Shown in pieces: positions 1 through 64,000 of a stretch of 64,000 nt of DNA (the stretch's first letter is position 1; each line of letters starts with the position of its first letter). The notes under the pieces were generated by a model that was not told the DNA's origin, searched no databases, and was given only the letters and a program-made list of their open reading frames with translations. Made by a program: the position numbers and the translations under genes. Location of the stretch: the NCBI GenBank assembly GCA_004298505.1, contig SCRO01000070.1:1-64000 (forward strand), read 5' to 3'. Origin of the DNA: Rhodanobacter sp. (GTDB taxonomy: Bacteria > Pseudomonadota > Gammaproteobacteria > Xanthomonadales > Rhodanobacteraceae).

Positions 1-168
1 AGGTCGTAACCCTCCATCGCAAGACGTCCACACAATTCACCTGCGCACACTGTCAAAGATCATGTCGCTTGTCACCGTTGCCGATGACACCCCAGGACCT
101 TTCGTCCCAGGTGAGCCGTGTATTCTACATCGCTTTTTCGGGCCGTCAACACCCTCGATAAAAAATTC

Positions 169-384
169 TCAGCGTGGTTTGTTGAGGAAATCTCCGGCAG
201 CAGGGCATGCCGTCGGAGGGGCAAGCATCATAGCGCCGCCTTGCTTCCGAGGGAAGGGTGTGGTCGATGCGGTTGCCGGCGATGCCGGTTCCGGCAGCAA
301 GCCGACCCGGTAGGGAATGAGTTCTTCCGGGCGCAGGCGTTCCAGTGCGTCCCAGTCGTCTTCGAAGGGAATGAACTGCAGCAT
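169..384 (-). CDS. small hypothetical protein (MLQFIPFEDDWDALERLRPEELIPYRVG...)
   Basis: Short ORF upstream-adjacent to rubredoxin with plausible composition; internal start chosen over the ORF-track start at 450. Confidence 0.3.
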   Translation of the reverse strand: MLQFIPFEDDWDALERLRPEELIPYRVGLLPEPASPATASTTPFPRKQGGAMMLAPPTACPAAGDFLNKPR

Positions 385-492
385 GAGATGCTCCTCGTCT
401 GGCGCGCCACCGATTGTGCGCAGGAACATCAGAACAGGTGATCCGGCCAATGCACTGACTGAATCTGGCCGTTTGCAGGCCGGATTCTGCGT

Positions 493-690
493 TCAGTCGA
501 CCTCGATCATTTCGAAATCGTCCTTGGTCGTGCCACAGTCCGGGCACGTCCACGTCTCCGGCACGTCCTCCCAACGCGTGCCAGCGGGGATGCCTTCGTC
601 GGGCACGCCTTCCGCTTCGTCATAGATGTAGCCACAGACAACGCACATCCATTTGCGCGAGGCTACGGCTTCAGAGGAACTCTGGCTCAT
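493..690 (-). CDS. rubredoxin
   Basis: MSQSSSEAVASRKWMCVVCGYIYDEAEGVPDEGIPAGTRWEDVPETWTCPDCGTTKDDFEMIEVD; two CxxCG metal-binding knuckles; ATG at 690. Confidence 0.95.
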   Translation of the reverse strand: MSQSSSEAVASRKWMCVVCGYIYDEAEGVPDEGIPAGTRWEDVPETWTCPDCGTTKDDFEMIEVD

Positions 691-779
691 GGTCGGGCTT
701 CTTCGAATCACTGGGGAATAGGTCATTCTCGCAACTCGACTGACAATACGAAAGCACAACGACCCGATGGAGACCTTAC

Positions 780-1415
780 TTGAATACTCTTGCCCCACCC
801 GCAGGCGGCGGCCTGTATGCGATCACCAACGGGCCACGGCCCGACCTGCTGGATGTCGTTTCGCAGGCACTGGCCGGCGGCGCGCGATGGTTGCAGTACC
901 TGGACGAGGAACCCGGCGATGCACGCCGGCATGGCGAGGCCATGGCGATCCAGCAACTGTGCCGCTCGCGGAATGTGCCCCTGATCATTCATCAGGATCT
1001 CGATCTGGCTGAGACGGTCGGCGCCGCTGGCGTGCATCTCGCCTACTCGGTGGACGGGATCAGGGCAGCGCGTGCGCGCCTCGGACCCGCCGCGATCGTT
1101 GGCGCCGCCTGTCGCGATTCCCTGGAGAATGCCCGCGCCGCCGCACAGGCTGGTGCGAATTACGTGTCATTCGGCGCGATGTTTGCCTCGCCAACCAAGC
1201 CGTTGGCGACGATCGCACCGATTGACCTGCTGAGGCAAAGCGCCGCGCTGGGCGTGACGCGGGTGGCGATCGGCGGCATCACGCCGGACAATGCCGCATT
1301 GCTGATCGAAGCCGGCGCCGACTACGTCGCCTCGATTTCCTCGCTGTTCGGCGCTGCCGATGTGCAGCACGCGGCGCAACGCTTCGCCCAGCTATTTTCC
1401 CAGTCCAGCCATTGA
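780..1415 (+). CDS. thiE: thiamine phosphate synthase
   Basis: [10 protein letters not shown]..., [58 protein letters not shown] start. Confidence 0.88.
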
Positions 1416-1422
1416 GAACCTG

Positions 1423-2709
1423 ATGACAACAAACCATGAACTGTTCCAGCGCGCCCTGCCACTGATGCCGGGCGGCGTGAACTCGCCAGTGCGCGCGTTC
1501 AAGTCGGTCGGCGGCGAACCGTTCTTCACCGAACGTGCCGATGGCGCATACCTGTGGGATGTGGAAGGCAAGCGCTACATCGACTACGTCGGCTCGTGGG
1601 GGCCGATGATCGTCGGCCACAACCATCCGGTCGTGCGCGCCGCCGTCGAACGCGCCATCCGGAACGGGCTTTCGTTCGGCACGCCCTGCCCGGACGAAGT
1701 CAGCATGGCCGAAATGATCACCCGCCTGATTCCCTCGATCGAAATGCTGCGCATGGTCAATTCCGGCACCGAGGCCACGATGTCGGCGATCCGGCTTGCC
1801 CGCGGCGCTACCGGCCGCAGCAAGATCTTGAAGTTCGAGGGCTGCTATCACGGTCACGGCGACAGTTTCCTGGTCAAGGCTGGTTCCGGCGCGCTGACTT
1901 TCGGCGTACCGACCTCGCCGGGCGTGCCTGCAGGCAATGCCGACCTGACCCTGACTTTGCCCTACAACGACCTCGCGGCAGCCAGGGCCCTGTTCGCCGA
2001 ACAAGGCCATGAACTGGCCGCGTTGATCATCGAGCCAGTGGCCGGCAACATGAACTGTATCCCGCCGGTGAACGGCTACCTGCAAGGCCTGCGCGAGCTA
2101 TGCACGAAGTCGGGCACGCTGCTGATCTTCGACGAGGTGATGACCGGTTTCCGCGTGGCGCTCGGCGGTGCCCAGGCGCACTACGGGGTCACGCCGGATC
2201 TCACCACGTTCGGCAAGATCATCGGTGGTGGCATGCCGGTAGGTGCCTATGGCGGGCGGCGCGACCTGATGGAGCAGATCGCGCCATCCGGGCCGATCTA
2301 CCAGGCCGGTACGCTGAGCGGCAACCCGGTGGCGATGGCGGCCGGTCTGGCGATGCTGGAGCTGATCCAGACGCCAGGCTTCCACGATCGGCTCGCCTCG
2401 CGCACGCGCCTGCTCACCGATGGCCTGCAAGCGGTCGCGGACGGGGAAGGCATCGCGTTCAGCACCAACCGCGTGGGCGGCATGTTCGGCCTGTTCTTCA
2501 GCCGCGACAAGGTAACCACCCACGCGCAGGCCACTACCGCGAACGTCGCGCGCTTCAATGCTTTTTTCCACGGCATGCTGGAGCGCGGCGTCTACCTCGC
2601 CCCATCGGCATTCGAAGCCGGCTTCATGTCGGCCGCACACACCGATGAGGACATTGCGCTGACCCTCGAGGCCGCACGCGGCGCGATGCGCGCAGCAAAA
2701 GCCGTTTGA
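1423..2709 (+). CDS. hemL: glutamate-1-semialdehyde 2,1-aminomutase
   Basis: [35 protein letters not shown]...; [14 protein letters not shown]; internal ATG at 1423. Confidence 0.96.
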
Positions 2710-2917
2710 CGGGCGTCACTGATGACCGGACCACCGGCACGCTACCCACCGACTTCGGACCGGCCGCGGGCGCTGCATGGCGCGCGCTGGTGCCGTATCA
2801 TCTCCGGGCACGACGATGCGCCGGGAAAGCGCTTTGACATTACGCTGATCCCCGTCATCGGTGCCAGCATGCGGCGCGCCCCTGCCAGCTTCCGTTGATC
2901 GAGCAGCCTGCCCGCAT

Positions 2918-3340
2918 TCACCAGACTCCCGTATTTTCCATCGACACCCACGGCTCACGCGCAGGCAAGGGATCCCCGCCCTGCAGCAGCTCGACCGAGA
3001 TCAGGTCCGGCGAGCGCACGAAGGCCATGTGCCCGTCTCGTGGTGGCCGATGGATGGTGTAACCCATCGACTGCAATCGCTCGCAGGTGGCATAGATATC
3101 GTCCACCCGGAACGCGAGGTGGCCGAAATTGCGCGCCGAACCGTAGTCTTCCTGAGCGCCCCAGTTGAAGGTCAGCTCGATCTCGGCCTCCGGGCTGTCG
3201 GCCGCGGACAGGAACACCAGCGTGTATTTGCCCTTGGGGACTTCGCGGCGTCGTACTTCACGCAAGCCCAGGCCTTCGCAATAGAAGCGCAGCGAGGCCT
3301 CCAGATCACGTACGCGTACCATGCTGTGCAGGTATTTCAT
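2918..3340 (-). CDS. gloA: VOC family protein / lactoylglutathione lyase
   Basis: [31 protein letters not shown]...; [18 protein letters not shown]. Confidence 0.85.
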
Positions 3341-3378
3341 CGTCAGGTCTCCTCAGCTGTGACGGCGTCACTAGTACT

Positions 3379-4614
3379 TCAGCCTGCGACAAACGCGCTC
3401 AACGCCGCGTGCAGGCGCGCCAGCCCTTCGGCCAGTTCTTCGCTGGTGATGGTCAGGGGCGGCACGAAGCGAAGCACGTCCGGCCCCGCCTGCAACAACA
3501 ACAAGCCGTGGGTCGCCGCATGGTCGAGGATCACGCCGGCCTTGCCGGCATACGCAGGGGCCAGCACCGCGCCGATCATCAGGCCACGACCCCGCACCTC
3601 GGCGAACAGACCGCCGTCATGGTTGATGTGCGCCAGACCCGTGCGCAAATCGCTCGCCTGGCGCTCGACATTGGCCAGCACCGTCGGCGAGGCGAGCTTG
3701 GCCAGCGCCACGCGGGCCACGCTCGCCGCCATGGGATTGCCGCCGAAGGTGGTGCCGTGCGCACCGTATTGCATCACCTCGGACACCTTCGGGCCGGCCA
3801 GCATCGCGCCGATCGGAAAGCCACCACCGAGCGCCTTGGCCAGGGTGACGATATCCGGCGTAATCGCGTCGTCCGTATGCGCGAACAGGCTGCCGGTGCG
3901 GCCCATGCCGCACTGGATCTCGTCGAGCACCAGCAAGGCATCGTGCGCATCGCAGAGTTCGCGTACGCGCTCCATGAAACCCGGCGCGGCCGGCACCACG
4001 CCGCCTTCGCCCTGCACCGGCTCCAGCATGACCGCCGCGATGTCGCCCGCCGTGAAGGCCTGTTCCAGGGCAGCGGCGTCATTGAAATCGAGATAACGAA
4101 ATCCCGCCGGCAGCGGCTCGTAACCTTCCTGATACTTCGGCTGGGCGGTCGCGGTCACCGTGGCAAGCGTGCGGCCGTGAAACGAACCCCTGAATGTGAT
4201 GATCGTGCGCTGCTCCGGCGCGCGCCCCTTGGCGGCGGCCCAGCGCCTGACCAGCTTGATCGCCGCCTCGTTCGCCTCCGCCCCCGAATTGCACAGGAAC
4301 ACGCGCTCGGCAAAGCCCGACGCCTTGACCAGCTCCTCGGCCAGCCGCAACGGTGGCTCGGTGTAGAACACGTTGCTGGCATGCCATAGTTTGTGCGCCT
4401 GCGCGGTCAGCGCCGCGAGCAGGTCCGGATCCTGGTGACCCAGCGCATTGACCGCGATGCCGGCGCCAAAGTCGATGTAGTCGCGACCCTGCGTATCCCA
4501 CACCCGCGCGCCCTTGCCGTGGTCAAGCACCAGCTCGCGCGGATGGTAAATCGGCAACCAGTAGCGCTTGCCCAGGTCGATCAGGGCCGATGCGTCGTCG
4601 TGTATGGATGTCAT
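3379..4614 (-). CDS. argD: acetylornithine/succinylornithine aminotransferase family protein
   Basis: MTSIHDDASALIDLGKRYWLPIYHPRELVLDHGKGARVWDTQGRDYIDFGAGIAVNALGH; LVLDEIQCGMGRTG; upstream part of the ORF-track ORF is antisense to the next gene. Confidence 0.9.
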   Translation of the reverse strand: MTSIHDDASALIDLGKRYWLPIYHPRELVLDHGKGARVWDTQGRDYIDFGAGIAVNALGHQDPDLLAALTAQAHKLWHASNVFYTEPPLRLAEELVKASGFAERVFLCNSGAEANEAAIKLVRRWAAAKGRAPEQRTIITFRGSFHGRTLATVTATAQPKYQEGYEPLPAGFRYLDFNDAAALEQAFTAGDIAAVMLEPVQGEGGVVPAAPGFMERVRELCDAHDALLVLDEIQCGMGRTGSLFAHTDDAITPDIVTLAKALGGGFPIGAMLAGPKVSEVMQYGAHGTTFGGNPMAASVARVALAKLASPTVLANVERQASDLRTGLAHINHDGGLFAEVRGRGLMIGAVLAPAYAGKAGVILDHAATHGLLLLQAGPDVLRFVPPLTITSEELAEGLARLHAALSAFVAG

Positions 4615-4619
4615 GCCAA

Positions 4620-5438
4620 TCAGTCCAGGAACAGGTCCGGCAGCAGGGGTGCTCCGGGCTCCAGCGCATAACGGTCGAAATCGGTCACACCGACTTCGCG
4701 CAACACTTCGTCGTCGATCGCAAAATGGCCCGTGTACTCGCGCGATGGCCGCGTCAGGATCACGTGCGCGGCATCGGCCACGATGTCCGGCTTGCGGCAC
4801 TGCTCGGCCTTCACACCCTCGATCATCCCGATCGCCGCCGTGGCAATGACCGTGCGCGGCCACAATGCGTTCACCGCGATACCCTGTTCGGCGAATTCCG
4901 CACTCATGCCCAGCACACACAGGCTCATGCCGTACTTGGCAATGGTGTAGGCGGTATGCGGCGCGAACCATTTCGGGTCGAGGTTGGGCGGCGGCGACAG
5001 CATCAGCACATGCGGGTTCTTCGCCTGCTTCAGGTACGGCAGGCAAGTGCGGGTGACCAGGAAGGTACCGCGTGTATTGACCTGATGCATCAGGTCGTAA
5101 CGCTTCATCGGCGTGTCCGCGGTACCGGCCAGCCAGATCGCGCTGGCGTTGTTGACCACGATATCGATGCCGCCGAAGTGCTCCGCCGCCTGAGCTGCCG
5201 CGGCCACGACCTCGCTCTCCTCGCGAATGTCCACCTGCAAGGCCAGCGCCTTGCCGCCGGCGGCCTCGATCTCGGCGGCAGCGGTGTGGATGGTGCCGGG
5301 CAGCTTGGGATTGGGCACTGCGCTCTTGGCCGCGATCACGATGTTGGCACCATCGCGCGCCGCACGCAGCGCGATCGCCAAGCCGATGCCGCGCGAGGCG
5401 CCAGTGATGAACAAGGTCTTGCCAGCCAGTGTACCCAT
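4620..5438 (-). CDS. SDR family NAD(P)-dependent oxidoreductase
   Basis: MGTLAGKTLFITGASRGIGLAIALRAARDGANIVI; TGxxxGIG and YTIAKYGM motifs. Confidence 0.9.
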   Translation of the reverse strand: MGTLAGKTLFITGASRGIGLAIALRAARDGANIVIAAKSAVPNPKLPGTIHTAAAEIEAAGGKALALQVDIREESEVVAAAAQAAEHFGGIDIVVNNASAIWLAGTADTPMKRYDLMHQVNTRGTFLVTRTCLPYLKQAKNPHVLMLSPPPNLDPKWFAPHTAYTIAKYGMSLCVLGMSAEFAEQGIAVNALWPRTVIATAAIGMIEGVKAEQCRKPDIVADAAHVILTRPSREYTGHFAIDDEVLREVGVTDFDRYALEPGAPLLPDLFLD

Positions 5439-5485
5439 GCGTTCGGCTCCTTCAGAGAGACGCATAGTCTAGCGGGCCACGGGCC

Positions 5486-6088
5486 TCAGCGCTTCTGGAA
5501 GCGCGGCAGGATATCGCGCAATTGCGCCAGGCGTTGCAGCGGATCGATCAGCTCCAGCATGCGCTGCTGTTCGCTGCGATCGAGCGGCAACAGTTCGGCC
5601 AGGCGAAAACCCAGCCAGCTGGCGTCCTCATAGTTGCTGCGCGGGGCGAGGCGCCATGGTGGCGCCATCGTCTCGATCAGGCGTTCGAGAATACTTTGCA
5701 GCAAGGCGAATTCCACCGGCACTTCCACTTCCGGCTCGCCCGACCACAACTTGGCGTCACCACGCACCAGGCCATCGGCCCGAACCCGGCTGCGCGCCAC
5801 GCGAAAGCGCGCGCCGCCCTCGGCCACGATACTCAGCAAGCCATCCTCGTCACGATGGAAGTCGCTGATCCGCGCCAGTGTGCCGATCGCCGCCGGTACG
5901 GCCGGCGCACCCGTCTCGTGCCCGGCAAGGATCAGACACACGCCGAAGGGGCTGCCGTTGCGCGTGCACTCGCGCACCAGATCGAGATAACGTGGCTCGA
6001 AAATGCGCAGATGCAAGAGCCCGCCGGGGAACAGCACGGAGGCGAGCGGAAACAGCGGCATGTCGAGGTGGGTGGATTTGACGGCCAT
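5486..6088 (-). CDS. LON peptidase substrate-binding domain protein
   Basis: MAVKSTHLDMPLFPLASVLFPGGLLHLRIFEPRYLDLVRECTRNGSPFGVCLI. Confidence 0.85.
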   Translation of the reverse strand: MAVKSTHLDMPLFPLASVLFPGGLLHLRIFEPRYLDLVRECTRNGSPFGVCLILAGHETGAPAVPAAIGTLARISDFHRDEDGLLSIVAEGGARFRVARSRVRADGLVRGDAKLWSGEPEVEVPVEFALLQSILERLIETMAPPWRLAPRSNYEDASWLGFRLAELLPLDRSEQQRMLELIDPLQRLAQLRDILPRFQKR

Positions 6089-6145
6089 CGGCGGAGTGTA
6101 ACCAGTGCCGACAGGCGCGGTCAGCGAGCACCGCCACGGACACAA

Positions 6146-7615
6146 TCAGGTGGCACGCAGGCTCTCGACGAAGCGGCGCGGCGCGGCCTCGAAGCCACCG
6201 TTGGACATGAAGATGACCTGGTCGCCAGGCTGCACTTGCGCACGCAGGCTTTCGATCAAGGCAGCCACGGTGGGTACCGTCATACCGTGGCCGGCCAATG
6301 CGTCGGTGACTGCACCAGCATCCCACGGCAGCTCGGCCCGCTGCAGCAACACCACCTCGTCGGCATCGGCCAGCGATGGCGCCAGCGCCGCCGCGTGTGC
6401 ACCCTGGCGCATCGAGTTCGAGCGCGGCTCCAAGGCTACCCAGATCCGTGCACCACCCACCCTCGCACGCAGGCCGGCCAGCGTGGTTGCGATCGCGGTG
6501 GGATGGTGTGCGAAATCGTCGTAGACGCACACGCCGCGGACCTCGCCGACCAGTTCCATCCGGCGCTTGACGCTCTCGAAGGTGGCGAAGGCCGGCAACA
6601 GGGCTTGCGGATCCGCGCCTGCTGCGGCAGCCGCCGCCAGCGCCGCCAGCGCATTCATCACGTTGTGCCGGCCAAGCAGCGACCAGTGGATTTCGCCGAT
6701 CAAGCGACCGGCGTGGTGCAGGGTAAAAGCCGCGCCATCCGCTTCGAGCAAGCGGGCCTGCCAGTCGCCTGCGCCGATGCCGAAGGTCTCCACCGGTGTC
6801 CAGCACCCCATCGCCAGCACTTCGGCAAGCCGTTCATCATGCGCATTGACGATCAGCCGACCGTTGCCCGGCACGGTGCGCACCAAATGGTGGAACTGGC
6901 GCTGGATCGCGGCCACGTCGGGGAAGATATCCGCGTGGTCGTATTCGAGGTTGTTGAGGATGGCGATGCGCGGGTGGTAATGCACGAACTTCGAGCGTTT
7001 GTCGAAGAAGGCGGTGTCGTATTCGTCCGCTTCCATAATGAAAGGCGCCGCCAAAGGCGGCACCAAAGCACCTTCTCCTCCCGGCGACCCTTTGGAACTC
7101 CCCTTGTGGGTGAGAAGGTGGCGCGTAGCGCCGGATGAGGGTTCGCTCTTGCGCGAACCCAACCGCGCCGACACCCCGAAATTCCCCGGCACCCCGCCCA
7201 CCAGAAACCCGGGCGACATCCCTGCGCTCTCCAGCAGATGCGCCAGCAAGCTGGTGGTGGTGGTCTTGCCGTGGGTTCCGGCCACCGCAAGCACGTCGCG
7301 ATCGGCCAGCACCGTCTCGCCCAGCCACTGTGGTCCGGAAACATAGCGCAGGTGCGCGTCCAGCATGTATTCCACCGCCGGATTGCCGCGCGTCATGGCG
7401 TTTCCGACGACGACCAGATCGGGTGGCGGTTTGAGATGGTCGGCCGTGTAGCCGCGCATCATGCCAATGCCCAGTGCCTCCAGTTGCGTACTCATTGGCG
7501 GATAGACGTTGGCGTCGGAGCCCTCGACCGTGTAGCCGAGCTCGCGCGCCAGCGCGGCGACGCCGCCCATGAAGGTGCCGCAAATGCCGAGGATATGCAG
7601 ACGCATCGGAGTCAA
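6146..7615 (-). CDS. mpl: UDP-N-acetylmuramate:L-alanyl-gamma-D-glutamyl-meso-diaminopimelate ligase
   Basis: MRLHILGICGTFMGGVAALARELGYTVEGSDANVYPPMSTQLE; VAGTHGKTTTTSLL; EADEYDTAFFDKRSKFVHY; carries an unusual insertion (see findings). Confidence 0.93.
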   Translation of the reverse strand: MTPMRLHILGICGTFMGGVAALARELGYTVEGSDANVYPPMSTQLEALGIGMMRGYTADHLKPPPDLVVVGNAMTRGNPAVEYMLDAHLRYVSGPQWLGETVLADRDVLAVAGTHGKTTTTSLLAHLLESAGMSPGFLVGGVPGNFGVSARLGSRKSEPSSGATRHLLTHKGSSKGSPGGEGALVPPLAAPFIMEADEYDTAFFDKRSKFVHYHPRIAILNNLEYDHADIFPDVAAIQRQFHHLVRTVPGNGRLIVNAHDERLAEVLAMGCWTPVETFGIGAGDWQARLLEADGAAFTLHHAGRLIGEIHWSLLGRHNVMNALAALAAAAAAGADPQALLPAFATFESVKRRMELVGEVRGVCVYDDFAHHPTAIATTLAGLRARVGGARIWVALEPRSNSMRQGAHAAALAPSLADADEVVLLQRAELPWDAGAVTDALAGHGMTVPTVAALIESLRAQVQPGDQVIFMSNGGFEAAPRRFVESLRAT

Positions 7616-7650
7616 CCCTTGATACCCGCCCCGGCCGCAGCGGGATGCGA

Positions 7651-8232
7651 TCAGTCGGTGACTGCCGGCTTGCGCTGCAGCGCGTGCCTGATCCGGGCGG
7701 TGATCTGGTCCAGTTCGCCGACGCCATCGACAACCTGCAGCTTGCCGCGACGGGCATAGAAATCAGCTACCGGGGCGGTCTGTTCGGCGTAGATCGCCAG
7801 CCGCTTGCGCACCGTATCCGGATTGTCGTCGGCGCGGCCCTCGGCCTTGAAGCGGATTTCGCAGCGACCGATGATGGCCGCATTCGGCACCTCGAGCTTG
7901 ATCACCGCATCCAGCGGCTGGCCGATCTTGAGCAGCAGCTGATCCAGCGCATCGGCCTGGGCCAGGTTGCGTGGATAGCCGTCGAGGATGAAGCCTGCCC
8001 TGGCGTCGTCCTGCGCCAGCCGCTCCTCCAGCATGCCGAGCAGGATATCGTCGGAAACCAGCTGACCGGCCTCCATCACGGCCTTGGCCTTGAGCCCCAT
8101 CGCGGTACCGGCGGCGACAGCGGCACGCAGCATGTCGCCGGTCGAGATGTGCGGCACGCCCAAGGCCGTCTTCAACCGCGCAGCCTGCGTGCCTTTGCCC
8201 GATCCGGGCGCACCAAGTAAGACGAGTCGCAT
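7651..8232 (-). CDS. adk: adenylate kinase
   Basis: MRLVLLGAPGSGKGTQAARLKTALGVPHISTGDMLRAAV; GFILDGYPRNLAQADAL. Confidence 0.95.
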   Translation of the reverse strand: MRLVLLGAPGSGKGTQAARLKTALGVPHISTGDMLRAAVAAGTAMGLKAKAVMEAGQLVSDDILLGMLEERLAQDDARAGFILDGYPRNLAQADALDQLLLKIGQPLDAVIKLEVPNAAIIGRCEIRFKAEGRADDNPDTVRKRLAIYAEQTAPVADFYARRGKLQVVDGVGELDQITARIRHALQRKPAVTD

Positions 8233-8421
8233 AATGCTCCACAAGTTCGGCCCGCTGCCGCACACTGCGGCGGTTCGACCGGTTCCAGAATTGAGCGTTA
8301 AATTAGCGGCTGCGCCCGATGCCGTCAAACGGCGACGGCGTGGGAAAATCGCCAAGTCCCTGCCAACCGTGAAAATTGTCGCCGGCCGCCACTCCGTCAC
8401 CAGACCGATTCGAGGATAACC

Positions 8422-9699
8422 ATGAGCCCTGCCCGTCGCCACGCCACCACCACCGGCAACCTACTGTACGCCCAGTCCGGCGGGGTTACCGCGGTCATCA
8501 ACGCCACGGCCGCCGGCGTGATTGAAGCGGCGCGCATGAAGGGCATCAAGGTCTACGCCGCGCGCAACGGCATCCTCGGTGCGCTGCGCGAGGAGCTTAT
8601 CGACACCTCGAAGGAGTCCGCCGCTGCCGTCAAGGCATTGCGCCACACGCCGGGCGGGGCGTTCGGCTCCTGTCGCTACAAGCTGAAGTCGCTGCAGGAC
8701 AACCGCACCGAGTACGAGCGCCTGATCGAAGTGTTTCGCGCGCACGACATTCGCTGGTTCCTCTACAACGGCGGCAACGACTCGGCCGACACTGCACTCA
8801 AGCTGTCGCAGATCGGCAAGACGCTCGGCTACGACATCCGCTGCATCGGTGTGCCCAAGACGGTCGACAACGACCTCGTGGTCACCGACTGCTGCCCCGG
8901 TTTCGGCTCGGTCGCGAAATACACCGCCATCTCGACGCTGGAAGCGAGCCTGGACGTGGCATCGATGGCCGAGACCTCGACCAAGGTGTTCATCCTCGAG
9001 GTGATGGGACGCCACGCCGGCTGGATCGCGGCCGCGGCCGGCCTGGCCGGCGAAGGCCCTGATGCGGCGCCGCACCTGATCCTGTTCCCCGAAAACCCGT
9101 TTGACGAGAACGCCTTCCTGGCCAAGGTGAAGGCCACGGTCGAGCGCGTCGGCTGGTGCACCGTGGTCGCCTCCGAGGGCGTGCGCAACGCGGCCGGCCA
9201 ATTTCTCGCCGAGGCCGGCACGCACGACGCTTTCGGCCACTCGCAGCTCGGCGGCGTGGCGCCGGTGCTGGCGGCGCTGGTCAAGCAGAAGCTGGGTTAC
9301 AAGTACCACTGGGCGCTGCCCGACTACCTGCAGCGTGCCGCACGTCATGCCGCCTCGAAGGTCGATGCCGAGCAGGCTTATGCGGTCGGCCGGGCCGCGG
9401 TCGACTATGCGGTGCAAGGCATGAACGCGGTGATGCCGGTGATCGTGCGCAGCTCCGACGCACCCTACCGCTGGAAGATCGAGCCAGCGCCGCTGACGAG
9501 GATCGCCAACCGCGAGAAGAAGATGCCGAAAAGCTTCATCAGCCGCGACGGTTTCGGCATCACGCAGGCCGCTCGCCGCTATCTCGCGCCGTTGATCCGC
9601 GGCGAGGCGCCTTTGCCCTATGGCAAGGATGGCCTGCCACGCTACGTGCGGTTGAAGCATGTCGCAGTCAAGAAGTTGCTGAAGAACCCGCCGGGGTGA
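8422..9699 (+). CDS. pfp: 6-phosphofructokinase, probably pyrophosphate-dependent
   Basis: NLLYAQSGGVTAVINATAAGVIEAARMKGIKVYAARNGILGAL; GVPKTVDNDLVVTDCCPGFGSVAKY; MGRHAGWIAAAAGLA. Confidence 0.88.
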   Translation: MSPARRHATTTGNLLYAQSGGVTAVINATAAGVIEAARMKGIKVYAARNGILGALREELIDTSKESAAAVKALRHTPGGAFGSCRYKLKSLQDNRTEYERLIEVFRAHDIRWFLYNGGNDSADTALKLSQIGKTLGYDIRCIGVPKTVDNDLVVTDCCPGFGSVAKYTAISTLEASLDVASMAETSTKVFILEVMGRHAGWIAAAAGLAGEGPDAAPHLILFPENPFDENAFLAKVKATVERVGWCTVVASEGVRNAAGQFLAEAGTHDAFGHSQLGGVAPVLAALVKQKLGYKYHWALPDYLQRAARHAASKVDAEQAYAVGRAAVDYAVQGMNAVMPVIVRSSDAPYRWKIEPAPLTRIANREKKMPKSFISRDGFGITQAARRYLAPLIRGEAPLPYGKDGLPRYVRLKHVAVKKLLKNPPG

Positions 9700-9929
9700 G
9701 AGGCATGCGTGGGCGCAGGCCATGCTCGCCGAGCACAAGCTGATTCCACGCCAGGCGTCGGAAGCGCACAGCGAGCCGGAGCCATGCCTCCGCGCGTGGC
9801 TCCGACGGGTATCCCGTGACCCCTGATATCGAATGTTGCACCGCACAACGGCCGCATCGGCCAGAACCGCTTATACTCCCCGCGGCCGCCCGCTCCGGAC
9901 GGCTACTCATATTTATTGGGGAGGCTCAG

Positions 9930-11996
<2,067 letters not shown>

Positions 11997-12019
11997 AGCG
12001 CAATCTGGTGGAGCTCGAC

Positions 12020-12045
12020 AAAAATCCCGCTTCGGCGGGATTTTT
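12020..12045. terminator. Rho-independent terminator after hppA
   Basis: aaaaatcccgc-ttcg-gcgggattttt, perfect stem, U-tract, 24 nt after the hppA stop. Confidence 0.9.
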
Positions 12046-12250
12046 GTTGTGCCGAAAAGAATACCGAGGGTGGTCACGGTGCTGGTGCCGACAACACGCA
12101 GGCACCGACCATGCGTGCCCTGGCCTATGACTTCCTGTGGGATCAGTTGAAGCAGGCGGCATGGAATTGCCGCACGCTGCCGCGTGGCTGGCGTACGGCG
12201 ATCACGGCCGCTGAAGTATGCTTTGGCGCTACCCGAACTCTCCTGCCGCC

Positions 12251-12630
12251 ATGCCTGCACGCATCACCATCAGCCCCGAATTGCGCGAATGGATACTCAC
12301 CACCACCCGGGTCGGCCACGGCGTACCCGACGTGCTGCGGCTGATGAAGGAGAACGGCTACGATCCGCGCCAGAGCCGCAGCAGCCTCGCCGAAGTGTTG
12401 AAGTTGCCACTGGCCGCGCTCAATGCGAGCACGGCCAAAACTGTACCGAAAGGTCTACGCACGAAACACCCCGTGGCGCCGTCGGTCGACGTTGAAGGAC
12501 ACACCATCGGCGTGTCGTTGTCGTGGACGAGCCGCCACTGCGCGTGCTCGAAGGCCTCGTCGGCGACACCGAGTGCGCCGAGCTGATCGAACGCTGCTGC
12601 GATGCAGCAGCGTTTGGCGTATCCTAGCCG
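12251..12630 (+). pseudogene. degraded prolyl-4-hydroxylase-like (2OG-Fe(II) oxygenase) gene
   Basis: MPARITISPELREWILTTTRVGHGVPDVLRLMKENGYDP... then frameshift into VDEPPLRVLEGLVGDTECAELIERCCDAAAFGVS*; no catalytic domain follows. Confidence 0.65.
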
Positions 12631-12660
12631 ACTGCGTTTCCCCCTGATTCGAGGATCCCC

Positions 12661-13197
12661 ATGAGTCTGCATCTTGTCGCCGCCGGTCGTGACGTGCCAC
12701 ACGAAATCAACGTCATCATCGAAATCCCCAAGGACGCCGAGCCGGTCAAGTACGAGGTGGAGAAGGAAAGCGGCGCAATTTTCGTCGACCGTATCCTGTC
12801 CACGCCGATGCGCTACCCGTGCAACTACGGTTACGTGCCGGGCACGCTGGGCGGCGACGGTGATCCGCTCGACGCACTGGTGATCCTGCCGCTGTCGCTG
12901 ATCCCCGGCTCGGTGATCCGCTGCCACCCGGTCGGCATGCTACAGATGAGCGACGAGGCCGGCAGCGACGAGAAGCTGATCGTGATCCCCTCGCCCAAGG
13001 TGTTTCCGGGCTACGCGCACATCAACGACATGAAGGGCGTGTCGGCGCACTGGCTGCAACGCATCGGCCATTTCTTCGAGCACTACAAGGATCTGGAAGA
13101 CGGCAAGTGGGTCAAGATCGACGGCTGGGCCGGCGCCAACGAGGCCAAGGCCGAAATCCTGGCGGGTATCGAGCGGTATCAGACCAGCAACGCCTGA
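12661..13197 (+). CDS. ppa: inorganic diphosphatase (soluble family I)
   Basis: DVPHEINVIIEIPKDAEPVKYEVEKESGAIFVDRILSTPMRYPCNYGYVPGTLGGDGDPLDALV. Confidence 0.97.
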   Translation: MSLHLVAAGRDVPHEINVIIEIPKDAEPVKYEVEKESGAIFVDRILSTPMRYPCNYGYVPGTLGGDGDPLDALVILPLSLIPGSVIRCHPVGMLQMSDEAGSDEKLIVIPSPKVFPGYAHINDMKGVSAHWLQRIGHFFEHYKDLEDGKWVKIDGWAGANEAKAEILAGIERYQTSNA

Positions 13198-13273
13198 GAA
13201 CCCGAACGGCACACGCCGGCGCCTTGCTTCGCGGGGGCGCGCCGTGCTTGCGTCTGGCCCCCGGCCGCAGGAA

Positions 13274-14293
13274 TCAACCGCGCTTGAGCAACTCGCGCAG
13301 GTCGATCAGCGCCGCGTTGGCGCGCGATACGTAATTGGCCATCACCAGCGAGTGGTTGGCGAAGAATCCGAACGGCGAACCGTTCAGCACGATCGGGCTG
13401 CGCAAGGGACGCTGGGCTTCCTCCAGCTCGCGGATCACCTGCTCCAGGCTCACGTCGGCATGCTTGCTGCGCAGGATCGGTCCGAAATCCTGCTGGAACG
13501 CCTTGAGTTGCTCCAGCAAGGTCCAGGTATAGCCGCGCGCCTCGTAGAAGTTATCGTCGATCTTCGTCCATGCGGTCTTCACCATGCGGCCGCCGCCGGG
13601 TGCTCGCGCCGTGCCAGCGCTGGCCGGGTCGGAAGCATCCACGTCGCCGACGCGGATCTGGCCCACGCTGGCCGACAGGCGCTGCGACAGCGAGCCCAAT
13701 CGGGACGAGGCCAGTTGCAGGTAGTCAGCCAGATTGTCGGCGCGCGCGTAAAAATGGGCGTTGCTGTCCTCGGCGTCGCCGAGCCGGGCCAGATAGCCAT
13801 CCAGATGCCTGATCGCCTTGCGGTACTGGCTCTCCGAACTCGGCAACAGCCAGCGATCATTCGGGCTGTTCAGCAGTGGATCGGCCTCGGCCAGATCCTT
13901 GTCCTCGGTCGATTGCGCCTGCGAACGGCTGAAGTCGTTGCGCAGCGCGCGTACCAGATCGCGCGATGCGGTGAGCGAACCGAATTCCCAGTTGGGCACG
14001 TTGTCCATGAACACGCCCGGCGGCAGCTTGTCATTGCTGAGATAGCCGCCGCGCTTGTCCAACAGGGTGCGCACGGAGGTGATCAGGGTCACCGCGGTAG
14101 TCGCTCCGGTCGTGACCGGTCGCTTCAGCTCACGCATCTGTACCTGGGTGACCGCCACCGGATCGAACAGCGCCGGCTCGGTGTCCCACCACCACATCAG
14201 GCCGACGATCAGCAGCACCAGCAACCCAAGCAGCACGAGGATGGCGCGACGGATGCCTCGGCGTGGCTGGTTCAACGTGGCCTGGGGTGGCAT
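13274..14293 (-). CDS. DUF2333-like membrane-anchored protein
   Basis: N-terminal TM segment then LDKRGGYLSNDKLPPGVFMDNVPNWEFGSLTASRDLVRALRNDFSRSQAQSTEDKDLAEADP. Confidence 0.8.
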   Translation of the reverse strand: MPPQATLNQPRRGIRRAILVLLGLLVLLIVGLMWWWDTEPALFDPVAVTQVQMRELKRPVTTGATTAVTLITSVRTLLDKRGGYLSNDKLPPGVFMDNVPNWEFGSLTASRDLVRALRNDFSRSQAQSTEDKDLAEADPLLNSPNDRWLLPSSESQYRKAIRHLDGYLARLGDAEDSNAHFYARADNLADYLQLASSRLGSLSQRLSASVGQIRVGDVDASDPASAGTARAPGGGRMVKTAWTKIDDNFYEARGYTWTLLEQLKAFQQDFGPILRSKHADVSLEQVIRELEEAQRPLRSPIVLNGSPFGFFANHSLVMANYVSRANAALIDLRELLKRG

Positions 14294-14435
14294 CGGGCAA
14301 CTCCTGCGGACGGATGACGAGATACGGCAAGCTTACAACCCCGCTGATCTGCCCGATGGCTTCCGCGCACCGCGTGATCACTCGCCGCCGAACGCAGCGC
14401 CGCACAGCAAGCAGCAGCCACGTGCACCCGGATAA

Positions 14436-15035
14436 TCAGCCACGTTTGCCGGCAGCCGACTTGCCTGCTGACCGAGGCTTGGCCGGCTCGCTCTTCTTGC
14501 CGAGCTGTTCCAGCAACGTGTTCATGTCCTCGGCGTGCTCCTCCTCCATCGCCAGGATGCCTTCCAGCATGCGGCGGGTGGTCGGGTCATCGATGCCGAC
14601 GTAGTTGATCACCTCGCGATAGCTGTCGATCGCGATGCGCTCGGCCACCAGGTCCTCCTTGATCATGTCGACGATGTCCTCGCCCTCGACGTAATCGGCA
14701 TGGCTGCGGCTGAGCAGGCCTTCCGGCGACAGGTTCGGCTTGCCGTCGAGCTGGGTGATGCGCTCGGCGAGCAGGTCGGCATGCCCCTGCTCCTCGTTGG
14801 CGTGTGCCAGGAACTCGGCCTTGATCGCCTGCGAATTGATGCCCGATGCCATGTAGTAGTGATATTTGTAGCGCAGCACGCAGACCAGCTCGGTGGCCAG
14901 CGCATGATTGAGCAGCTTGATCACCGTGACGCGGTCGGCGCTGTAGCCCGCAGTCATCGCGCCCTTGTCGATATCCTCGCGCGCACGCTTGCGGATGTTT
15001 TCGATGTCGCTGACGAACGGCTTGGTCTTGGCCAT
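14436..15035 (-). CDS. ferritin-like domain / bacterioferritin-type protein
   Basis: ATELVCVLRYKYHYYMASG...EFLAHANEEQGHADLLAERI...EEEHAEDM, paired ExxH iron ligands. Confidence 0.85.
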   Translation of the reverse strand: MAKTKPFVSDIENIRKRAREDIDKGAMTAGYSADRVTVIKLLNHALATELVCVLRYKYHYYMASGINSQAIKAEFLAHANEEQGHADLLAERITQLDGKPNLSPEGLLSRSHADYVEGEDIVDMIKEDLVAERIAIDSYREVINYVGIDDPTTRRMLEGILAMEEEHAEDMNTLLEQLGKKSEPAKPRSAGKSAAGKRG

Positions 15036-15199
15036 GACTTGCTCCTGGGGGCGAGGGGCGGCATCGGCGGACTCTCGCCCTTCGATGCCACGAGATGTCC
15101 ACCGAGCATAGGCATGTGAACGAAAAAACCCGGTGAAGGCCGGCAGCAGCTTTCTGCCACCGTGCGATTACAGGCGGGCGGAGCTTGCGCCGGAAACTC

Positions 15200-15850
15200 T
15201 CAACGTGGCAGAAACGCGCGCAAGAAGGTGTCGACACCGGCGCGTGCGGTGGCCTCGATTTCCCGCAGGTAACTCTCCGGGCAGTCGGTGCACCCGAACA
15301 TCTGGCGCATCATCAGGTTGCCCTTGATCAGGGTGAGAAACTGCGCGCTGGCCCGTGGCACGTCCTCGATCTGCAGCCGGCCTGCGTCGACCGCCTGTTG
15401 CAGCAGCCGCTCCATCAGCTCGTGCGTGCGCGCCGCGCCTTCCTCCCAGATCAGCTTGCCGTAGCGCGGGTTGCCCTGGCGACAGTCGCTGAGAATGGCA
15501 CGGAAGGTACCCGCGGTTTCGGCGTTGCAATCCAGATGGGCGTGGGTCAGCGCCACCCGCAGCAAGGTCTCGCGGATATCGGCATCCGGGTCGAAACGGT
15601 AGGTTTCTTCCGGCAGCAGATCCTGAATGCGCGAGCGGATCACTTCGCGGAACAGATTGTCCTTGTCGCCGAAATGGCTGTAGACGGTGTGCTTGGACAC
15701 GCCTGCATCGGCCGCGACCGCGTCCATGCTGGTGCCAGCGAACGCGTTGCTGATGAACAAGGCCTTGGCCGACGCCAGGATCGCCGCACGCTTCTCCATG
15801 TCCTTCGGACGACCGGGTCCCTGGGCTCTGATTGGCGCGCTGGTACTCAT
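15200..15850 (-). CDS. TetR/AcrR family transcriptional regulator
   Basis: KRAAILASAKALFISNAFAGTSMDAVAADAGVSKHTVYSHFGDKDNLFREVI. Confidence 0.92.
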   Translation of the reverse strand: MSTSAPIRAQGPGRPKDMEKRAAILASAKALFISNAFAGTSMDAVAADAGVSKHTVYSHFGDKDNLFREVIRSRIQDLLPEETYRFDPDADIRETLLRVALTHAHLDCNAETAGTFRAILSDCRQGNPRYGKLIWEEGAARTHELMERLLQQAVDAGRLQIEDVPRASAQFLTLIKGNLMMRQMFGCTDCPESYLREIEATARAGVDTFLRAFLPR

Positions 15851-16105
15851 GCCTCTACCTTCACAAACGATAACCCAAGCTTTATTATACGTCTCGGTTC
15901 ATTTATTTGCCATTCGGGTGCGATTCCGGTCGCGCTCTGGGTTTGTGTACGCCCGCGGCACAAGTGACTTGCGTCAACCGCAGGCAATGACTTCCGGCAC
16001 TTCGTGTACTGTGCTGCAGCCGGCAGGCTAGCGGTCTGTCATTGTAGGACCGGGTGGCAAAGCTTATCCTCTTGAGTCTTTTTGATCAGCACGGGGTACG
16101 GGTAG

Positions 16106-16765
16106 ATGGCGATGAATTTCGAACAGGCGCGAGCGAACATGGTGGAAAACCAGGTGCGCCCGTGGGAAGTGCTCGATGGCCGGGTGCTCGATGTGATCAA
16201 TCGCGTGCGCCGCGAGGACTTCGTGGCTCCTGAGCATCGGCAACTGGCCTTTGCCGACCTGTGCCTGCCACTGGGCCACGGCGAGGTAATGATGAAGCCG
16301 GTGGTCGAAGGCCGTGTGCTGCAGGCACTTGCCTTGCAACCTACCGATCGCGTGCTGGAAATCGGCACCGGCTCGGGTTATCTCGGGGCGTGCCTGGCCA
16401 CCTTGTCGGCGCAGCTGATCAGTGTCGACATCCACGCCGATTTCACTGCGACTGCCACCGAACGCCTGCGGCATGCCGGCATCGACAATGCCAGCCTGGT
16501 CACCGGCGAGGCGGTCAAGGCCTGGCGACCCGACGGGCAGTTCGACGCCCTGGTCGCGACTGGCGCCGTGGCGGAAATTCCGTCGCGCTGGCTCGCCTGG
16601 CTCAAGCCGGGTGGCCGCGCGCTGGTCGTACGTGGTCAGTCACCGGTGCAGCGTGCCACCTTGTTGACCCAGGAGGCTGCCGGTCATCTTCATGAGGAAG
16701 GCCTGTTCGAGACCGACCTGCCCTATCTGATCCACGCCGAGCCCGCCACACGGTTCGTTTTCTGA
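16106..16765 (+). CDS. protein-L-isoaspartate O-methyltransferase family protein
   Basis: MNFEQARANMVENQVRPWEVLDGRVLDVINRVRREDFV; RVLEIGTGSGYLGACLATLSAQLISVDI. Confidence 0.9.
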   Translation: MAMNFEQARANMVENQVRPWEVLDGRVLDVINRVRREDFVAPEHRQLAFADLCLPLGHGEVMMKPVVEGRVLQALALQPTDRVLEIGTGSGYLGACLATLSAQLISVDIHADFTATATERLRHAGIDNASLVTGEAVKAWRPDGQFDALVATGAVAEIPSRWLAWLKPGGRALVVRGQSPVQRATLLTQEAAGHLHEEGLFETDLPYLIHAEPATRFVF

Positions 16766-16798
16766 ATTGCGCTCCCACCGATCAACACGAGGCATCTC

Positions 16799-18157
16799 AT
16801 GCGCTTGAAGCTGCTCACCCTGGCCCTGGCCCTGGCCGCCGTGTCGCTGCCCAGCCATGGTGAGGACCTGCTCGATGCCTATCGCGACGCGCGCGCCAAC
16901 GACCCGGTGCTGGCGCAGGCCGACGCCACCCGGCTGGCCACCGGCGAAGGCGTGCCACAGGCACGTGCGCTGCTGCTGCCGCAGGTCTCGGCCGGCCTTT
17001 CACTGGACCAGGTCAACGGTGGCAGCGGCGGCGGGACCACCGTTGCCCCGGATCCGAACACCGGCCAGCTCATCACGGTCACCTCCCAGACCGGTCACAC
17101 ACGAACGCGAGGCATCAATGGCCAGGTCAGCCAGACGGTGCTGGACTTCAGCAAGTACGCCAATCTGAAGGCAGCGCACTCAGCCGCGAATGCACAGGAC
17201 GAGATCTACCAGGCTGCGCTGCAGAATCTGCTGGTGCGGGTCACCGCCGCTTACTTCACGGTGCTGAACGATGAGGATCAGCTGACCTTCTCCAAGGCCA
17301 ACGAAGATGCCTTCAAGCGCCAGTACGACCAAGCCAACCAGCAGTACAAGGTCGGCCTGTCGGCGATCACCAACGTGTACCAGGCCAAGGCCTACTACGA
17401 AAACGCCAGGACCCAGACGATTGCCGCGCAAAACACGCTCGACAACGACAAGGAGGCCTTGCGCGTGATCACCGGCAAGCCCGTTGGCGAACTCAAGAAG
17501 CTGCGCGACGATCTGCCGTTGCAGCCGCCGGCGCCGAGTGATCCGGGTGCGTGGGTCAAGCAGGCCTTGCAGACCAACCCGAACCTGCTGGCGCAGCAGG
17601 ACAATGTGGAAACGGCCGAGCACAACATCACCGCGGCCCGCGCCGGCCACCTGCCAACCATCACGGCAGGCGTGAGCTACAGCAAGACGACCGGCTGGTT
17701 CCAGCGCCCCCTTTCCTTCCCGAACAGACCCCATTCGATCACGATGGGCCTGACCCTGAACGTACCGCTGTTCGAGGGCGGCGGCACCCAGTCGCGTGTG
17801 CGCCAGTCGATCTATCAGCGCGATGCGGCCACCGATGCGATGGAACTGCAACGCCGCCAGGTGATACAGAACACCCTCAACTACTACCGTTCGGTGATCG
17901 CCGGAATATCCCAGGTCCAGTCGGGCAAGGCCTCGGTGGATTCGGGCCAGAAGGCACTGGAAGCGACCCGCGCGGGCTTCCAGGTCGGCACCCAGACCTT
18001 CACCGATGTGTTGCTCGCGATCCAGACCCTGACCCAGTCCGAGAGCACCTACTCGCAGGCGCGCCACCAGTTCATCCTGAACAAGCTGCTGCTGCAGCAG
18101 GCCGCCGGTGCGGCCGACTTCAACGACATTCGGAAGATCAACGCGCTGCTGCAGTAA
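16799..18157 (+). CDS. tolC: TolC family outer membrane protein
   Basis: Signal peptide then DLLDAYRDARANDPVLAQADATRLATGEG; LNVPLFEGGGTQSRVRQS. Confidence 0.92.
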   Translation: MRLKLLTLALALAAVSLPSHGEDLLDAYRDARANDPVLAQADATRLATGEGVPQARALLLPQVSAGLSLDQVNGGSGGGTTVAPDPNTGQLITVTSQTGHTRTRGINGQVSQTVLDFSKYANLKAAHSAANAQDEIYQAALQNLLVRVTAAYFTVLNDEDQLTFSKANEDAFKRQYDQANQQYKVGLSAITNVYQAKAYYENARTQTIAAQNTLDNDKEALRVITGKPVGELKKLRDDLPLQPPAPSDPGAWVKQALQTNPNLLAQQDNVETAEHNITAARAGHLPTITAGVSYSKTTGWFQRPLSFPNRPHSITMGLTLNVPLFEGGGTQSRVRQSIYQRDAATDAMELQRRQVIQNTLNYYRSVIAGISQVQSGKASVDSGQKALEATRAGFQVGTQTFTDVLLAIQTLTQSESTYSQARHQFILNKLLLQQAAGAADFNDIRKINALLQ

Positions 18158-18170
18158 ATCGCGGCACGGA

Positions 18171-19436
18171 TCATTCCTGCAACAAGGCATCGATCAGCTG
18201 CATGACCCGCTGCACGGCCCCGCGTTCGCGTGCGAAAACCTGCTGCGCCGCCTCGCCCATCTGCTTGCGCCGGGCGCCATCGAGCAGCAGGCGCAGCACG
18301 TCCGGGCCAAGATGCGCCGCGTCCGGCACCACCTCGGCACCGCCCTGTTCGATCAGGCTGCGGGTGATCTCCTCGAAATTGAAGGTGTGCGGCCCTACCA
18401 GCACCGGCACCGACAACGCCGCCGGTTCGAGCACGTTGTGGCCGCCGGTCGGTACCAGGCTGCCGCCCACGAAGGCCACCTCGCTGCCGGCAAAGAACGG
18501 CATCAGCTGACCCATTGCGTCGATCACGCAAACCTGGTGGGCAGCCGTTGGCACACCATCGGCGCTGCGCGTGGCGACACTGAAGCCAAGGCTGCGCGCC
18601 GCCTGTTCGACCATGCGGAACCGCTCCGGATGACGCGGCGCCAGCAGCAGCAGCGCATCCGGCAGTCGCTGCAAGACCTGCAGATGCGCTTCGAGTACCA
18701 CCAGCTCCTCGCCCTCGTGGGTGCTGGCAGCCATCCACACCGGCCGGTGTGGACCCCACCGCTCGCGCATGGCCGCCCCATCGTCGAGTACCGCAGCGGG
18801 GATCGGCATGTCGAACTTCATGTTGCCGCTGACCAGGATCTTCTGCGGGTCGACCCCCAGCAGGTGATAGCGCGCTGCATCGGTGCGCGACTGCGCCGCA
18901 ATCCAATCCACACAACCCAACGCGGAGCGCAGCAGGCCGCGCAGCGGCCTGTAGCCGCGCATGGAACGCTCCGACAGCCGCGCATTGACGATCATCAGCG
19001 GAACGCCGCGCCGCCGGCAGGCAAAATAGAGGTTCGGCCAGATCTCGGTTTCCACGATCAGCGCCAGTCGCGGGCGGATCCGGTTCATAAAGCGGCGCAC
19101 CGCGAACGGCAGGTCGTACGGCAGATACACATGAAACACGCTATTGCCAAACAGTTGCTGTACCCGGGCCGTGCCGGTGGGGGTGACGGTAGTGATCACC
19201 AGCGGTGCCTGGGGGTAGTCGCGCTGCAAGGCCTTGATCAGCGGCTCGGCGGCATTCACCTCGCCCACCGACACCGCATGCACCCACAGGCTGCCGCGCA
19301 GGTCGGGCGCCTTGAAGAATCCAAAGCGCTCGGGCCAACGCCATTGATACGGCCGCGAACGCAACCCGCGCGCGAGCAGCCGCAGCACCAGCAACGGCGT
19401 AGCCAGGAACATGGCGAGGGTATACAGAAGGCGCAA
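18171..19436 (-). CDS. waaA: 3-deoxy-D-manno-octulosonic acid transferase
   Basis: LWVHAVSVGEVNAAEPLIKALQRDYPQAPLVITTVTPTGTARVQQLFG; ETEIWPNLYFACRRRGVPLMIVNARLSERSMRGY. Confidence 0.95.
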   Translation of the reverse strand: MRLLYTLAMFLATPLLVLRLLARGLRSRPYQWRWPERFGFFKAPDLRGSLWVHAVSVGEVNAAEPLIKALQRDYPQAPLVITTVTPTGTARVQQLFGNSVFHVYLPYDLPFAVRRFMNRIRPRLALIVETEIWPNLYFACRRRGVPLMIVNARLSERSMRGYRPLRGLLRSALGCVDWIAAQSRTDAARYHLLGVDPQKILVSGNMKFDMPIPAAVLDDGAAMRERWGPHRPVWMAASTHEGEELVVLEAHLQVLQRLPDALLLLAPRHPERFRMVEQAARSLGFSVATRSADGVPTAAHQVCVIDAMGQLMPFFAGSEVAFVGGSLVPTGGHNVLEPAALSVPVLVGPHTFNFEEITRSLIEQGGAEVVPDAAHLGPDVLRLLLDGARRKQMGEAAQQVFARERGAVQRVMQLIDALLQE

Positions 19437-19512
19437 CAGCCGATCCTTGCAGGCAACGCGCGAGTATAGCGAGAGCTACCGCAGCGAGCCCGCGCGCGGC
19501 CAGCCCGCTACA

Positions 19513-20448
19513 ATGGCGACGATGCCCGGCATGCCCCGCCCCGACTTCACCCGCGTCCTGCTCGCACCTCGCCATTGGCCGGCGTGGCTGGGCGCGGCCG
19601 TGATCTGGCTTATCGCACGGTTGCCGCAAGCCGCGGTGCGGTGGCTCGGTCGCCGCCTCGGGGCGGCGGTGCGGCGGATACCCTCGGCGCGACGGCGCAT
19701 TGCCGCCGCCAATATCGCGCTGTGCTTCTCCGCGCTCGATACTGCCGAACGGGATGCCCTGGTCGACGCCAACCTGCGCGATGTCGGCCTCATGCTGGTG
19801 GAGTTCGCACTGGGCTGGATGGCCAGCGATCGCCGCCTGGCCGCGATCGCCACCCGCATCGAAGGGCTCGAACACCTCGAACAGGCGCGTGCGCGGGGCA
19901 AGGGCGTGCTGCTGGTGGGCGGTCATTTCTCACACCTGGAGCTGTGCGCGCGGCTGGTGTCGCAGCGCATCCGCATCGCCGGCATGTATCGGCGCATGGA
20001 TTCGACCGTGTTCGAATGGGTGGTGCTGCGCGCACGCCTGCATTATGCGGCGGCGATGTTCGACAAGGATGACATCCGCGGCACCGTGAAATACCTGCGC
20101 AGCGGCGGCACGCTGTGGTACGCGCCGGATCAGGACATGCGCAGCAAGGACACCGTATTCGTGCCGTTCTTCGGCGTGCCCGCAGCCACCATCACCGCCA
20201 CCCACCACCTGGCGCGGATGTCCGGCGCGGTGGTGATCCCGTTCTTCCATCGGCGCCTGCCCGGGGGGCAGGGTTATGTGCTGCGCCTGGCCGCGCCGCT
20301 GCAGGATTTCCCCAGCGATGACGTGTTGGACGATACCGCCCGCGTCAACGCCTGCATCGAACAGATGGTGCGCGAGGCGCCCGAGCAATACCTGTGGGTG
20401 CACAAGCGGTTCAAGACCCGGCCGCCGGGACAACCCTCCGTTTATTGA
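19513..20448 (+). CDS. lpxL: lipid A biosynthesis lauroyl acyltransferase (LpxL/HtrB family)
   Basis: GKGVLLVGGHFSHLELCARLVSQRIRIAGMYRRMDS...YAPDQDMRSKDTVFVPFFGVPAATITA. Confidence 0.92.
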   Translation: MATMPGMPRPDFTRVLLAPRHWPAWLGAAVIWLIARLPQAAVRWLGRRLGAAVRRIPSARRRIAAANIALCFSALDTAERDALVDANLRDVGLMLVEFALGWMASDRRLAAIATRIEGLEHLEQARARGKGVLLVGGHFSHLELCARLVSQRIRIAGMYRRMDSTVFEWVVLRARLHYAAAMFDKDDIRGTVKYLRSGGTLWYAPDQDMRSKDTVFVPFFGVPAATITATHHLARMSGAVVIPFFHRRLPGGQGYVLRLAAPLQDFPSDDVLDDTARVNACIEQMVREAPEQYLWVHKRFKTRPPGQPSVY

Positions 20449-20498
20449 TCGGGTGCGGGTCGGCGCCGTTGCAGCTGGTCACCACCAGCGACAGCGGC

Positions 20499-21764
20499 TC
20501 AGGCGCGCTTGGGCGTGCCCTCTACGTACAGCGCCGCGCACCACAGACCAAGCAACCATGCAAACAGCAGACCCCACCACGCCGAGTAGAACGCCAGGTG
20601 CGAATTCAGCGGGAACAGCATCACGCCCAGCGCCAGCGTGACCGGAAACGCGCGTGAACGTGCCGCTGTCCCTGCCTGTCGCCACGCCCGCCAGGCCCAT
20701 GCCACGGCAACCAGCCACAGCGACAGGCCGAGCGCGCCGGTTCCGCTGAGGATTTCCAGCACCAACTGGTGCGGATGACAGGCCCCCTCGCCCACGCCAC
20801 AAGCCTCGCCGGAAACCACAAAGTGGTCGTCTGCCGGCGCGTAACGGGGATACGCATAGCGGAAGCCGCGTACGCCGACGCCGTTGATCGGATGGGCCGC
20901 GATCATCCGGAGGCTGGCATGCCAGATATCGAGGCGGCCGCTGAGCGCCGTATCCACCGATTGATCGGTACCATGCAGCACCAGCAAGGTGCGCGTCATC
21001 CGGTCCTGGAATCGTGTCGAGGTTTTCCAGGCGACCCCGCCGACCAGCACGAGCAATGCCACGGTCGCCACACAGCAGAGCACGAAGCGCCACATCGAGC
21101 GGGCTTCACGCCAGGCGAAACCCAGCAGCACCAGCAGGTAACACAACCAGGCCGAGCGCGAACCGGCCAGCAGCACCGGCCCCAGCACCAACACGCTGGC
21201 GAGCAGCAGACCGGGGCGACCCCAGCGCCGCCGCGCCGCCCACAGCGCGAAGGGCGACAATACGGCCAGCGTCGGCCCCAGCTTCAGGTTGTCCGCGCCG
21301 AAAATGCCGGAGATGCGCTCGGCTTCGGGGTGGCCGCCGATACTCCAGCCGGTGAACGTCTGCAGCCAGGCATCGGCGCACCACACGGCCAACACCACGG
21401 CTACCGCCATATACAACGCGTGCAACTTGCCCTCGCGACGTATCGCGAAGCACGCATACAGGCCCAGCGGCACATAGCGCAGCGCGCCAGCGACCGTGCC
21501 CCAGCTCTTGCCGGGCCGGATCGCATCGACGGCGGAAAACAGCGCCGCCGCCACATAGGCGGCCAACAGCCACAGCAGCAATTGCGCACCGGGATGCTGG
21601 CGCAGGGCCTGCGGATCGCGCGCGAACAGCATGATGACGCCAAGCAGGCACAGCAAGGTGCCCAGCTCGGCACTGCGACCGAACGGCAGCAACGCAATCA
21701 CCAGCCAGAACGGCAGCAGGGGCGAGCGCAGCGCGTCCTTGAACGAGGCGGCGAGGGAATTCAT
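20499..21764 (-). CDS. O-antigen ligase family protein
   Basis: Polytopic membrane protein; LAGSRSAWLCYLLVLLGFA; GVGVRGFRYAYP; HPHQLVLEILSGTGALGL. Confidence 0.88.
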   Translation of the reverse strand: MNSLAASFKDALRSPLLPFWLVIALLPFGRSAELGTLLCLLGVIMLFARDPQALRQHPGAQLLLWLLAAYVAAALFSAVDAIRPGKSWGTVAGALRYVPLGLYACFAIRREGKLHALYMAVAVVLAVWCADAWLQTFTGWSIGGHPEAERISGIFGADNLKLGPTLAVLSPFALWAARRRWGRPGLLLASVLVLGPVLLAGSRSAWLCYLLVLLGFAWREARSMWRFVLCCVATVALLVLVGGVAWKTSTRFQDRMTRTLLVLHGTDQSVDTALSGRLDIWHASLRMIAAHPINGVGVRGFRYAYPRYAPADDHFVVSGEACGVGEGACHPHQLVLEILSGTGALGLSLWLVAVAWAWRAWRQAGTAARSRAFPVTLALGVMLFPLNSHLAFYSAWWGLLFAWLLGLWCAALYVEGTPKRA

Positions 21765-21828
21765 GCACGGACCGGGGCGATGGCGTCCGCAGCATTGTAG
21801 GGGAGCACGGACCCGGACGAGCTCAGCG

Positions 21829-22986
21829 TCACCGTGGAAGCTGGCGCACTTCCTCGTACAGCGCCAGCGTGGCCTGCTGCATGTCGCTCAGACGATAACT
21901 CTGCAACAGCGGGATCGGCGGCGCCACCCGCAGCAACTCGGCGGCGCGCTCCACCAGCCGCTCACGATCACCCAGCGGCACCCGCCCAGCAGGATACAGT
22001 TCGGCCAGCAATTCGCCGACACCGCCATGGGCGTAGCCCAGTACCGGCCGGCACAGCGACAGCGCCTCGATCACCGTGCGCCCGAACGTCTCGGGCCGGT
22101 TTGACAATTGCAATACCAGCGCCGACACGGCGTAGATATCGCGGATGTCGTCACGCGGCGGCGACAGTACGACTTGCGAGGTGACGCCACGGCGGCGGAT
22201 CAGCTCCTGCAGCTCGGCCAGATAAGCCTCACGACCAGGTTCGATCACCCCGAGCAGCAGCAACCGCGCCTCGATCCCGCGGCGCTTGAGATCGGCCAGC
22301 AACTCGATCGCATCGTGATGACCCTTCAGGCGCGTGCCGCGCGCCGGCATGGTCAGCAAGGGGCCGCCATTCAACGCCGGAAACTCGGCGAAAAAGGCCT
22401 TTTGCCAGGCATCGTCCGGCCGATGCCCGTAGGGAAATGCGTGCTGGTCGATGCCGCGCGGAATCACCCGCACCCGGCCCGGCTCCAGCCAGCGGTAGTG
22501 ACTGAGCACGTAGTCACGCAGGGTCTGCGATACCACGATCACACGCTCGCCGCGCAGCAGGATCGAACTGTAGCGACCCGGCGAATTGAAGCCGTGCACC
22601 GTGGTGATGAAATGCGGGCGGGGCGTCATGCCCTTCAGCGCCCACCAGCCCATCCACGCCGGCAGCCGCGAGCGCGCGTGCACGATGTCCGGCTTCAACT
22701 CGCGCAGTACGCGGCGCAGTGCGCCGAGCCGGCCCAGCGTGCGCAGCGACTTGCGCCCCAGGTCCAGCGTGATGTGCCCGCTACCCTCGGCCAGCAACTG
22801 CTCGACCAGGCGCCCGCCGGCGGAAATCACTACCGAACGGTGTCCAGCCTGCACCAGCGCACGGGCAATCTCCAGCGCCGAACGCTCCGCGCCACCGGAA
22901 TGCAACGCAGGGATCAGCTGGACCACAGTCAGCAGCTTGGCGGGTACGGCAACGCTGGATATGAGCTCGGGACTGGCGGCTTTCAT
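21829..22986 (-). CDS. glycosyltransferase family 4 / GT-B
   Basis: TVVQLIPALHSGGAERSALEIARALVQAGHRSVVISAGG; RPETFGRTVIEALSLCRPVLGYAHGGVGELL. Confidence 0.92.
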   Translation of the reverse strand: MKAASPELISSVAVPAKLLTVVQLIPALHSGGAERSALEIARALVQAGHRSVVISAGGRLVEQLLAEGSGHITLDLGRKSLRTLGRLGALRRVLRELKPDIVHARSRLPAWMGWWALKGMTPRPHFITTVHGFNSPGRYSSILLRGERVIVVSQTLRDYVLSHYRWLEPGRVRVIPRGIDQHAFPYGHRPDDAWQKAFFAEFPALNGGPLLTMPARGTRLKGHHDAIELLADLKRRGIEARLLLLGVIEPGREAYLAELQELIRRRGVTSQVVLSPPRDDIRDIYAVSALVLQLSNRPETFGRTVIEALSLCRPVLGYAHGGVGELLAELYPAGRVPLGDRERLVERAAELLRVAPPIPLLQSYRLSDMQQATLALYEEVRQLPR

Positions 22987-23040
22987 GGCAAAAGCAAAGC
23001 AAGAAAAGTGCCACCATAGGCCGCTGTTTCGTGACTGCGA

Positions 23041-23262
23041 TCAATCGCGCAAGACGTCGCGCAAGACGTAATGCGCGCCACAGTAGGCGCAGCTTGATTC
23101 GCCGCCATCATCGACGATCGGCAGATATACCTTGGGGTGCGAATTCCACAGCGCCATGCCTGGCATCGGGCACGACAGCGGCAGGTCCTCCCGCGTCACT
23201 TCGTAACGATTTTCGGCATTCGCCGGCACCAGGGGCACCGTCGCGGCAAGGGGGGACGACAT
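23041..23262 (-). CDS. zinc-finger domain-containing protein
   Basis: ENRYEVTREDLPLSCPMPGMALWNSHPKVYLPIVDDGGESSCAYCGAHYVL. Confidence 0.85.
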   Translation of the reverse strand: MSSPLAATVPLVPANAENRYEVTREDLPLSCPMPGMALWNSHPKVYLPIVDDGGESSCAYCGAHYVLRDVLRD

Positions 23263-23360
23263 GGCAGACTCCAGACTGGACAGCAGACTGCAAATGGTAG
23301 CAGGCTGCTGGCTGTTGTCGGGTGTGCGCAATCCCGGGGGCAACAGCGGCGCCCGGGCTC

Positions 23361-23540
23361 AGAGGTTGTGAAAAATTCGAACGCCGTAGCGAGAGCGTCG
23401 CCGGGCGTTCGTGACAAGGTGCGTTGCGAGAAAATCCGGGGAGTTTGGTGAACCAAATGACCCGGATTTTCTCGTAGTGCGCCGCCGGCACGGGCGTCTG
23501 GCGGCGTTCGCAGTAGGTGGGCGATTTTTTCACAACCTCT
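23361..23540. repeat. 180-bp MITE-like element with terminal and nested inverted repeats
   Basis: Terminal agaggttgtgaaaaa / ttttttcacaacctct; internal cgaacgccg (23378-23386)/cggcgttcg (23502-23510); central cgagaaaatccggg (23427-23440)/cccggattttctcg (23461-23474). Confidence 0.8.
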
Positions 23541-23577
23541 CAGTCGACAGGTTGCCGCAAGCCTTGACTTCCGGAAT

Positions 23578-24171
23578 TCACGGGGCAGCGTCAGCCTTCG
23601 GGACCGAGCCCTCGGTGGTGATGCGGACATGCACCTCGTCGCTGACATTCGGCACATAGGCGCGGATACCGAAGTCCGAGCGCCGCAGCGTCGCCGTGGC
23701 ATCGAAGCCGATCGACTGGGCCTTGCCCATCGGGTGCGGGCCCACCCTGTTCAACGTGGCATCGAGCACGATGGGCCGGGTCACGCCGTGGACAGTGAGA
23801 TCGCCGGTAACCTTGAACTTGTGCTCACCCAGCGGTTCCACCTTGCGGCTCTTGAAGGTGATCACCGGGTACTTCTTCGCGTCGAAGAAGTCGGCCTTTT
23901 TGAGATGGCTGTCCAACGCTTTCACGTGCGTGTCCAGCTTCGCCAGCGGCAAGGTCACCTCGACGCTCGACTGCGCCGGATTCTTTTCGTCGAACACCAC
24001 TTTGCCTTCGCCCAGGCCGATATCGGCAGTCGGGTTGGAGTAACCAAAATGGTTCCAGCTGAACAACACCATCGTGTGGTTGGGATCGAGCTTGTAGGTT
24101 ACCGGTGCAGCCTGCACCGAGATCGCGGCGCCAAGCAGACCGGCGAGGGCGAGGTACTTCAATCGGGACAT
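23578..24171 (-). CDS. YceI family protein
   Basis: MSRLKYLALAGLLGAAISVQAAPVTYKLDPNHTMVLFSWNHFGYSNPTADI; DVTVHGVTRPIVLDATL-type motif. Confidence 0.93.
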   Translation of the reverse strand: MSRLKYLALAGLLGAAISVQAAPVTYKLDPNHTMVLFSWNHFGYSNPTADIGLGEGKVVFDEKNPAQSSVEVTLPLAKLDTHVKALDSHLKKADFFDAKKYPVITFKSRKVEPLGEHKFKVTGDLTVHGVTRPIVLDATLNRVGPHPMGKAQSIGFDATATLRRSDFGIRAYVPNVSDEVHVRITTEGSVPKADAAP

Positions 24172-24423
24172 GGTGGAGCCTTTGGGGGGGGGGAAGGGGG
24201 CAACCGGTGGCCACAGGCAATCGCGACGGGCTTTGTCGAAGGGCAGCTGCGGCGAACGCCGGAGCGCTCGGAAAACGCGCCGTTCGTCGGTATCCTTCGC
24301 CAGGAGCCACGCCGACATCGGCGCCGGAACGCACGAGTGTACAGGCGTGCACAAGCAGGCAGGCGTCGAGGCGGGGAAACGCATCGTGTTGATTCGGGAA
24401 ACAATCTCGCAGCGAGTTCGCGC

Positions 24424-25413
24424 ATGCTGAAGCTGCATGGCGAGTGCTGGGTCATTACCGACGCCGCGGTCGGCAACCAGCGCCAGGCGCTGGCGCTGGC
24501 CGAGCACCTGCACATGCCGGCGCGTCATCTGCTGCTGGAACCGCGGGCCCCGTGGTCCTGGCTGGCGCCACGACTGACGCTTGCCAGCCGGCTCGCCCTG
24601 CCTGCGGCCCAGCGCGCATGGTTTGCACCACCATGGCCGGCGGTGGCGATCGGTTGCGGTCGTGCGGCAGCCTTGTTCACGCGGATCTTGCGCCCGCTGT
24701 CGGCTGGCCGCTGCTACACCGTGCAGGTTCTCGATCCGCGCATCGATCCGGCGCCGTGGGACAGCGTGGTCGCACCACGTCATGATGGCCTGGAAGACGC
24801 CAATGTGCTGCAAACACTGGGCTCACTCAACCCCATCGACGATGCATGGCTGGCGGACGGCCGCGCGGCGTGTCCGCATTTCGACGAACTGCCACGGCCG
24901 CGCGTCGGCGTGCTGCTGGGCGGCCCGCGCCACGGTATCGCGCTGGATGTCGACTACGCCAACGAGCTGGGCGGGCGGCTGCTCAAGCACCAACAGCGCG
25001 AGGGTGGCAGCGTGTTGGTGCTCGGTTCGCGGCGCACGCCGGCGGCGCTGATCGAGGCCTTTCGACTCATGCTCAGAGGCGTCCCCGGTCTGCTCTGGGC
25101 CGGTCACGACGACGGTCGCAACCCCTACCCGGGCGTACTCGGCTGGGCTGACCGGCTGGTGGTCACACCCGATTCGGTCAACATGTTGTGTGAAGCGTGT
25201 GCGGTGGGTTGCCCGGTGCAGACGTGGTTGAGCGCACCGCTACCGCCAAAGATCGAGCGCTTTCATCACACACTGCGCAGCGCGGGGCTGTTGCACGACC
25301 TGGGTGAATCTGCACCACCCAACACGACTGCCCCCCTGCGCGAAACTGAAACCATCGCCAGCACGCTGGCTGCGCTGATTGCAGCGCGGCAATCGGACCG
25401 GCCGCCCAGCTGA
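24424..25413 (+). CDS. mitochondrial fission ELM1-like family protein
   Basis: MLKLHGECWVITDAAVGNQRQALALAEHL; LLGGPRHG; VTPDSVNMLCEAC; internal ATG at 24424 chosen over the long ORF-track ORF. Confidence 0.8.
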   Translation: MLKLHGECWVITDAAVGNQRQALALAEHLHMPARHLLLEPRAPWSWLAPRLTLASRLALPAAQRAWFAPPWPAVAIGCGRAAALFTRILRPLSAGRCYTVQVLDPRIDPAPWDSVVAPRHDGLEDANVLQTLGSLNPIDDAWLADGRAACPHFDELPRPRVGVLLGGPRHGIALDVDYANELGGRLLKHQQREGGSVLVLGSRRTPAALIEAFRLMLRGVPGLLWAGHDDGRNPYPGVLGWADRLVVTPDSVNMLCEACAVGCPVQTWLSAPLPPKIERFHHTLRSAGLLHDLGESAPPNTTAPLRETETIASTLAALIAARQSDRPPS

Positions 25414-25440
25414 CACCGTCCCCGCCTCGAATCCAGCCGC

Positions 25441-28281
25441 TCAGAACGCAAAACCCAGCGAGTGGGTGACTGCGCGCACGTCGGCACACAACGAGGTCAA
25501 GGCCGCTTCGCGCGCAGCAATACGCGAGCGCAGGTCAAGCGTGCAGGCCAGCGCCCGTTGCAGCAGATCCGCATGCGCCGCCGCTAGCGTCGCGGCCTGC
25601 CCGGCATCCAGCAGGCCGGCGCCACGGCAGGCCTCGATCAGGCGCGCATTGGCGGTGACCTCGAGCAGCCCGGGTTGGCTCGATGCATGGGCCAGCGCCA
25701 GCCCCTGCAAGGCGAACTCGATGTCGAGCAGACCGCCGTGCCCCTGCTTGAGGTCGAACTGGTGTTCATCCGAACGGTCGCGCTCGGCACGCCAGCGCCG
25801 ACGCATGCGGCTGACCTCATCCAGCACCGTGGAGCGCGCGCGTGGCACGGCCAGTACCCTGCGCCGCACCCCGGCCAGTTCCCGGTTGAGCGCCGCGTCG
25901 CCCGCCACCGGGCGCGCGCGCAGCAGCGCCTGGTGCTCCCAGGTCCAGGCACGGCTTTCCTGATAGGCGACAAAGGCATCCAGGCTGCTGACCAACAGGC
26001 CTTTGGAGCCATCCGGGCGCAGCCGCGTATCCACTTCGTACAGGCGGCCGGCACGGGTCAGCACGGTCAACCAGTTCATCACCCGCTGGGCCAGTCGCTG
26101 ATACCAGCGGTAACCCTCGAGCGGTCGCTTGCCGTCGCTCATCGCCTGGGCGCGATGGCGGTCGAAAACGAAAACCAGATCGAGATCGGAGGCAAAGCCA
26201 AGCTCTTCGCCGCCGAGACTGCCGTAGCCGAGTACGGCGAAACCGGAGCCCTCGCCCGGCAGCCGTCCATGCCGGGCGCCCAGGTCGCGCTCGGCCAGCG
26301 CCAGCACCGCGCCCACCACCGATTCGGCCAGCGCGGCCAGGCGGCGCGCGGTGGCCACCGCATCGACGCGACCGTCATTGAAAGCCAGCCCGAGCCGGAA
26401 CGCCGTGGATGACCTGAATTCGGTAATCCGCTCCAGCTCGGTCTCGGCATCGCGCTCATCCAGCGTGCCCAGCACGCGGGTGATTTCGGCGGCAATGTCG
26501 GCACGCCGGAACGGCAACTGGTCGATACGCGGATCAAGCACGTCATCCAGCAGTAGCGGCTGCGCGATCACGCGCTCGGCCAGGAACGCGCTGTCGGCGA
26601 ACAGCCGCACCAGCCGTCGGCGCGCGGCGGGCTGCTCGTCCAGCAAGGCCAGGTAGGACGAGCGGCGCGCCACCGCCTGCATCAGGCGACACAGCCGCAG
26701 CAGGCAGGGCACCGGTGCCGGAGTGTCACGGGCCGCGCCCAGCAGTTGTGGCAGCAGGCGATCGAGCCGTTCGCGCGAGCGCGGGGACATCGTGCGCACC
26801 GACGCCGCTTGCGGCAGCTTCAGCAAGGCATCCACCAACTCTGCCGCAGGCACGAAACCTGATGCCTCGAGCGTGGCCATGTCGAGTGTTTCGTCGCAGG
26901 CCAGCTCCCACAGGCGCACGTCCGCGGCCGGTGCGCTGACCGCCTGGCCTTGTCTGCGCATCAACACCGCGGCGAATTCCTCGCTGACGATGGCGCGGTG
27001 AGTGGTCAGCGCACGACTGAGCGCGTCCCAGTCGGGGTAGTCCAGACTCAGCGCGATCCGTTCGCGGCTGAGCGCATCGTCGGGAATGTCATGGGTCTGC
27101 GCATCGCGCAGCATCTGCACGTGGTTCTCGGCCCGGCGCAGCATCGCGTAAGCCTCGCGCAGGCGCCGCGCGCGCTGGGCGCTGATGTGCCCGCGCGCGG
27201 CGCAGGCGGCGAGCGCCGGCAGCAGACCGCGCACGCGCAGCGAAGGCTCCCGGCCGCCGCGGATCAGTTGCACCAGTTGCACGATGAATTCGATCTCGCG
27301 GATACCGCCGGGACCGAGCTTGAGGTTGTCGGCCAGGTCCTTGCGCGCCACTTCGGCATCGATCAGCACCTTCATTTCGCGCAGTCCGGCGAAGGCCGTG
27401 TAATCGAGATACTTGCGGTAGACAAACGGGCGCAGCAGTTCCTGCAGCTGCTTGCCGGCAGCGTGGTCACCGGCCACCGGACGCGCCTTGATCCAGGCAT
27501 AACGTTCCCAGTCGCGCCCCTCGCTCTGGTAGTACTGCTCCATCGCGGCGAACGACAGCGCCAGTCGCCCGGACTTGCCGAACGGGCGCAGGCGCATGTC
27601 GACACGGGCGCAGATGCCGTCCATGGTCGGTTCGTTCAGCAGCCGTACCAGCTGGCGACCGAGCCGCACGAAATATTCGCTGTTGTCGAGCACGCGGGCG
27701 CCGTCGCTCTGGCCACCTTGCGGGTAGGCGAACAACAGGTCGATATCGGAGGAGAAGTTGAGCTCGCCGCCGCCGAGTTTGCCGAAACCGACCACCAGCA
27801 GCCGTTGCAGCGCGCCATCCGTGCCGCGACTGTGGCCATAGCGCGCAGCCATGGCATGCGTGGCCCAGTCCAGCGCCACGGCCAGCAGCGACTCATACAG
27901 CACGCTGGTGGCGGAGAGCGTATCCGTCAACTCGTCCAATGCGTTGACGTCGCGAAATACCAGCCGCAACGCCTCGGCATGGCGGAAGCGGCGCAGCGCC
28001 GCCATGCAGCCCGCCTCGTCTGGCGGCAGCCGCAGGACGTCGATGCGCGCAGCGGCATCGGCGCCGGAGCGCAGTCGCTCAAGCCCGTCCGGCGCCAGCA
28101 GCTGCGGCTGGCGGCACCACACGTCGAACGCAAAATCGCTGGCCAGCAAGGTGCGGCGAATCCGTTCGGCCACGCCGGCATCATCGTGCAACGGTACGCC
28201 GGCGGCACGGCAACGCGCCGCCAGTTCACGGTAACGGTCGTCGATCAGCGCGCGCAAAGTGTCGGATTCGGCCAGGGCCAT
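25441..28281 (-). CDS. glnE: bifunctional [glutamine synthetase] adenylyltransferase/deadenylyltransferase
   Basis: VVGFGKLGGGELNFSSDIDLLFAYP and VLGYGSLGGEELGFASDLDLVFVFD, two nucleotidyltransferase domains. Confidence 0.96.
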   Translation of the reverse strand: MALAESDTLRALIDDRYRELAARCRAAGVPLHDDAGVAERIRRTLLASDFAFDVWCRQPQLLAPDGLERLRSGADAAARIDVLRLPPDEAGCMAALRRFRHAEALRLVFRDVNALDELTDTLSATSVLYESLLAVALDWATHAMAARYGHSRGTDGALQRLLVVGFGKLGGGELNFSSDIDLLFAYPQGGQSDGARVLDNSEYFVRLGRQLVRLLNEPTMDGICARVDMRLRPFGKSGRLALSFAAMEQYYQSEGRDWERYAWIKARPVAGDHAAGKQLQELLRPFVYRKYLDYTAFAGLREMKVLIDAEVARKDLADNLKLGPGGIREIEFIVQLVQLIRGGREPSLRVRGLLPALAACAARGHISAQRARRLREAYAMLRRAENHVQMLRDAQTHDIPDDALSRERIALSLDYPDWDALSRALTTHRAIVSEEFAAVLMRRQGQAVSAPAADVRLWELACDETLDMATLEASGFVPAAELVDALLKLPQAASVRTMSPRSRERLDRLLPQLLGAARDTPAPVPCLLRLCRLMQAVARRSSYLALLDEQPAARRRLVRLFADSAFLAERVIAQPLLLDDVLDPRIDQLPFRRADIAAEITRVLGTLDERDAETELERITEFRSSTAFRLGLAFNDGRVDAVATARRLAALAESVVGAVLALAERDLGARHGRLPGEGSGFAVLGYGSLGGEELGFASDLDLVFVFDRHRAQAMSDGKRPLEGYRWYQRLAQRVMNWLTVLTRAGRLYEVDTRLRPDGSKGLLVSSLDAFVAYQESRAWTWEHQALLRARPVAGDAALNRELAGVRRRVLAVPRARSTVLDEVSRMRRRWRAERDRSDEHQFDLKQGHGGLLDIEFALQGLALAHASSQPGLLEVTANARLIEACRGAGLLDAGQAATLAAAHADLLQRALACTLDLRSRIAAREAALTSLCADVRAVTHSLGFAF

Positions 28282-28468
28282 CCGGTCATTGTGCCGCAGC
28301 ACGGACGCGCTGCCGAATATCGGGTGAACGGAAGCCACACCGATGCGTTGATGAGGCGTTGATTAAAGCGGGCGCCGGTTCAAGACGCGCCGTTCGACGC
28401 GTACTCGCCGTTCATCCAGGCCTGATTACATTTAAGGCTCGACCCATGACGGCAAGTGCAGGACCCGC

Positions 28469-30361
28469 ATGTTCCTGACCCCCCCCGACACGCGTGGTGG
28501 CTGGCGCGCGCTGGCCGTGCGCATCGTGCTGGTGCTGTTGCTCGCGCTGATTTTCGTGCTGCTGACCGGGCTGATCGATGACGGCGTCGGCGTGACGGGG
28601 TCGAGTCTGTTCACCCAGCCACGCTTCCCGCTCGCCAATGCGCTGCCCGCACTGCTGCTGGCCGGCGTGTTGCTGGCGGCGAGCCGGCGTGCCTTGTTCT
28701 CATTCGGGCTGGCTTTCGTGTTCGAGGGGCTGATCTACGGCGTCAACCGGCTCAAGGTGGCCAACCTGGGCACGCCGCTGCTGCCAGACGATTTCCGCAT
28801 GATTGGCCAGTTGCGCAAGGGTGGCATGCACGTGCTGGCCGGCTATTTGCCGCACAGTCCGTGGCCGTATCTGGCCATGCTGCTCGCACTGGGTCTCATC
28901 GTGGCGACCTGGCGGCTGGAACCGCCGCTGGTTCCGCGGCACTGCGGCGGCCAGCGGCTGGTTGCCGGAGGGGTGCTCGCGATCGCACTCATCAGCATGC
29001 TGAGCGGCCTGTCCGCGTGGGGGAAGCTCTACAACGGCAGGGTGCTGTGGCTGGAACCGTGGTCGGCCCGCGTCACCACCAACCATTCCGGGCTGGTCAG
29101 CTCACTGATGATGTTCCACCTGCAATACGGCGGCGGCCATCGCAAACCGGATCGTGCCGCCGCCATCCAACTGATCGCCCGGTCCACCCCCGCCCTGTTG
29201 CAGACGATGCAGCAGGCGGCCCCTGCCGGCGAACTGCCGGACATCGTGGTGGTGCAAAGCGAATCGTTCTTCGACCCCACCATCATGCGCGGTTACGAGC
29301 ACAGCGACTTCGCGCCGAACCTGCGGCGGCTCGCCGCCCATGGCATCAGCGGCAAGCTGCACGTGCCCACCTTCGGCGGCGGCACCATCCGCACCGAGTT
29401 CGAGGTGCTCACCGGGCTGTCGCTGCGCTACTTCGACCATCTGCAGTTCCCCTACCTGCAGATGAGCCACAAATCGCTGCCCAGCCTGCTGCGCACACTG
29501 GAGGCACACGGCTATCGCACGCTCGCCCTGCATGGCAACGACCCCTCGTTCTGGAACCGCACCACGGCGTTCAAGGCGATCGGTTTCGACCGCTTCGTAT
29601 CGCAGTCTTCCTTTCCGGCCCATGCACCGGACGATGGCAAGTACATGGCCGACAGCGCGATGACCGACGAGATCATGGTCCAACTCAAAGACACCGGGCC
29701 GCCGCAATTCATCTTCGCCATCAGCATCGAGGCACACGGCCCCTACGACGTCGAGCCGGCGAATCCAGCCGAACGCAATGCCATCCCGGTCCCCGACGGC
29801 ATCACCGGCCGTGACAAGCTGGAACTGCAGACCTACCTCTATCACCTCAAGCACGCCGACGCCGAACTCGGCCGCCTGGTGGCGTGGCTGGCGCAGCGCC
29901 AGCGGCCCAGCCTGGTATTGTTCTACGGCGATCACCTGCCGGCGCTGAGCAACAGCTACCGCGTCACCGGCTTCGTCGACGGCGGCGACATGCTGAGCCA
30001 GGCCGGTATCTGGCTGCTGGTCGATCCCCACGGCAAGGGCAAACCGGAGCACGAAGATGCCGCCGCATGGCTGCTGCCGGGCCAGTTACTGGCACAGGCC
30101 GGCATCCACGACGACCCCTACTTCGCGTTGACCCAGCTGGTCGGCCCCCGACTAGCCACCCTGACCGCGGCGCCCGGCGCACCGCCGCCGGACGAAGACA
30201 GCGGTCTCAAGCAACTCGACGACGCCATGGCCGGCGTCGACCAACTGCGCATGAGCGGCAAGCTGGAAAAACTGCTGCCCAAAGCGGCGGCGAAGCCGGC
30301 CAGCGCCATCGCCCATCGCCTCAACTCGCTGCCGCTGCCCGCCGCGGCCACCGCATACTGA
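28469..30361 (+). CDS. LTA synthase family / sulfatase-fold membrane phosphoglycerol transferase
   Basis: TM-rich N-terminus then DIVVVQSESFFDPTIMRGYEHSDFAPNLRRLAAHG; LFYGDHLPAL. Confidence 0.88.
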   Translation: MFLTPPDTRGGWRALAVRIVLVLLLALIFVLLTGLIDDGVGVTGSSLFTQPRFPLANALPALLLAGVLLAASRRALFSFGLAFVFEGLIYGVNRLKVANLGTPLLPDDFRMIGQLRKGGMHVLAGYLPHSPWPYLAMLLALGLIVATWRLEPPLVPRHCGGQRLVAGGVLAIALISMLSGLSAWGKLYNGRVLWLEPWSARVTTNHSGLVSSLMMFHLQYGGGHRKPDRAAAIQLIARSTPALLQTMQQAAPAGELPDIVVVQSESFFDPTIMRGYEHSDFAPNLRRLAAHGISGKLHVPTFGGGTIRTEFEVLTGLSLRYFDHLQFPYLQMSHKSLPSLLRTLEAHGYRTLALHGNDPSFWNRTTAFKAIGFDRFVSQSSFPAHAPDDGKYMADSAMTDEIMVQLKDTGPPQFIFAISIEAHGPYDVEPANPAERNAIPVPDGITGRDKLELQTYLYHLKHADAELGRLVAWLAQRQRPSLVLFYGDHLPALSNSYRVTGFVDGGDMLSQAGIWLLVDPHGKGKPEHEDAAAWLLPGQLLAQAGIHDDPYFALTQLVGPRLATLTAAPGAPPPDEDSGLKQLDDAMAGVDQLRMSGKLEKLLPKAAAKPASAIAHRLNSLPLPAAATAY

Positions 30362-30496
30362 GGGAATGGCGCCGCTTGCATCTGGCGGCCTGTCACTGCC
30401 GGCGGCCGAGGCCCGCGAAGGCGGCGTTGTGCTTCGCGCCGGGGACGGACTGACGGTGGCGCATTTCCGGACAAGCGCCTACACTCGACCTCGGCG

Positions 30497-30680
30497 TTTT
30501 CTGCGGTGCTCGCCAGCACACTCTTACATTTGCCTTGTTCCTAAATACGGCCCCGGGTCGGCTTCACATCGGCTGTTGTGCATGTCCGCCACGTGCGGAA
30601 AGCCTCGAGGCCATGTAGCCCTCCCACCTGATCCATCTTGGATCAAGGTCGTTTGGTGGGCAGCGGCATCGCGGTTTACG
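30497..30680 (+). ncRNA. ssrS: 6S RNA (ssrS), approximate ends
   Basis: Directly upstream of ygfA; 5' ctgcggtgctcgcc can pair (G-U allowed) with 3' ggcagcggcatcgcgg; 3' arm ttggatcaaggtcg...ggcagcggcatc resembles the E. coli 6S 3' arm. Confidence 0.78.
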
Positions 30681-30708
30681 CCACTTCTTTCCGCGCCCTG
30701 TTCGCCCT

Positions 30709-31368
30709 TTGGCAAACGGGGTGCATCACGACGGAGCCGAGCGATACGTGGACGCCCCCGCCCAACGCCGCGAGCTTCGCCAGCGCCTGGCCGACCGGCG
30801 TCGTGCACTTTCCCCTGCCGAGCGCATCGCCGCCGCGCAAGGCCTGCGCCGCAGCCTCGAACAGTTGCCCGAATATTTCACCGATGTACGCGTGGCCGGT
30901 TATTGGGCCTGCCAGGGCGAACTGCCGTTGAACCTTGCCCTGGCACCACTGGCCGCGCGCGGCCAGCAATTCCTGTTGCCGGTGCTCGGCGAAGGCAAAC
31001 GCTTGCGCTTCGCCCCGTGGAAGCCGGGTGATGCGGTACAGGCAAACCGCTACGGCATCCCCGAGCCGGTGCAGCCGGTCGAATTGCTGGAGCCGTTCCG
31101 GCTCGACCTGGTCCTCGTGCCGCTGCTCGGCTTTGACCGTCGCGGCAACCGGTTGGGATATGGTGGCGGCTACTACGACCGCAGTTTTGCTTTTCTCAAC
31201 GAGCAGGTACGTCCGACCGAACCGCTGCTGGTCGGCATCGCCTACGCATTCCAGGAGCTGCCGGAGCTCGACGAGGAAGCCTGGGACGTTCCACTCGACT
31301 TCGTCGCCACCGAGCGCGAACTGATCGACTGCAGCACCCCCGATCCGGAGGCAGAGACCGCCGCATGA
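30709..31368 (+). CDS. ygfA: 5-formyltetrahydrofolate cyclo-ligase
   Basis: LRQRLADRRRALSPAERIAAAQGLRRSL; LVPLLGFDRRGNRLGYGGGYYDRSFAFL. Confidence 0.93.
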   Translation: MANGVHHDGAERYVDAPAQRRELRQRLADRRRALSPAERIAAAQGLRRSLEQLPEYFTDVRVAGYWACQGELPLNLALAPLAARGQQFLLPVLGEGKRLRFAPWKPGDAVQANRYGIPEPVQPVELLEPFRLDLVLVPLLGFDRRGNRLGYGGGYYDRSFAFLNEQVRPTEPLLVGIAYAFQELPELDEEAWDVPLDFVATERELIDCSTPDPEAETAA

Positions 31369-31817
31369 ATTACTGGTTGATGAAATCCGAGCCCGGGGCG
31401 TTCTCGATCGAGGACCTCAAACGCAACCAGCGCGAACCCTGGGATGGCGTGCGCAACTATCAGGCGCGCAACTTCATGCGCGACGGCATGCGCCCGGGCG
31501 ACAAGGTGTTTTTCTACCACTCCAATTGCGCCGTGCCCGGCATCGTCGGCATCGCCGAGGTCGTGACGGATGCGTATCCCGACCCCAGCCAGTTCGACCC
31601 CAAGAGCAAATACTTCGACTCCGACAGTTCGCGCGACAAACCGCGCTGGATGCTGGTCGACGTGAAGTTCGTGAAGAAATTCAAGCGCACGATCAGTTTG
31701 GACGAACTCAAGGGCCACGACGCACTGGCTGGCATGCCGCTGCTGCGCAAGGGCAACCGGCTGTCGGTGATGCCGGTCGATGCGGCGCACTGGAAGTACA
31801 TCCTGGGCCTCGAATAG
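31365..31817 (+). CDS. EVE domain-containing protein
   Basis: MNYWLMKSEPGAFSIEDLKRNQREPWDGVRNYQARNFMRDGMRPGDKVFFYHSN. Confidence 0.95.
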   Translation: MNYWLMKSEPGAFSIEDLKRNQREPWDGVRNYQARNFMRDGMRPGDKVFFYHSNCAVPGIVGIAEVVTDAYPDPSQFDPKSKYFDSDSSRDKPRWMLVDVKFVKKFKRTISLDELKGHDALAGMPLLRKGNRLSVMPVDAAHWKYILGLE

Positions 31818-31920
31818 CCGCGAACCCCTATGTCCTTCGCTCCCGCTTCGAGTGGAGCTATGCAGACGGTCCTGAGGTAGCTGGCGAAGGTTGCGCCTGA
31901 CGTCGCCAATCACGGCCGCG

Positions 31921-32325
31921 TCACGGACAAATGAGTTCAAGCTTCGGATAGTACGTGCGGTAGCGCTTCGCATCGCGCGTCAGCAGCGCCAGGCCTTCGA
32001 TGGCGGCATGCGCGCCAATGTAGAAGTCCGGCATGGGCGAATTGCGACTACCCTTGGCACGGCGATATTGCAGAAAAGCCTTGCCGGCGAGAAAACCCGC
32101 TTCCCACGGCAGCTCCAGGCGGGTGAAGGCATCGGACGGCAGGGCTTCGTCCAGTTGTTCGATGCGCTCGAAACCTACCGAGACCTCGGCGTAGACGATG
32201 GGGTTGATGCACAGCTCGTCGCGGGCGGCGCAGGCGTCCAGCTGCGCGGCCGACCAGCCGTACCATTGCGGATCGTCGGTGAGCACGTCCAGCAGGACGT
32301 TGGCGTCCACCAGCACGCGACTCAT
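31921..32325 (-). CDS. PIN-domain toxin (VapC-like)
   Basis: MSRVLVDANVLLDVLTDDPQWYGWSAAQLDACAARDELCINPIVYAEVSVGF; PDFYIGAHAAIEGLALLTRDAKRYRTYYP. Confidence 0.88.
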   Translation of the reverse strand: MSRVLVDANVLLDVLTDDPQWYGWSAAQLDACAARDELCINPIVYAEVSVGFERIEQLDEALPSDAFTRLELPWEAGFLAGKAFLQYRRAKGSRNSPMPDFYIGAHAAIEGLALLTRDAKRYRTYYPKLELICP

Positions 32326-32570
32326 GCGCCGCGCGTGAGTCGCGTGATTTCGTCGGTCGAAAGACGCGTGGTGGCGCGGCCACGCAGGCGCGTGGACAGA
32401 CTGCCGGGCTGGGCCTTGGGCGGGTGGGCAATGACCGTCTCGGCCTCGCGCAGGGCAGCCTCGCGCACGAAGGCTGCCACCGGCATGCCATGCAAGGCCG
32501 CGGCGCGGCGGATGCGGGTTTTGTCCGCGGCGCTGAGGCGTAGGTCGAGACGATCGGCGGTTGCGGTCAT
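32322..32570 (-). CDS. antitoxin, DUF1778/RHH-like, paired with the PIN toxin
   Basis: MTATADRLDLRLSAADKTRIRRAAALHGMPVAAFVREAALREAETVI; ATGA overlap with the toxin. Confidence 0.8.
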   Translation of the reverse strand: MTATADRLDLRLSAADKTRIRRAAALHGMPVAAFVREAALREAETVIAHPPKAQPGSLSTRLRGRATTRLSTDEITRLTRGA

Positions 32571-32679
32571 GGTTGGCCTCCTTGTACGGCAACATACCGC
32601 ACACCCGGGGGACGCGCCACAAGCCAAGTGCAAAAAAGGCGCAATAGTAGTTAACCGCGCAATCTCGCGGCACTTGGGC

Positions 32680-32950
32680 GCGCGCAGCGTGCGCGCCCGC
32701 TTTTCCCGGGGCCCCTGGGCGGCGGTGAGGCGGGGACGACAGGCCGCGCAGCGGGCAGCGCCAAGGATGGCGATGCCTTTTCGCCCGGGCAGGAGCCCGG
32801 TCGAAAAGCCCGGCCCCAACTCACGGACTTGCCGGCCAGGGATGGCTGGCAAGCGCCAACTGGGGTGGCCTTCTCTTTTGGTTACTTCTCTTTTGGTTAC
32901 TTCTCTCTTGGCCACGCAAGAGAAAAGTAACTCGGGCGCCGAAGGCGCAC
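32680..32950. repeat. dispersed-repeat-like intergenic block with triplicated 15-mer and hairpin
   Basis: cttctcttttggtta at 32870-32884 and 32885-32899, variant 32900-32914; stem gttacttctctcttg (32896-32910)/caagagaaaagtaac (32917-32931). Confidence 0.65.
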
Positions 32951-33056
32951 GAAACCGCTCTTGTACTTCACCTCAGCAGCGCATCAGTGCGAGTCCGAAA
33001 TGGCGCCATACCGCCAAATCAACGATCATGACGCCCTCTCCAGACCAGGTAGTGCC

Positions 33057-33698
33057 ATGAGCAACGCAAACGAGAAGAAGCTGGCCGGCGAAGCCGCGAT
33101 CCGCTACGTCGAGGACGGTACCATCATCGGCGTCGGCACCGGCTCGACCGTGGCGTTCTTCATCGACGCGCTGGGCGACCTGAAGGATCGCATCCAGGGC
33201 GCCGTCTCCAGTTCGGAGCGCTCGACTGCGCAACTGAAAAAGCTCGGTATCCCCGTACTCGACCTCAACGCGGCTGGCCCGTTGGCCATCTACATCGACG
33301 GCGCCGACGAGTGCGATCCGTACAAGCGCCTGATCAAGGGCGGCGGTGCGGCACTGACGCGCGAGAAGATCGTGGCCGCAGCGAGCGCGAAGTTTGTCTG
33401 CATCATCGACTCGAGCAAACGCGTCAAGCTGCTCGGCAAGTTTCCGGTGCCGATCGAGGTGATCCCGATGGCGCGCAGCCTGGTCGGTCGCGAGATCGTC
33501 AAGCGCGGTGGTCAGCCGGTGTGGCGCGACGGCGTGGTCACCGACAACGGCAACTGGATCATCGATGTGCACAACTGGCAGATCGCCGATCCGACCGCGC
33601 TGGAGAGCGAACTGAACCAGTTGCCGGGCATCGTCACCGTCGGCCTGTTTGCCCGCCGCCCGGCTGACGTGGTGCTGGTCGGCGACCGCGAAATGTAG
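33057..33698 (+). CDS. rpiA: ribose-5-phosphate isomerase A
   Basis: [74 protein letters not shown]. Confidence 0.96.
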
Positions 33699-33766
33699 GT
33701 CGTGGTTGACCCACTGAGACGAAGAGCGGTCCGTGCGGGCCGCTTTGGACTTTGGACTCGGGCACC

Positions 33767-35692
33767 TTATTCGTCGGGACGCGGCTTCCATCCATCGCGA
33801 AAGCGCAGGTGTCGCGAGGAATGCCGCGCCTCGCGCAGCCGCTTCGCATGCGCCGCCAGGACATCGCCGCGGGTGATGATGCCGACCAGCTTGTGCGGGT
33901 CGTCCTTGCTCACGACCACCAGGCGGCCCACGCTCTCGGCGACCATGTGGTCGGCTGCCTCGCGCAGCGAATGGTCTTCGCTGACCGCGATCGGGGGCCG
34001 GCTCAGCAGTTCGCCCAGGGTCAGCGTGTAATGCCATTGCGGATCGAGCAGGCTGCGCCGGGTCAACACGCCGCGCACGTGGCCTTGCTCGTCCACCACG
34101 GGAAAGCCCTGGTGATGCGAGTGTGGGGGTTCCTCATTCAGCCAGCGGCGTACTTCGGCCAGCGCCTGGGTGGTCTTGAGCGTTGCCACGTCACGCGAAC
34201 AGGCGGTGCCTACGCTGACCCGCCCCAGATAGTCGGCTGCATACTCCGACGGCACGCGTACACCGCGACGTGCAATCTTTTCGGTCATGATGGTATTGCG
34301 CATGAACAACGCCGAAATCAGATAGGCCGCGGTGCAACCTCCCAGCAACGGTAGCAGGCAAGCTGGCTGGCGGGTGGTTTCAAAAGCAAACACCACCGCC
34401 GTCAGCAGCGCGCGTGAAGAGCCGGCAAAAATGGCCGCCATGCCCACCAGTGCGGCGATACGCGGATCAATGTCGAAGCCGGGCAGCACGTGGTTGATGC
34501 CGATGCCCACGACCGCACCGAGCGAACCGCCGATCATGAACAGGGGCGCCAGCGTGCCGCCAGAGGTACCGCTGCCCAACGCGATCACCCACGAAATGAA
34601 CTTCAGGGAGCCGAAGGTGACCAGCATGGTGAGACCAAAATGCCCCTGCACCAGCGCGTCGATATTGTCGTAGCCCACGCCCAGGGTGCGTGGCTCGATC
34701 CAGCCCACGAAACCGGCTACCAGGGCACCGATGACCGGCCACCACATCCAGTGGATCGGCAGCTTCTCGAACAGGTCCTCGACGCCATACACCGCCTTGG
34801 TCACCCCGATCGAGGCGACACCCACGATGCCGCCGATCACGACGAAACTGACCAGGGCGAGGCCACCGGGCTCGAGCACTTCGGGCATCGGGAACACCGG
34901 CGCGGCGCCGTAGGTGGCATAGCGCACGGTGACCGCGGTCACCGTGGCCAGCGCCACCGGAATCAGCGAGCGCGGACGCAACTCGAACAACAGCAGTTCC
35001 ACGGCGAGCACCAGCGACGCCACCGGCGCGCCGAATACCGCCGCCATGCCGGCAGCCGCGCCGGCCGCCAGCAGCACCTTGCGCTCGTTGGCGGTGACAC
35101 GTAGCAGCTGGCCGATCAGCGAGCCCAGCGCGCCGCCGGTGGAGATGATCGGCCCCTCGGCGCCGAACGGGCCGCCGGTGCCGATCGCGAATGCCGAGGA
35201 CACCGGTTTCAGCCAGGTGATGCGTGGGGGGATATTGGATTCGTTGGTGAGGATCTGCTCCATCGCCTCGGGGATGCCATGCCCCTGGATCGCGCGCGAG
35301 CCCCAGCGCGCCATGATGCCGGCGAGCAGGCCACCGACGGCCGGAATCAGGATGACCCAGGCGCCGAGGTGGTTGTCCGCTGGTGACAGCACGAACGAGC
35401 CGCTGCGGGCGCTCGGGCCGATCACATCCGACACCCGACCGTAGAAGAACAGATCGGTGATCAGGTTGATCATCAGCATCAACAGCTGGGCCACGTAAGC
35501 CGCCGCGACACCCAGGATCACCGCCAGCACGCTGATCAGCAAAATGCGGTGGGTGACCAGGGTGGATTTGCGCGGCATACGCGCGGCGTCCAGTGACAGC
35601 CCGAGCCCCGGTGCAATCGGCAGCGCATCGGTGCTGCCGACCGTGCGCACATCGGCGTGCCCGACCGGATCGTCAGTGGCTGGCGTCATCAA
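33767..35692 (-). CDS. ClC family chloride channel with C-terminal CBS domains
   Basis: GTGGPFGAEGPIISTGGALGSLIGQ; GSGTSGGTLAPLFMIGGSLG; CBS pair VLTRRSLLDPQWHY..., VGIITRGDVLAAH. Confidence 0.92.
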   Translation of the reverse strand: MMTPATDDPVGHADVRTVGSTDALPIAPGLGLSLDAARMPRKSTLVTHRILLISVLAVILGVAAAYVAQLLMLMINLITDLFFYGRVSDVIGPSARSGSFVLSPADNHLGAWVILIPAVGGLLAGIMARWGSRAIQGHGIPEAMEQILTNESNIPPRITWLKPVSSAFAIGTGGPFGAEGPIISTGGALGSLIGQLLRVTANERKVLLAAGAAAGMAAVFGAPVASLVLAVELLLFELRPRSLIPVALATVTAVTVRYATYGAAPVFPMPEVLEPGGLALVSFVVIGGIVGVASIGVTKAVYGVEDLFEKLPIHWMWWPVIGALVAGFVGWIEPRTLGVGYDNIDALVQGHFGLTMLVTFGSLKFISWVIALGSGTSGGTLAPLFMIGGSLGAVVGIGINHVLPGFDIDPRIAALVGMAAIFAGSSRALLTAVVFAFETTRQPACLLPLLGGCTAAYLISALFMRNTIMTEKIARRGVRVPSEYAADYLGRVSVGTACSRDVATLKTTQALAEVRRWLNEEPPHSHHQGFPVVDEQGHVRGVLTRRSLLDPQWHYTLTLGELLSRPPIAVSEDHSLREAADHMVAESVGRLVVVSKDDPHKLVGIITRGDVLAAHAKRLREARHSSRHLRFRDGWKPRPDE

Positions 35693-36129
35693 GGTTTCAC
35701 AGTATGGAAAGCGGGGATTTTACGCTGCTGCAATGCGGGGAAAAAGAGGAAAGTCGCGAAACGTCGCGAAACTTCCTGCGATCTCGCCCATCACCGCCGA
35801 ACTGCACAGATCCGACCGTCGCGCCAGCCGACCTTGGCAAAGATTCGACAACTTGCTGACCAACACGATAGGCGAATGGTGGCGATGTCGCCGCCGCAAA
35901 GGTGGGTCAAGAGTATTGACTGGTAGTGGGCCACTTTAGTTGGCCATTAACAAATAGCTCTACACTGAACAACCCCTCCACCCATCGACCTCACGCGCTG
36001 CACCTACTTCAGCTACCTTCAGGCTCATACCTGACTTGGAAAAGACTTGCGCGGACGTAGTGCCCATGCAGCGCACGGTATGACTCTCACCATTTCCCTC
36101 TATTTCCCGCAGGTAGCTTTTAGGCTACG

Positions 36130-36468
36130 ATGAGCATCGTCGAAGTCCGCCAGTACCAAACCGCCGCCGGCCGCACTCCGTTTGCCGAATGGTTGAAGGC
36201 ACTACGCGACCGGTAGGCCGTCAGGGCCATCACCGCGCGCCTGACCCGCCTGCAAACCGGGAACCGCGGCGACTGGAAATCCATAGGCGCCGGCGTGCTG
36301 GAACTGCGGATCGACACCGGGCCGGGCTACCGCGTGTATTGCGGGCAGGACGGCAAGACCCTGGTGCTGCTGCTGTGCGGCGGCAACAAGCGAACCCAAG
36401 CCAAAGACATCGAGCGCGCCCATGGCTACTGGGAAGATTACCAAGCACACCGCCAGCGTCCCGTTTGA
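36130..36468 (+). pseudogene. RelE/HigB-like addiction-module toxin interrupted by in-frame TAG
   Basis: MSIVEVRQYQTAAGRTPFAEWLKALRDR-TAG(36214-36216)-AVRAITARLTRLQTGNRGDWKSIGAGVLELRIDTGPGYRVYCGQDGKTLVLLLCGGNKRTQAKDIERAHGYWEDY. Confidence 0.8.
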
Positions 36469-36745
36469 CGCCGCCGACTTCCTGCACGCCGACGATATCC
36501 CCGGCTACCTGGCCGAAGTCACCCGCGACGGCGACACCCGCGCCCTGCCCCTTGCGCTGCGCACCGCCGCCGACGTACTCGGCATGGCCGAACTGTCCCG
36601 CCGTACCGGACTGAACCGCGAAACGTTGTACCGCACTCTTTCCCAGCACGGCAACCCGCGCCTGGACACGCTTGCGACCATCCTCGACGCCTTTGGACTC
36701 CGCCTCGCGCTTGAGCCCGTCACCGGCAAGCGGCGTGCCGCATAA
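36422..36745 (+). CDS. addiction-module antidote protein, HTH (HigA-like)
   Basis: MATGKITKHTASVPFDAADFLHADDIPGYLAEVTRDGDTRALPLALRTAADVLGMAELSRRTGLNRETLYRTLSQHGNPRLDTLATILDAFGLRL. Confidence 0.85.
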   Translation: MATGKITKHTASVPFDAADFLHADDIPGYLAEVTRDGDTRALPLALRTAADVLGMAELSRRTGLNRETLYRTLSQHGNPRLDTLATILDAFGLRLALEPVTGKRRAA

Positions 36746-36886
36746 AGAATCGCCGCGACAGGACGAACCACCGAATACTCAGAAACGCTGCTGCGGAGTG
36801 CGCGCACGCACGGCCACTGTCTTGCGCAAATGGCTACGGCACCGTAGCTGCGCAATTGTATCAACCGAGAGTGTCTTTAACAGCAG

Positions 36887-39467
<2,581 letters not shown>

Positions 39468-39475
<8 letters not shown>

Positions 39476-41063
39476 CGTCGGCATTGTCGAGTAGCATCGG
39501 GCGAACTTGCGATTTGATAAACGCCCGCTCCGCCTTAGTGATGCCGTATTTGTCGAACAGCGCTTCGTCGGTCCAGGTGCAATCGAAGCTTTGCAAAGGC
39601 ACCCATGTATAGGTCCCGTGCGTCGCGTCCTGAGTAATCTTCCGAAGGGACGCGAGAAAACGGAAAAACCGTGTCGTGTAGTACGACTGTACGCTCTGCG
39701 CCTCGCTTTCCGACGCAACGTAAAAGAATAAAAATGACTGAGTGCACACCGAGGGAGAAGGGGCCAGTTGCGGCTTGCCAAGGATTTGGTGCGGTACTGC
39801 GTCCCCACCGTTGTAGGCCTTGGGCACAAGAACCTTCCATGTGTCGATCAGGTGCGCGCTCTTGGTCACTGCCTTGCGCGCGATGTAACCTACATCGCGC
39901 TTCATCTTGCGAATGTAAAAAAGCGGCACATCGCCAGCGCGCTCTTTCTGGTGGAAGTCGTCGAAGTTGGACGTCCAGCCGAACTCCTTGTCACGCGCCA
40001 AGATACTGTTGATTGAAGGCTCCTGGTACGCCAGCACTTTGCGCAAGATGGACATGGCGCGGCCATCGCGCACAAATATGTCGTACTCGCCCAAATTGCG
40101 CGGCATGGGGCCGATCACGTCGCCGCTGCGCATCGTCGTAACGCGGCAATCGCCGTTGTGAGCCGCGTCCCACAGGAAATAGCACACACCGGCCTTGATC
40201 TCCACGCCCGGGAAAACTTCGCTGGCGGCGGGGTAGTCCACCAGCTCACGCAGTCTGTGGTCGGCAAGCATGGTATGGCGAAATTCATTGAGCCCAAGTC
40301 CTGATGCCATCCACCGTGCGGGAATGACCATCGCCAACAGATTGGGCTCCAGCTGCTTGGCCTGCTCCACAAAGTGCTGGTAAATGGGTACGTCGCGCGT
40401 GCCTCCATCCGAACCAAGCTGGTACGGCGGGTTGCCGATGATGACGTCGAATTTCATGTTTTCTCCAAACAGGTCGGCTATGCGACCCTTAATGTCGCTC
40501 GTATGGATAAGCGCGTAGGCATGTGTTTCCTGCTTGTTTCCGCGGTCGTAGGCTGACTGGCTTGCACCACAAAAAGCGCAGCGACCGTTCTTCCACGTGT
40601 GCTCGGTGCGCTCAAACCAGATATTGCCCGCCTCGGTATCGAAGTGCGCGATCGAGTGCTCGCCGTTGGCGTGCTTGGAGCAGTACACGCTGCGCCGTGC
40701 CAGCATGGCGGTGAGCTGGGTGATGCCGATGCCGAACACCTGTTTTTGCAGGATATAGTTGACGCGGTCCTGAATGTCGGGAATTTGCCCGGCCAGCCCT
40801 TCGGTCAGGCGGCTGGTGATCTCGCGCAGGAAGACGCCGGACTTGGTGCACGGGTCGAGAAAGCGTACGTTCGGGTCGGCCCACAGGCTCGCGCCATCGT
40901 GATCCTTCGCCCAGGCTTCGGCCAGGGTATCCAGCATGCGGTTGGCCAGCTCCGGCGGCGTGAACACCTCGTCGTTGGACAGGTTGGCGATGCATGTCAG
41001 CACATCCGGGTTGCGCCCGCGCAGCGTAAAACGCGCCTTCATGGTTTCGGGTGTAACGCTCAT
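39468..41063 (-). CDS. Eco57I-like DNA adenine methyltransferase
   Basis: NDEVFTPPELANRMLDTLAEAW; FLDPCTKSGVFLREI (atypical motif I); FDVIIGNPPYQLG (motif IV). Confidence 0.85.
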
Positions 41064-41554
41064 GCATGTTTCCCAAGCACGAAGCGTGCCTTTTCACGGC
41101 GGAGCATTTGGTAAGGCGTCACGAAGGACACCCCAACACCCAGGCAAGCGTTCGGAATCTTGACGCGGCCCGGCGAGTTGGCTGGTATTTCGTGTGTCAC
41201 CACCGTATGGCCACCGGCAAGTGCGTGCACTACGAGGTAATAGTCGGCAATCTGCATGAACGTATTGATGGCGGCCGGTGTGTACTGCTGGCTGGTCACC
41301 CATTGACTCACCTCGGCGAACTGTGGGCCGAGTGTCGGTGGCGTGCGCCGGAAAAGGTGCTGCCCCTGGTCCTTCGCCCAGGCTGTCAGGGAATCGTCGC
41401 CGCCGTCGATTTCATCGGCCACCTTGTCGATGCTGAACACCGTACCCGTGTTGCCGTGGTGAACCAGCCAATCCCAGAATGCCGGGCAAAAGTCCATGCC
41501 GTAGTGCAGGCGGTTGGCTGACATGAACACGTTGGCGTCCAGCAGGTAGCTCAT
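41060..41554 (-). CDS. PIN-like DUF4411 family protein
   Basis: MSYLLDANVFMSANRLHYGMDFCPAFWDWLVHHGNTGTVFSIDKVADEI; ADYYLVVHALAGGHTVVTHEI. Confidence 0.82.
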   Translation of the reverse strand: MSYLLDANVFMSANRLHYGMDFCPAFWDWLVHHGNTGTVFSIDKVADEIDGGDDSLTAWAKDQGQHLFRRTPPTLGPQFAEVSQWVTSQQYTPAAINTFMQIADYYLVVHALAGGHTVVTHEIPANSPGRVKIPNACLGVGVSFVTPYQMLRREKARFVLGKHA

Positions 41555-42707
41555 GCCGTGACCCCGAGTTCGTGCGCAAGCTGATTGAATGTGGCGGCCT
41601 TGCGCACACCGAGCAGACGGTTGGCTTCCGAGAACGAAGTCATGCCTTCCAGCGCACTCGATACGACAGCGCGGCTGAAGCGTTTGCTGGCACGAGCTCC
41701 AAGACTGCGGTAGAAATCGCCACCGCTCTGGTCCTTACGCTCTTTCAGTTTGCGCAGGCGGTTTTCTTCCTCGCGGTATTGTTGCCATAGCGTGGCCTCG
41801 TTGATGTAGCCGGCATCGAACAGGCGGCGCAGGACCACCAGCGTGCTGACCTTGAACACGCGGGCCAGGCGCTGGATTTCATCGGTGACGGGAGTTTCGG
41901 CGTGATGCGCTGCCCACACCGCTTCCATTGGCATGAGCAGTTCTGCGGCCACCCGGTTGCACCAGCGCTCCATTTGTTGCGCCGGGACCTTGCCTGCCTG
42001 GGCGTCGGACACGCCGGAGGCACCCAGCCACAGATGCGCCAGCTCGTGGCCCAGCGTGAACATCTGGGCGGACTTGCTGTCGGCGCCGTTCAGAAAGATC
42101 AGCGGTGCCAGATCATCGGCCAGCACGAAACCGCGAAATTCGTCCACGTCCAGCGGGCGATGATTGTTGCTGCCGACCACGGATGTCGCCATGACCAGGA
42201 TGCCGGCGTCTTCGGCTGCCCGGATGAGCTGCCTCAGCGCATCTTCCCAGGTGCGCATGGCCTGGCGCTCGGCGGTCGACACCGCCAGTGTTGCGCCAAT
42301 GGCGCGGGCAACCTTCTCGGCAGGCTGCTCCGGTTGTGCGCTGCCGATGAATGGCAGGGGCTCGAAACCTCGCACGCGTGCGTAGTCGCGGTACCAGGCT
42401 TGCCGCTGCTGGCACAGGTAGAGGGTATCGAGCAGGTTGCTGCTGGGCTCCGCGAGGAATTGATCGCGCACAGTACGGAAGTCGGGTACCGGAAGCGCGA
42501 GCTCGGGCGGCTCGGGCAGAAAGAAATAACCGATGGCGGTATGCGTGAGACGGGCAAAATTCTCAAGCTGCCTCAGCGTAGGCTGCGCGTCTCCACTGAG
42601 CCACAACGGCCATTTGGGAAAGCGCTGCGTCAAATCCTCATCGTGCAGCCGCTCGCGCTGCGCGGCCCAGCGCAATACGGGGATGGAAGCGGCAATGCCG
42701 GAATCGG

Positions 42708-42711
<4 letters not shown>
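41551..42711 (-). CDS. HTH/ImmA-IrrE family metallo-endopeptidase
   Basis: HELAHLWLG zinc-protease motif; N-terminal helical region with LGDAQP TLRQLENFARLT-like XRE character. Confidence 0.85.
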
Positions 42712-43345
<634 letters not shown>

Positions 43346-43349
<4 letters not shown>

Positions 43350-43645
43350 GCGGACGACCCGCTGCCATGGAACACGGTGCCGCTAGCGACAGATGGGATC
43401 ACCGCAGCACCCGGGTGACCGTGCATCGTTTGTGCATCCACGCAGCGTTCAGTGTCAATGCGCCGAAAACGCCAGGAGCCGCCTACCTGGGATATCGGAA
43501 TCTGCCTGGCCGCGGCGAGCCTGTACACCGTACGTTCAGTGGACGGCAGGGAGCCGGCAAGTGGCCTGATCGTGAGGATGTTGTTGCCGGCCTTGGGCTG
43601 CTTCACCGCGGACTTCCCCGCCGGACACATGACGAAATAGTACAA
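43346..43645 (-). CDS. excisionase/MerR-like HTH protein (possibly degraded)
   Basis: STERTVYRLAAARQIPISQVGGSWRFRRIDTERCVDAQTMHG; ATGA overlap with the methyltransferase. Confidence 0.55.
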
Positions 43646-43890
43646 GCTTCGCCGTGATTGCGACCAACTATCGATACCGTTGGCAAAGGGACAGGTGCAA
43701 ACTCAGGGTTCGCGAAAAGGTTGACCGAAGACATGAGCGTCGGCGCAATCGATGGCGTCCGGATTCGGCGCATCGAAACCCGCTCGCACACGTGCCACCA
43801 ACGCTTGGCATAACGGGCACCCAACGGGCACCAGATACAACAATGGCGCTGCGCTGAAGTCCGTAAACAGCGCCAAGTACTTGATTAAAT

Positions 43891-43964
43891 TGGCAGCCCC
43901 GGATGGATTCGAACCACCGATGCCTGAGTCAGAGTCAGGTGCCTTACCGCTTGGCTACGGGGCT
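43891..43964 (-). tRNA. tRNA-Gln, anticodon CTG, CCA encoded
   Basis: AGCCCCGTAGCCAAGCGGTAAGGCACCTGACTCTGACTCAGGCATCGGTGGTTCGAATCCATCCGGGGCTGCCA; 7-bp acceptor stem, GGTTCGAATCC T-arm. Confidence 0.93.
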
Positions 43965-43977
43965 ATGAAGCTGGAGC

Positions 43978-44370
43978 TTAGCGCTTGGAGAACTGGGTGG
44001 CACGACGTGCCTTGTGCAGGCCGACCTTCTTGCGCTCGACTTCACGCGCATCGCGGGTCACGAAACCAGCCTTGCGCAGCGGCGACTTCAGGCTTTCGTC
44101 ATACTCGACCAGGGCACGGGCGATGCCCAGCCGGATCGCGCCGGCCTGGCCGGTGATGCCACCGCCGGCCACCGTCACCTTGATGTCGAACTTCGCGATG
44201 TTGTCGGTCAGCTCGAGCGGCTGGCGCACGATCATGCACGAGGTCTCGCGACCGAAGAACTGCTCAAGCGACTTGCCGTTCACTTCGATGGCACCGCTGC
44301 CCTTGCGCAGGAACACGCGTGCGGCGGAGGTCTTGCGGCGGCCGGTGCCGTAATTCTGCTGGATTGTCAT
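43978..44370 (-). CDS. rpsI: 30S ribosomal protein S9
   Basis: [37 protein letters not shown]-terminal [17 protein letters not shown]. Confidence 0.98.
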
Positions 44371-44379
44371 GCTCATTCC

Positions 44380-44808
44380 TTAAATCTCCAGCGCCTGCGG
44401 CTGCTGTGCGGTATGCGGATGGTCGGCGCCGCCGTAGACCTTGAGCTTGCGATACATCTCGCGGCCCAACGGGTTCTTCGGCAGCATGCCCTTGACGGCG
44501 ATCTCGATCACGCGCTCCGGGTGGGTCGCCAGCAGGTCCTTTAGGGTGGTGGTCTTCAGGTTGCCGACATAACCGGTGAAGCGGTGGTATTTCTTGTCGT
44601 CCAGCTTGGCACCGGTGACGTGCACCTTCTGCGCATTGACCACCACGATATAATCGCCGGTGTCGCAATGCGGGGTGTATTCCGGCTTGTGCTTGCCACG
44701 CAGACGACGGGCGATCTCGGTCGACAGGCGACCGAGCGTCTTGTCCGTGGCATCGACCACGAACCAGTCGCGCTTGACGCTGTCGGCATTGGCGCTGAAC
44801 GTTTTCAT
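44380..44808 (-). CDS. rplM: 50S ribosomal protein L13
   Basis: [59 protein letters not shown]. Confidence 0.98.
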
Positions 44809-45049
44809 TTCAAATACCTGTCGACCGCCGTTGGGCGGTACGCATGATGGAAGAGCTTCGCTTCGGTGGAACAAAGGCGCAAGATGATAGCGGAGCGGTC
44901 ATCCATGGCGCAAGCCCGCCGACCGGCGAACTGTGAGTCGGCAATGATAGCATGAACGCAGGACCGCTTGAGAAGCCCCCCCGGCACGCGTCGAAGACGG
45001 TGAAACCATGGCGGGCCATGCTGGCCCGCGAACTTCCACAGGAAACCCC

Positions 45050-45691
45050 ATGAGCACCCGCACCCTGAGCCCCCTCGACCGCCTGCTCTGCGGTTGCGAA
45101 CGCGCATTGGAAGCCATCGCCGGCGCACCGCCAGCCACCCGCTCATCGCCTGCCGCCGGCATCGCCGAAGCAGCGCTGGACGAAGCTGAACGGCGCCACG
45201 TCGCGGGCCTGATGCGGGTCAACCATACCGGCGAAGTCTGCGCGCAGGCGTTGTACGTCGGCCAGGCCACGCTGGCACGCGATGCCGACAACCGCGAACA
45301 CCTGCTGCGCGCTGCCGCCGAGGAGACCGATCACCTGGCCTGGTGCGCCGAACGGCTGCAGCAACTACACAGCCGCCCCAGCCGGCTCAATCCGCTGTGG
45401 TACGCCGGCAGCTACGCGATCGGTGCCGTTGCCGCGTTGGCCGGCGACCCGGTCAGCCTCGGCTTCGTGGTCGAAACCGAGCGCCAGGTGGAAACCCATC
45501 TCGCCAGGCACCTGGAAAAGCTGCCGGCACAGGACGCGCGCTCACGCGCCGTGCTGGCTACCATGCAAGCCGACGAGATCCGCCATGCCCAGGCCGCACA
45601 GCAACGCGGCGGCATCGAGCTGCCGTTTCCGCTGCCGCAGCTGATGCGCGCCAGCTCGCTGCTGATGAAGACGGTAGCCTACCGGCTGTAG
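45050..45691 (+). CDS. coq7: 2-polyprenyl-3-methyl-6-methoxy-1,4-benzoquinone monooxygenase
   Basis: [50 protein letters not shown]. Confidence 0.95.
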
Positions 45692-45698
45692 CGCGCCG

Positions 45699-47015
45699 TC
45701 ACGCCCTGATCCAGCGCCACAGTTCACGCCACGACGGCTTCTTGCCGTACATCAGGATGCCGGTGCGGTAGATCCGCGCGGCCAGCCACACGCAGGCCAG
45801 CAAGGCCACCACCATCAACGCCAGCGACACGACCAGTTCCAGCGGTGGCACCGAGGTCAGCGACCAGCGCACCGGCATGGTGAACGGCGCAAAGAACGGG
45901 ATGTATGACATCGTCACGCCGAGCGGGCCGGTCGGGTCCTTGATCAGGGCGAACACCGCAAAGAAGCCCACGATAATGAACACAGTGACGAAGATCGCGT
46001 ACTGCTGGGTCTCCTGGATCGTGTTGCACATCGCACCGATCGCCGCGTACAGCGCGCCATAGAGCATGAAGCCCAGCGCGAAATACAGCAGGAACACCAG
46101 CAGCAGGCCCGGTGCCATGCTCGGGATCGGAAAGCTCTGCGCGGCGTCGGCGCTCATACCGAAAATCGCGGCCAGCGGCGCGCGCTGACTGCTGAGCACG
46201 AATACCGTGCCGCCCCAGATCGCCATTTGCGCCAGCCCGGCCAGCCCCACGCCGAGCACCTTGCCCAGCAGCATCTGGAACGGGGTCAGCGAGGAGGTCA
46301 GCACCTCCATGATGCGCGAGGTCTTCTCCTCGATCACCGAGGTCATCGTCTGTTGACCGTATATCAGGATCGCGATGTACAGGATGAAGCCCATGAAGTA
46401 CGCAATCATGAACGACTCCTGCCCGCTCTGACCGGTCAGCTTGCCATCGGATACCTTGGTGGTATTCATGTCCGCTGGCGTCATCGCGCGCTTGACCAGG
46501 TCCGCATCCACACCTGACTTACCCAGTCGCACGCCAGCCAGCGCGTTGGATACGGCGCGCTGCAACTTGGACATCGATTCCAGCGAACCCACGTTGCCGC
46601 CGTAGTAGGCAAGCTTGCCGCTGGCCAGGGTGTCGTCGGTGAGCACGAGCACACCGTTCCAGCCATCCTTCTGCTTGTCACTGGAGAACCCGGTCTTGGC
46701 GATCAGGCCGTCACGCACCTTGGTCAAATCGTCACTGGTAGCCGCAAACACCTCCACGGTGTAGCGCGCCTTGGCGTTCGGCCCACTGCCGAGCTTCTCG
46801 GACTCGAGCGCGTGGCTGACCGATTGACCCAAACCCGTGGTGGAGGCATCCACCACCGCCACCCGGCTGGCGCGGTCGCCACCACTCAGCATCAGCGCGG
46901 GCAGCAGCACCATCGCCACCATGAACACCGGTAGAAGTACGGTGGAAATGACGAACGCCTTGGTGCGCACGCGCTCGACGAACTCGCGTCGGATAACCGC
47001 GATGATCTTCTTCAT
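45699..47015 (-). CDS. ABC-2 transporter permease (NatB-like)
   Basis: MKKIIAVIRREFVERVRTKAFVISTVLLPVFMVAMVLLPALML; TSVIEEKTSRIMEVLTSSLTPFQMLLGKVLGVGL. Confidence 0.92.
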   Translation of the reverse strand: MKKIIAVIRREFVERVRTKAFVISTVLLPVFMVAMVLLPALMLSGGDRASRVAVVDASTTGLGQSVSHALESEKLGSGPNAKARYTVEVFAATSDDLTKVRDGLIAKTGFSSDKQKDGWNGVLVLTDDTLASGKLAYYGGNVGSLESMSKLQRAVSNALAGVRLGKSGVDADLVKRAMTPADMNTTKVSDGKLTGQSGQESFMIAYFMGFILYIAILIYGQQTMTSVIEEKTSRIMEVLTSSLTPFQMLLGKVLGVGLAGLAQMAIWGGTVFVLSSQRAPLAAIFGMSADAAQSFPIPSMAPGLLLVFLLYFALGFMLYGALYAAIGAMCNTIQETQQYAIFVTVFIIVGFFAVFALIKDPTGPLGVTMSYIPFFAPFTMPVRWSLTSVPPLELVVSLALMVVALLACVWLAARIYRTGILMYGKKPSWRELWRWIRA

Positions 47016-47962
47016 GCGGCGACTCCGGCGTGGGCGGTGGCGGCGTCGGCGCCCACCTTGGCGATGAAAATGGCGTGCAGCGAAGGCTCGACCACCTCGA
47101 ACCGGCGCAGGCCGACGCCCTCGCGTACCAGCGCCGCGAGCAACTGCTCGGGATCGGCGCCCTCGGCCATCTGCAGCTCGGCGCTGGCACCGTAATCGTC
47201 GACGTGGGCGATCAAGGCGCGATCGGCCAGGACGTTCGCGGCGCGCGCCTTGTCGTGGGTGAAGCCCAGCGCCACGTGGCGCCCGCCAAAGTCCTCCTTT
47301 ACCTGCGCCACCGTGCCGTTCACCACCATCTCGCCGCGCGCGATGATCGCGATGTGATCGCACATCCGCTCGGCCTGCTCCATCACGTGGGTGGAAAACA
47401 GCACGGTGCGCCCCTCGGCGGCGATCGCCACCACGATGTCCTTCATCACCTGCGCGTTGACCGGATCCAGTCCGGAAAACGGCTCGTCCAGGATCACCAG
47501 CTCGGGCTCGTGCAACAGCGCGCCGGCAAACTGCACCTTCTGCTGCATGCCCTTGGACAGGTCCTCGACCTTCTTCAAGGCCCAGTCGCTGACACCGAGT
47601 CGCTCCAGCCAGGCCTGCGCACGACGGCGCGCGTCGGCGCGACCGATGCCCTTGGTCTCACCAAGAAAGATCAGGTGATCGAGCACCTTCATCTTCTTGT
47701 ACAGCCCGCGCTCCTCCGGCAGGTAGCCGATGCGCTGCGACAGCTTGCGACTGTTGTGTGGCGAGTCGAACAGCACGATCTTGCCCTCGTCGGGCTCCAG
47801 GATGCCCATGATCAGGCGGATCGTGGTGGATTTGCCCGCGCCGTTCGGCCCGAGCAAGCCGAAGATGCCGCCGGCGGCAATCTCCATGGAAAGATGATTC
47901 ACCGCGGTATGCCCGGAAAAGCGCTTGGTGACAGACTCGATGCGCACGCTTGCTGCGATCAT
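47012..47962 (-). CDS. ABC transporter ATP-binding protein (NatA-like)
   Basis: GLLGPNGAGKSTTIRLIMGIL; LSKGMQQKVQFAGALLHEPELVILDEPFSGLDPVNA. Confidence 0.95.
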   Translation of the reverse strand: MIAASVRIESVTKRFSGHTAVNHLSMEIAAGGIFGLLGPNGAGKSTTIRLIMGILEPDEGKIVLFDSPHNSRKLSQRIGYLPEERGLYKKMKVLDHLIFLGETKGIGRADARRRAQAWLERLGVSDWALKKVEDLSKGMQQKVQFAGALLHEPELVILDEPFSGLDPVNAQVMKDIVVAIAAEGRTVLFSTHVMEQAERMCDHIAIIARGEMVVNGTVAQVKEDFGGRHVALGFTHDKARAANVLADRALIAHVDDYGASAELQMAEGADPEQLLAALVREGVGLRRFEVVEPSLHAIFIAKVGADAATAHAGVAA

Positions 47963-48269
47963 GGACCAGCTCCCTTCAAAGGCCGGGCTCCCCGCCCGAA
48001 CACCGAAAGCTAGCATGCGGCGATGCGCGGGCAAAGGTGACTCATGGCGGGCGTCCAGCGATCGGCAAGTCGTGGTCCCGCGAAATTCCTGGCGACAGCG
48101 ACCGGTCAGCCAGACTTGTCGCGACCAAAGCGCGGCAGATTCCAGTGCAGGCGCAACGACAGAAAACACAGCCCGTAGACCTCAGGACCTCAGGGTCAGG
48201 TCTTTCCTTGCCACATTGGGGTAGTGGAACCGAGTGGCACGTTGCTCAGACGGTGGCCAGGCCGATCCG

Positions 48270-48325
48270 CTACAGGTGGCGCGGTGCATTCATGCGTGAG
48301 TGCAGAATGCGGATTACAATGATTG
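48270..48325 (-). pseudogene. C-terminal remnant of a RelE/ParE-type toxin
   Basis: Minus strand reads ...FAPIIVIRILHSRMNAPRHL*, a typical ParE C-terminus; no start or N-terminal half upstream. Confidence 0.5.
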
Positions 48326-48394
48326 GCGCAAAGCGTTGCACAGCCTGACCTCAGAGTGAAAAATCCCCGGAACCGACTCAAATCTCCAAATGTC

Positions 48395-48468
48395 GTTATC
48401 CCGGCGAAAAGCCGGACCCCAATGTCTGGTGCGAAAGGCTCTGGGTCCCGGCTTTCGCCGGGATGACG
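48395..48468. repeat. REP-type palindrome
   Basis: gttatcccggcgaaaagccggacccca ... tgggtcccggctttcgccgggatgac, inverted arms of a widespread REP sequence. Confidence 0.85.
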
Positions 48469-48716
48469 ATCGGGGGCCGGGCGCACGGTAATTTGTTGTT
48501 TCTCCGGACAGCAATGAGCTTTCGCTGGGATGACAGTACGTAGTGAGACTCGCTGAGTCCCGAGTCTCGCCGCAGCACTGGCGCAACCGATGGCCCGGCG
48601 GGCAAGCCGCAGGTGCGGCGCGTAATCCAGTGTTGTTGTCATCAGACGGTCGCTGAAGACGGTCGCTGACCATATCAGTGCTACACTGATCCCGTGTCAA
48701 TTGAGTGGAGTACACC

Positions 48717-48944
48717 ATGGCCAACCTGACTCTGAGTCTGGACGATGAAATCCTGCAGCGCGCCCGTGAAGCCGCGTTACGCGAACGCACGTCGGTCAAC
48801 GCACTAGTACGCGAATATCTGACCCACTATGTGGATGCCAAAAGCCGACGCCTGGATGCCATCGATGCGCTCGATGCGCTAGCTGGACGCAGCAAATCGC
48901 GCAGCAGCGAGGCATGGTCGCGCGACGAGCTGCATCGGCGTTGA
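48717..48944 (+). CDS. VapB-like RHH antitoxin
   Basis: MANLTLSLDDEILQRAREAALRERTSVNALVREYLTHYVDAKSRRLDAIDALDALAGRSKSRS. Confidence 0.88.
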   Translation: MANLTLSLDDEILQRAREAALRERTSVNALVREYLTHYVDAKSRRLDAIDALDALAGRSKSRSSEAWSRDELHRR

Positions 48945-49381
48945 CGGTGCGCGTATTCATCGATACCAACTTGTGGGTGTATCGGCTCGACCAGCGCGAA
49001 GTCGACAAATCGCGCTGGATTGGGCAATGGTTGCGCCAGATCGCGAACGAACACGAGATCGTCATCAGCACCCAGGTACTGATTGAATTGCGCGCGGTGC
49101 TCACGCGCAAGTTCGAGCCGGCGCTGTCGGCACAGGAAACGCGCGTGGCGCTGCACGCGCTGGCGCAGTTCGAGGTGGTGGCAACCGATGCCAATCTGGT
49201 GCTCGACGCCAACGAGCTGGCCAACGCCGAACAACTTTCGTGGTTCGATGCCTTGATCGCCGAAGCCGCGTTGCGCACACGCTGCGAGATTCTCTACAGC
49301 GAAGACTTCAGCCATGGCCGCACCTTCGGTGAATTGGCCATCTGCAACCCACTGCTGGAGATGCAGGGGAAAGCACAGTGA
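48941..49381 (+). CDS. VapC-like PIN-domain toxin
   Basis: VRVFIDTNLWVYRLDQREVDKSRWIGQWL; LSWFDALIAEAALRTRCEILYSEDFSHG; TTG start overlapping the antitoxin stop. Confidence 0.88.
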   Translation: MTVRVFIDTNLWVYRLDQREVDKSRWIGQWLRQIANEHEIVISTQVLIELRAVLTRKFEPALSAQETRVALHALAQFEVVATDANLVLDANELANAEQLSWFDALIAEAALRTRCEILYSEDFSHGRTFGELAICNPLLEMQGKAQ

Positions 49382-49512
49382 GCGAATGCGTTGCAGCGCG
49401 GCCTGTCGCTGCTGTTGGTGCTGTGAACCTCAGCAACCTCAGGGTCAGGTCTTACGTTTTGCTTGGGCAGTAACCAAAAGGCACGACCTGACTCTATTCT
49501 TTCAGCGTTCTT

Positions 49513-49890
49513 TCAGCGGCCCGTGTGCCGCAACAACGAGCGCACTACATTCAACGGCAGGCGCTGCCGCACCTTGCAATACGCGCCTGTGGCCGTACTG
49601 CACGGCGACAGATCGTTGGCGATCCGTTCCACGGCGTGGCGATCAATCGTGGCCTGACATGAGGCGTCGGTGTTCAAGGTCTGCGCCATAAACAGCATCA
49701 ATGTCGTTGTCAGCGGGAACAACCGTTCACGATGTGCCGGCAACTGCTCATCGACGACATCAAGCAAGTCGGGGTCGGTTAGCACGTTGAAGAAATCGTA
49801 CGAATGGATGGCCCGCGCGCGTTGCCGGATACGGTGACGTTGCGGCCGACTCGATCGGCAATTAGTGTTCATGGCGGCTGACGGCCTCAC
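49513..49890 (-). pseudogene. IS4-family transposase N-terminal fragment
   Basis: RARAIHSYDFFNVLTDPDLLDVVDEQLPAHRERLFPLTTTLMLFMAQTLNTDASCQATIDRHAVERIANDLSPCSTATGAYCKVRQRLPLNVVRSLLRHTGR then stop; catalytic core absent. Confidence 0.8.
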
Positions 49891-49968
49891 AGGCTATCTG
49901 TTTGGGTCAGACCAACAGGGTGCAAAGCCTCAGGGACCGCTACAGCAGCCGGTCGGCAAGCCGAGCCA

Positions 49969-50253
49969 TCAAATCCATGCGTCGTGCAGGATGGCCACGA
50001 TCAACGCAGGGGCGCGCTCGCGTGGCAAGCCAAAAACATAGTGGTGCTCGCAGTGCGCCATCCGTAACGCCGGATAGAGCGCGCTCATGTCTTTGAAATG
50101 TCCTTGGCCGGCTGCAAGACGAACCATGCCCTGCTCCAGCTTGGTGATGTAACGGCGGACTTGGGCGTCGCCCCACTCCTTGCGCGTGTGGCGGATGATC
50201 GCACGTACGTCGGCTTCCGCGGCGTGGGTCAGAACGTAGTCGGGCCGGATCAA
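49969..50253 (-). CDS. parE: RelE/ParE family toxin
   Basis: MIRPDYVLTHAAEADVRAIIRHTRKEWGDAQVRRYITKLEQGMVRLAAGQG. Confidence 0.9.
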   Translation of the reverse strand: MIRPDYVLTHAAEADVRAIIRHTRKEWGDAQVRRYITKLEQGMVRLAAGQGHFKDMSALYPALRMAHCEHHYVFGLPRERAPALIVAILHDAWI

Positions 50254-50504
50254 GCGGGGCCGCCTGTTGTCAGTTCCTCATCGAGAATTTCGCGAACGCT
50301 CTTGGCAGAAACCTCTCCCGCAAGTCCCGCGTCGATGCGTGTACGCAGCATGGCCATCAGATCTCGCCACGCTTGATCGCCACCTGCGTCGCCTGGGAAC
50401 AGGCGTTCGAGTGTGTATTGCTTGATCGTCTTGCCTTGCAAGGCGGCCAGCGCTTTCAGGTTTTGGTGCTGTTGGTCGGTGATGTCGATCGTCAGGCGGC
50501 TCAT
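50250..50504 (-). CDS. parD: ParD-like antitoxin
   Basis: MSRLTIDITDQQHQNLKALAALQGKTIKQYTLERLFPGDAG; ATGA overlap with parE. Confidence 0.88.
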   Translation of the reverse strand: MSRLTIDITDQQHQNLKALAALQGKTIKQYTLERLFPGDAGGDQAWRDLMAMLRTRIDAGLAGEVSAKSVREILDEELTTGGPA

Positions 50505-50639
50505 GCGAAAACTCCGTGGTTATCACAAACCCACATTACCACATTTGTGGGCCACGGGTCTTTCAGGTATCTGGTCAGCATCGGTACGGTGGTCAGCGTT
50601 TACCGGAACGAGACCGAAATACGCAGCAACCCCAGGTGT

Positions 50640-50782
50640 CTCCGCGCTTGCGTTGACGGACGCGGTACCCCGCCGTGTCAGACTAGTTGTCACCCCCTTA
50701 CAATCCCCCTGAAGGCGGCACTGGAGAACAAAAATGGCTCGATACGGGCAACGATTCAAAGAGAGAGCCGCATCAGCCGATC
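50640..50782 (+). mobile_element. possible IS3-family 5' end remnant (OrfA start)
   Basis: ...ggagaacaaaaATGGCTCGATACGGGCAACGATTCAAAGAGAGAGCC -> MARYGQRFKERA, resembling IS3 OrfA N-termini, then homology ends. Confidence 0.45.
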
Positions 50783-50795
50783 AAGAAAACCACCC

Positions 50796-52148
50796 TCACG
50801 CCAACGGCAACCCCACCCTAATCTCCAACCCCCCACCATCCCCATTGCGCACCTCAATCGTCCCCCCATGCACCTGCACCACCCGCTCCACGATGGCCAA
50901 CCCCAACCCATGCCCGTCAGCCCGCGCCGCATTACTCCCCCGGAAGAACGGCCGAAACAACAAATTCAACTCGTCATCCGGCACGCCCGGCCCATGATCG
51001 CGCAGCACCAGTGCGGCAAACCGCTGCTCGGCGCGCAGAGTCAGCTCGACCTGGCCGCCCTCGGGACTGAACTTGATCGCGTTGGCAAGCAGGTTGCCCA
51101 ACGCGCGCTCCAGCAGCATGGCGTTACCCGAGACCACGAGGGAGTCGACGCTGGCAAGCTTCAGTTCGACGCGACCGGCGTCGGCGTCAATCCGGAACTG
51201 CTCGATCGCGTCGTGGACCAGCTCGGCCAGATCCACCCGCTCGCGCTCCATGCCGGGCAGGCCGCCCTCCATCCGTGACAGCGCCAGCATCTCGCCCAGC
51301 ATGTGGTCGAGCCGGGCGATCTCGCCTTCGGCCTGCAGGAAGTAGGGTTCGGCTTCACTCGGATCGCTGCTGCGCCGGGCCAGGTCGATGATCAGCTGCA
51401 GCCGTGCCAGCGGCGAGCGCAATTCGTGCGACAGATCCTGCAACACGGCACGATCATGCGCCACGAGTGCCTCGATGCGCCCGGCCATCAGGTCGAAGTC
51501 ACCAGCAAGCTGGGCCAGCTCGTCATGCGCCAGGCCCCGTTGCCGGCCGACCCGGGTCGACAGCTCGCCTTCGGCCATGCGCCGGGTCGCCCGACGCAGC
51601 GCCTGGACCGGACGTGCCACGCTGCGCGCCACCCACCAGCCGACCACGCCGATGAACAGCAGCGACAACAGCAACTGGGCGGCCAGGTAGATTTTCTCGC
51701 GCGTCTGCGGGCGCAAGCGCACGTGCGAGCGGCTCATCGCCAGCAACTGGCGCGTGTGACCGTCGGCGCCAGTGACTTGCTGGAACGCGACGTAGAAACC
51801 CTTGCGTGGCTGCAACACGATGCTTTGCCCTGACGGCAACCACGCCTGCAGCAAGGCGCGCATCGGCCCGCGCAGACGAATCGGAACCAGCGGCTCGCCG
51901 GCGTCGAACAAGGTCGCCTCGACACCCTGCTGGCGCTGCTGCTGCACCCACTCGGCCAGCGCGTCGCGGCCGCCGGTCTGGTACGCCTGATCGGCTTCCT
52001 GCGCCAACGCTGCCCAGTTGATCTCGATTGCGGTGGTGTATTCGATGAAGCGCCGCGCGAAAAAGCCACCAAGGAACAACACCAGCAGGTTCGCCACGCA
52101 GAACCAGACCAGCAAACGCCAGTACAACGAACCCTTGATCGAGTTCAT
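50796..52148 (-). CDS. cpxA: sensor histidine kinase, CpxA-like
   Basis: HAMP region, VLQDLSHELRSPLARLQLIIDLA H-box, GNLLANAIKFSPEGGQVELT N-box, ATPase DHGPGVPDDEL. Confidence 0.82.
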   Translation of the reverse strand: MNSIKGSLYWRLLVWFCVANLLVLFLGGFFARRFIEYTTAIEINWAALAQEADQAYQTGGRDALAEWVQQQRQQGVEATLFDAGEPLVPIRLRGPMRALLQAWLPSGQSIVLQPRKGFYVAFQQVTGADGHTRQLLAMSRSHVRLRPQTREKIYLAAQLLLSLLFIGVVGWWVARSVARPVQALRRATRRMAEGELSTRVGRQRGLAHDELAQLAGDFDLMAGRIEALVAHDRAVLQDLSHELRSPLARLQLIIDLARRSSDPSEAEPYFLQAEGEIARLDHMLGEMLALSRMEGGLPGMERERVDLAELVHDAIEQFRIDADAGRVELKLASVDSLVVSGNAMLLERALGNLLANAIKFSPEGGQVELTLRAEQRFAALVLRDHGPGVPDDELNLLFRPFFRGSNAARADGHGLGLAIVERVVQVHGGTIEVRNGDGGGLEIRVGLPLA

Positions 52149-52855
52149 GCCGCGCTCACCACCAGCACGTAGCCGGAGCCACGCACCGACTCGATCCGCG
52201 GCGCAGCGGGCGACGCGTCGGCGAGCTTGTGCCGCAGCCGGCTCACATGCACGTCGATGCTGCGGTCGAAGCGTTCCAGCTCACGCCCCAGCGCCAGCCG
52301 GGTCAGCACGGTCTTGTCGACCAACTCGCCGGCACGCTGGGCCAGCCCCAGCAACAGCAGGAACTCGGCGCCGGTCAGCGACAACTCCTGCGCGCCGACC
52401 TGGGCGCGACGTTCACCCGGGAACAGTTGCAGGTTGCCTGCCTGCACGGTGCCCGATGCCAGCGGGGCGTTGCGCCGCAACTGCGCGCGCACCCGTGCCA
52501 GCAGTTCGCGCGGCAGGCAGGGCTTGGCCAGGTAATCGTCGGCACCGAGCTCCAGCCCGATCACCTTGTCCACCGGCTCGCCGCGCGCGGACAACATGAT
52601 CACCGGCAGGCGGTGCTGCGTGCGCAATTCGCGCAGGGTTTCCAGCCCGTCGCGCCCGGGCATCATCACGTCGAGGATCAACAGGTCCGGCCGCTCGGCC
52701 GGATTGCGCAGGCGCGCCAACGCGGCTTCGCCATCGTGCGCGACGTCCACCACAAAGCCCTCGCGCTGCAGGTAGTCGGCCAGCAGTCGACACAGCGCGC
52801 GATCATCGTCGGCAATCAGGATGCGGGATGGGTTGGGCGTTTGCATGGCAACCAT
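52145..52855 (-). CDS. cpxR: response regulator, OmpR family, CpxR-like
   Basis: SRILIADDDRALCRLLADYLQREGFVVDVAHDGEAALARL; LLILDVMMPGRDGLETLRELR; C-terminal winged helix. Confidence 0.85.
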   Translation of the reverse strand: MVAMQTPNPSRILIADDDRALCRLLADYLQREGFVVDVAHDGEAALARLRNPAERPDLLILDVMMPGRDGLETLRELRTQHRLPVIMLSARGEPVDKVIGLELGADDYLAKPCLPRELLARVRAQLRRNAPLASGTVQAGNLQLFPGERRAQVGAQELSLTGAEFLLLLGLAQRAGELVDKTVLTRLALGRELERFDRSIDVHVSRLRHKLADASPAAPRIESVRGSGYVLVVSAA

Positions 52856-52888
52856 TCAATACGGAAGTGCCCGCCGGGCACCACGTGC

Positions 52889-52903
52889 TTTACCGTTCTT
52901 TAC
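52889..52903. promoter_or_regulatory. CpxR-type box
   Basis: tttac-cgttc-tttac (reverse complement GTAAA-N5-GTAAA, the CpxR consensus) in the divergent cpxR/cpxP intergenic region. Confidence 0.75.
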
Positions 52904-52977
52904 CCTTACGCAAAGAACATATACGCAAGAGTGTCGTCAAATGGTGGCGTACCTTCCCCACCACAGAGGCAAACATC

Positions 52978-53487
52978 ATGCGCAAGCACACACTCCTCCG
53001 ACTGGCCCTGGCTTCGGCCCTGGCCATCGGCACCACCGCTGTCATGGCCGCGCCCGACGCGGGCGGTCAGGGCTCATCCGCTCACGGTTGGCACGGTCAT
53101 CATGACCATCACGGCCACGGCCAGATGATGATGCTGCACAAGCTCAGCCTCAGCGACGCGCAGAAGGCCAGCGTCAAGCAGATCGTGCAAGCCGAGCGTG
53201 CACAGAACAAGGCGCCGCGCGAAGCCTTGCGTCAGCAGCGTAGCGCGTTCGAGTCGATGACCCCGAACCAGGTCGGCTACCAGGCCGCCGCTGCCAGCCT
53301 GGCCAAGGCCGAAGGCCAGGCGACCCAGGATCGCGCGCTGCGCAAGGCCGACCTGCGCGCGAAGATCTACGCCGTACTGACGCCGCAGCAGCAAGCGCAG
53401 GTGGCCACGTTCAAGGCACAGGCGCAGGAACGCCGGGCACAGTGGAAACAGTTCAAGGCACAGCACCCCGTGCCGTCCAGCCAATAA
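52978..53487 (+). CDS. Spy/CpxP family protein
   Basis: Signal peptide, His-rich segment HGWHGHHDHHGHGQMMML, LSDAQKASVKQIVQAERAQNK, LTPQQQAQVATFKAQAQERRAQ. Confidence 0.85.
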   Translation: MRKHTLLRLALASALAIGTTAVMAAPDAGGQGSSAHGWHGHHDHHGHGQMMMLHKLSLSDAQKASVKQIVQAERAQNKAPREALRQQRSAFESMTPNQVGYQAAAASLAKAEGQATQDRALRKADLRAKIYAVLTPQQQAQVATFKAQAQERRAQWKQFKAQHPVPSSQ

Positions 53488-53534
53488 GCCGTCCTCAGCC
53501 GCGAGCCTCCCTCTCGTGCGGTGACAGAACGACC

Positions 53535-53562
53535 AGAAAGTCCGGGCTTGCCCGGGCTTTCT
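53535..53562. terminator. bidirectional terminator between cpxP-like gene and lpdA
   Basis: agaaagtccggg-cttg-cccgggctttct hairpin (one wobble) between convergent genes. Confidence 0.75.
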
Positions 53563-53573
53563 CTTGTGCAGGC

Positions 53574-55469
53574 CTACTTCTTCTTCGGCAGATACAGATC
53601 GGTGATGGTGCCTTCGTAGATTTCCGCGGCCATGCCGACCGACTCGCTGAGGGTGGGATGCGGGTGGATGGTCAGGCCGATGTCGGCCGCTTCCGAACCC
53701 ATCTCGATCGCCAGGGCCACTTCGGAAATCAGGTCGCCCGCATGCACGCCGACGATGCCGCCGCCGACGATGCGATGGGTTTCCTCCTCGAAGATCAGCT
53801 TGGTGAAGCCCTCGGTGCGATCCATGCCGATCGCGCGACCGGAAGCCGCCCACGGGAACTTGCCCACGCCGACCTTCAGACCCTTCTCCTTCGCCTCACG
53901 CTCGGTCACACCGACCCAGGCGATTTCCGGATCGGTGTAGGCAACTGACGGAATGACCCGTGCGTCAAAGTGGCTCTTGTGTCCGGCCACCGCTTCGGCG
54001 GCAACCTTTGCCTCATGCGTGGCCTTGTGCGCCAGCATCGGCTGGCCGACCAGGTCGCCGATGGCGAAGATGTGTGGCACGTTGGTGCGCATCTGCGTAT
54101 CGACGTTGATGAAGCCGCGCTCGGTGACTGCCACACCGGCCTTGTCCGCGCCGATCTTGCCGCCGTTCGGCGAGCGGCCCACCGACACCAGCACGCGATC
54201 GAACAGCGTGGTCGCGGGGATACTGTCGCCTTCGTAGCCGACCTCGATACCTTTTTTGCTGGCCTTGGCGCTGACCACCTTGGTCTTCAGATGGATGCCC
54301 TTGAGCCGGCTGCCAAGACGCTTGGCCAGCGGCTTGACCAGGTCGGCATCGGCGCCGGGCATGAGCTGGTCCATGAACTCGACCACGGTCACTTCGCTGC
54401 CCAGTGCGGCGTACACGGTGGCCATTTCCAGACCGATGATGCCGCCACCGACGACCAGTAGCCTCGATGGCACGTCCTTCATTTCCAGTGCGCGCGTCGA
54501 ATCCATGACGCGCTCGTCGTCCCACGGGAATATGCCCAGCTTCACCGATTGCGAACCGGCAGCGATGATCGCGTGCTCGAAGCGGATCAGCTTCACGCCA
54601 TCTTTCGTTTGCACTTCCAGCTCGTTCGGCGACACGAACTCGCCCATGCCCACGACCGTGCGCACCTTGCGCTGCTTCGCCATTGCGGCGAGGCCGCCGG
54701 TGAGCTGGCCGACCACCTTGCTCTTGAAGCTGCGCAGCTTGTCGAGGTCGATCTTCGGCTTGCCGAAGCTGACGCCGTGCGCGGCCATGGCTTCGGCCTC
54801 GTCGATGACGGCGGCGGCGTGCAGCAGCGCCTTGGACGGGATGCAGCCCACGTTGAGGCAAACGCCGCCCAGCGTGCCATAACGCTCGATCAGCACGGTG
54901 TCGACGCCGAGGTCGGCGGCGCGGAATGCGGCGCTGTAGCCGCCAGGGCCGGAGCCGAGCACGACGAGCTTGCACTCGAGGTCAGGCTTTTTCCCAGAGG
55001 ATGCCGCCGCTTGCGGCATGTTTGTCTCCTCTCCCCCGGTCTTCTTCCCGCTCGGGGGAGAGGATTGAGGTGAGGGGCGGGTGCCCGCGGGAGACGTCGT
55101 ATGGGAGCTATCCGGCGACTGCGTAGCCTCACCCTTGCCCTCGGCCATTGCTCCCGGCATGGCTCTACCTCCTGCATCCATGCAGTCGTCTCCCGGGGCG
55201 GGAGAGGGGGACGTGGTGTCGGCTGCGCCAACGGTTTCCACAAGGGCAATCACGGCGCCTTCGGAAACTTCATCACCGACCTTGAGCTTCAACTCCCTGA
55301 TCACGCCGGCGGCACTGGACGGAATCTCCATGGTGGCCTTGTCCGATTCCAGCGTGATCAGGCTTTGCTCCTTTTCAATCGTGTCACCGACCTTCACCAA
55401 CACCTCGATCACCGGCACGTTGTCGTGACCGCCAATGTCGGGAACCTTGATTTCGATGGTGTTGGCCAT
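53574..55469 (-). CDS. lpdA: dihydrolipoyl dehydrogenase with N-terminal lipoyl domain
   Basis: [51 protein letters not shown] lipoyl domain; GTLGGVCLNVGCIPSKALLH redox motif. Confidence 0.95.
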   Translation of the reverse strand: MANTIEIKVPDIGGHDNVPVIEVLVKVGDTIEKEQSLITLESDKATMEIPSSAAGVIRELKLKVGDEVSEGAVIALVETVGAADTTSPSPAPGDDCMDAGGRAMPGAMAEGKGEATQSPDSSHTTSPAGTRPSPQSSPPSGKKTGGEETNMPQAAASSGKKPDLECKLVVLGSGPGGYSAAFRAADLGVDTVLIERYGTLGGVCLNVGCIPSKALLHAAAVIDEAEAMAAHGVSFGKPKIDLDKLRSFKSKVVGQLTGGLAAMAKQRKVRTVVGMGEFVSPNELEVQTKDGVKLIRFEHAIIAAGSQSVKLGIFPWDDERVMDSTRALEMKDVPSRLLVVGGGIIGLEMATVYAALGSEVTVVEFMDQLMPGADADLVKPLAKRLGSRLKGIHLKTKVVSAKASKKGIEVGYEGDSIPATTLFDRVLVSVGRSPNGGKIGADKAGVAVTERGFINVDTQMRTNVPHIFAIGDLVGQPMLAHKATHEAKVAAEAVAGHKSHFDARVIPSVAYTDPEIAWVGVTEREAKEKGLKVGVGKFPWAASGRAIGMDRTEGFTKLIFEEETHRIVGGGIVGVHAGDLISEVALAIEMGSEAADIGLTIHPHPTLSESVGMAAEIYEGTITDLYLPKKK

Positions 55470-55496
55470 GGTGTGTTTCCTTGGTGTGGCAGGACG

Positions 55497-56582
55497 TCAG
55501 CGAGCTGCGTCCGGATCTTGGGGAGGAGGAGTTTCAGCGCGGCGTGCCTCGGCTTTCGCGATGTCGCGCTCGATCTGGCGTACCGCGTCGTTGCCGTCGT
55601 CTTCGATGTCGGGCATGCCGGGCGCGGGCACCCCGGGTTGGGCGGCATTTTGGTCGCGCGTGGCCCGGGCCCAGCTTTTCACATGCAGGTCGCGTTGCGG
55701 GAACGGGATCTCGATGCCGTATTTCTCCAGCGCCGAATGCAACGCCCAATTGTACGCAGCGGTGATCGCACCGACCCGTCGGGTGGCCTCGGCGTTGAGC
55801 CAGACCACCAGTTGGAAATCGAGCGAGGATTCACCGAACCCGACCAGCCAGACCTGTGGCGCACGCGGCCCGTCCAGGCTGAGCGTGAACGGCACGGCGG
55901 CGGCGGCCTCCAGTGCGGCCTCCTTCACCAGTTCCTTGTCGGTGCCGTAAGCAACGCCAAATGGAATCTTCTGCCTGCGCGCGACCTCGCGCAAAGTCCA
56001 GTTGACCACCCGACCGGTCATGAATTCGGAATTCGGCACCAGGATGTCGATGTCGTCGTTGGTGCTGATCAGGGTGGCGCGCACGCGGATCTCGCGCACG
56101 TGGCCGTGCACGCCCGAGGCCAGCTCGACGAAGTCGCCCACCTTGAGGCTGCGATCGAACAGCAGGATCAGCCCGGATACGAAGTTGCTGAAGATCGACT
56201 GCAGGCCGAAGCCCAGGCCTACACCAAGCGCGCCGGCAAACACCGTCATTTTGGCCATCGGCACGCCGGCCACGCTCAAGCCCCACAGCAGGCCTACCGT
56301 CAGCAGCAGGTAATGCAGCAGGCGCTCGACGGTGTAGATCATCGAACTGCTGACGTGCTCGTTGCGCTCGCCGTAGCGCCGCAGCAAACGCCTCATCAAC
56401 GCCGTCGCGATCAAGAACAGCGCAAACAGCACAAGACCGCCCAGCAACGAGCCGATCGTGATTGCGCCGACACCGAAGCCCAGGTTCAACCACTCGCCGA
56501 TCTGCGTGACCGCCGAATGCACCGATACCGGCTCGGCGGCCTGCGCCAAGCCCATGTACGTCAGTGCGCTGATCGCCTGCAC
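55497..56582 (-). CDS. MscS family mechanosensitive ion channel
   Basis: VFAGALGVGLGFGLQSIFSNFVSGLILLFDRSLKVGDFVEL; candidate GTG start 56582 or ATG 56555. Confidence 0.9.
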   Translation of the reverse strand: MQAISALTYMGLAQAAEPVSVHSAVTQIGEWLNLGFGVGAITIGSLLGGLVLFALFLIATALMRRLLRRYGERNEHVSSSMIYTVERLLHYLLLTVGLLWGLSVAGVPMAKMTVFAGALGVGLGFGLQSIFSNFVSGLILLFDRSLKVGDFVELASGVHGHVREIRVRATLISTNDDIDILVPNSEFMTGRVVNWTLREVARRQKIPFGVAYGTDKELVKEAALEAAAAVPFTLSLDGPRAPQVWLVGFGESSLDFQLVVWLNAEATRRVGAITAAYNWALHSALEKYGIEIPFPQRDLHVKSWARATRDQNAAQPGVPAPGMPDIEDDGNDAVRQIERDIAKAEARRAETPPPQDPDAAR

Positions 56583-56593
56583 CGGCCCGCGGA

Positions 56594-58048
56594 TTACAGC
56601 AGCAACCGGCGGATATCGCCGAGCTGGGCAGCCAGGAATGACGCGAAGCGCGCCGCGAGCGCGCCGTCGATCACCCGATGGTCGTAGGACAGCGACAGCG
56701 GCAGGATCAGGCGCGGCTTGAATTTCTCGCCGTTCCACACCGGCTTGATCGCCGCTTTGGAAACGCCGAGGATGGCCACTTCCGGCGCGTTGACGATCGG
56801 CGTGAAATGGGTACCGCCGATGCCGCCCAGCGAGCTGATCGAGAAACAGCCACCGGACATCTCGGCCGGGCCGAGCTTCTTGTCGCGCGCCTTCTTCGAG
56901 ATCTCGCCCATTTCGCGTGCCAGGTCGAGCAGGCCCTTCCTGTCGCAATCGCGGAGCACTGGCACCACCAGGCCATCGGGCGTATCGACCGCGATGCCGA
57001 TGTGGAAGTACTTCTTGAGGATCAGCTTCTCGCCGGATTCGTCGAGCGAGGAGTTGAACTGGGGAAACTGCTTCAGCGCCGCCACCACCGCCTTGATCTG
57101 GAACACCAGCGGGCTGATCTTGAGCTCCTTGTTCTCCGCGCCGAGCTGCTTGCGGAAGGCCTCCATCTCGGTGATGTCGGCATCCTCGTGCTGGGTGACG
57201 TGCGGAATCATCGCCCAGTTGCGCGCGAGGTTCGCGCCGGAAATCTTCTGGATGCGGCTGAGCGGCTTCTCCTCGACCTCCCCGAACTTGGTGAAATCGA
57301 TTTTCGGCCACGGCAACAGGTTCAGCCCACCGAGCGCCGCAGGCGCACCCGGGCTGGGACGCGCGCCGGAGGCCAGCGCATGCTTGATCCAGGCACTGAC
57401 GTCGTCGCGCTGGATCCGGCCACCGCGACCGCTGCCCTTCACCTGCTGGATGTCCACCCCCAGCTCGCGTGCGAACGCACGGATCGCCGGGCTGGCGTAG
57501 GGCGTATCGCCCGGCATCACGATCGACGCATCCAGCGGCGGCCGCGGGAGCGGTATGTCGCCTTCCGGCGGGTGGCCCGGCTGCACGCCCCGGCCGGCCA
57601 CCGGCGAGGGCGGCGCAGGCGGCGGTTCGACCGCGGCCGCGGCAGCCGGCTTTTGCGCGGATTGTGCGTTGGCGGCCCCGGCGGAGCCGGTCATAGTTTC
57701 CTTGCTGGAGCCATCGTGCGACTCCGCACCCTCACCGCTGCCCTCAGCCATTGCTCCCGGCATGGCTCTACCTCCTGCAGCGGGCGCGGGGGACGTGGTG
57801 TCGGCTTCGCCGACGATTTCTATCATGGCGATGACCGCGCCCTCGGAAACTTCGTCGCCGACCTTCAGCTTCATTTCCTTCACAATGCCGGCAAACGGCG
57901 AGGGCACTTCCATCGTCGCCTTGTCCGACTCCAGCGTGATCAGGCTCTGTTCCTTCTCGACCTTGTCGCCGGCCTTGACCAGCACTTCGATGACGGGGAC
58001 GTCTTCGTGACCGATGTCGGGGACGAGGGCTTCTTTGAGGTCGGTCAT
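56594..58048 (-). CDS. aceF: dihydrolipoamide acetyltransferase (PDH E2)
   Basis: Lipoyl domain [37 protein letters not shown]1-binding region; [16 protein letters not shown]. Confidence 0.95.
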
Positions 58049-58279
58049 GATGACTCCTACATGGCTGTGGCGTACCGCGCGGGGATGGCGGTCGCGGGCT
58101 CAAGTGCTCAATCATAAACGAACACGCGCGCGATTCGCGCTACCTGGAATGGCCGTAGTGCACGACCGGCATTCTCCATTCGCGGGCGTATGCATTACCT
58201 TGAGCGGGCGCGGGAATTGCGTCCATGCCTTAATCTCACCGTCATCGCATGCCGCCGCATGCGCTACAGGACGCCATCC

Positions 58280-59164
58280 ATGCTGACCATACATGAGCTC
58301 TCCAAGACCTATGCCAACGGCGTGCGGGCCCTGCGCAGCGTATCGCTGGACATTCCCGGCGGCATGTTCGGCCTGCTCGGCCCCAACGGCGCGGGCAAGT
58401 CCTCGCTGATGCGCACGATCGCCACGCTGCAGGATCCGGACGAAGGCACGATCAAGCTCGACGAGATGGACCTGCTCGCCGACAAGCAGGCCACCCGGCG
58501 CCTGCTCGGCTACCTGCCGCAGGAATTTGGCGTGTACCCGAAGGTTTCGGCCGAGGCGATGCTGGGGCACTTTGCCGTGCTCAAGGGCGTTACCGTGAAA
58601 GGCGAGCGGCGCGAGCTGGTCGAGGCGCTGCTGCGCCAGGTCAACCTGTGGGATGTGCGCAAGCGCAAGCTCGGCACCTACTCCGGCGGCATGCGCCAGC
58701 GCTTCGGCATCGCGCAGGCGCTGATCGGCGAGCCGCGCCTGATCATCGTCGACGAGCCCACCGCCGGGCTCGACCCGGAGGAACGCAACCGCTTCCTCAA
58801 CCTGCTAGCCGAACTGGGCGAGCGAATGGTGGTGATTTTGTCCACGCACATCGTGGAGGACGTCACCGACCTGTGCTCGCGCATGGCGATCATCGGCCAG
58901 GGCCGGGTGCTGCTGAGCGGCGAGCCGACCGAGGCGATCCGCTCGCTGGAAGGCCAGGTGTGGCGGCGCACGATCGACAAGGCCGAGCTGGACGCTTACC
59001 GCGCGCGTATGACCATCCTGTCCACGCGCCTCGCCGGTGGCCGCACCTTGTTGCACGTGCTGGCCGACAAAATGCCGGAGCCGGGCTTCGAAGCCGTCGC
59101 ACCAGATCTGGAAGACGTCTACTTCGGCCGCCTGCGTGCGCAGGCTACCGCCAGGGCCGCCTGA
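58280..59164 (+). CDS. ABC transporter ATP-binding protein
   Basis: MLTIHELSKTYANGVRALRSVSLDIPGGMFGLLGPNGAGKSSLMRTIATL; YSGGMRQRFGIAQALIGEPRLIIVDEPTAGLDPEE. Confidence 0.95.
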   Translation: MLTIHELSKTYANGVRALRSVSLDIPGGMFGLLGPNGAGKSSLMRTIATLQDPDEGTIKLDEMDLLADKQATRRLLGYLPQEFGVYPKVSAEAMLGHFAVLKGVTVKGERRELVEALLRQVNLWDVRKRKLGTYSGGMRQRFGIAQALIGEPRLIIVDEPTAGLDPEERNRFLNLLAELGERMVVILSTHIVEDVTDLCSRMAIIGQGRVLLSGEPTEAIRSLEGQVWRRTIDKAELDAYRARMTILSTRLAGGRTLLHVLADKMPEPGFEAVAPDLEDVYFGRLRAQATARAA

Positions 59165-59230
59165 GCAAGTGGCGCGACGGTATCCACCGCGGCCAGACCG
59201 GGCCAGGCCAGACCCAGACAGGGATCACCG

Positions 59231-62200
59231 ATGTTCTCGCAGTCGACACTCTTCGAAATACTTCGCTTTGAATTGCGCCAGCAGCTGAAGGCGCCGCTGT
59301 TCTGGATCGTCGCGTTCGCCTTTGGCGCGCTGGCGTTTGCATTGGCCAGTACCGACGCCGTCATCCTCGGCGGCGCCAGCGGCAACGTGCTGCGCAATGC
59401 GCCGTTGGTGATCGTGCGCCTGCTCAGCGTGCTCACCGTGCTGAGTATCTTCCTGGTCACGATCTTCGTCGCCGCCGCGGCGCTGCGCGATTTCGACCAG
59501 CGCACCTCGGAACTGATCTTTGCCACGCCGATGAGCCGCGGCGCCTATCTGGGTGGGCGCTTCGCCGCCGGTTACGCCGCGTCGCTGGCGATCATGCTGG
59601 CCTGTGCGCTGGGCCTCGCGCTAGGCGGCACGATGCCGTGGGTCGACGCGGCGCGCATCGGTCCGGCGGACTGGCACGGCTACGCCTGGGCGTTCGGCGT
59701 GATGGTGGTACCCGACATGCTGTTCATCGCCGCGCTGCTGTACCTGCTGGCCACCACCACGCGCTCGCTGCTGGCAACCTATCTCGGCGTGATCGTCTAC
59801 TTCGTGCTGCAGGGCGTGGTCGGTCAGCTGACCAAGGATGTCAACAACCACTACCTTGCCGCCATGCTCGACCCGTTCGGCGGGCGCACGCTGGCCGTCG
59901 TCACGCGCTACTGGTCGGCCGACCAGTCCAATCACGCGCTACCGGCGATTACTGGCGTACTGCTGTTCAATCGCCTGTTGTGGGTCGGGGTAAGCGTGGC
60001 CATGCTGGGCGCCACGACGGTGTTGTTCCGGCCCAATCGCGAGGGACTGAAGCTGCCGCGGCGCAAGCAGCGGGCGGAGCCGCCGATGCTGCGTCCGCAA
60101 TCCGTCGCCGCGGCGCTGGCCCTGCCCAAAGTCACGCTGAGCCACAGCCTGCGCACCCACCTGCTGCAGTTGCGCACGCAATTCAGCTTCGACACGCTGG
60201 GCGTGCTGCGCGCGGTGCCATTCCTGATCATGCTGGCGCTGGGGCTGGCCAATCTGTTCGGCGCCTTCCTGTTGTCCGGGCAGATCTACGGCACCGCAAC
60301 CTGGCCGGTGACCCACCAGGTACTGGAGAACATCCAGGGCGGCTTCCAGTGGCTGCTGTACATCATCATTACCTTCTACGCCGGCGAGTTGGTGTGGCGC
60401 GAGCGCAGCCAGCGTTCGGCCGAGGTCAGCGACGCGTTCCCGGTGCCGGACTGGGTGCCGCTGACGGCCAAGCTGGGCGCGTTGCTGGCAGTGATCGTGG
60501 TCTTCCTCGTGGTCGGTGCCGTGGTCGGCATCGGCTGGCAGCTCGGTCACGGTTACACCCACCTGGAGCTTGGCCTGTACCTGGAAACCCTCGCGCTGCA
60601 GGCGATTCCGTTCGCACTGCTGGCCGTGCTGGCGGTGTTTTTTCAGGTGTTGTCGAACAACAAGTTCCTCGGCTACCTGCTGACCATCGTCTGGCTGGTG
60701 CTGAGCGCGATCGGCTTCGACCTGCTGCATTGGGAACAGCACATCTACAACTACGGCACCGCGCCGGGCGCGCCGTATTCCGATCTCAACGGCTACGGTC
60801 ACTTCCTCAAGGGCGTACTGTGGTTCGACTTCTACTGGGCCACCTGCGCGGTGCTGCTGCTGGTGCTGGCTGCGCTGTTCTGGGTGCGCGGCACCGGCCA
60901 GTCATGGCGCGAGCGCCTGCACGAGGCCCGTGCACGATTGCACGCACCGGCAGCGGCGGCCCTGGTGCTCGGCCTGCTCGCCTTCATCGGCAGCGGCGGC
61001 TGGATCTACTACGACACCAACGTGCTCAACCACTTCAAGAGCAGCACCGCGCAGAAAATCGAGCAGGCCAACTACGAAAAGAAGTACGCCAGGTACAAGG
61101 ATGCGCCACAACCACGGATCACCGCGGTGCAGGCCGATGTCGACATCTACCCGTACCGGCGCCAGCTGGACATTCGCGCTCACTACACGCTGGTGAACAA
61201 GCACGATACGCCGATCAACGAGCTGTACGTGAACTTCACCGACGGCTTCAAGCTGAAGTCGCTCGCGTTCGCGCCACACTCGATCGTCAGCGCCGACAAG
61301 GAGCTCGGCTTCACTATCTACAAGCTGAAAACGCCACTGGCGGCGGGCGCCTCGATGCCGTTCGATTTCACCCTGGAATACGCCCCGAAGGGCTTCACCA
61401 ACCGCGCCTCTGGCACCTTCCTCGCTCACAACGGCACCTTCTTCAACAACAGGGTCATGCCGCAATTCGGCTACCAGGCACAAGTACAACTCACCGACCG
61501 CAACGACCGGCGCAAATACGGGCTGAAGGTGGACGTGCCACGAATGCCGCCACTGGGCGACGAGAAGGCGCGCGCCAATACCTACATCAGCAACGACGCC
61601 GACTGGATCAGCTTCGACACCACCGTTTCCACCGCGCCTGACCAGATCGCGCTGGCGCCGGGCGTGTTGCAGAAAGAATGGACGGCCAACGGGCGGCGCT
61701 ATTTCCACTACAAGATGGAACAGCCGATGCTGAACTTCTTTGCCTGGCTGTCGGCGCGCTACGCGGTGAAGAGCGTGGATCACGATGGCGTGGCGATCTC
61801 GGTCTACTACAACCCGGCGCATGCCTGGAACGTGGATCGGATGCTCGAGAGCGCCAGCGACTCACTCGACTACTACGACAGCCACTACACGCCTTACCAG
61901 TTCAAGCAGCTGCGTATTGTCGAGTTTCCCGGTTACTCCGCCTTCGCGCAGTCGTTTGCCAACACCATCCCGTTCTCCGAATCGATCGGCTTCATCGCCG
62001 ACCTGCGCGACAAGACGAAACTCGACTATGTCTACGACGTCACCGCGCATGAAGTGGCGCACCAGTGGTGGGCGCACCGCGTGATTGGCGCCAACATGCA
62101 GGGCTCGACGATGCTCAGCGAATCGCTGGCGCAGTACTCGTCGCTGATGGTGATGAAGCACAAGTACGGCGCCGACCAGATGCGCAAGTTCCTGAAGTAC

Positions 62201-62833
62201 GAACTGGACGCCTACCTGGCCGGTCGCGCCACCGAAAAGATCGCCGAGGAACCGCTGGCGAAAGTGGAGAACCAGGCCTATATCCACTACCGCAAGGGCT
62301 CGATGATCTTCTACGCGCTGCAGGACTACGTCGGCGAGGACAAGCTCGACGCGATGCTCAAGCAGTTCCTGCTCGACAAGGGCTTCCAGCAACCGCCGTA
62401 CACCGACTCGCAGGAATTCATGGACGCGCTGGGCAAGGCGTTGGGACCGAAGTGGCAACCGATGCTCGACGACTTCTTCTGGAAGATCACCTTGTTCGAC
62501 AATCGCATGATCTCGGCCAGCGCGAAGAAGTTGCCCGATGGCAAATACCAGGTAACCATGAAGGTGCATGCGGGCAAGGTCTACGTCGACGGCAAGGGCA
62601 AGGAAACGCCCGGCAAGATCGACTTTCCGATCGAGATCGGCGTGTTCGCCGCCTCACCCGGTGCCGGCAAGGACGGCAAGCCGCTGTACCTGAAAAAGCA
62701 GCTGGTGAAGGACGGCGACAGCACGCTCACCGTCACGGTCGAGGGCAAGCCTGCACAGGCCGGTATCGATCCCTACAACGAGCTGATCGACAAGGTCTCC
62801 CGCGACAACCGGCGGCCCATCACGCTGCCATGA
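59231..62833 (+). CDS. ABC-2 permease fused to M1 family aminopeptidase
   Basis: Multi-TM N-terminal half; C-terminal half YDVTAHEVAHQWWAHRVIGANMQGSTMLSESLAQY (HExxH...E zinc motif). Confidence 0.93.
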   Translation: MFSQSTLFEILRFELRQQLKAPLFWIVAFAFGALAFALASTDAVILGGASGNVLRNAPLVIVRLLSVLTVLSIFLVTIFVAAAALRDFDQRTSELIFATPMSRGAYLGGRFAAGYAASLAIMLACALGLALGGTMPWVDAARIGPADWHGYAWAFGVMVVPDMLFIAALLYLLATTTRSLLATYLGVIVYFVLQGVVGQLTKDVNNHYLAAMLDPFGGRTLAVVTRYWSADQSNHALPAITGVLLFNRLLWVGVSVAMLGATTVLFRPNREGLKLPRRKQRAEPPMLRPQSVAAALALPKVTLSHSLRTHLLQLRTQFSFDTLGVLRAVPFLIMLALGLANLFGAFLLSGQIYGTATWPVTHQVLENIQGGFQWLLYIIITFYAGELVWRERSQRSAEVSDAFPVPDWVPLTAKLGALLAVIVVFLVVGAVVGIGWQLGHGYTHLELGLYLETLALQAIPFALLAVLAVFFQVLSNNKFLGYLLTIVWLVLSAIGFDLLHWEQHIYNYGTAPGAPYSDLNGYGHFLKGVLWFDFYWATCAVLLLVLAALFWVRGTGQSWRERLHEARARLHAPAAAALVLGLLAFIGSGGWIYYDTNVLNHFKSSTAQKIEQANYEKKYARYKDAPQPRITAVQADVDIYPYRRQLDIRAHYTLVNKHDTPINELYVNFTDGFKLKSLAFAPHSIVSADKELGFTIYKLKTPLAAGASMPFDFTLEYAPKGFTNRASGTFLAHNGTFFNNRVMPQFGYQAQVQLTDRNDRRKYGLKVDVPRMPPLGDEKARANTYISNDADWISFDTTVSTAPDQIALAPGVLQKEWTANGRRYFHYKMEQPMLNFFAWLSARYAVKSVDHDGVAISVYYNPAHAWNVDRMLESASDSLDYYDSHYTPYQFKQLRIVEFPGYSAFAQSFANTIPFSESIGFIADLRDKTKLDYVYDVTAHEVAHQWWAHRVIGANMQGSTMLSESLAQYSSLMVMKHKYGADQMRKFLKYELDAYLAGRATEKIAEEPLAKVENQAYIHYRKGSMIFYALQDYVGEDKLDAMLKQFLLDKGFQQPPYTDSQEFMDALGKALGPKWQPMLDDFFWKITLFDNRMISASAKKLPDGKYQVTMKVHAGKVYVDGKGKETPGKIDFPIEIGVFAASPGAGKDGKPLYLKKQLVKDGDSTLTVTVEGKPAQAGIDPYNELIDKVSRDNRRPITLP

Positions 62834-62878
62834 TTGCCGGTCGGTGCAGCGGCCACTGCGCTGCGCTGCACCGCGCGA

Positions 62879-63727
<849 letters not shown>

Positions 63728-63835
63728 GGTATTCAGCCCGTGGGGAAACCGGGCCAGCCTAGCAGCCTGGCAAACCGGCGATGAAACAGGCAGCGCCGGC
63801 TGCGTTGTCGCACGCGGCGACACCGCACCACCCGA

Positions 63836-64000
63836 TCAGGCGGTTGCCGGTCCCGTGCCACCGGGAGATTCCGCGGCCCCCGACAGGTCCCGAAACACGC
63901 TCTTCATCACGAAATCAGAGGTGACCTCCTCTCCGGTCAGCATCATCGCCAGCAGTTCGCCGCCGAGCAGCTGCGGGGCGACCACCACGTCCACTTCGTC
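63836..64000 (-). CDS. partial CDS at window edge, possibly C-terminus of an ion-channel/TrkA-type protein
   Basis: Minus strand reads DEVDVVVAPQLLGGELLAMMLTGEEVTSDFVMKSVFRDLSGAAESPGGTGPATA*; start lies outside the window. Confidence 0.45.
   Translation of the reverse strand, partial: DEVDVVVAPQLLGGELLAMMLTGEEVTSDFVMKSVFRDLSGAAESPGGTGPATA

Follow-up and report, generated by a model that had tools for sequence, protein, structure and literature searches.

The locus raises the question of how a palindromic DNA repeat can come to lie within the reading frame of a conserved enzyme, and what allows it to stay there. The window, a stretch of 64,000 nucleotides from an assembly of 3.78 Mb in 139 contigs, carries an intact open reading frame of 489 amino acids on its minus strand (6146-7615). 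This is mpl, encoding the cell-wall-recycling enzyme UDP-N-acetylmuramate:L-alanyl-gamma-D-glutamyl-meso-diaminopimelate ligase: in a family-model search the protein scores 621.9 bits against NCBIfam TIGR01081 (cut-off 388.7), the nearest solved structures by fold matching, 3hn7 and 3eag, are both Mpl, and the sequence is closest to Rhodanobacter records. The genome is accordingly assigned to Rhodanobacter or a close neighbour of it, with 35 genomes of the same genus available for comparison. Between FGVSARLG and FIMEADEYD stands an in-frame insert of 38 residues (SRKSEPSSGATRHLLTHKGSSKGSPGGEGALVPPLAAP; residues 154-191, nucleotides 7043-7156, minus strand), delimited by loop extraction and by its repeat copies. 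Most Mpl relatives, including close Rhodanobacter species, have four residues at this position, typically QGKP. The preliminary description had put the extra segment at about 35-38 residues and had proposed that a repeat was inserted without breaking the frame; the length found and the intact gene next to four-residue loops in close species agree with both statements.

Folded as single-stranded DNA, the segment reaches -36.3 kcal/mol against -23.8 for shuffled sequences (z -4.2; none of 200 as good). The two inverted repeats noticed earlier are both exact. GGGTTCG (7139-7145) and CGAACCC (7154-7160) form a 5' hairpin (7139-7160), which is also seen in the fold, and CACCTTCTC (7069-7077) and GAGAAGGTG (7112-7120) form core hairpin 2 (7069-7120), which in mpl is the long-loop version of an element here called type A; relatives have short-loop versions. 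Core hairpin 1 (7120-7132), with GGCGC (7120-7124) and GCGCC (7128-7132) around the loop GTA, is recognised in an alignment of type-A copies (A4) and in the covariance model R2. It is conserved among the copies in A4 and adjoins a conserved CCCTCATCC (7133-7141, minus strand), and the type-A core can be written CCCTCATCCG-GCGCnnnGCGC-CACCTTCTCCC...GGGAGAAGG. The label REP-like given to the element is apt in the sense of a dispersed palindromic repeat, but not in the strict sense of a GTAG- or CGTC-tagged REP, since in A4 the stem is adjoined by CCCTCATCC and neither GTAG nor CGTC is conserved.

A third hairpin, GCCGCC (7047-7052) and GGCGGC (7056-7061) around the loop AAA (7047-7061, plus strand), is recognised by compensatory changes in relatives. 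It lies just 3' of translated type-A copies, and its sequence varies by gene and lineage with near-perfect pairing. Among 18 sequences selected for having the hairpin, 99% of cells are paired, with 12 two-sided and no one-sided changes, and none of 500 shuffles scored as high. The intergenic type-A copies that were inspected mostly continue directly into the next gene without a third hairpin.

Copies elsewhere in the genome, as predicted for a dispersed repeat, are readily found. The best BLAST copy is 84% identical over 69 bp (E 6.6e-15) and is located between the glutamate-cysteine ligase gene and a rho-like gene, and shorter pieces occur at other places. R2, which represents the short form of type A, is built on A4 and gives rough E-values, has at least 17 matches at E<0.01 among the best 150 candidates scored, the mpl copy included; other type-A copies in this genome number at least 15-17. 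Four congeners have at least 59, 31, 13 and 6 matches among the best 150 candidates per genome. The segment is thus repeated in the genome and, with a short loop in most relatives, is not a conserved part of distant Mpl proteins.

Seven conserved genes of this genome carry type A in frame: mpl, ppc, tdk, leuB, ileS, copA and icmF. They were identified by family models, all above the curated cut-off except IcmF, whose open reading frame is truncated in the locus. The end of pdxA holds a further copy, and the remaining copies, where checked, are intergenic, as between ileS and lspA and between glmS and the cystathionine beta-synthase gene. No conserved gene broken by a type-A copy was found among the flanks checked. 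In plus orientation (mpl, ppc, tdk and leuB) the element is always read as PSSGxAxHLLP..GEG, and in minus orientation (ileS, icmF and copA) as LPPxAGEGxxRxDGG. Under equal use of the three frames, finding one frame per orientation in seven genes would have a probability of about 5e-4.

Some reading frames have accumulated several repeats. The fused isobutyryl-CoA mutase IcmF (L005/L157/L176; C78:6273-10353 of this genome) contains three different in-frame repeats, namely a type-A long-loop fragment with CCGATTCCCGATTCCCG, a type-B palindrome of the kind described below and a reverse-oriented type-A copy. A DEXH-box helicase frame in congener G033 (L189/L208; C1:209827-212982) has an inverted in-frame pair of type-A copies and, near the C-terminal part, additional segments that look like repeats.

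We infer that the mpl insert is translated from its frame and from the intact reading frames. The peptide is predicted to be disordered: in an AlphaFold2 model based on 30 Mpl sequences the mean pLDDT is 81, but residues 156-187 are below 50, and the insert, at about 26-44, is placed between two well-predicted strands, which is in line with the loop that had been suggested. Loop length differs in both solved Mpl proteins, 3hn7 and 3eag, in a sequence alignment, which suggests that the loop accepts insertions and deletions in general. All three minus-strand reading frames are open through the segment. Pairwise dN/dS, resting on few changes, is about 0.6-1.6 among the alignable type-A inserts where computable and 0.24-0.73 among inserts of the related type A2, compared with 0.07-0.18 for the 260 codons flanking the insert. 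The insert evolves much faster than the surrounding enzyme, and its constraint is relaxed.

The same loop has been taken repeatedly, and not by type A alone, a point that goes beyond the preliminary description, as does the presence of the same in-frame element in other enzymes. An insert is present in 32 of 111 distinct Mpl sequences, and the loop is short in the other 79. Assigned by sequence pattern, the inserts comprise at least five unrelated repeat classes: class A (16 inserts) with its relative A2 (4), class B (GGGGTCAGAGTC..GACTCTGACCCC; 6), class C (GGGATTCGGGATT..; 2), class D (2) and class E (GGGGACGGAGGCAATTAA..; 1), while one insert is unclassified. All the inserts found by this extraction, which was directed at in-frame loops, are in frame and without a stop codon. 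On an Mpl tree made by a quick method with the insert left out, and with many weak inner branches, presence and absence of an insert require at least 17 changes, 7 of them forced by well-supported branches; class B by itself requires 6 changes, 4 of them forced in this way, and all insert classes together 26. Some of these changes may be due to tree error or to exchange of mpl alleles. However, an empty allele (L042) is 97-99% identical to four filled ones (L024, L027, L032 and L034) immediately after the loop, which indicates that the events are local. Type A is also found at this loop in the relative G047 (locus L039), which belongs to a different family of the same order.

Mpl is not unique in this respect, because the loops of leuB and ppc have also been taken by more than one repeat. 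The leuB loop has five residues of the GDGKA type in most congeners, a 27-residue type-A insert in four genomes including this one and a different short repeat in three. The ppc loop is short in most genomes and has about 40-77 extra residues made up of more than one repeat module in several. In seven ppc loci (L286-L291 and L293) a second module (LPSGERAGVRG, CCCCTCCGGGGAGAGGGCTGGGGTGAGGGG) is found besides type A, and short remnants are seen in four others (L297, L308, L309 and L310).

Type B offers a view of the possible source of such repeats. Its palindromes start with GGGGTCAG, its arms have GGGGTCAG[AG], and they are the same in kind as the terminal inverted repeats of RAYT-like genes in this genome. 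The genome has six Y1_Tnp genes, five above the family cut-off and one below, and type-B arms flank two of them, L151 and L153 (AAACGGGGTCAGGTTCAC../..GTGAACCTGACCCC and AAAAGGGGTCAGAGACATTAT../..). The best model for both transposases is NF047646, a REP-associated tyrosine transposase, with 65.6 and 70.6 bits against a cut-off of 80. At L151 (C78:11303-13455) the arms are doubled, with two copies on each side of the RAYT-like gene. The palindrome in icmF is the only strong type-B palindrome in this genome. Type A could not be linked to any transposase, and the type-A core CCCTCATCCG was not found beside the Y1_Tnp loci L151-L156.

These observations are very probably explained by selfish, non-autonomous palindromes that survive in frame within permissive loops, where they are translated and where one family replaces another. 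A small palindrome of type A would have entered the short Mur-ligase-fold loop between FGVSARLG and the EADEYD strand and would form a disordered linker at the protein surface once translated. It would owe its survival to the preserved frame, to being open in all three frames itself, to a loop that accepts differences in length and to an enzyme that remains intact. Mobility at the DNA level, for type B probably RAYT-like single-strand transposition, would keep supplying repeats, and selection would retain in-frame copies in permissive loops only. A loop that is already decorated might be a still safer target, so that families succeed one another. A further, rather improbable elaboration is that the mpl, leuB and ppc loops are standing landing pads in Rhodanobacteraceae, where unrelated mobile palindromes repeatedly arrive, replace one another and leave cleanly, and that the locus-specific third hairpin is active in insertion and excision or is a selected RNA element that makes insertion harmless.

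It is also conceivable, if unlikely, that a single type-A insertion in the ancestor of the family was later eroded, converted by recombination and often lost, without any recurrence. Several inserts do share bits of flank, an LG-GK start and an AP-F end, despite different centres, as in the class-B insert of L032, and gene conversion between repeats is plausible. However, classes B, C and E have no sequence in common with A, and D resembles it only loosely. The six separate places of class B on the tree, with the four changes forced by well-supported branches, are hard to reconcile with one event, and empty sites within insert-bearing clades have normal QGKP codons, which would demand many clean excisions. 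The occupation of the same codons by unrelated families could instead reflect a hot spot in the DNA, with transposition favouring a sequence or structure at the Mpl loop rather than selection sparing the insertions that fall there. The same is seen at the leuB loop, where the DNA of the empty site (GGCGAGGGCAAGGCC) is similar to that of mpl (GGCCAGGGCAAGCC). This explanation is nevertheless doubtful, as a target preference common to different families is unlikely and each of the two similar motifs codes for G-x-G-K, a turn that is common. A target motif shared by mpl and leuB was rejected because it is absent from the ppc loop (GTCGAGAACGACAGCGTG), and the three loops have no common DNA motif.

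That the insert is instead an adaptation in protein or mRNA, such as a regulatory hairpin, a pausing site or an interaction linker kept by selection, appears quite unlikely: most relatives do without it, amino acid change in type A is near neutral and the peptide is predicted to be disordered. The best arguments for adaptation are the single reading frame used per orientation and the two-sided changes in the third hairpin. The sequences compared were selected because they have the hairpin, though, and templated (quasi-palindrome) correction of imperfect palindromes could mimic covariation. The compensatory change is still not predicted by pure neutrality at the nucleic-acid level. Removal of the segment from the RNA by splicing, or its omission by ribosome bypassing, is barely credible. 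Hairpin-rich inserts in a conserved gene have an outward likeness to bypass elements, but a segment that is removed has no need of an open frame, and all inserts found by a search for in-frame loops are in frame without a stop, and all three frames of the mpl copy are open; splicing and bypassing were rejected on this evidence.

The proposed survival of selfish palindromes in permissive loops has known counterparts. The Rickettsia palindromic elements (RPE; Ogata et al. 2000) are characterised in PMC2229807 and PMC10969869 as palindromes of about 100-150 bp located both in intergenic regions and, in frame, within conserved genes that are unrelated to one another, and the RPE-bearing enzyme Gmk has been demonstrated to be translated and active (PMC2229807). 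Type A resembles them as a dispersed palindrome with in-frame copies within unrelated, intact conserved genes. The likeness is one of behaviour. Rickettsia belongs to a different bacterial class, and unlike RPE the Mpl loop has several unrelated families, which have been gained and lost repeatedly among closely related species. Di Nocera et al. 2013 (PMC3733652) reported intragenic REPs, located within open reading frames, from numerous species, Xanthomonas and Stenotrophomonas among them. Different REPs at about the same site of recB in X. campestris and X. oryzae (PMC3733652) are a direct precedent for same-site insertion, although in Mpl the recurrence involves at least five classes of repeat within a single gene. 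Type A further differs from the intragenic REPs in having no GTAG or CGTC tag and in that its hosts (mpl, leuB, ppc, tdk, ileS, copA and icmF) are mostly not DNA-repair genes. The name TIRYT has been given to RAYT-like genes with terminal inverted repeats, and GGGGWSAS is common to some of them (PMC3733652). The type-B start GGGGTCAG fits this motif and its arms flank RAYT-like genes in this genome, but in mpl and icmF the palindromes are short and have no transposase between the arms.

In kind, the mpl insert is a presumably translated selfish palindrome as already known from Rickettsia and from intragenic REPs, and the novelty appears to lie in how extensively unrelated families have turned over at the same site. 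A literature search with limited terms, and therefore weak as evidence of absence, found no paper on translated repeats in Rhodanobacter. The translated selfish repeats usually presented are isolated cases, each frozen within a single lineage. The Mpl loop has many insertions from several unrelated families, with empty, filled and composite sites in close relatives, which lets the rate of repeat entry, the mode of exit and the effect of a first insertion on the next be measured. Repeat insertion is one way in which proteins can acquire new segments.

Outside the reading frames, intergenic type-A copies share a spot just upstream of the same gene across congeners. Two of them (L181 and L200) precede a gene that we take, from its N-terminal sequence, to be lipoamide-dehydrogenase-like, and four (L183, L187, L204 and L205) precede a presumably rbfA-like gene, assigned in the same way. 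These shared positions may stem from ancient insertions or from a function of the copies in the 5' leader. The copy before the rbfA-like start is present in four of four genomes.
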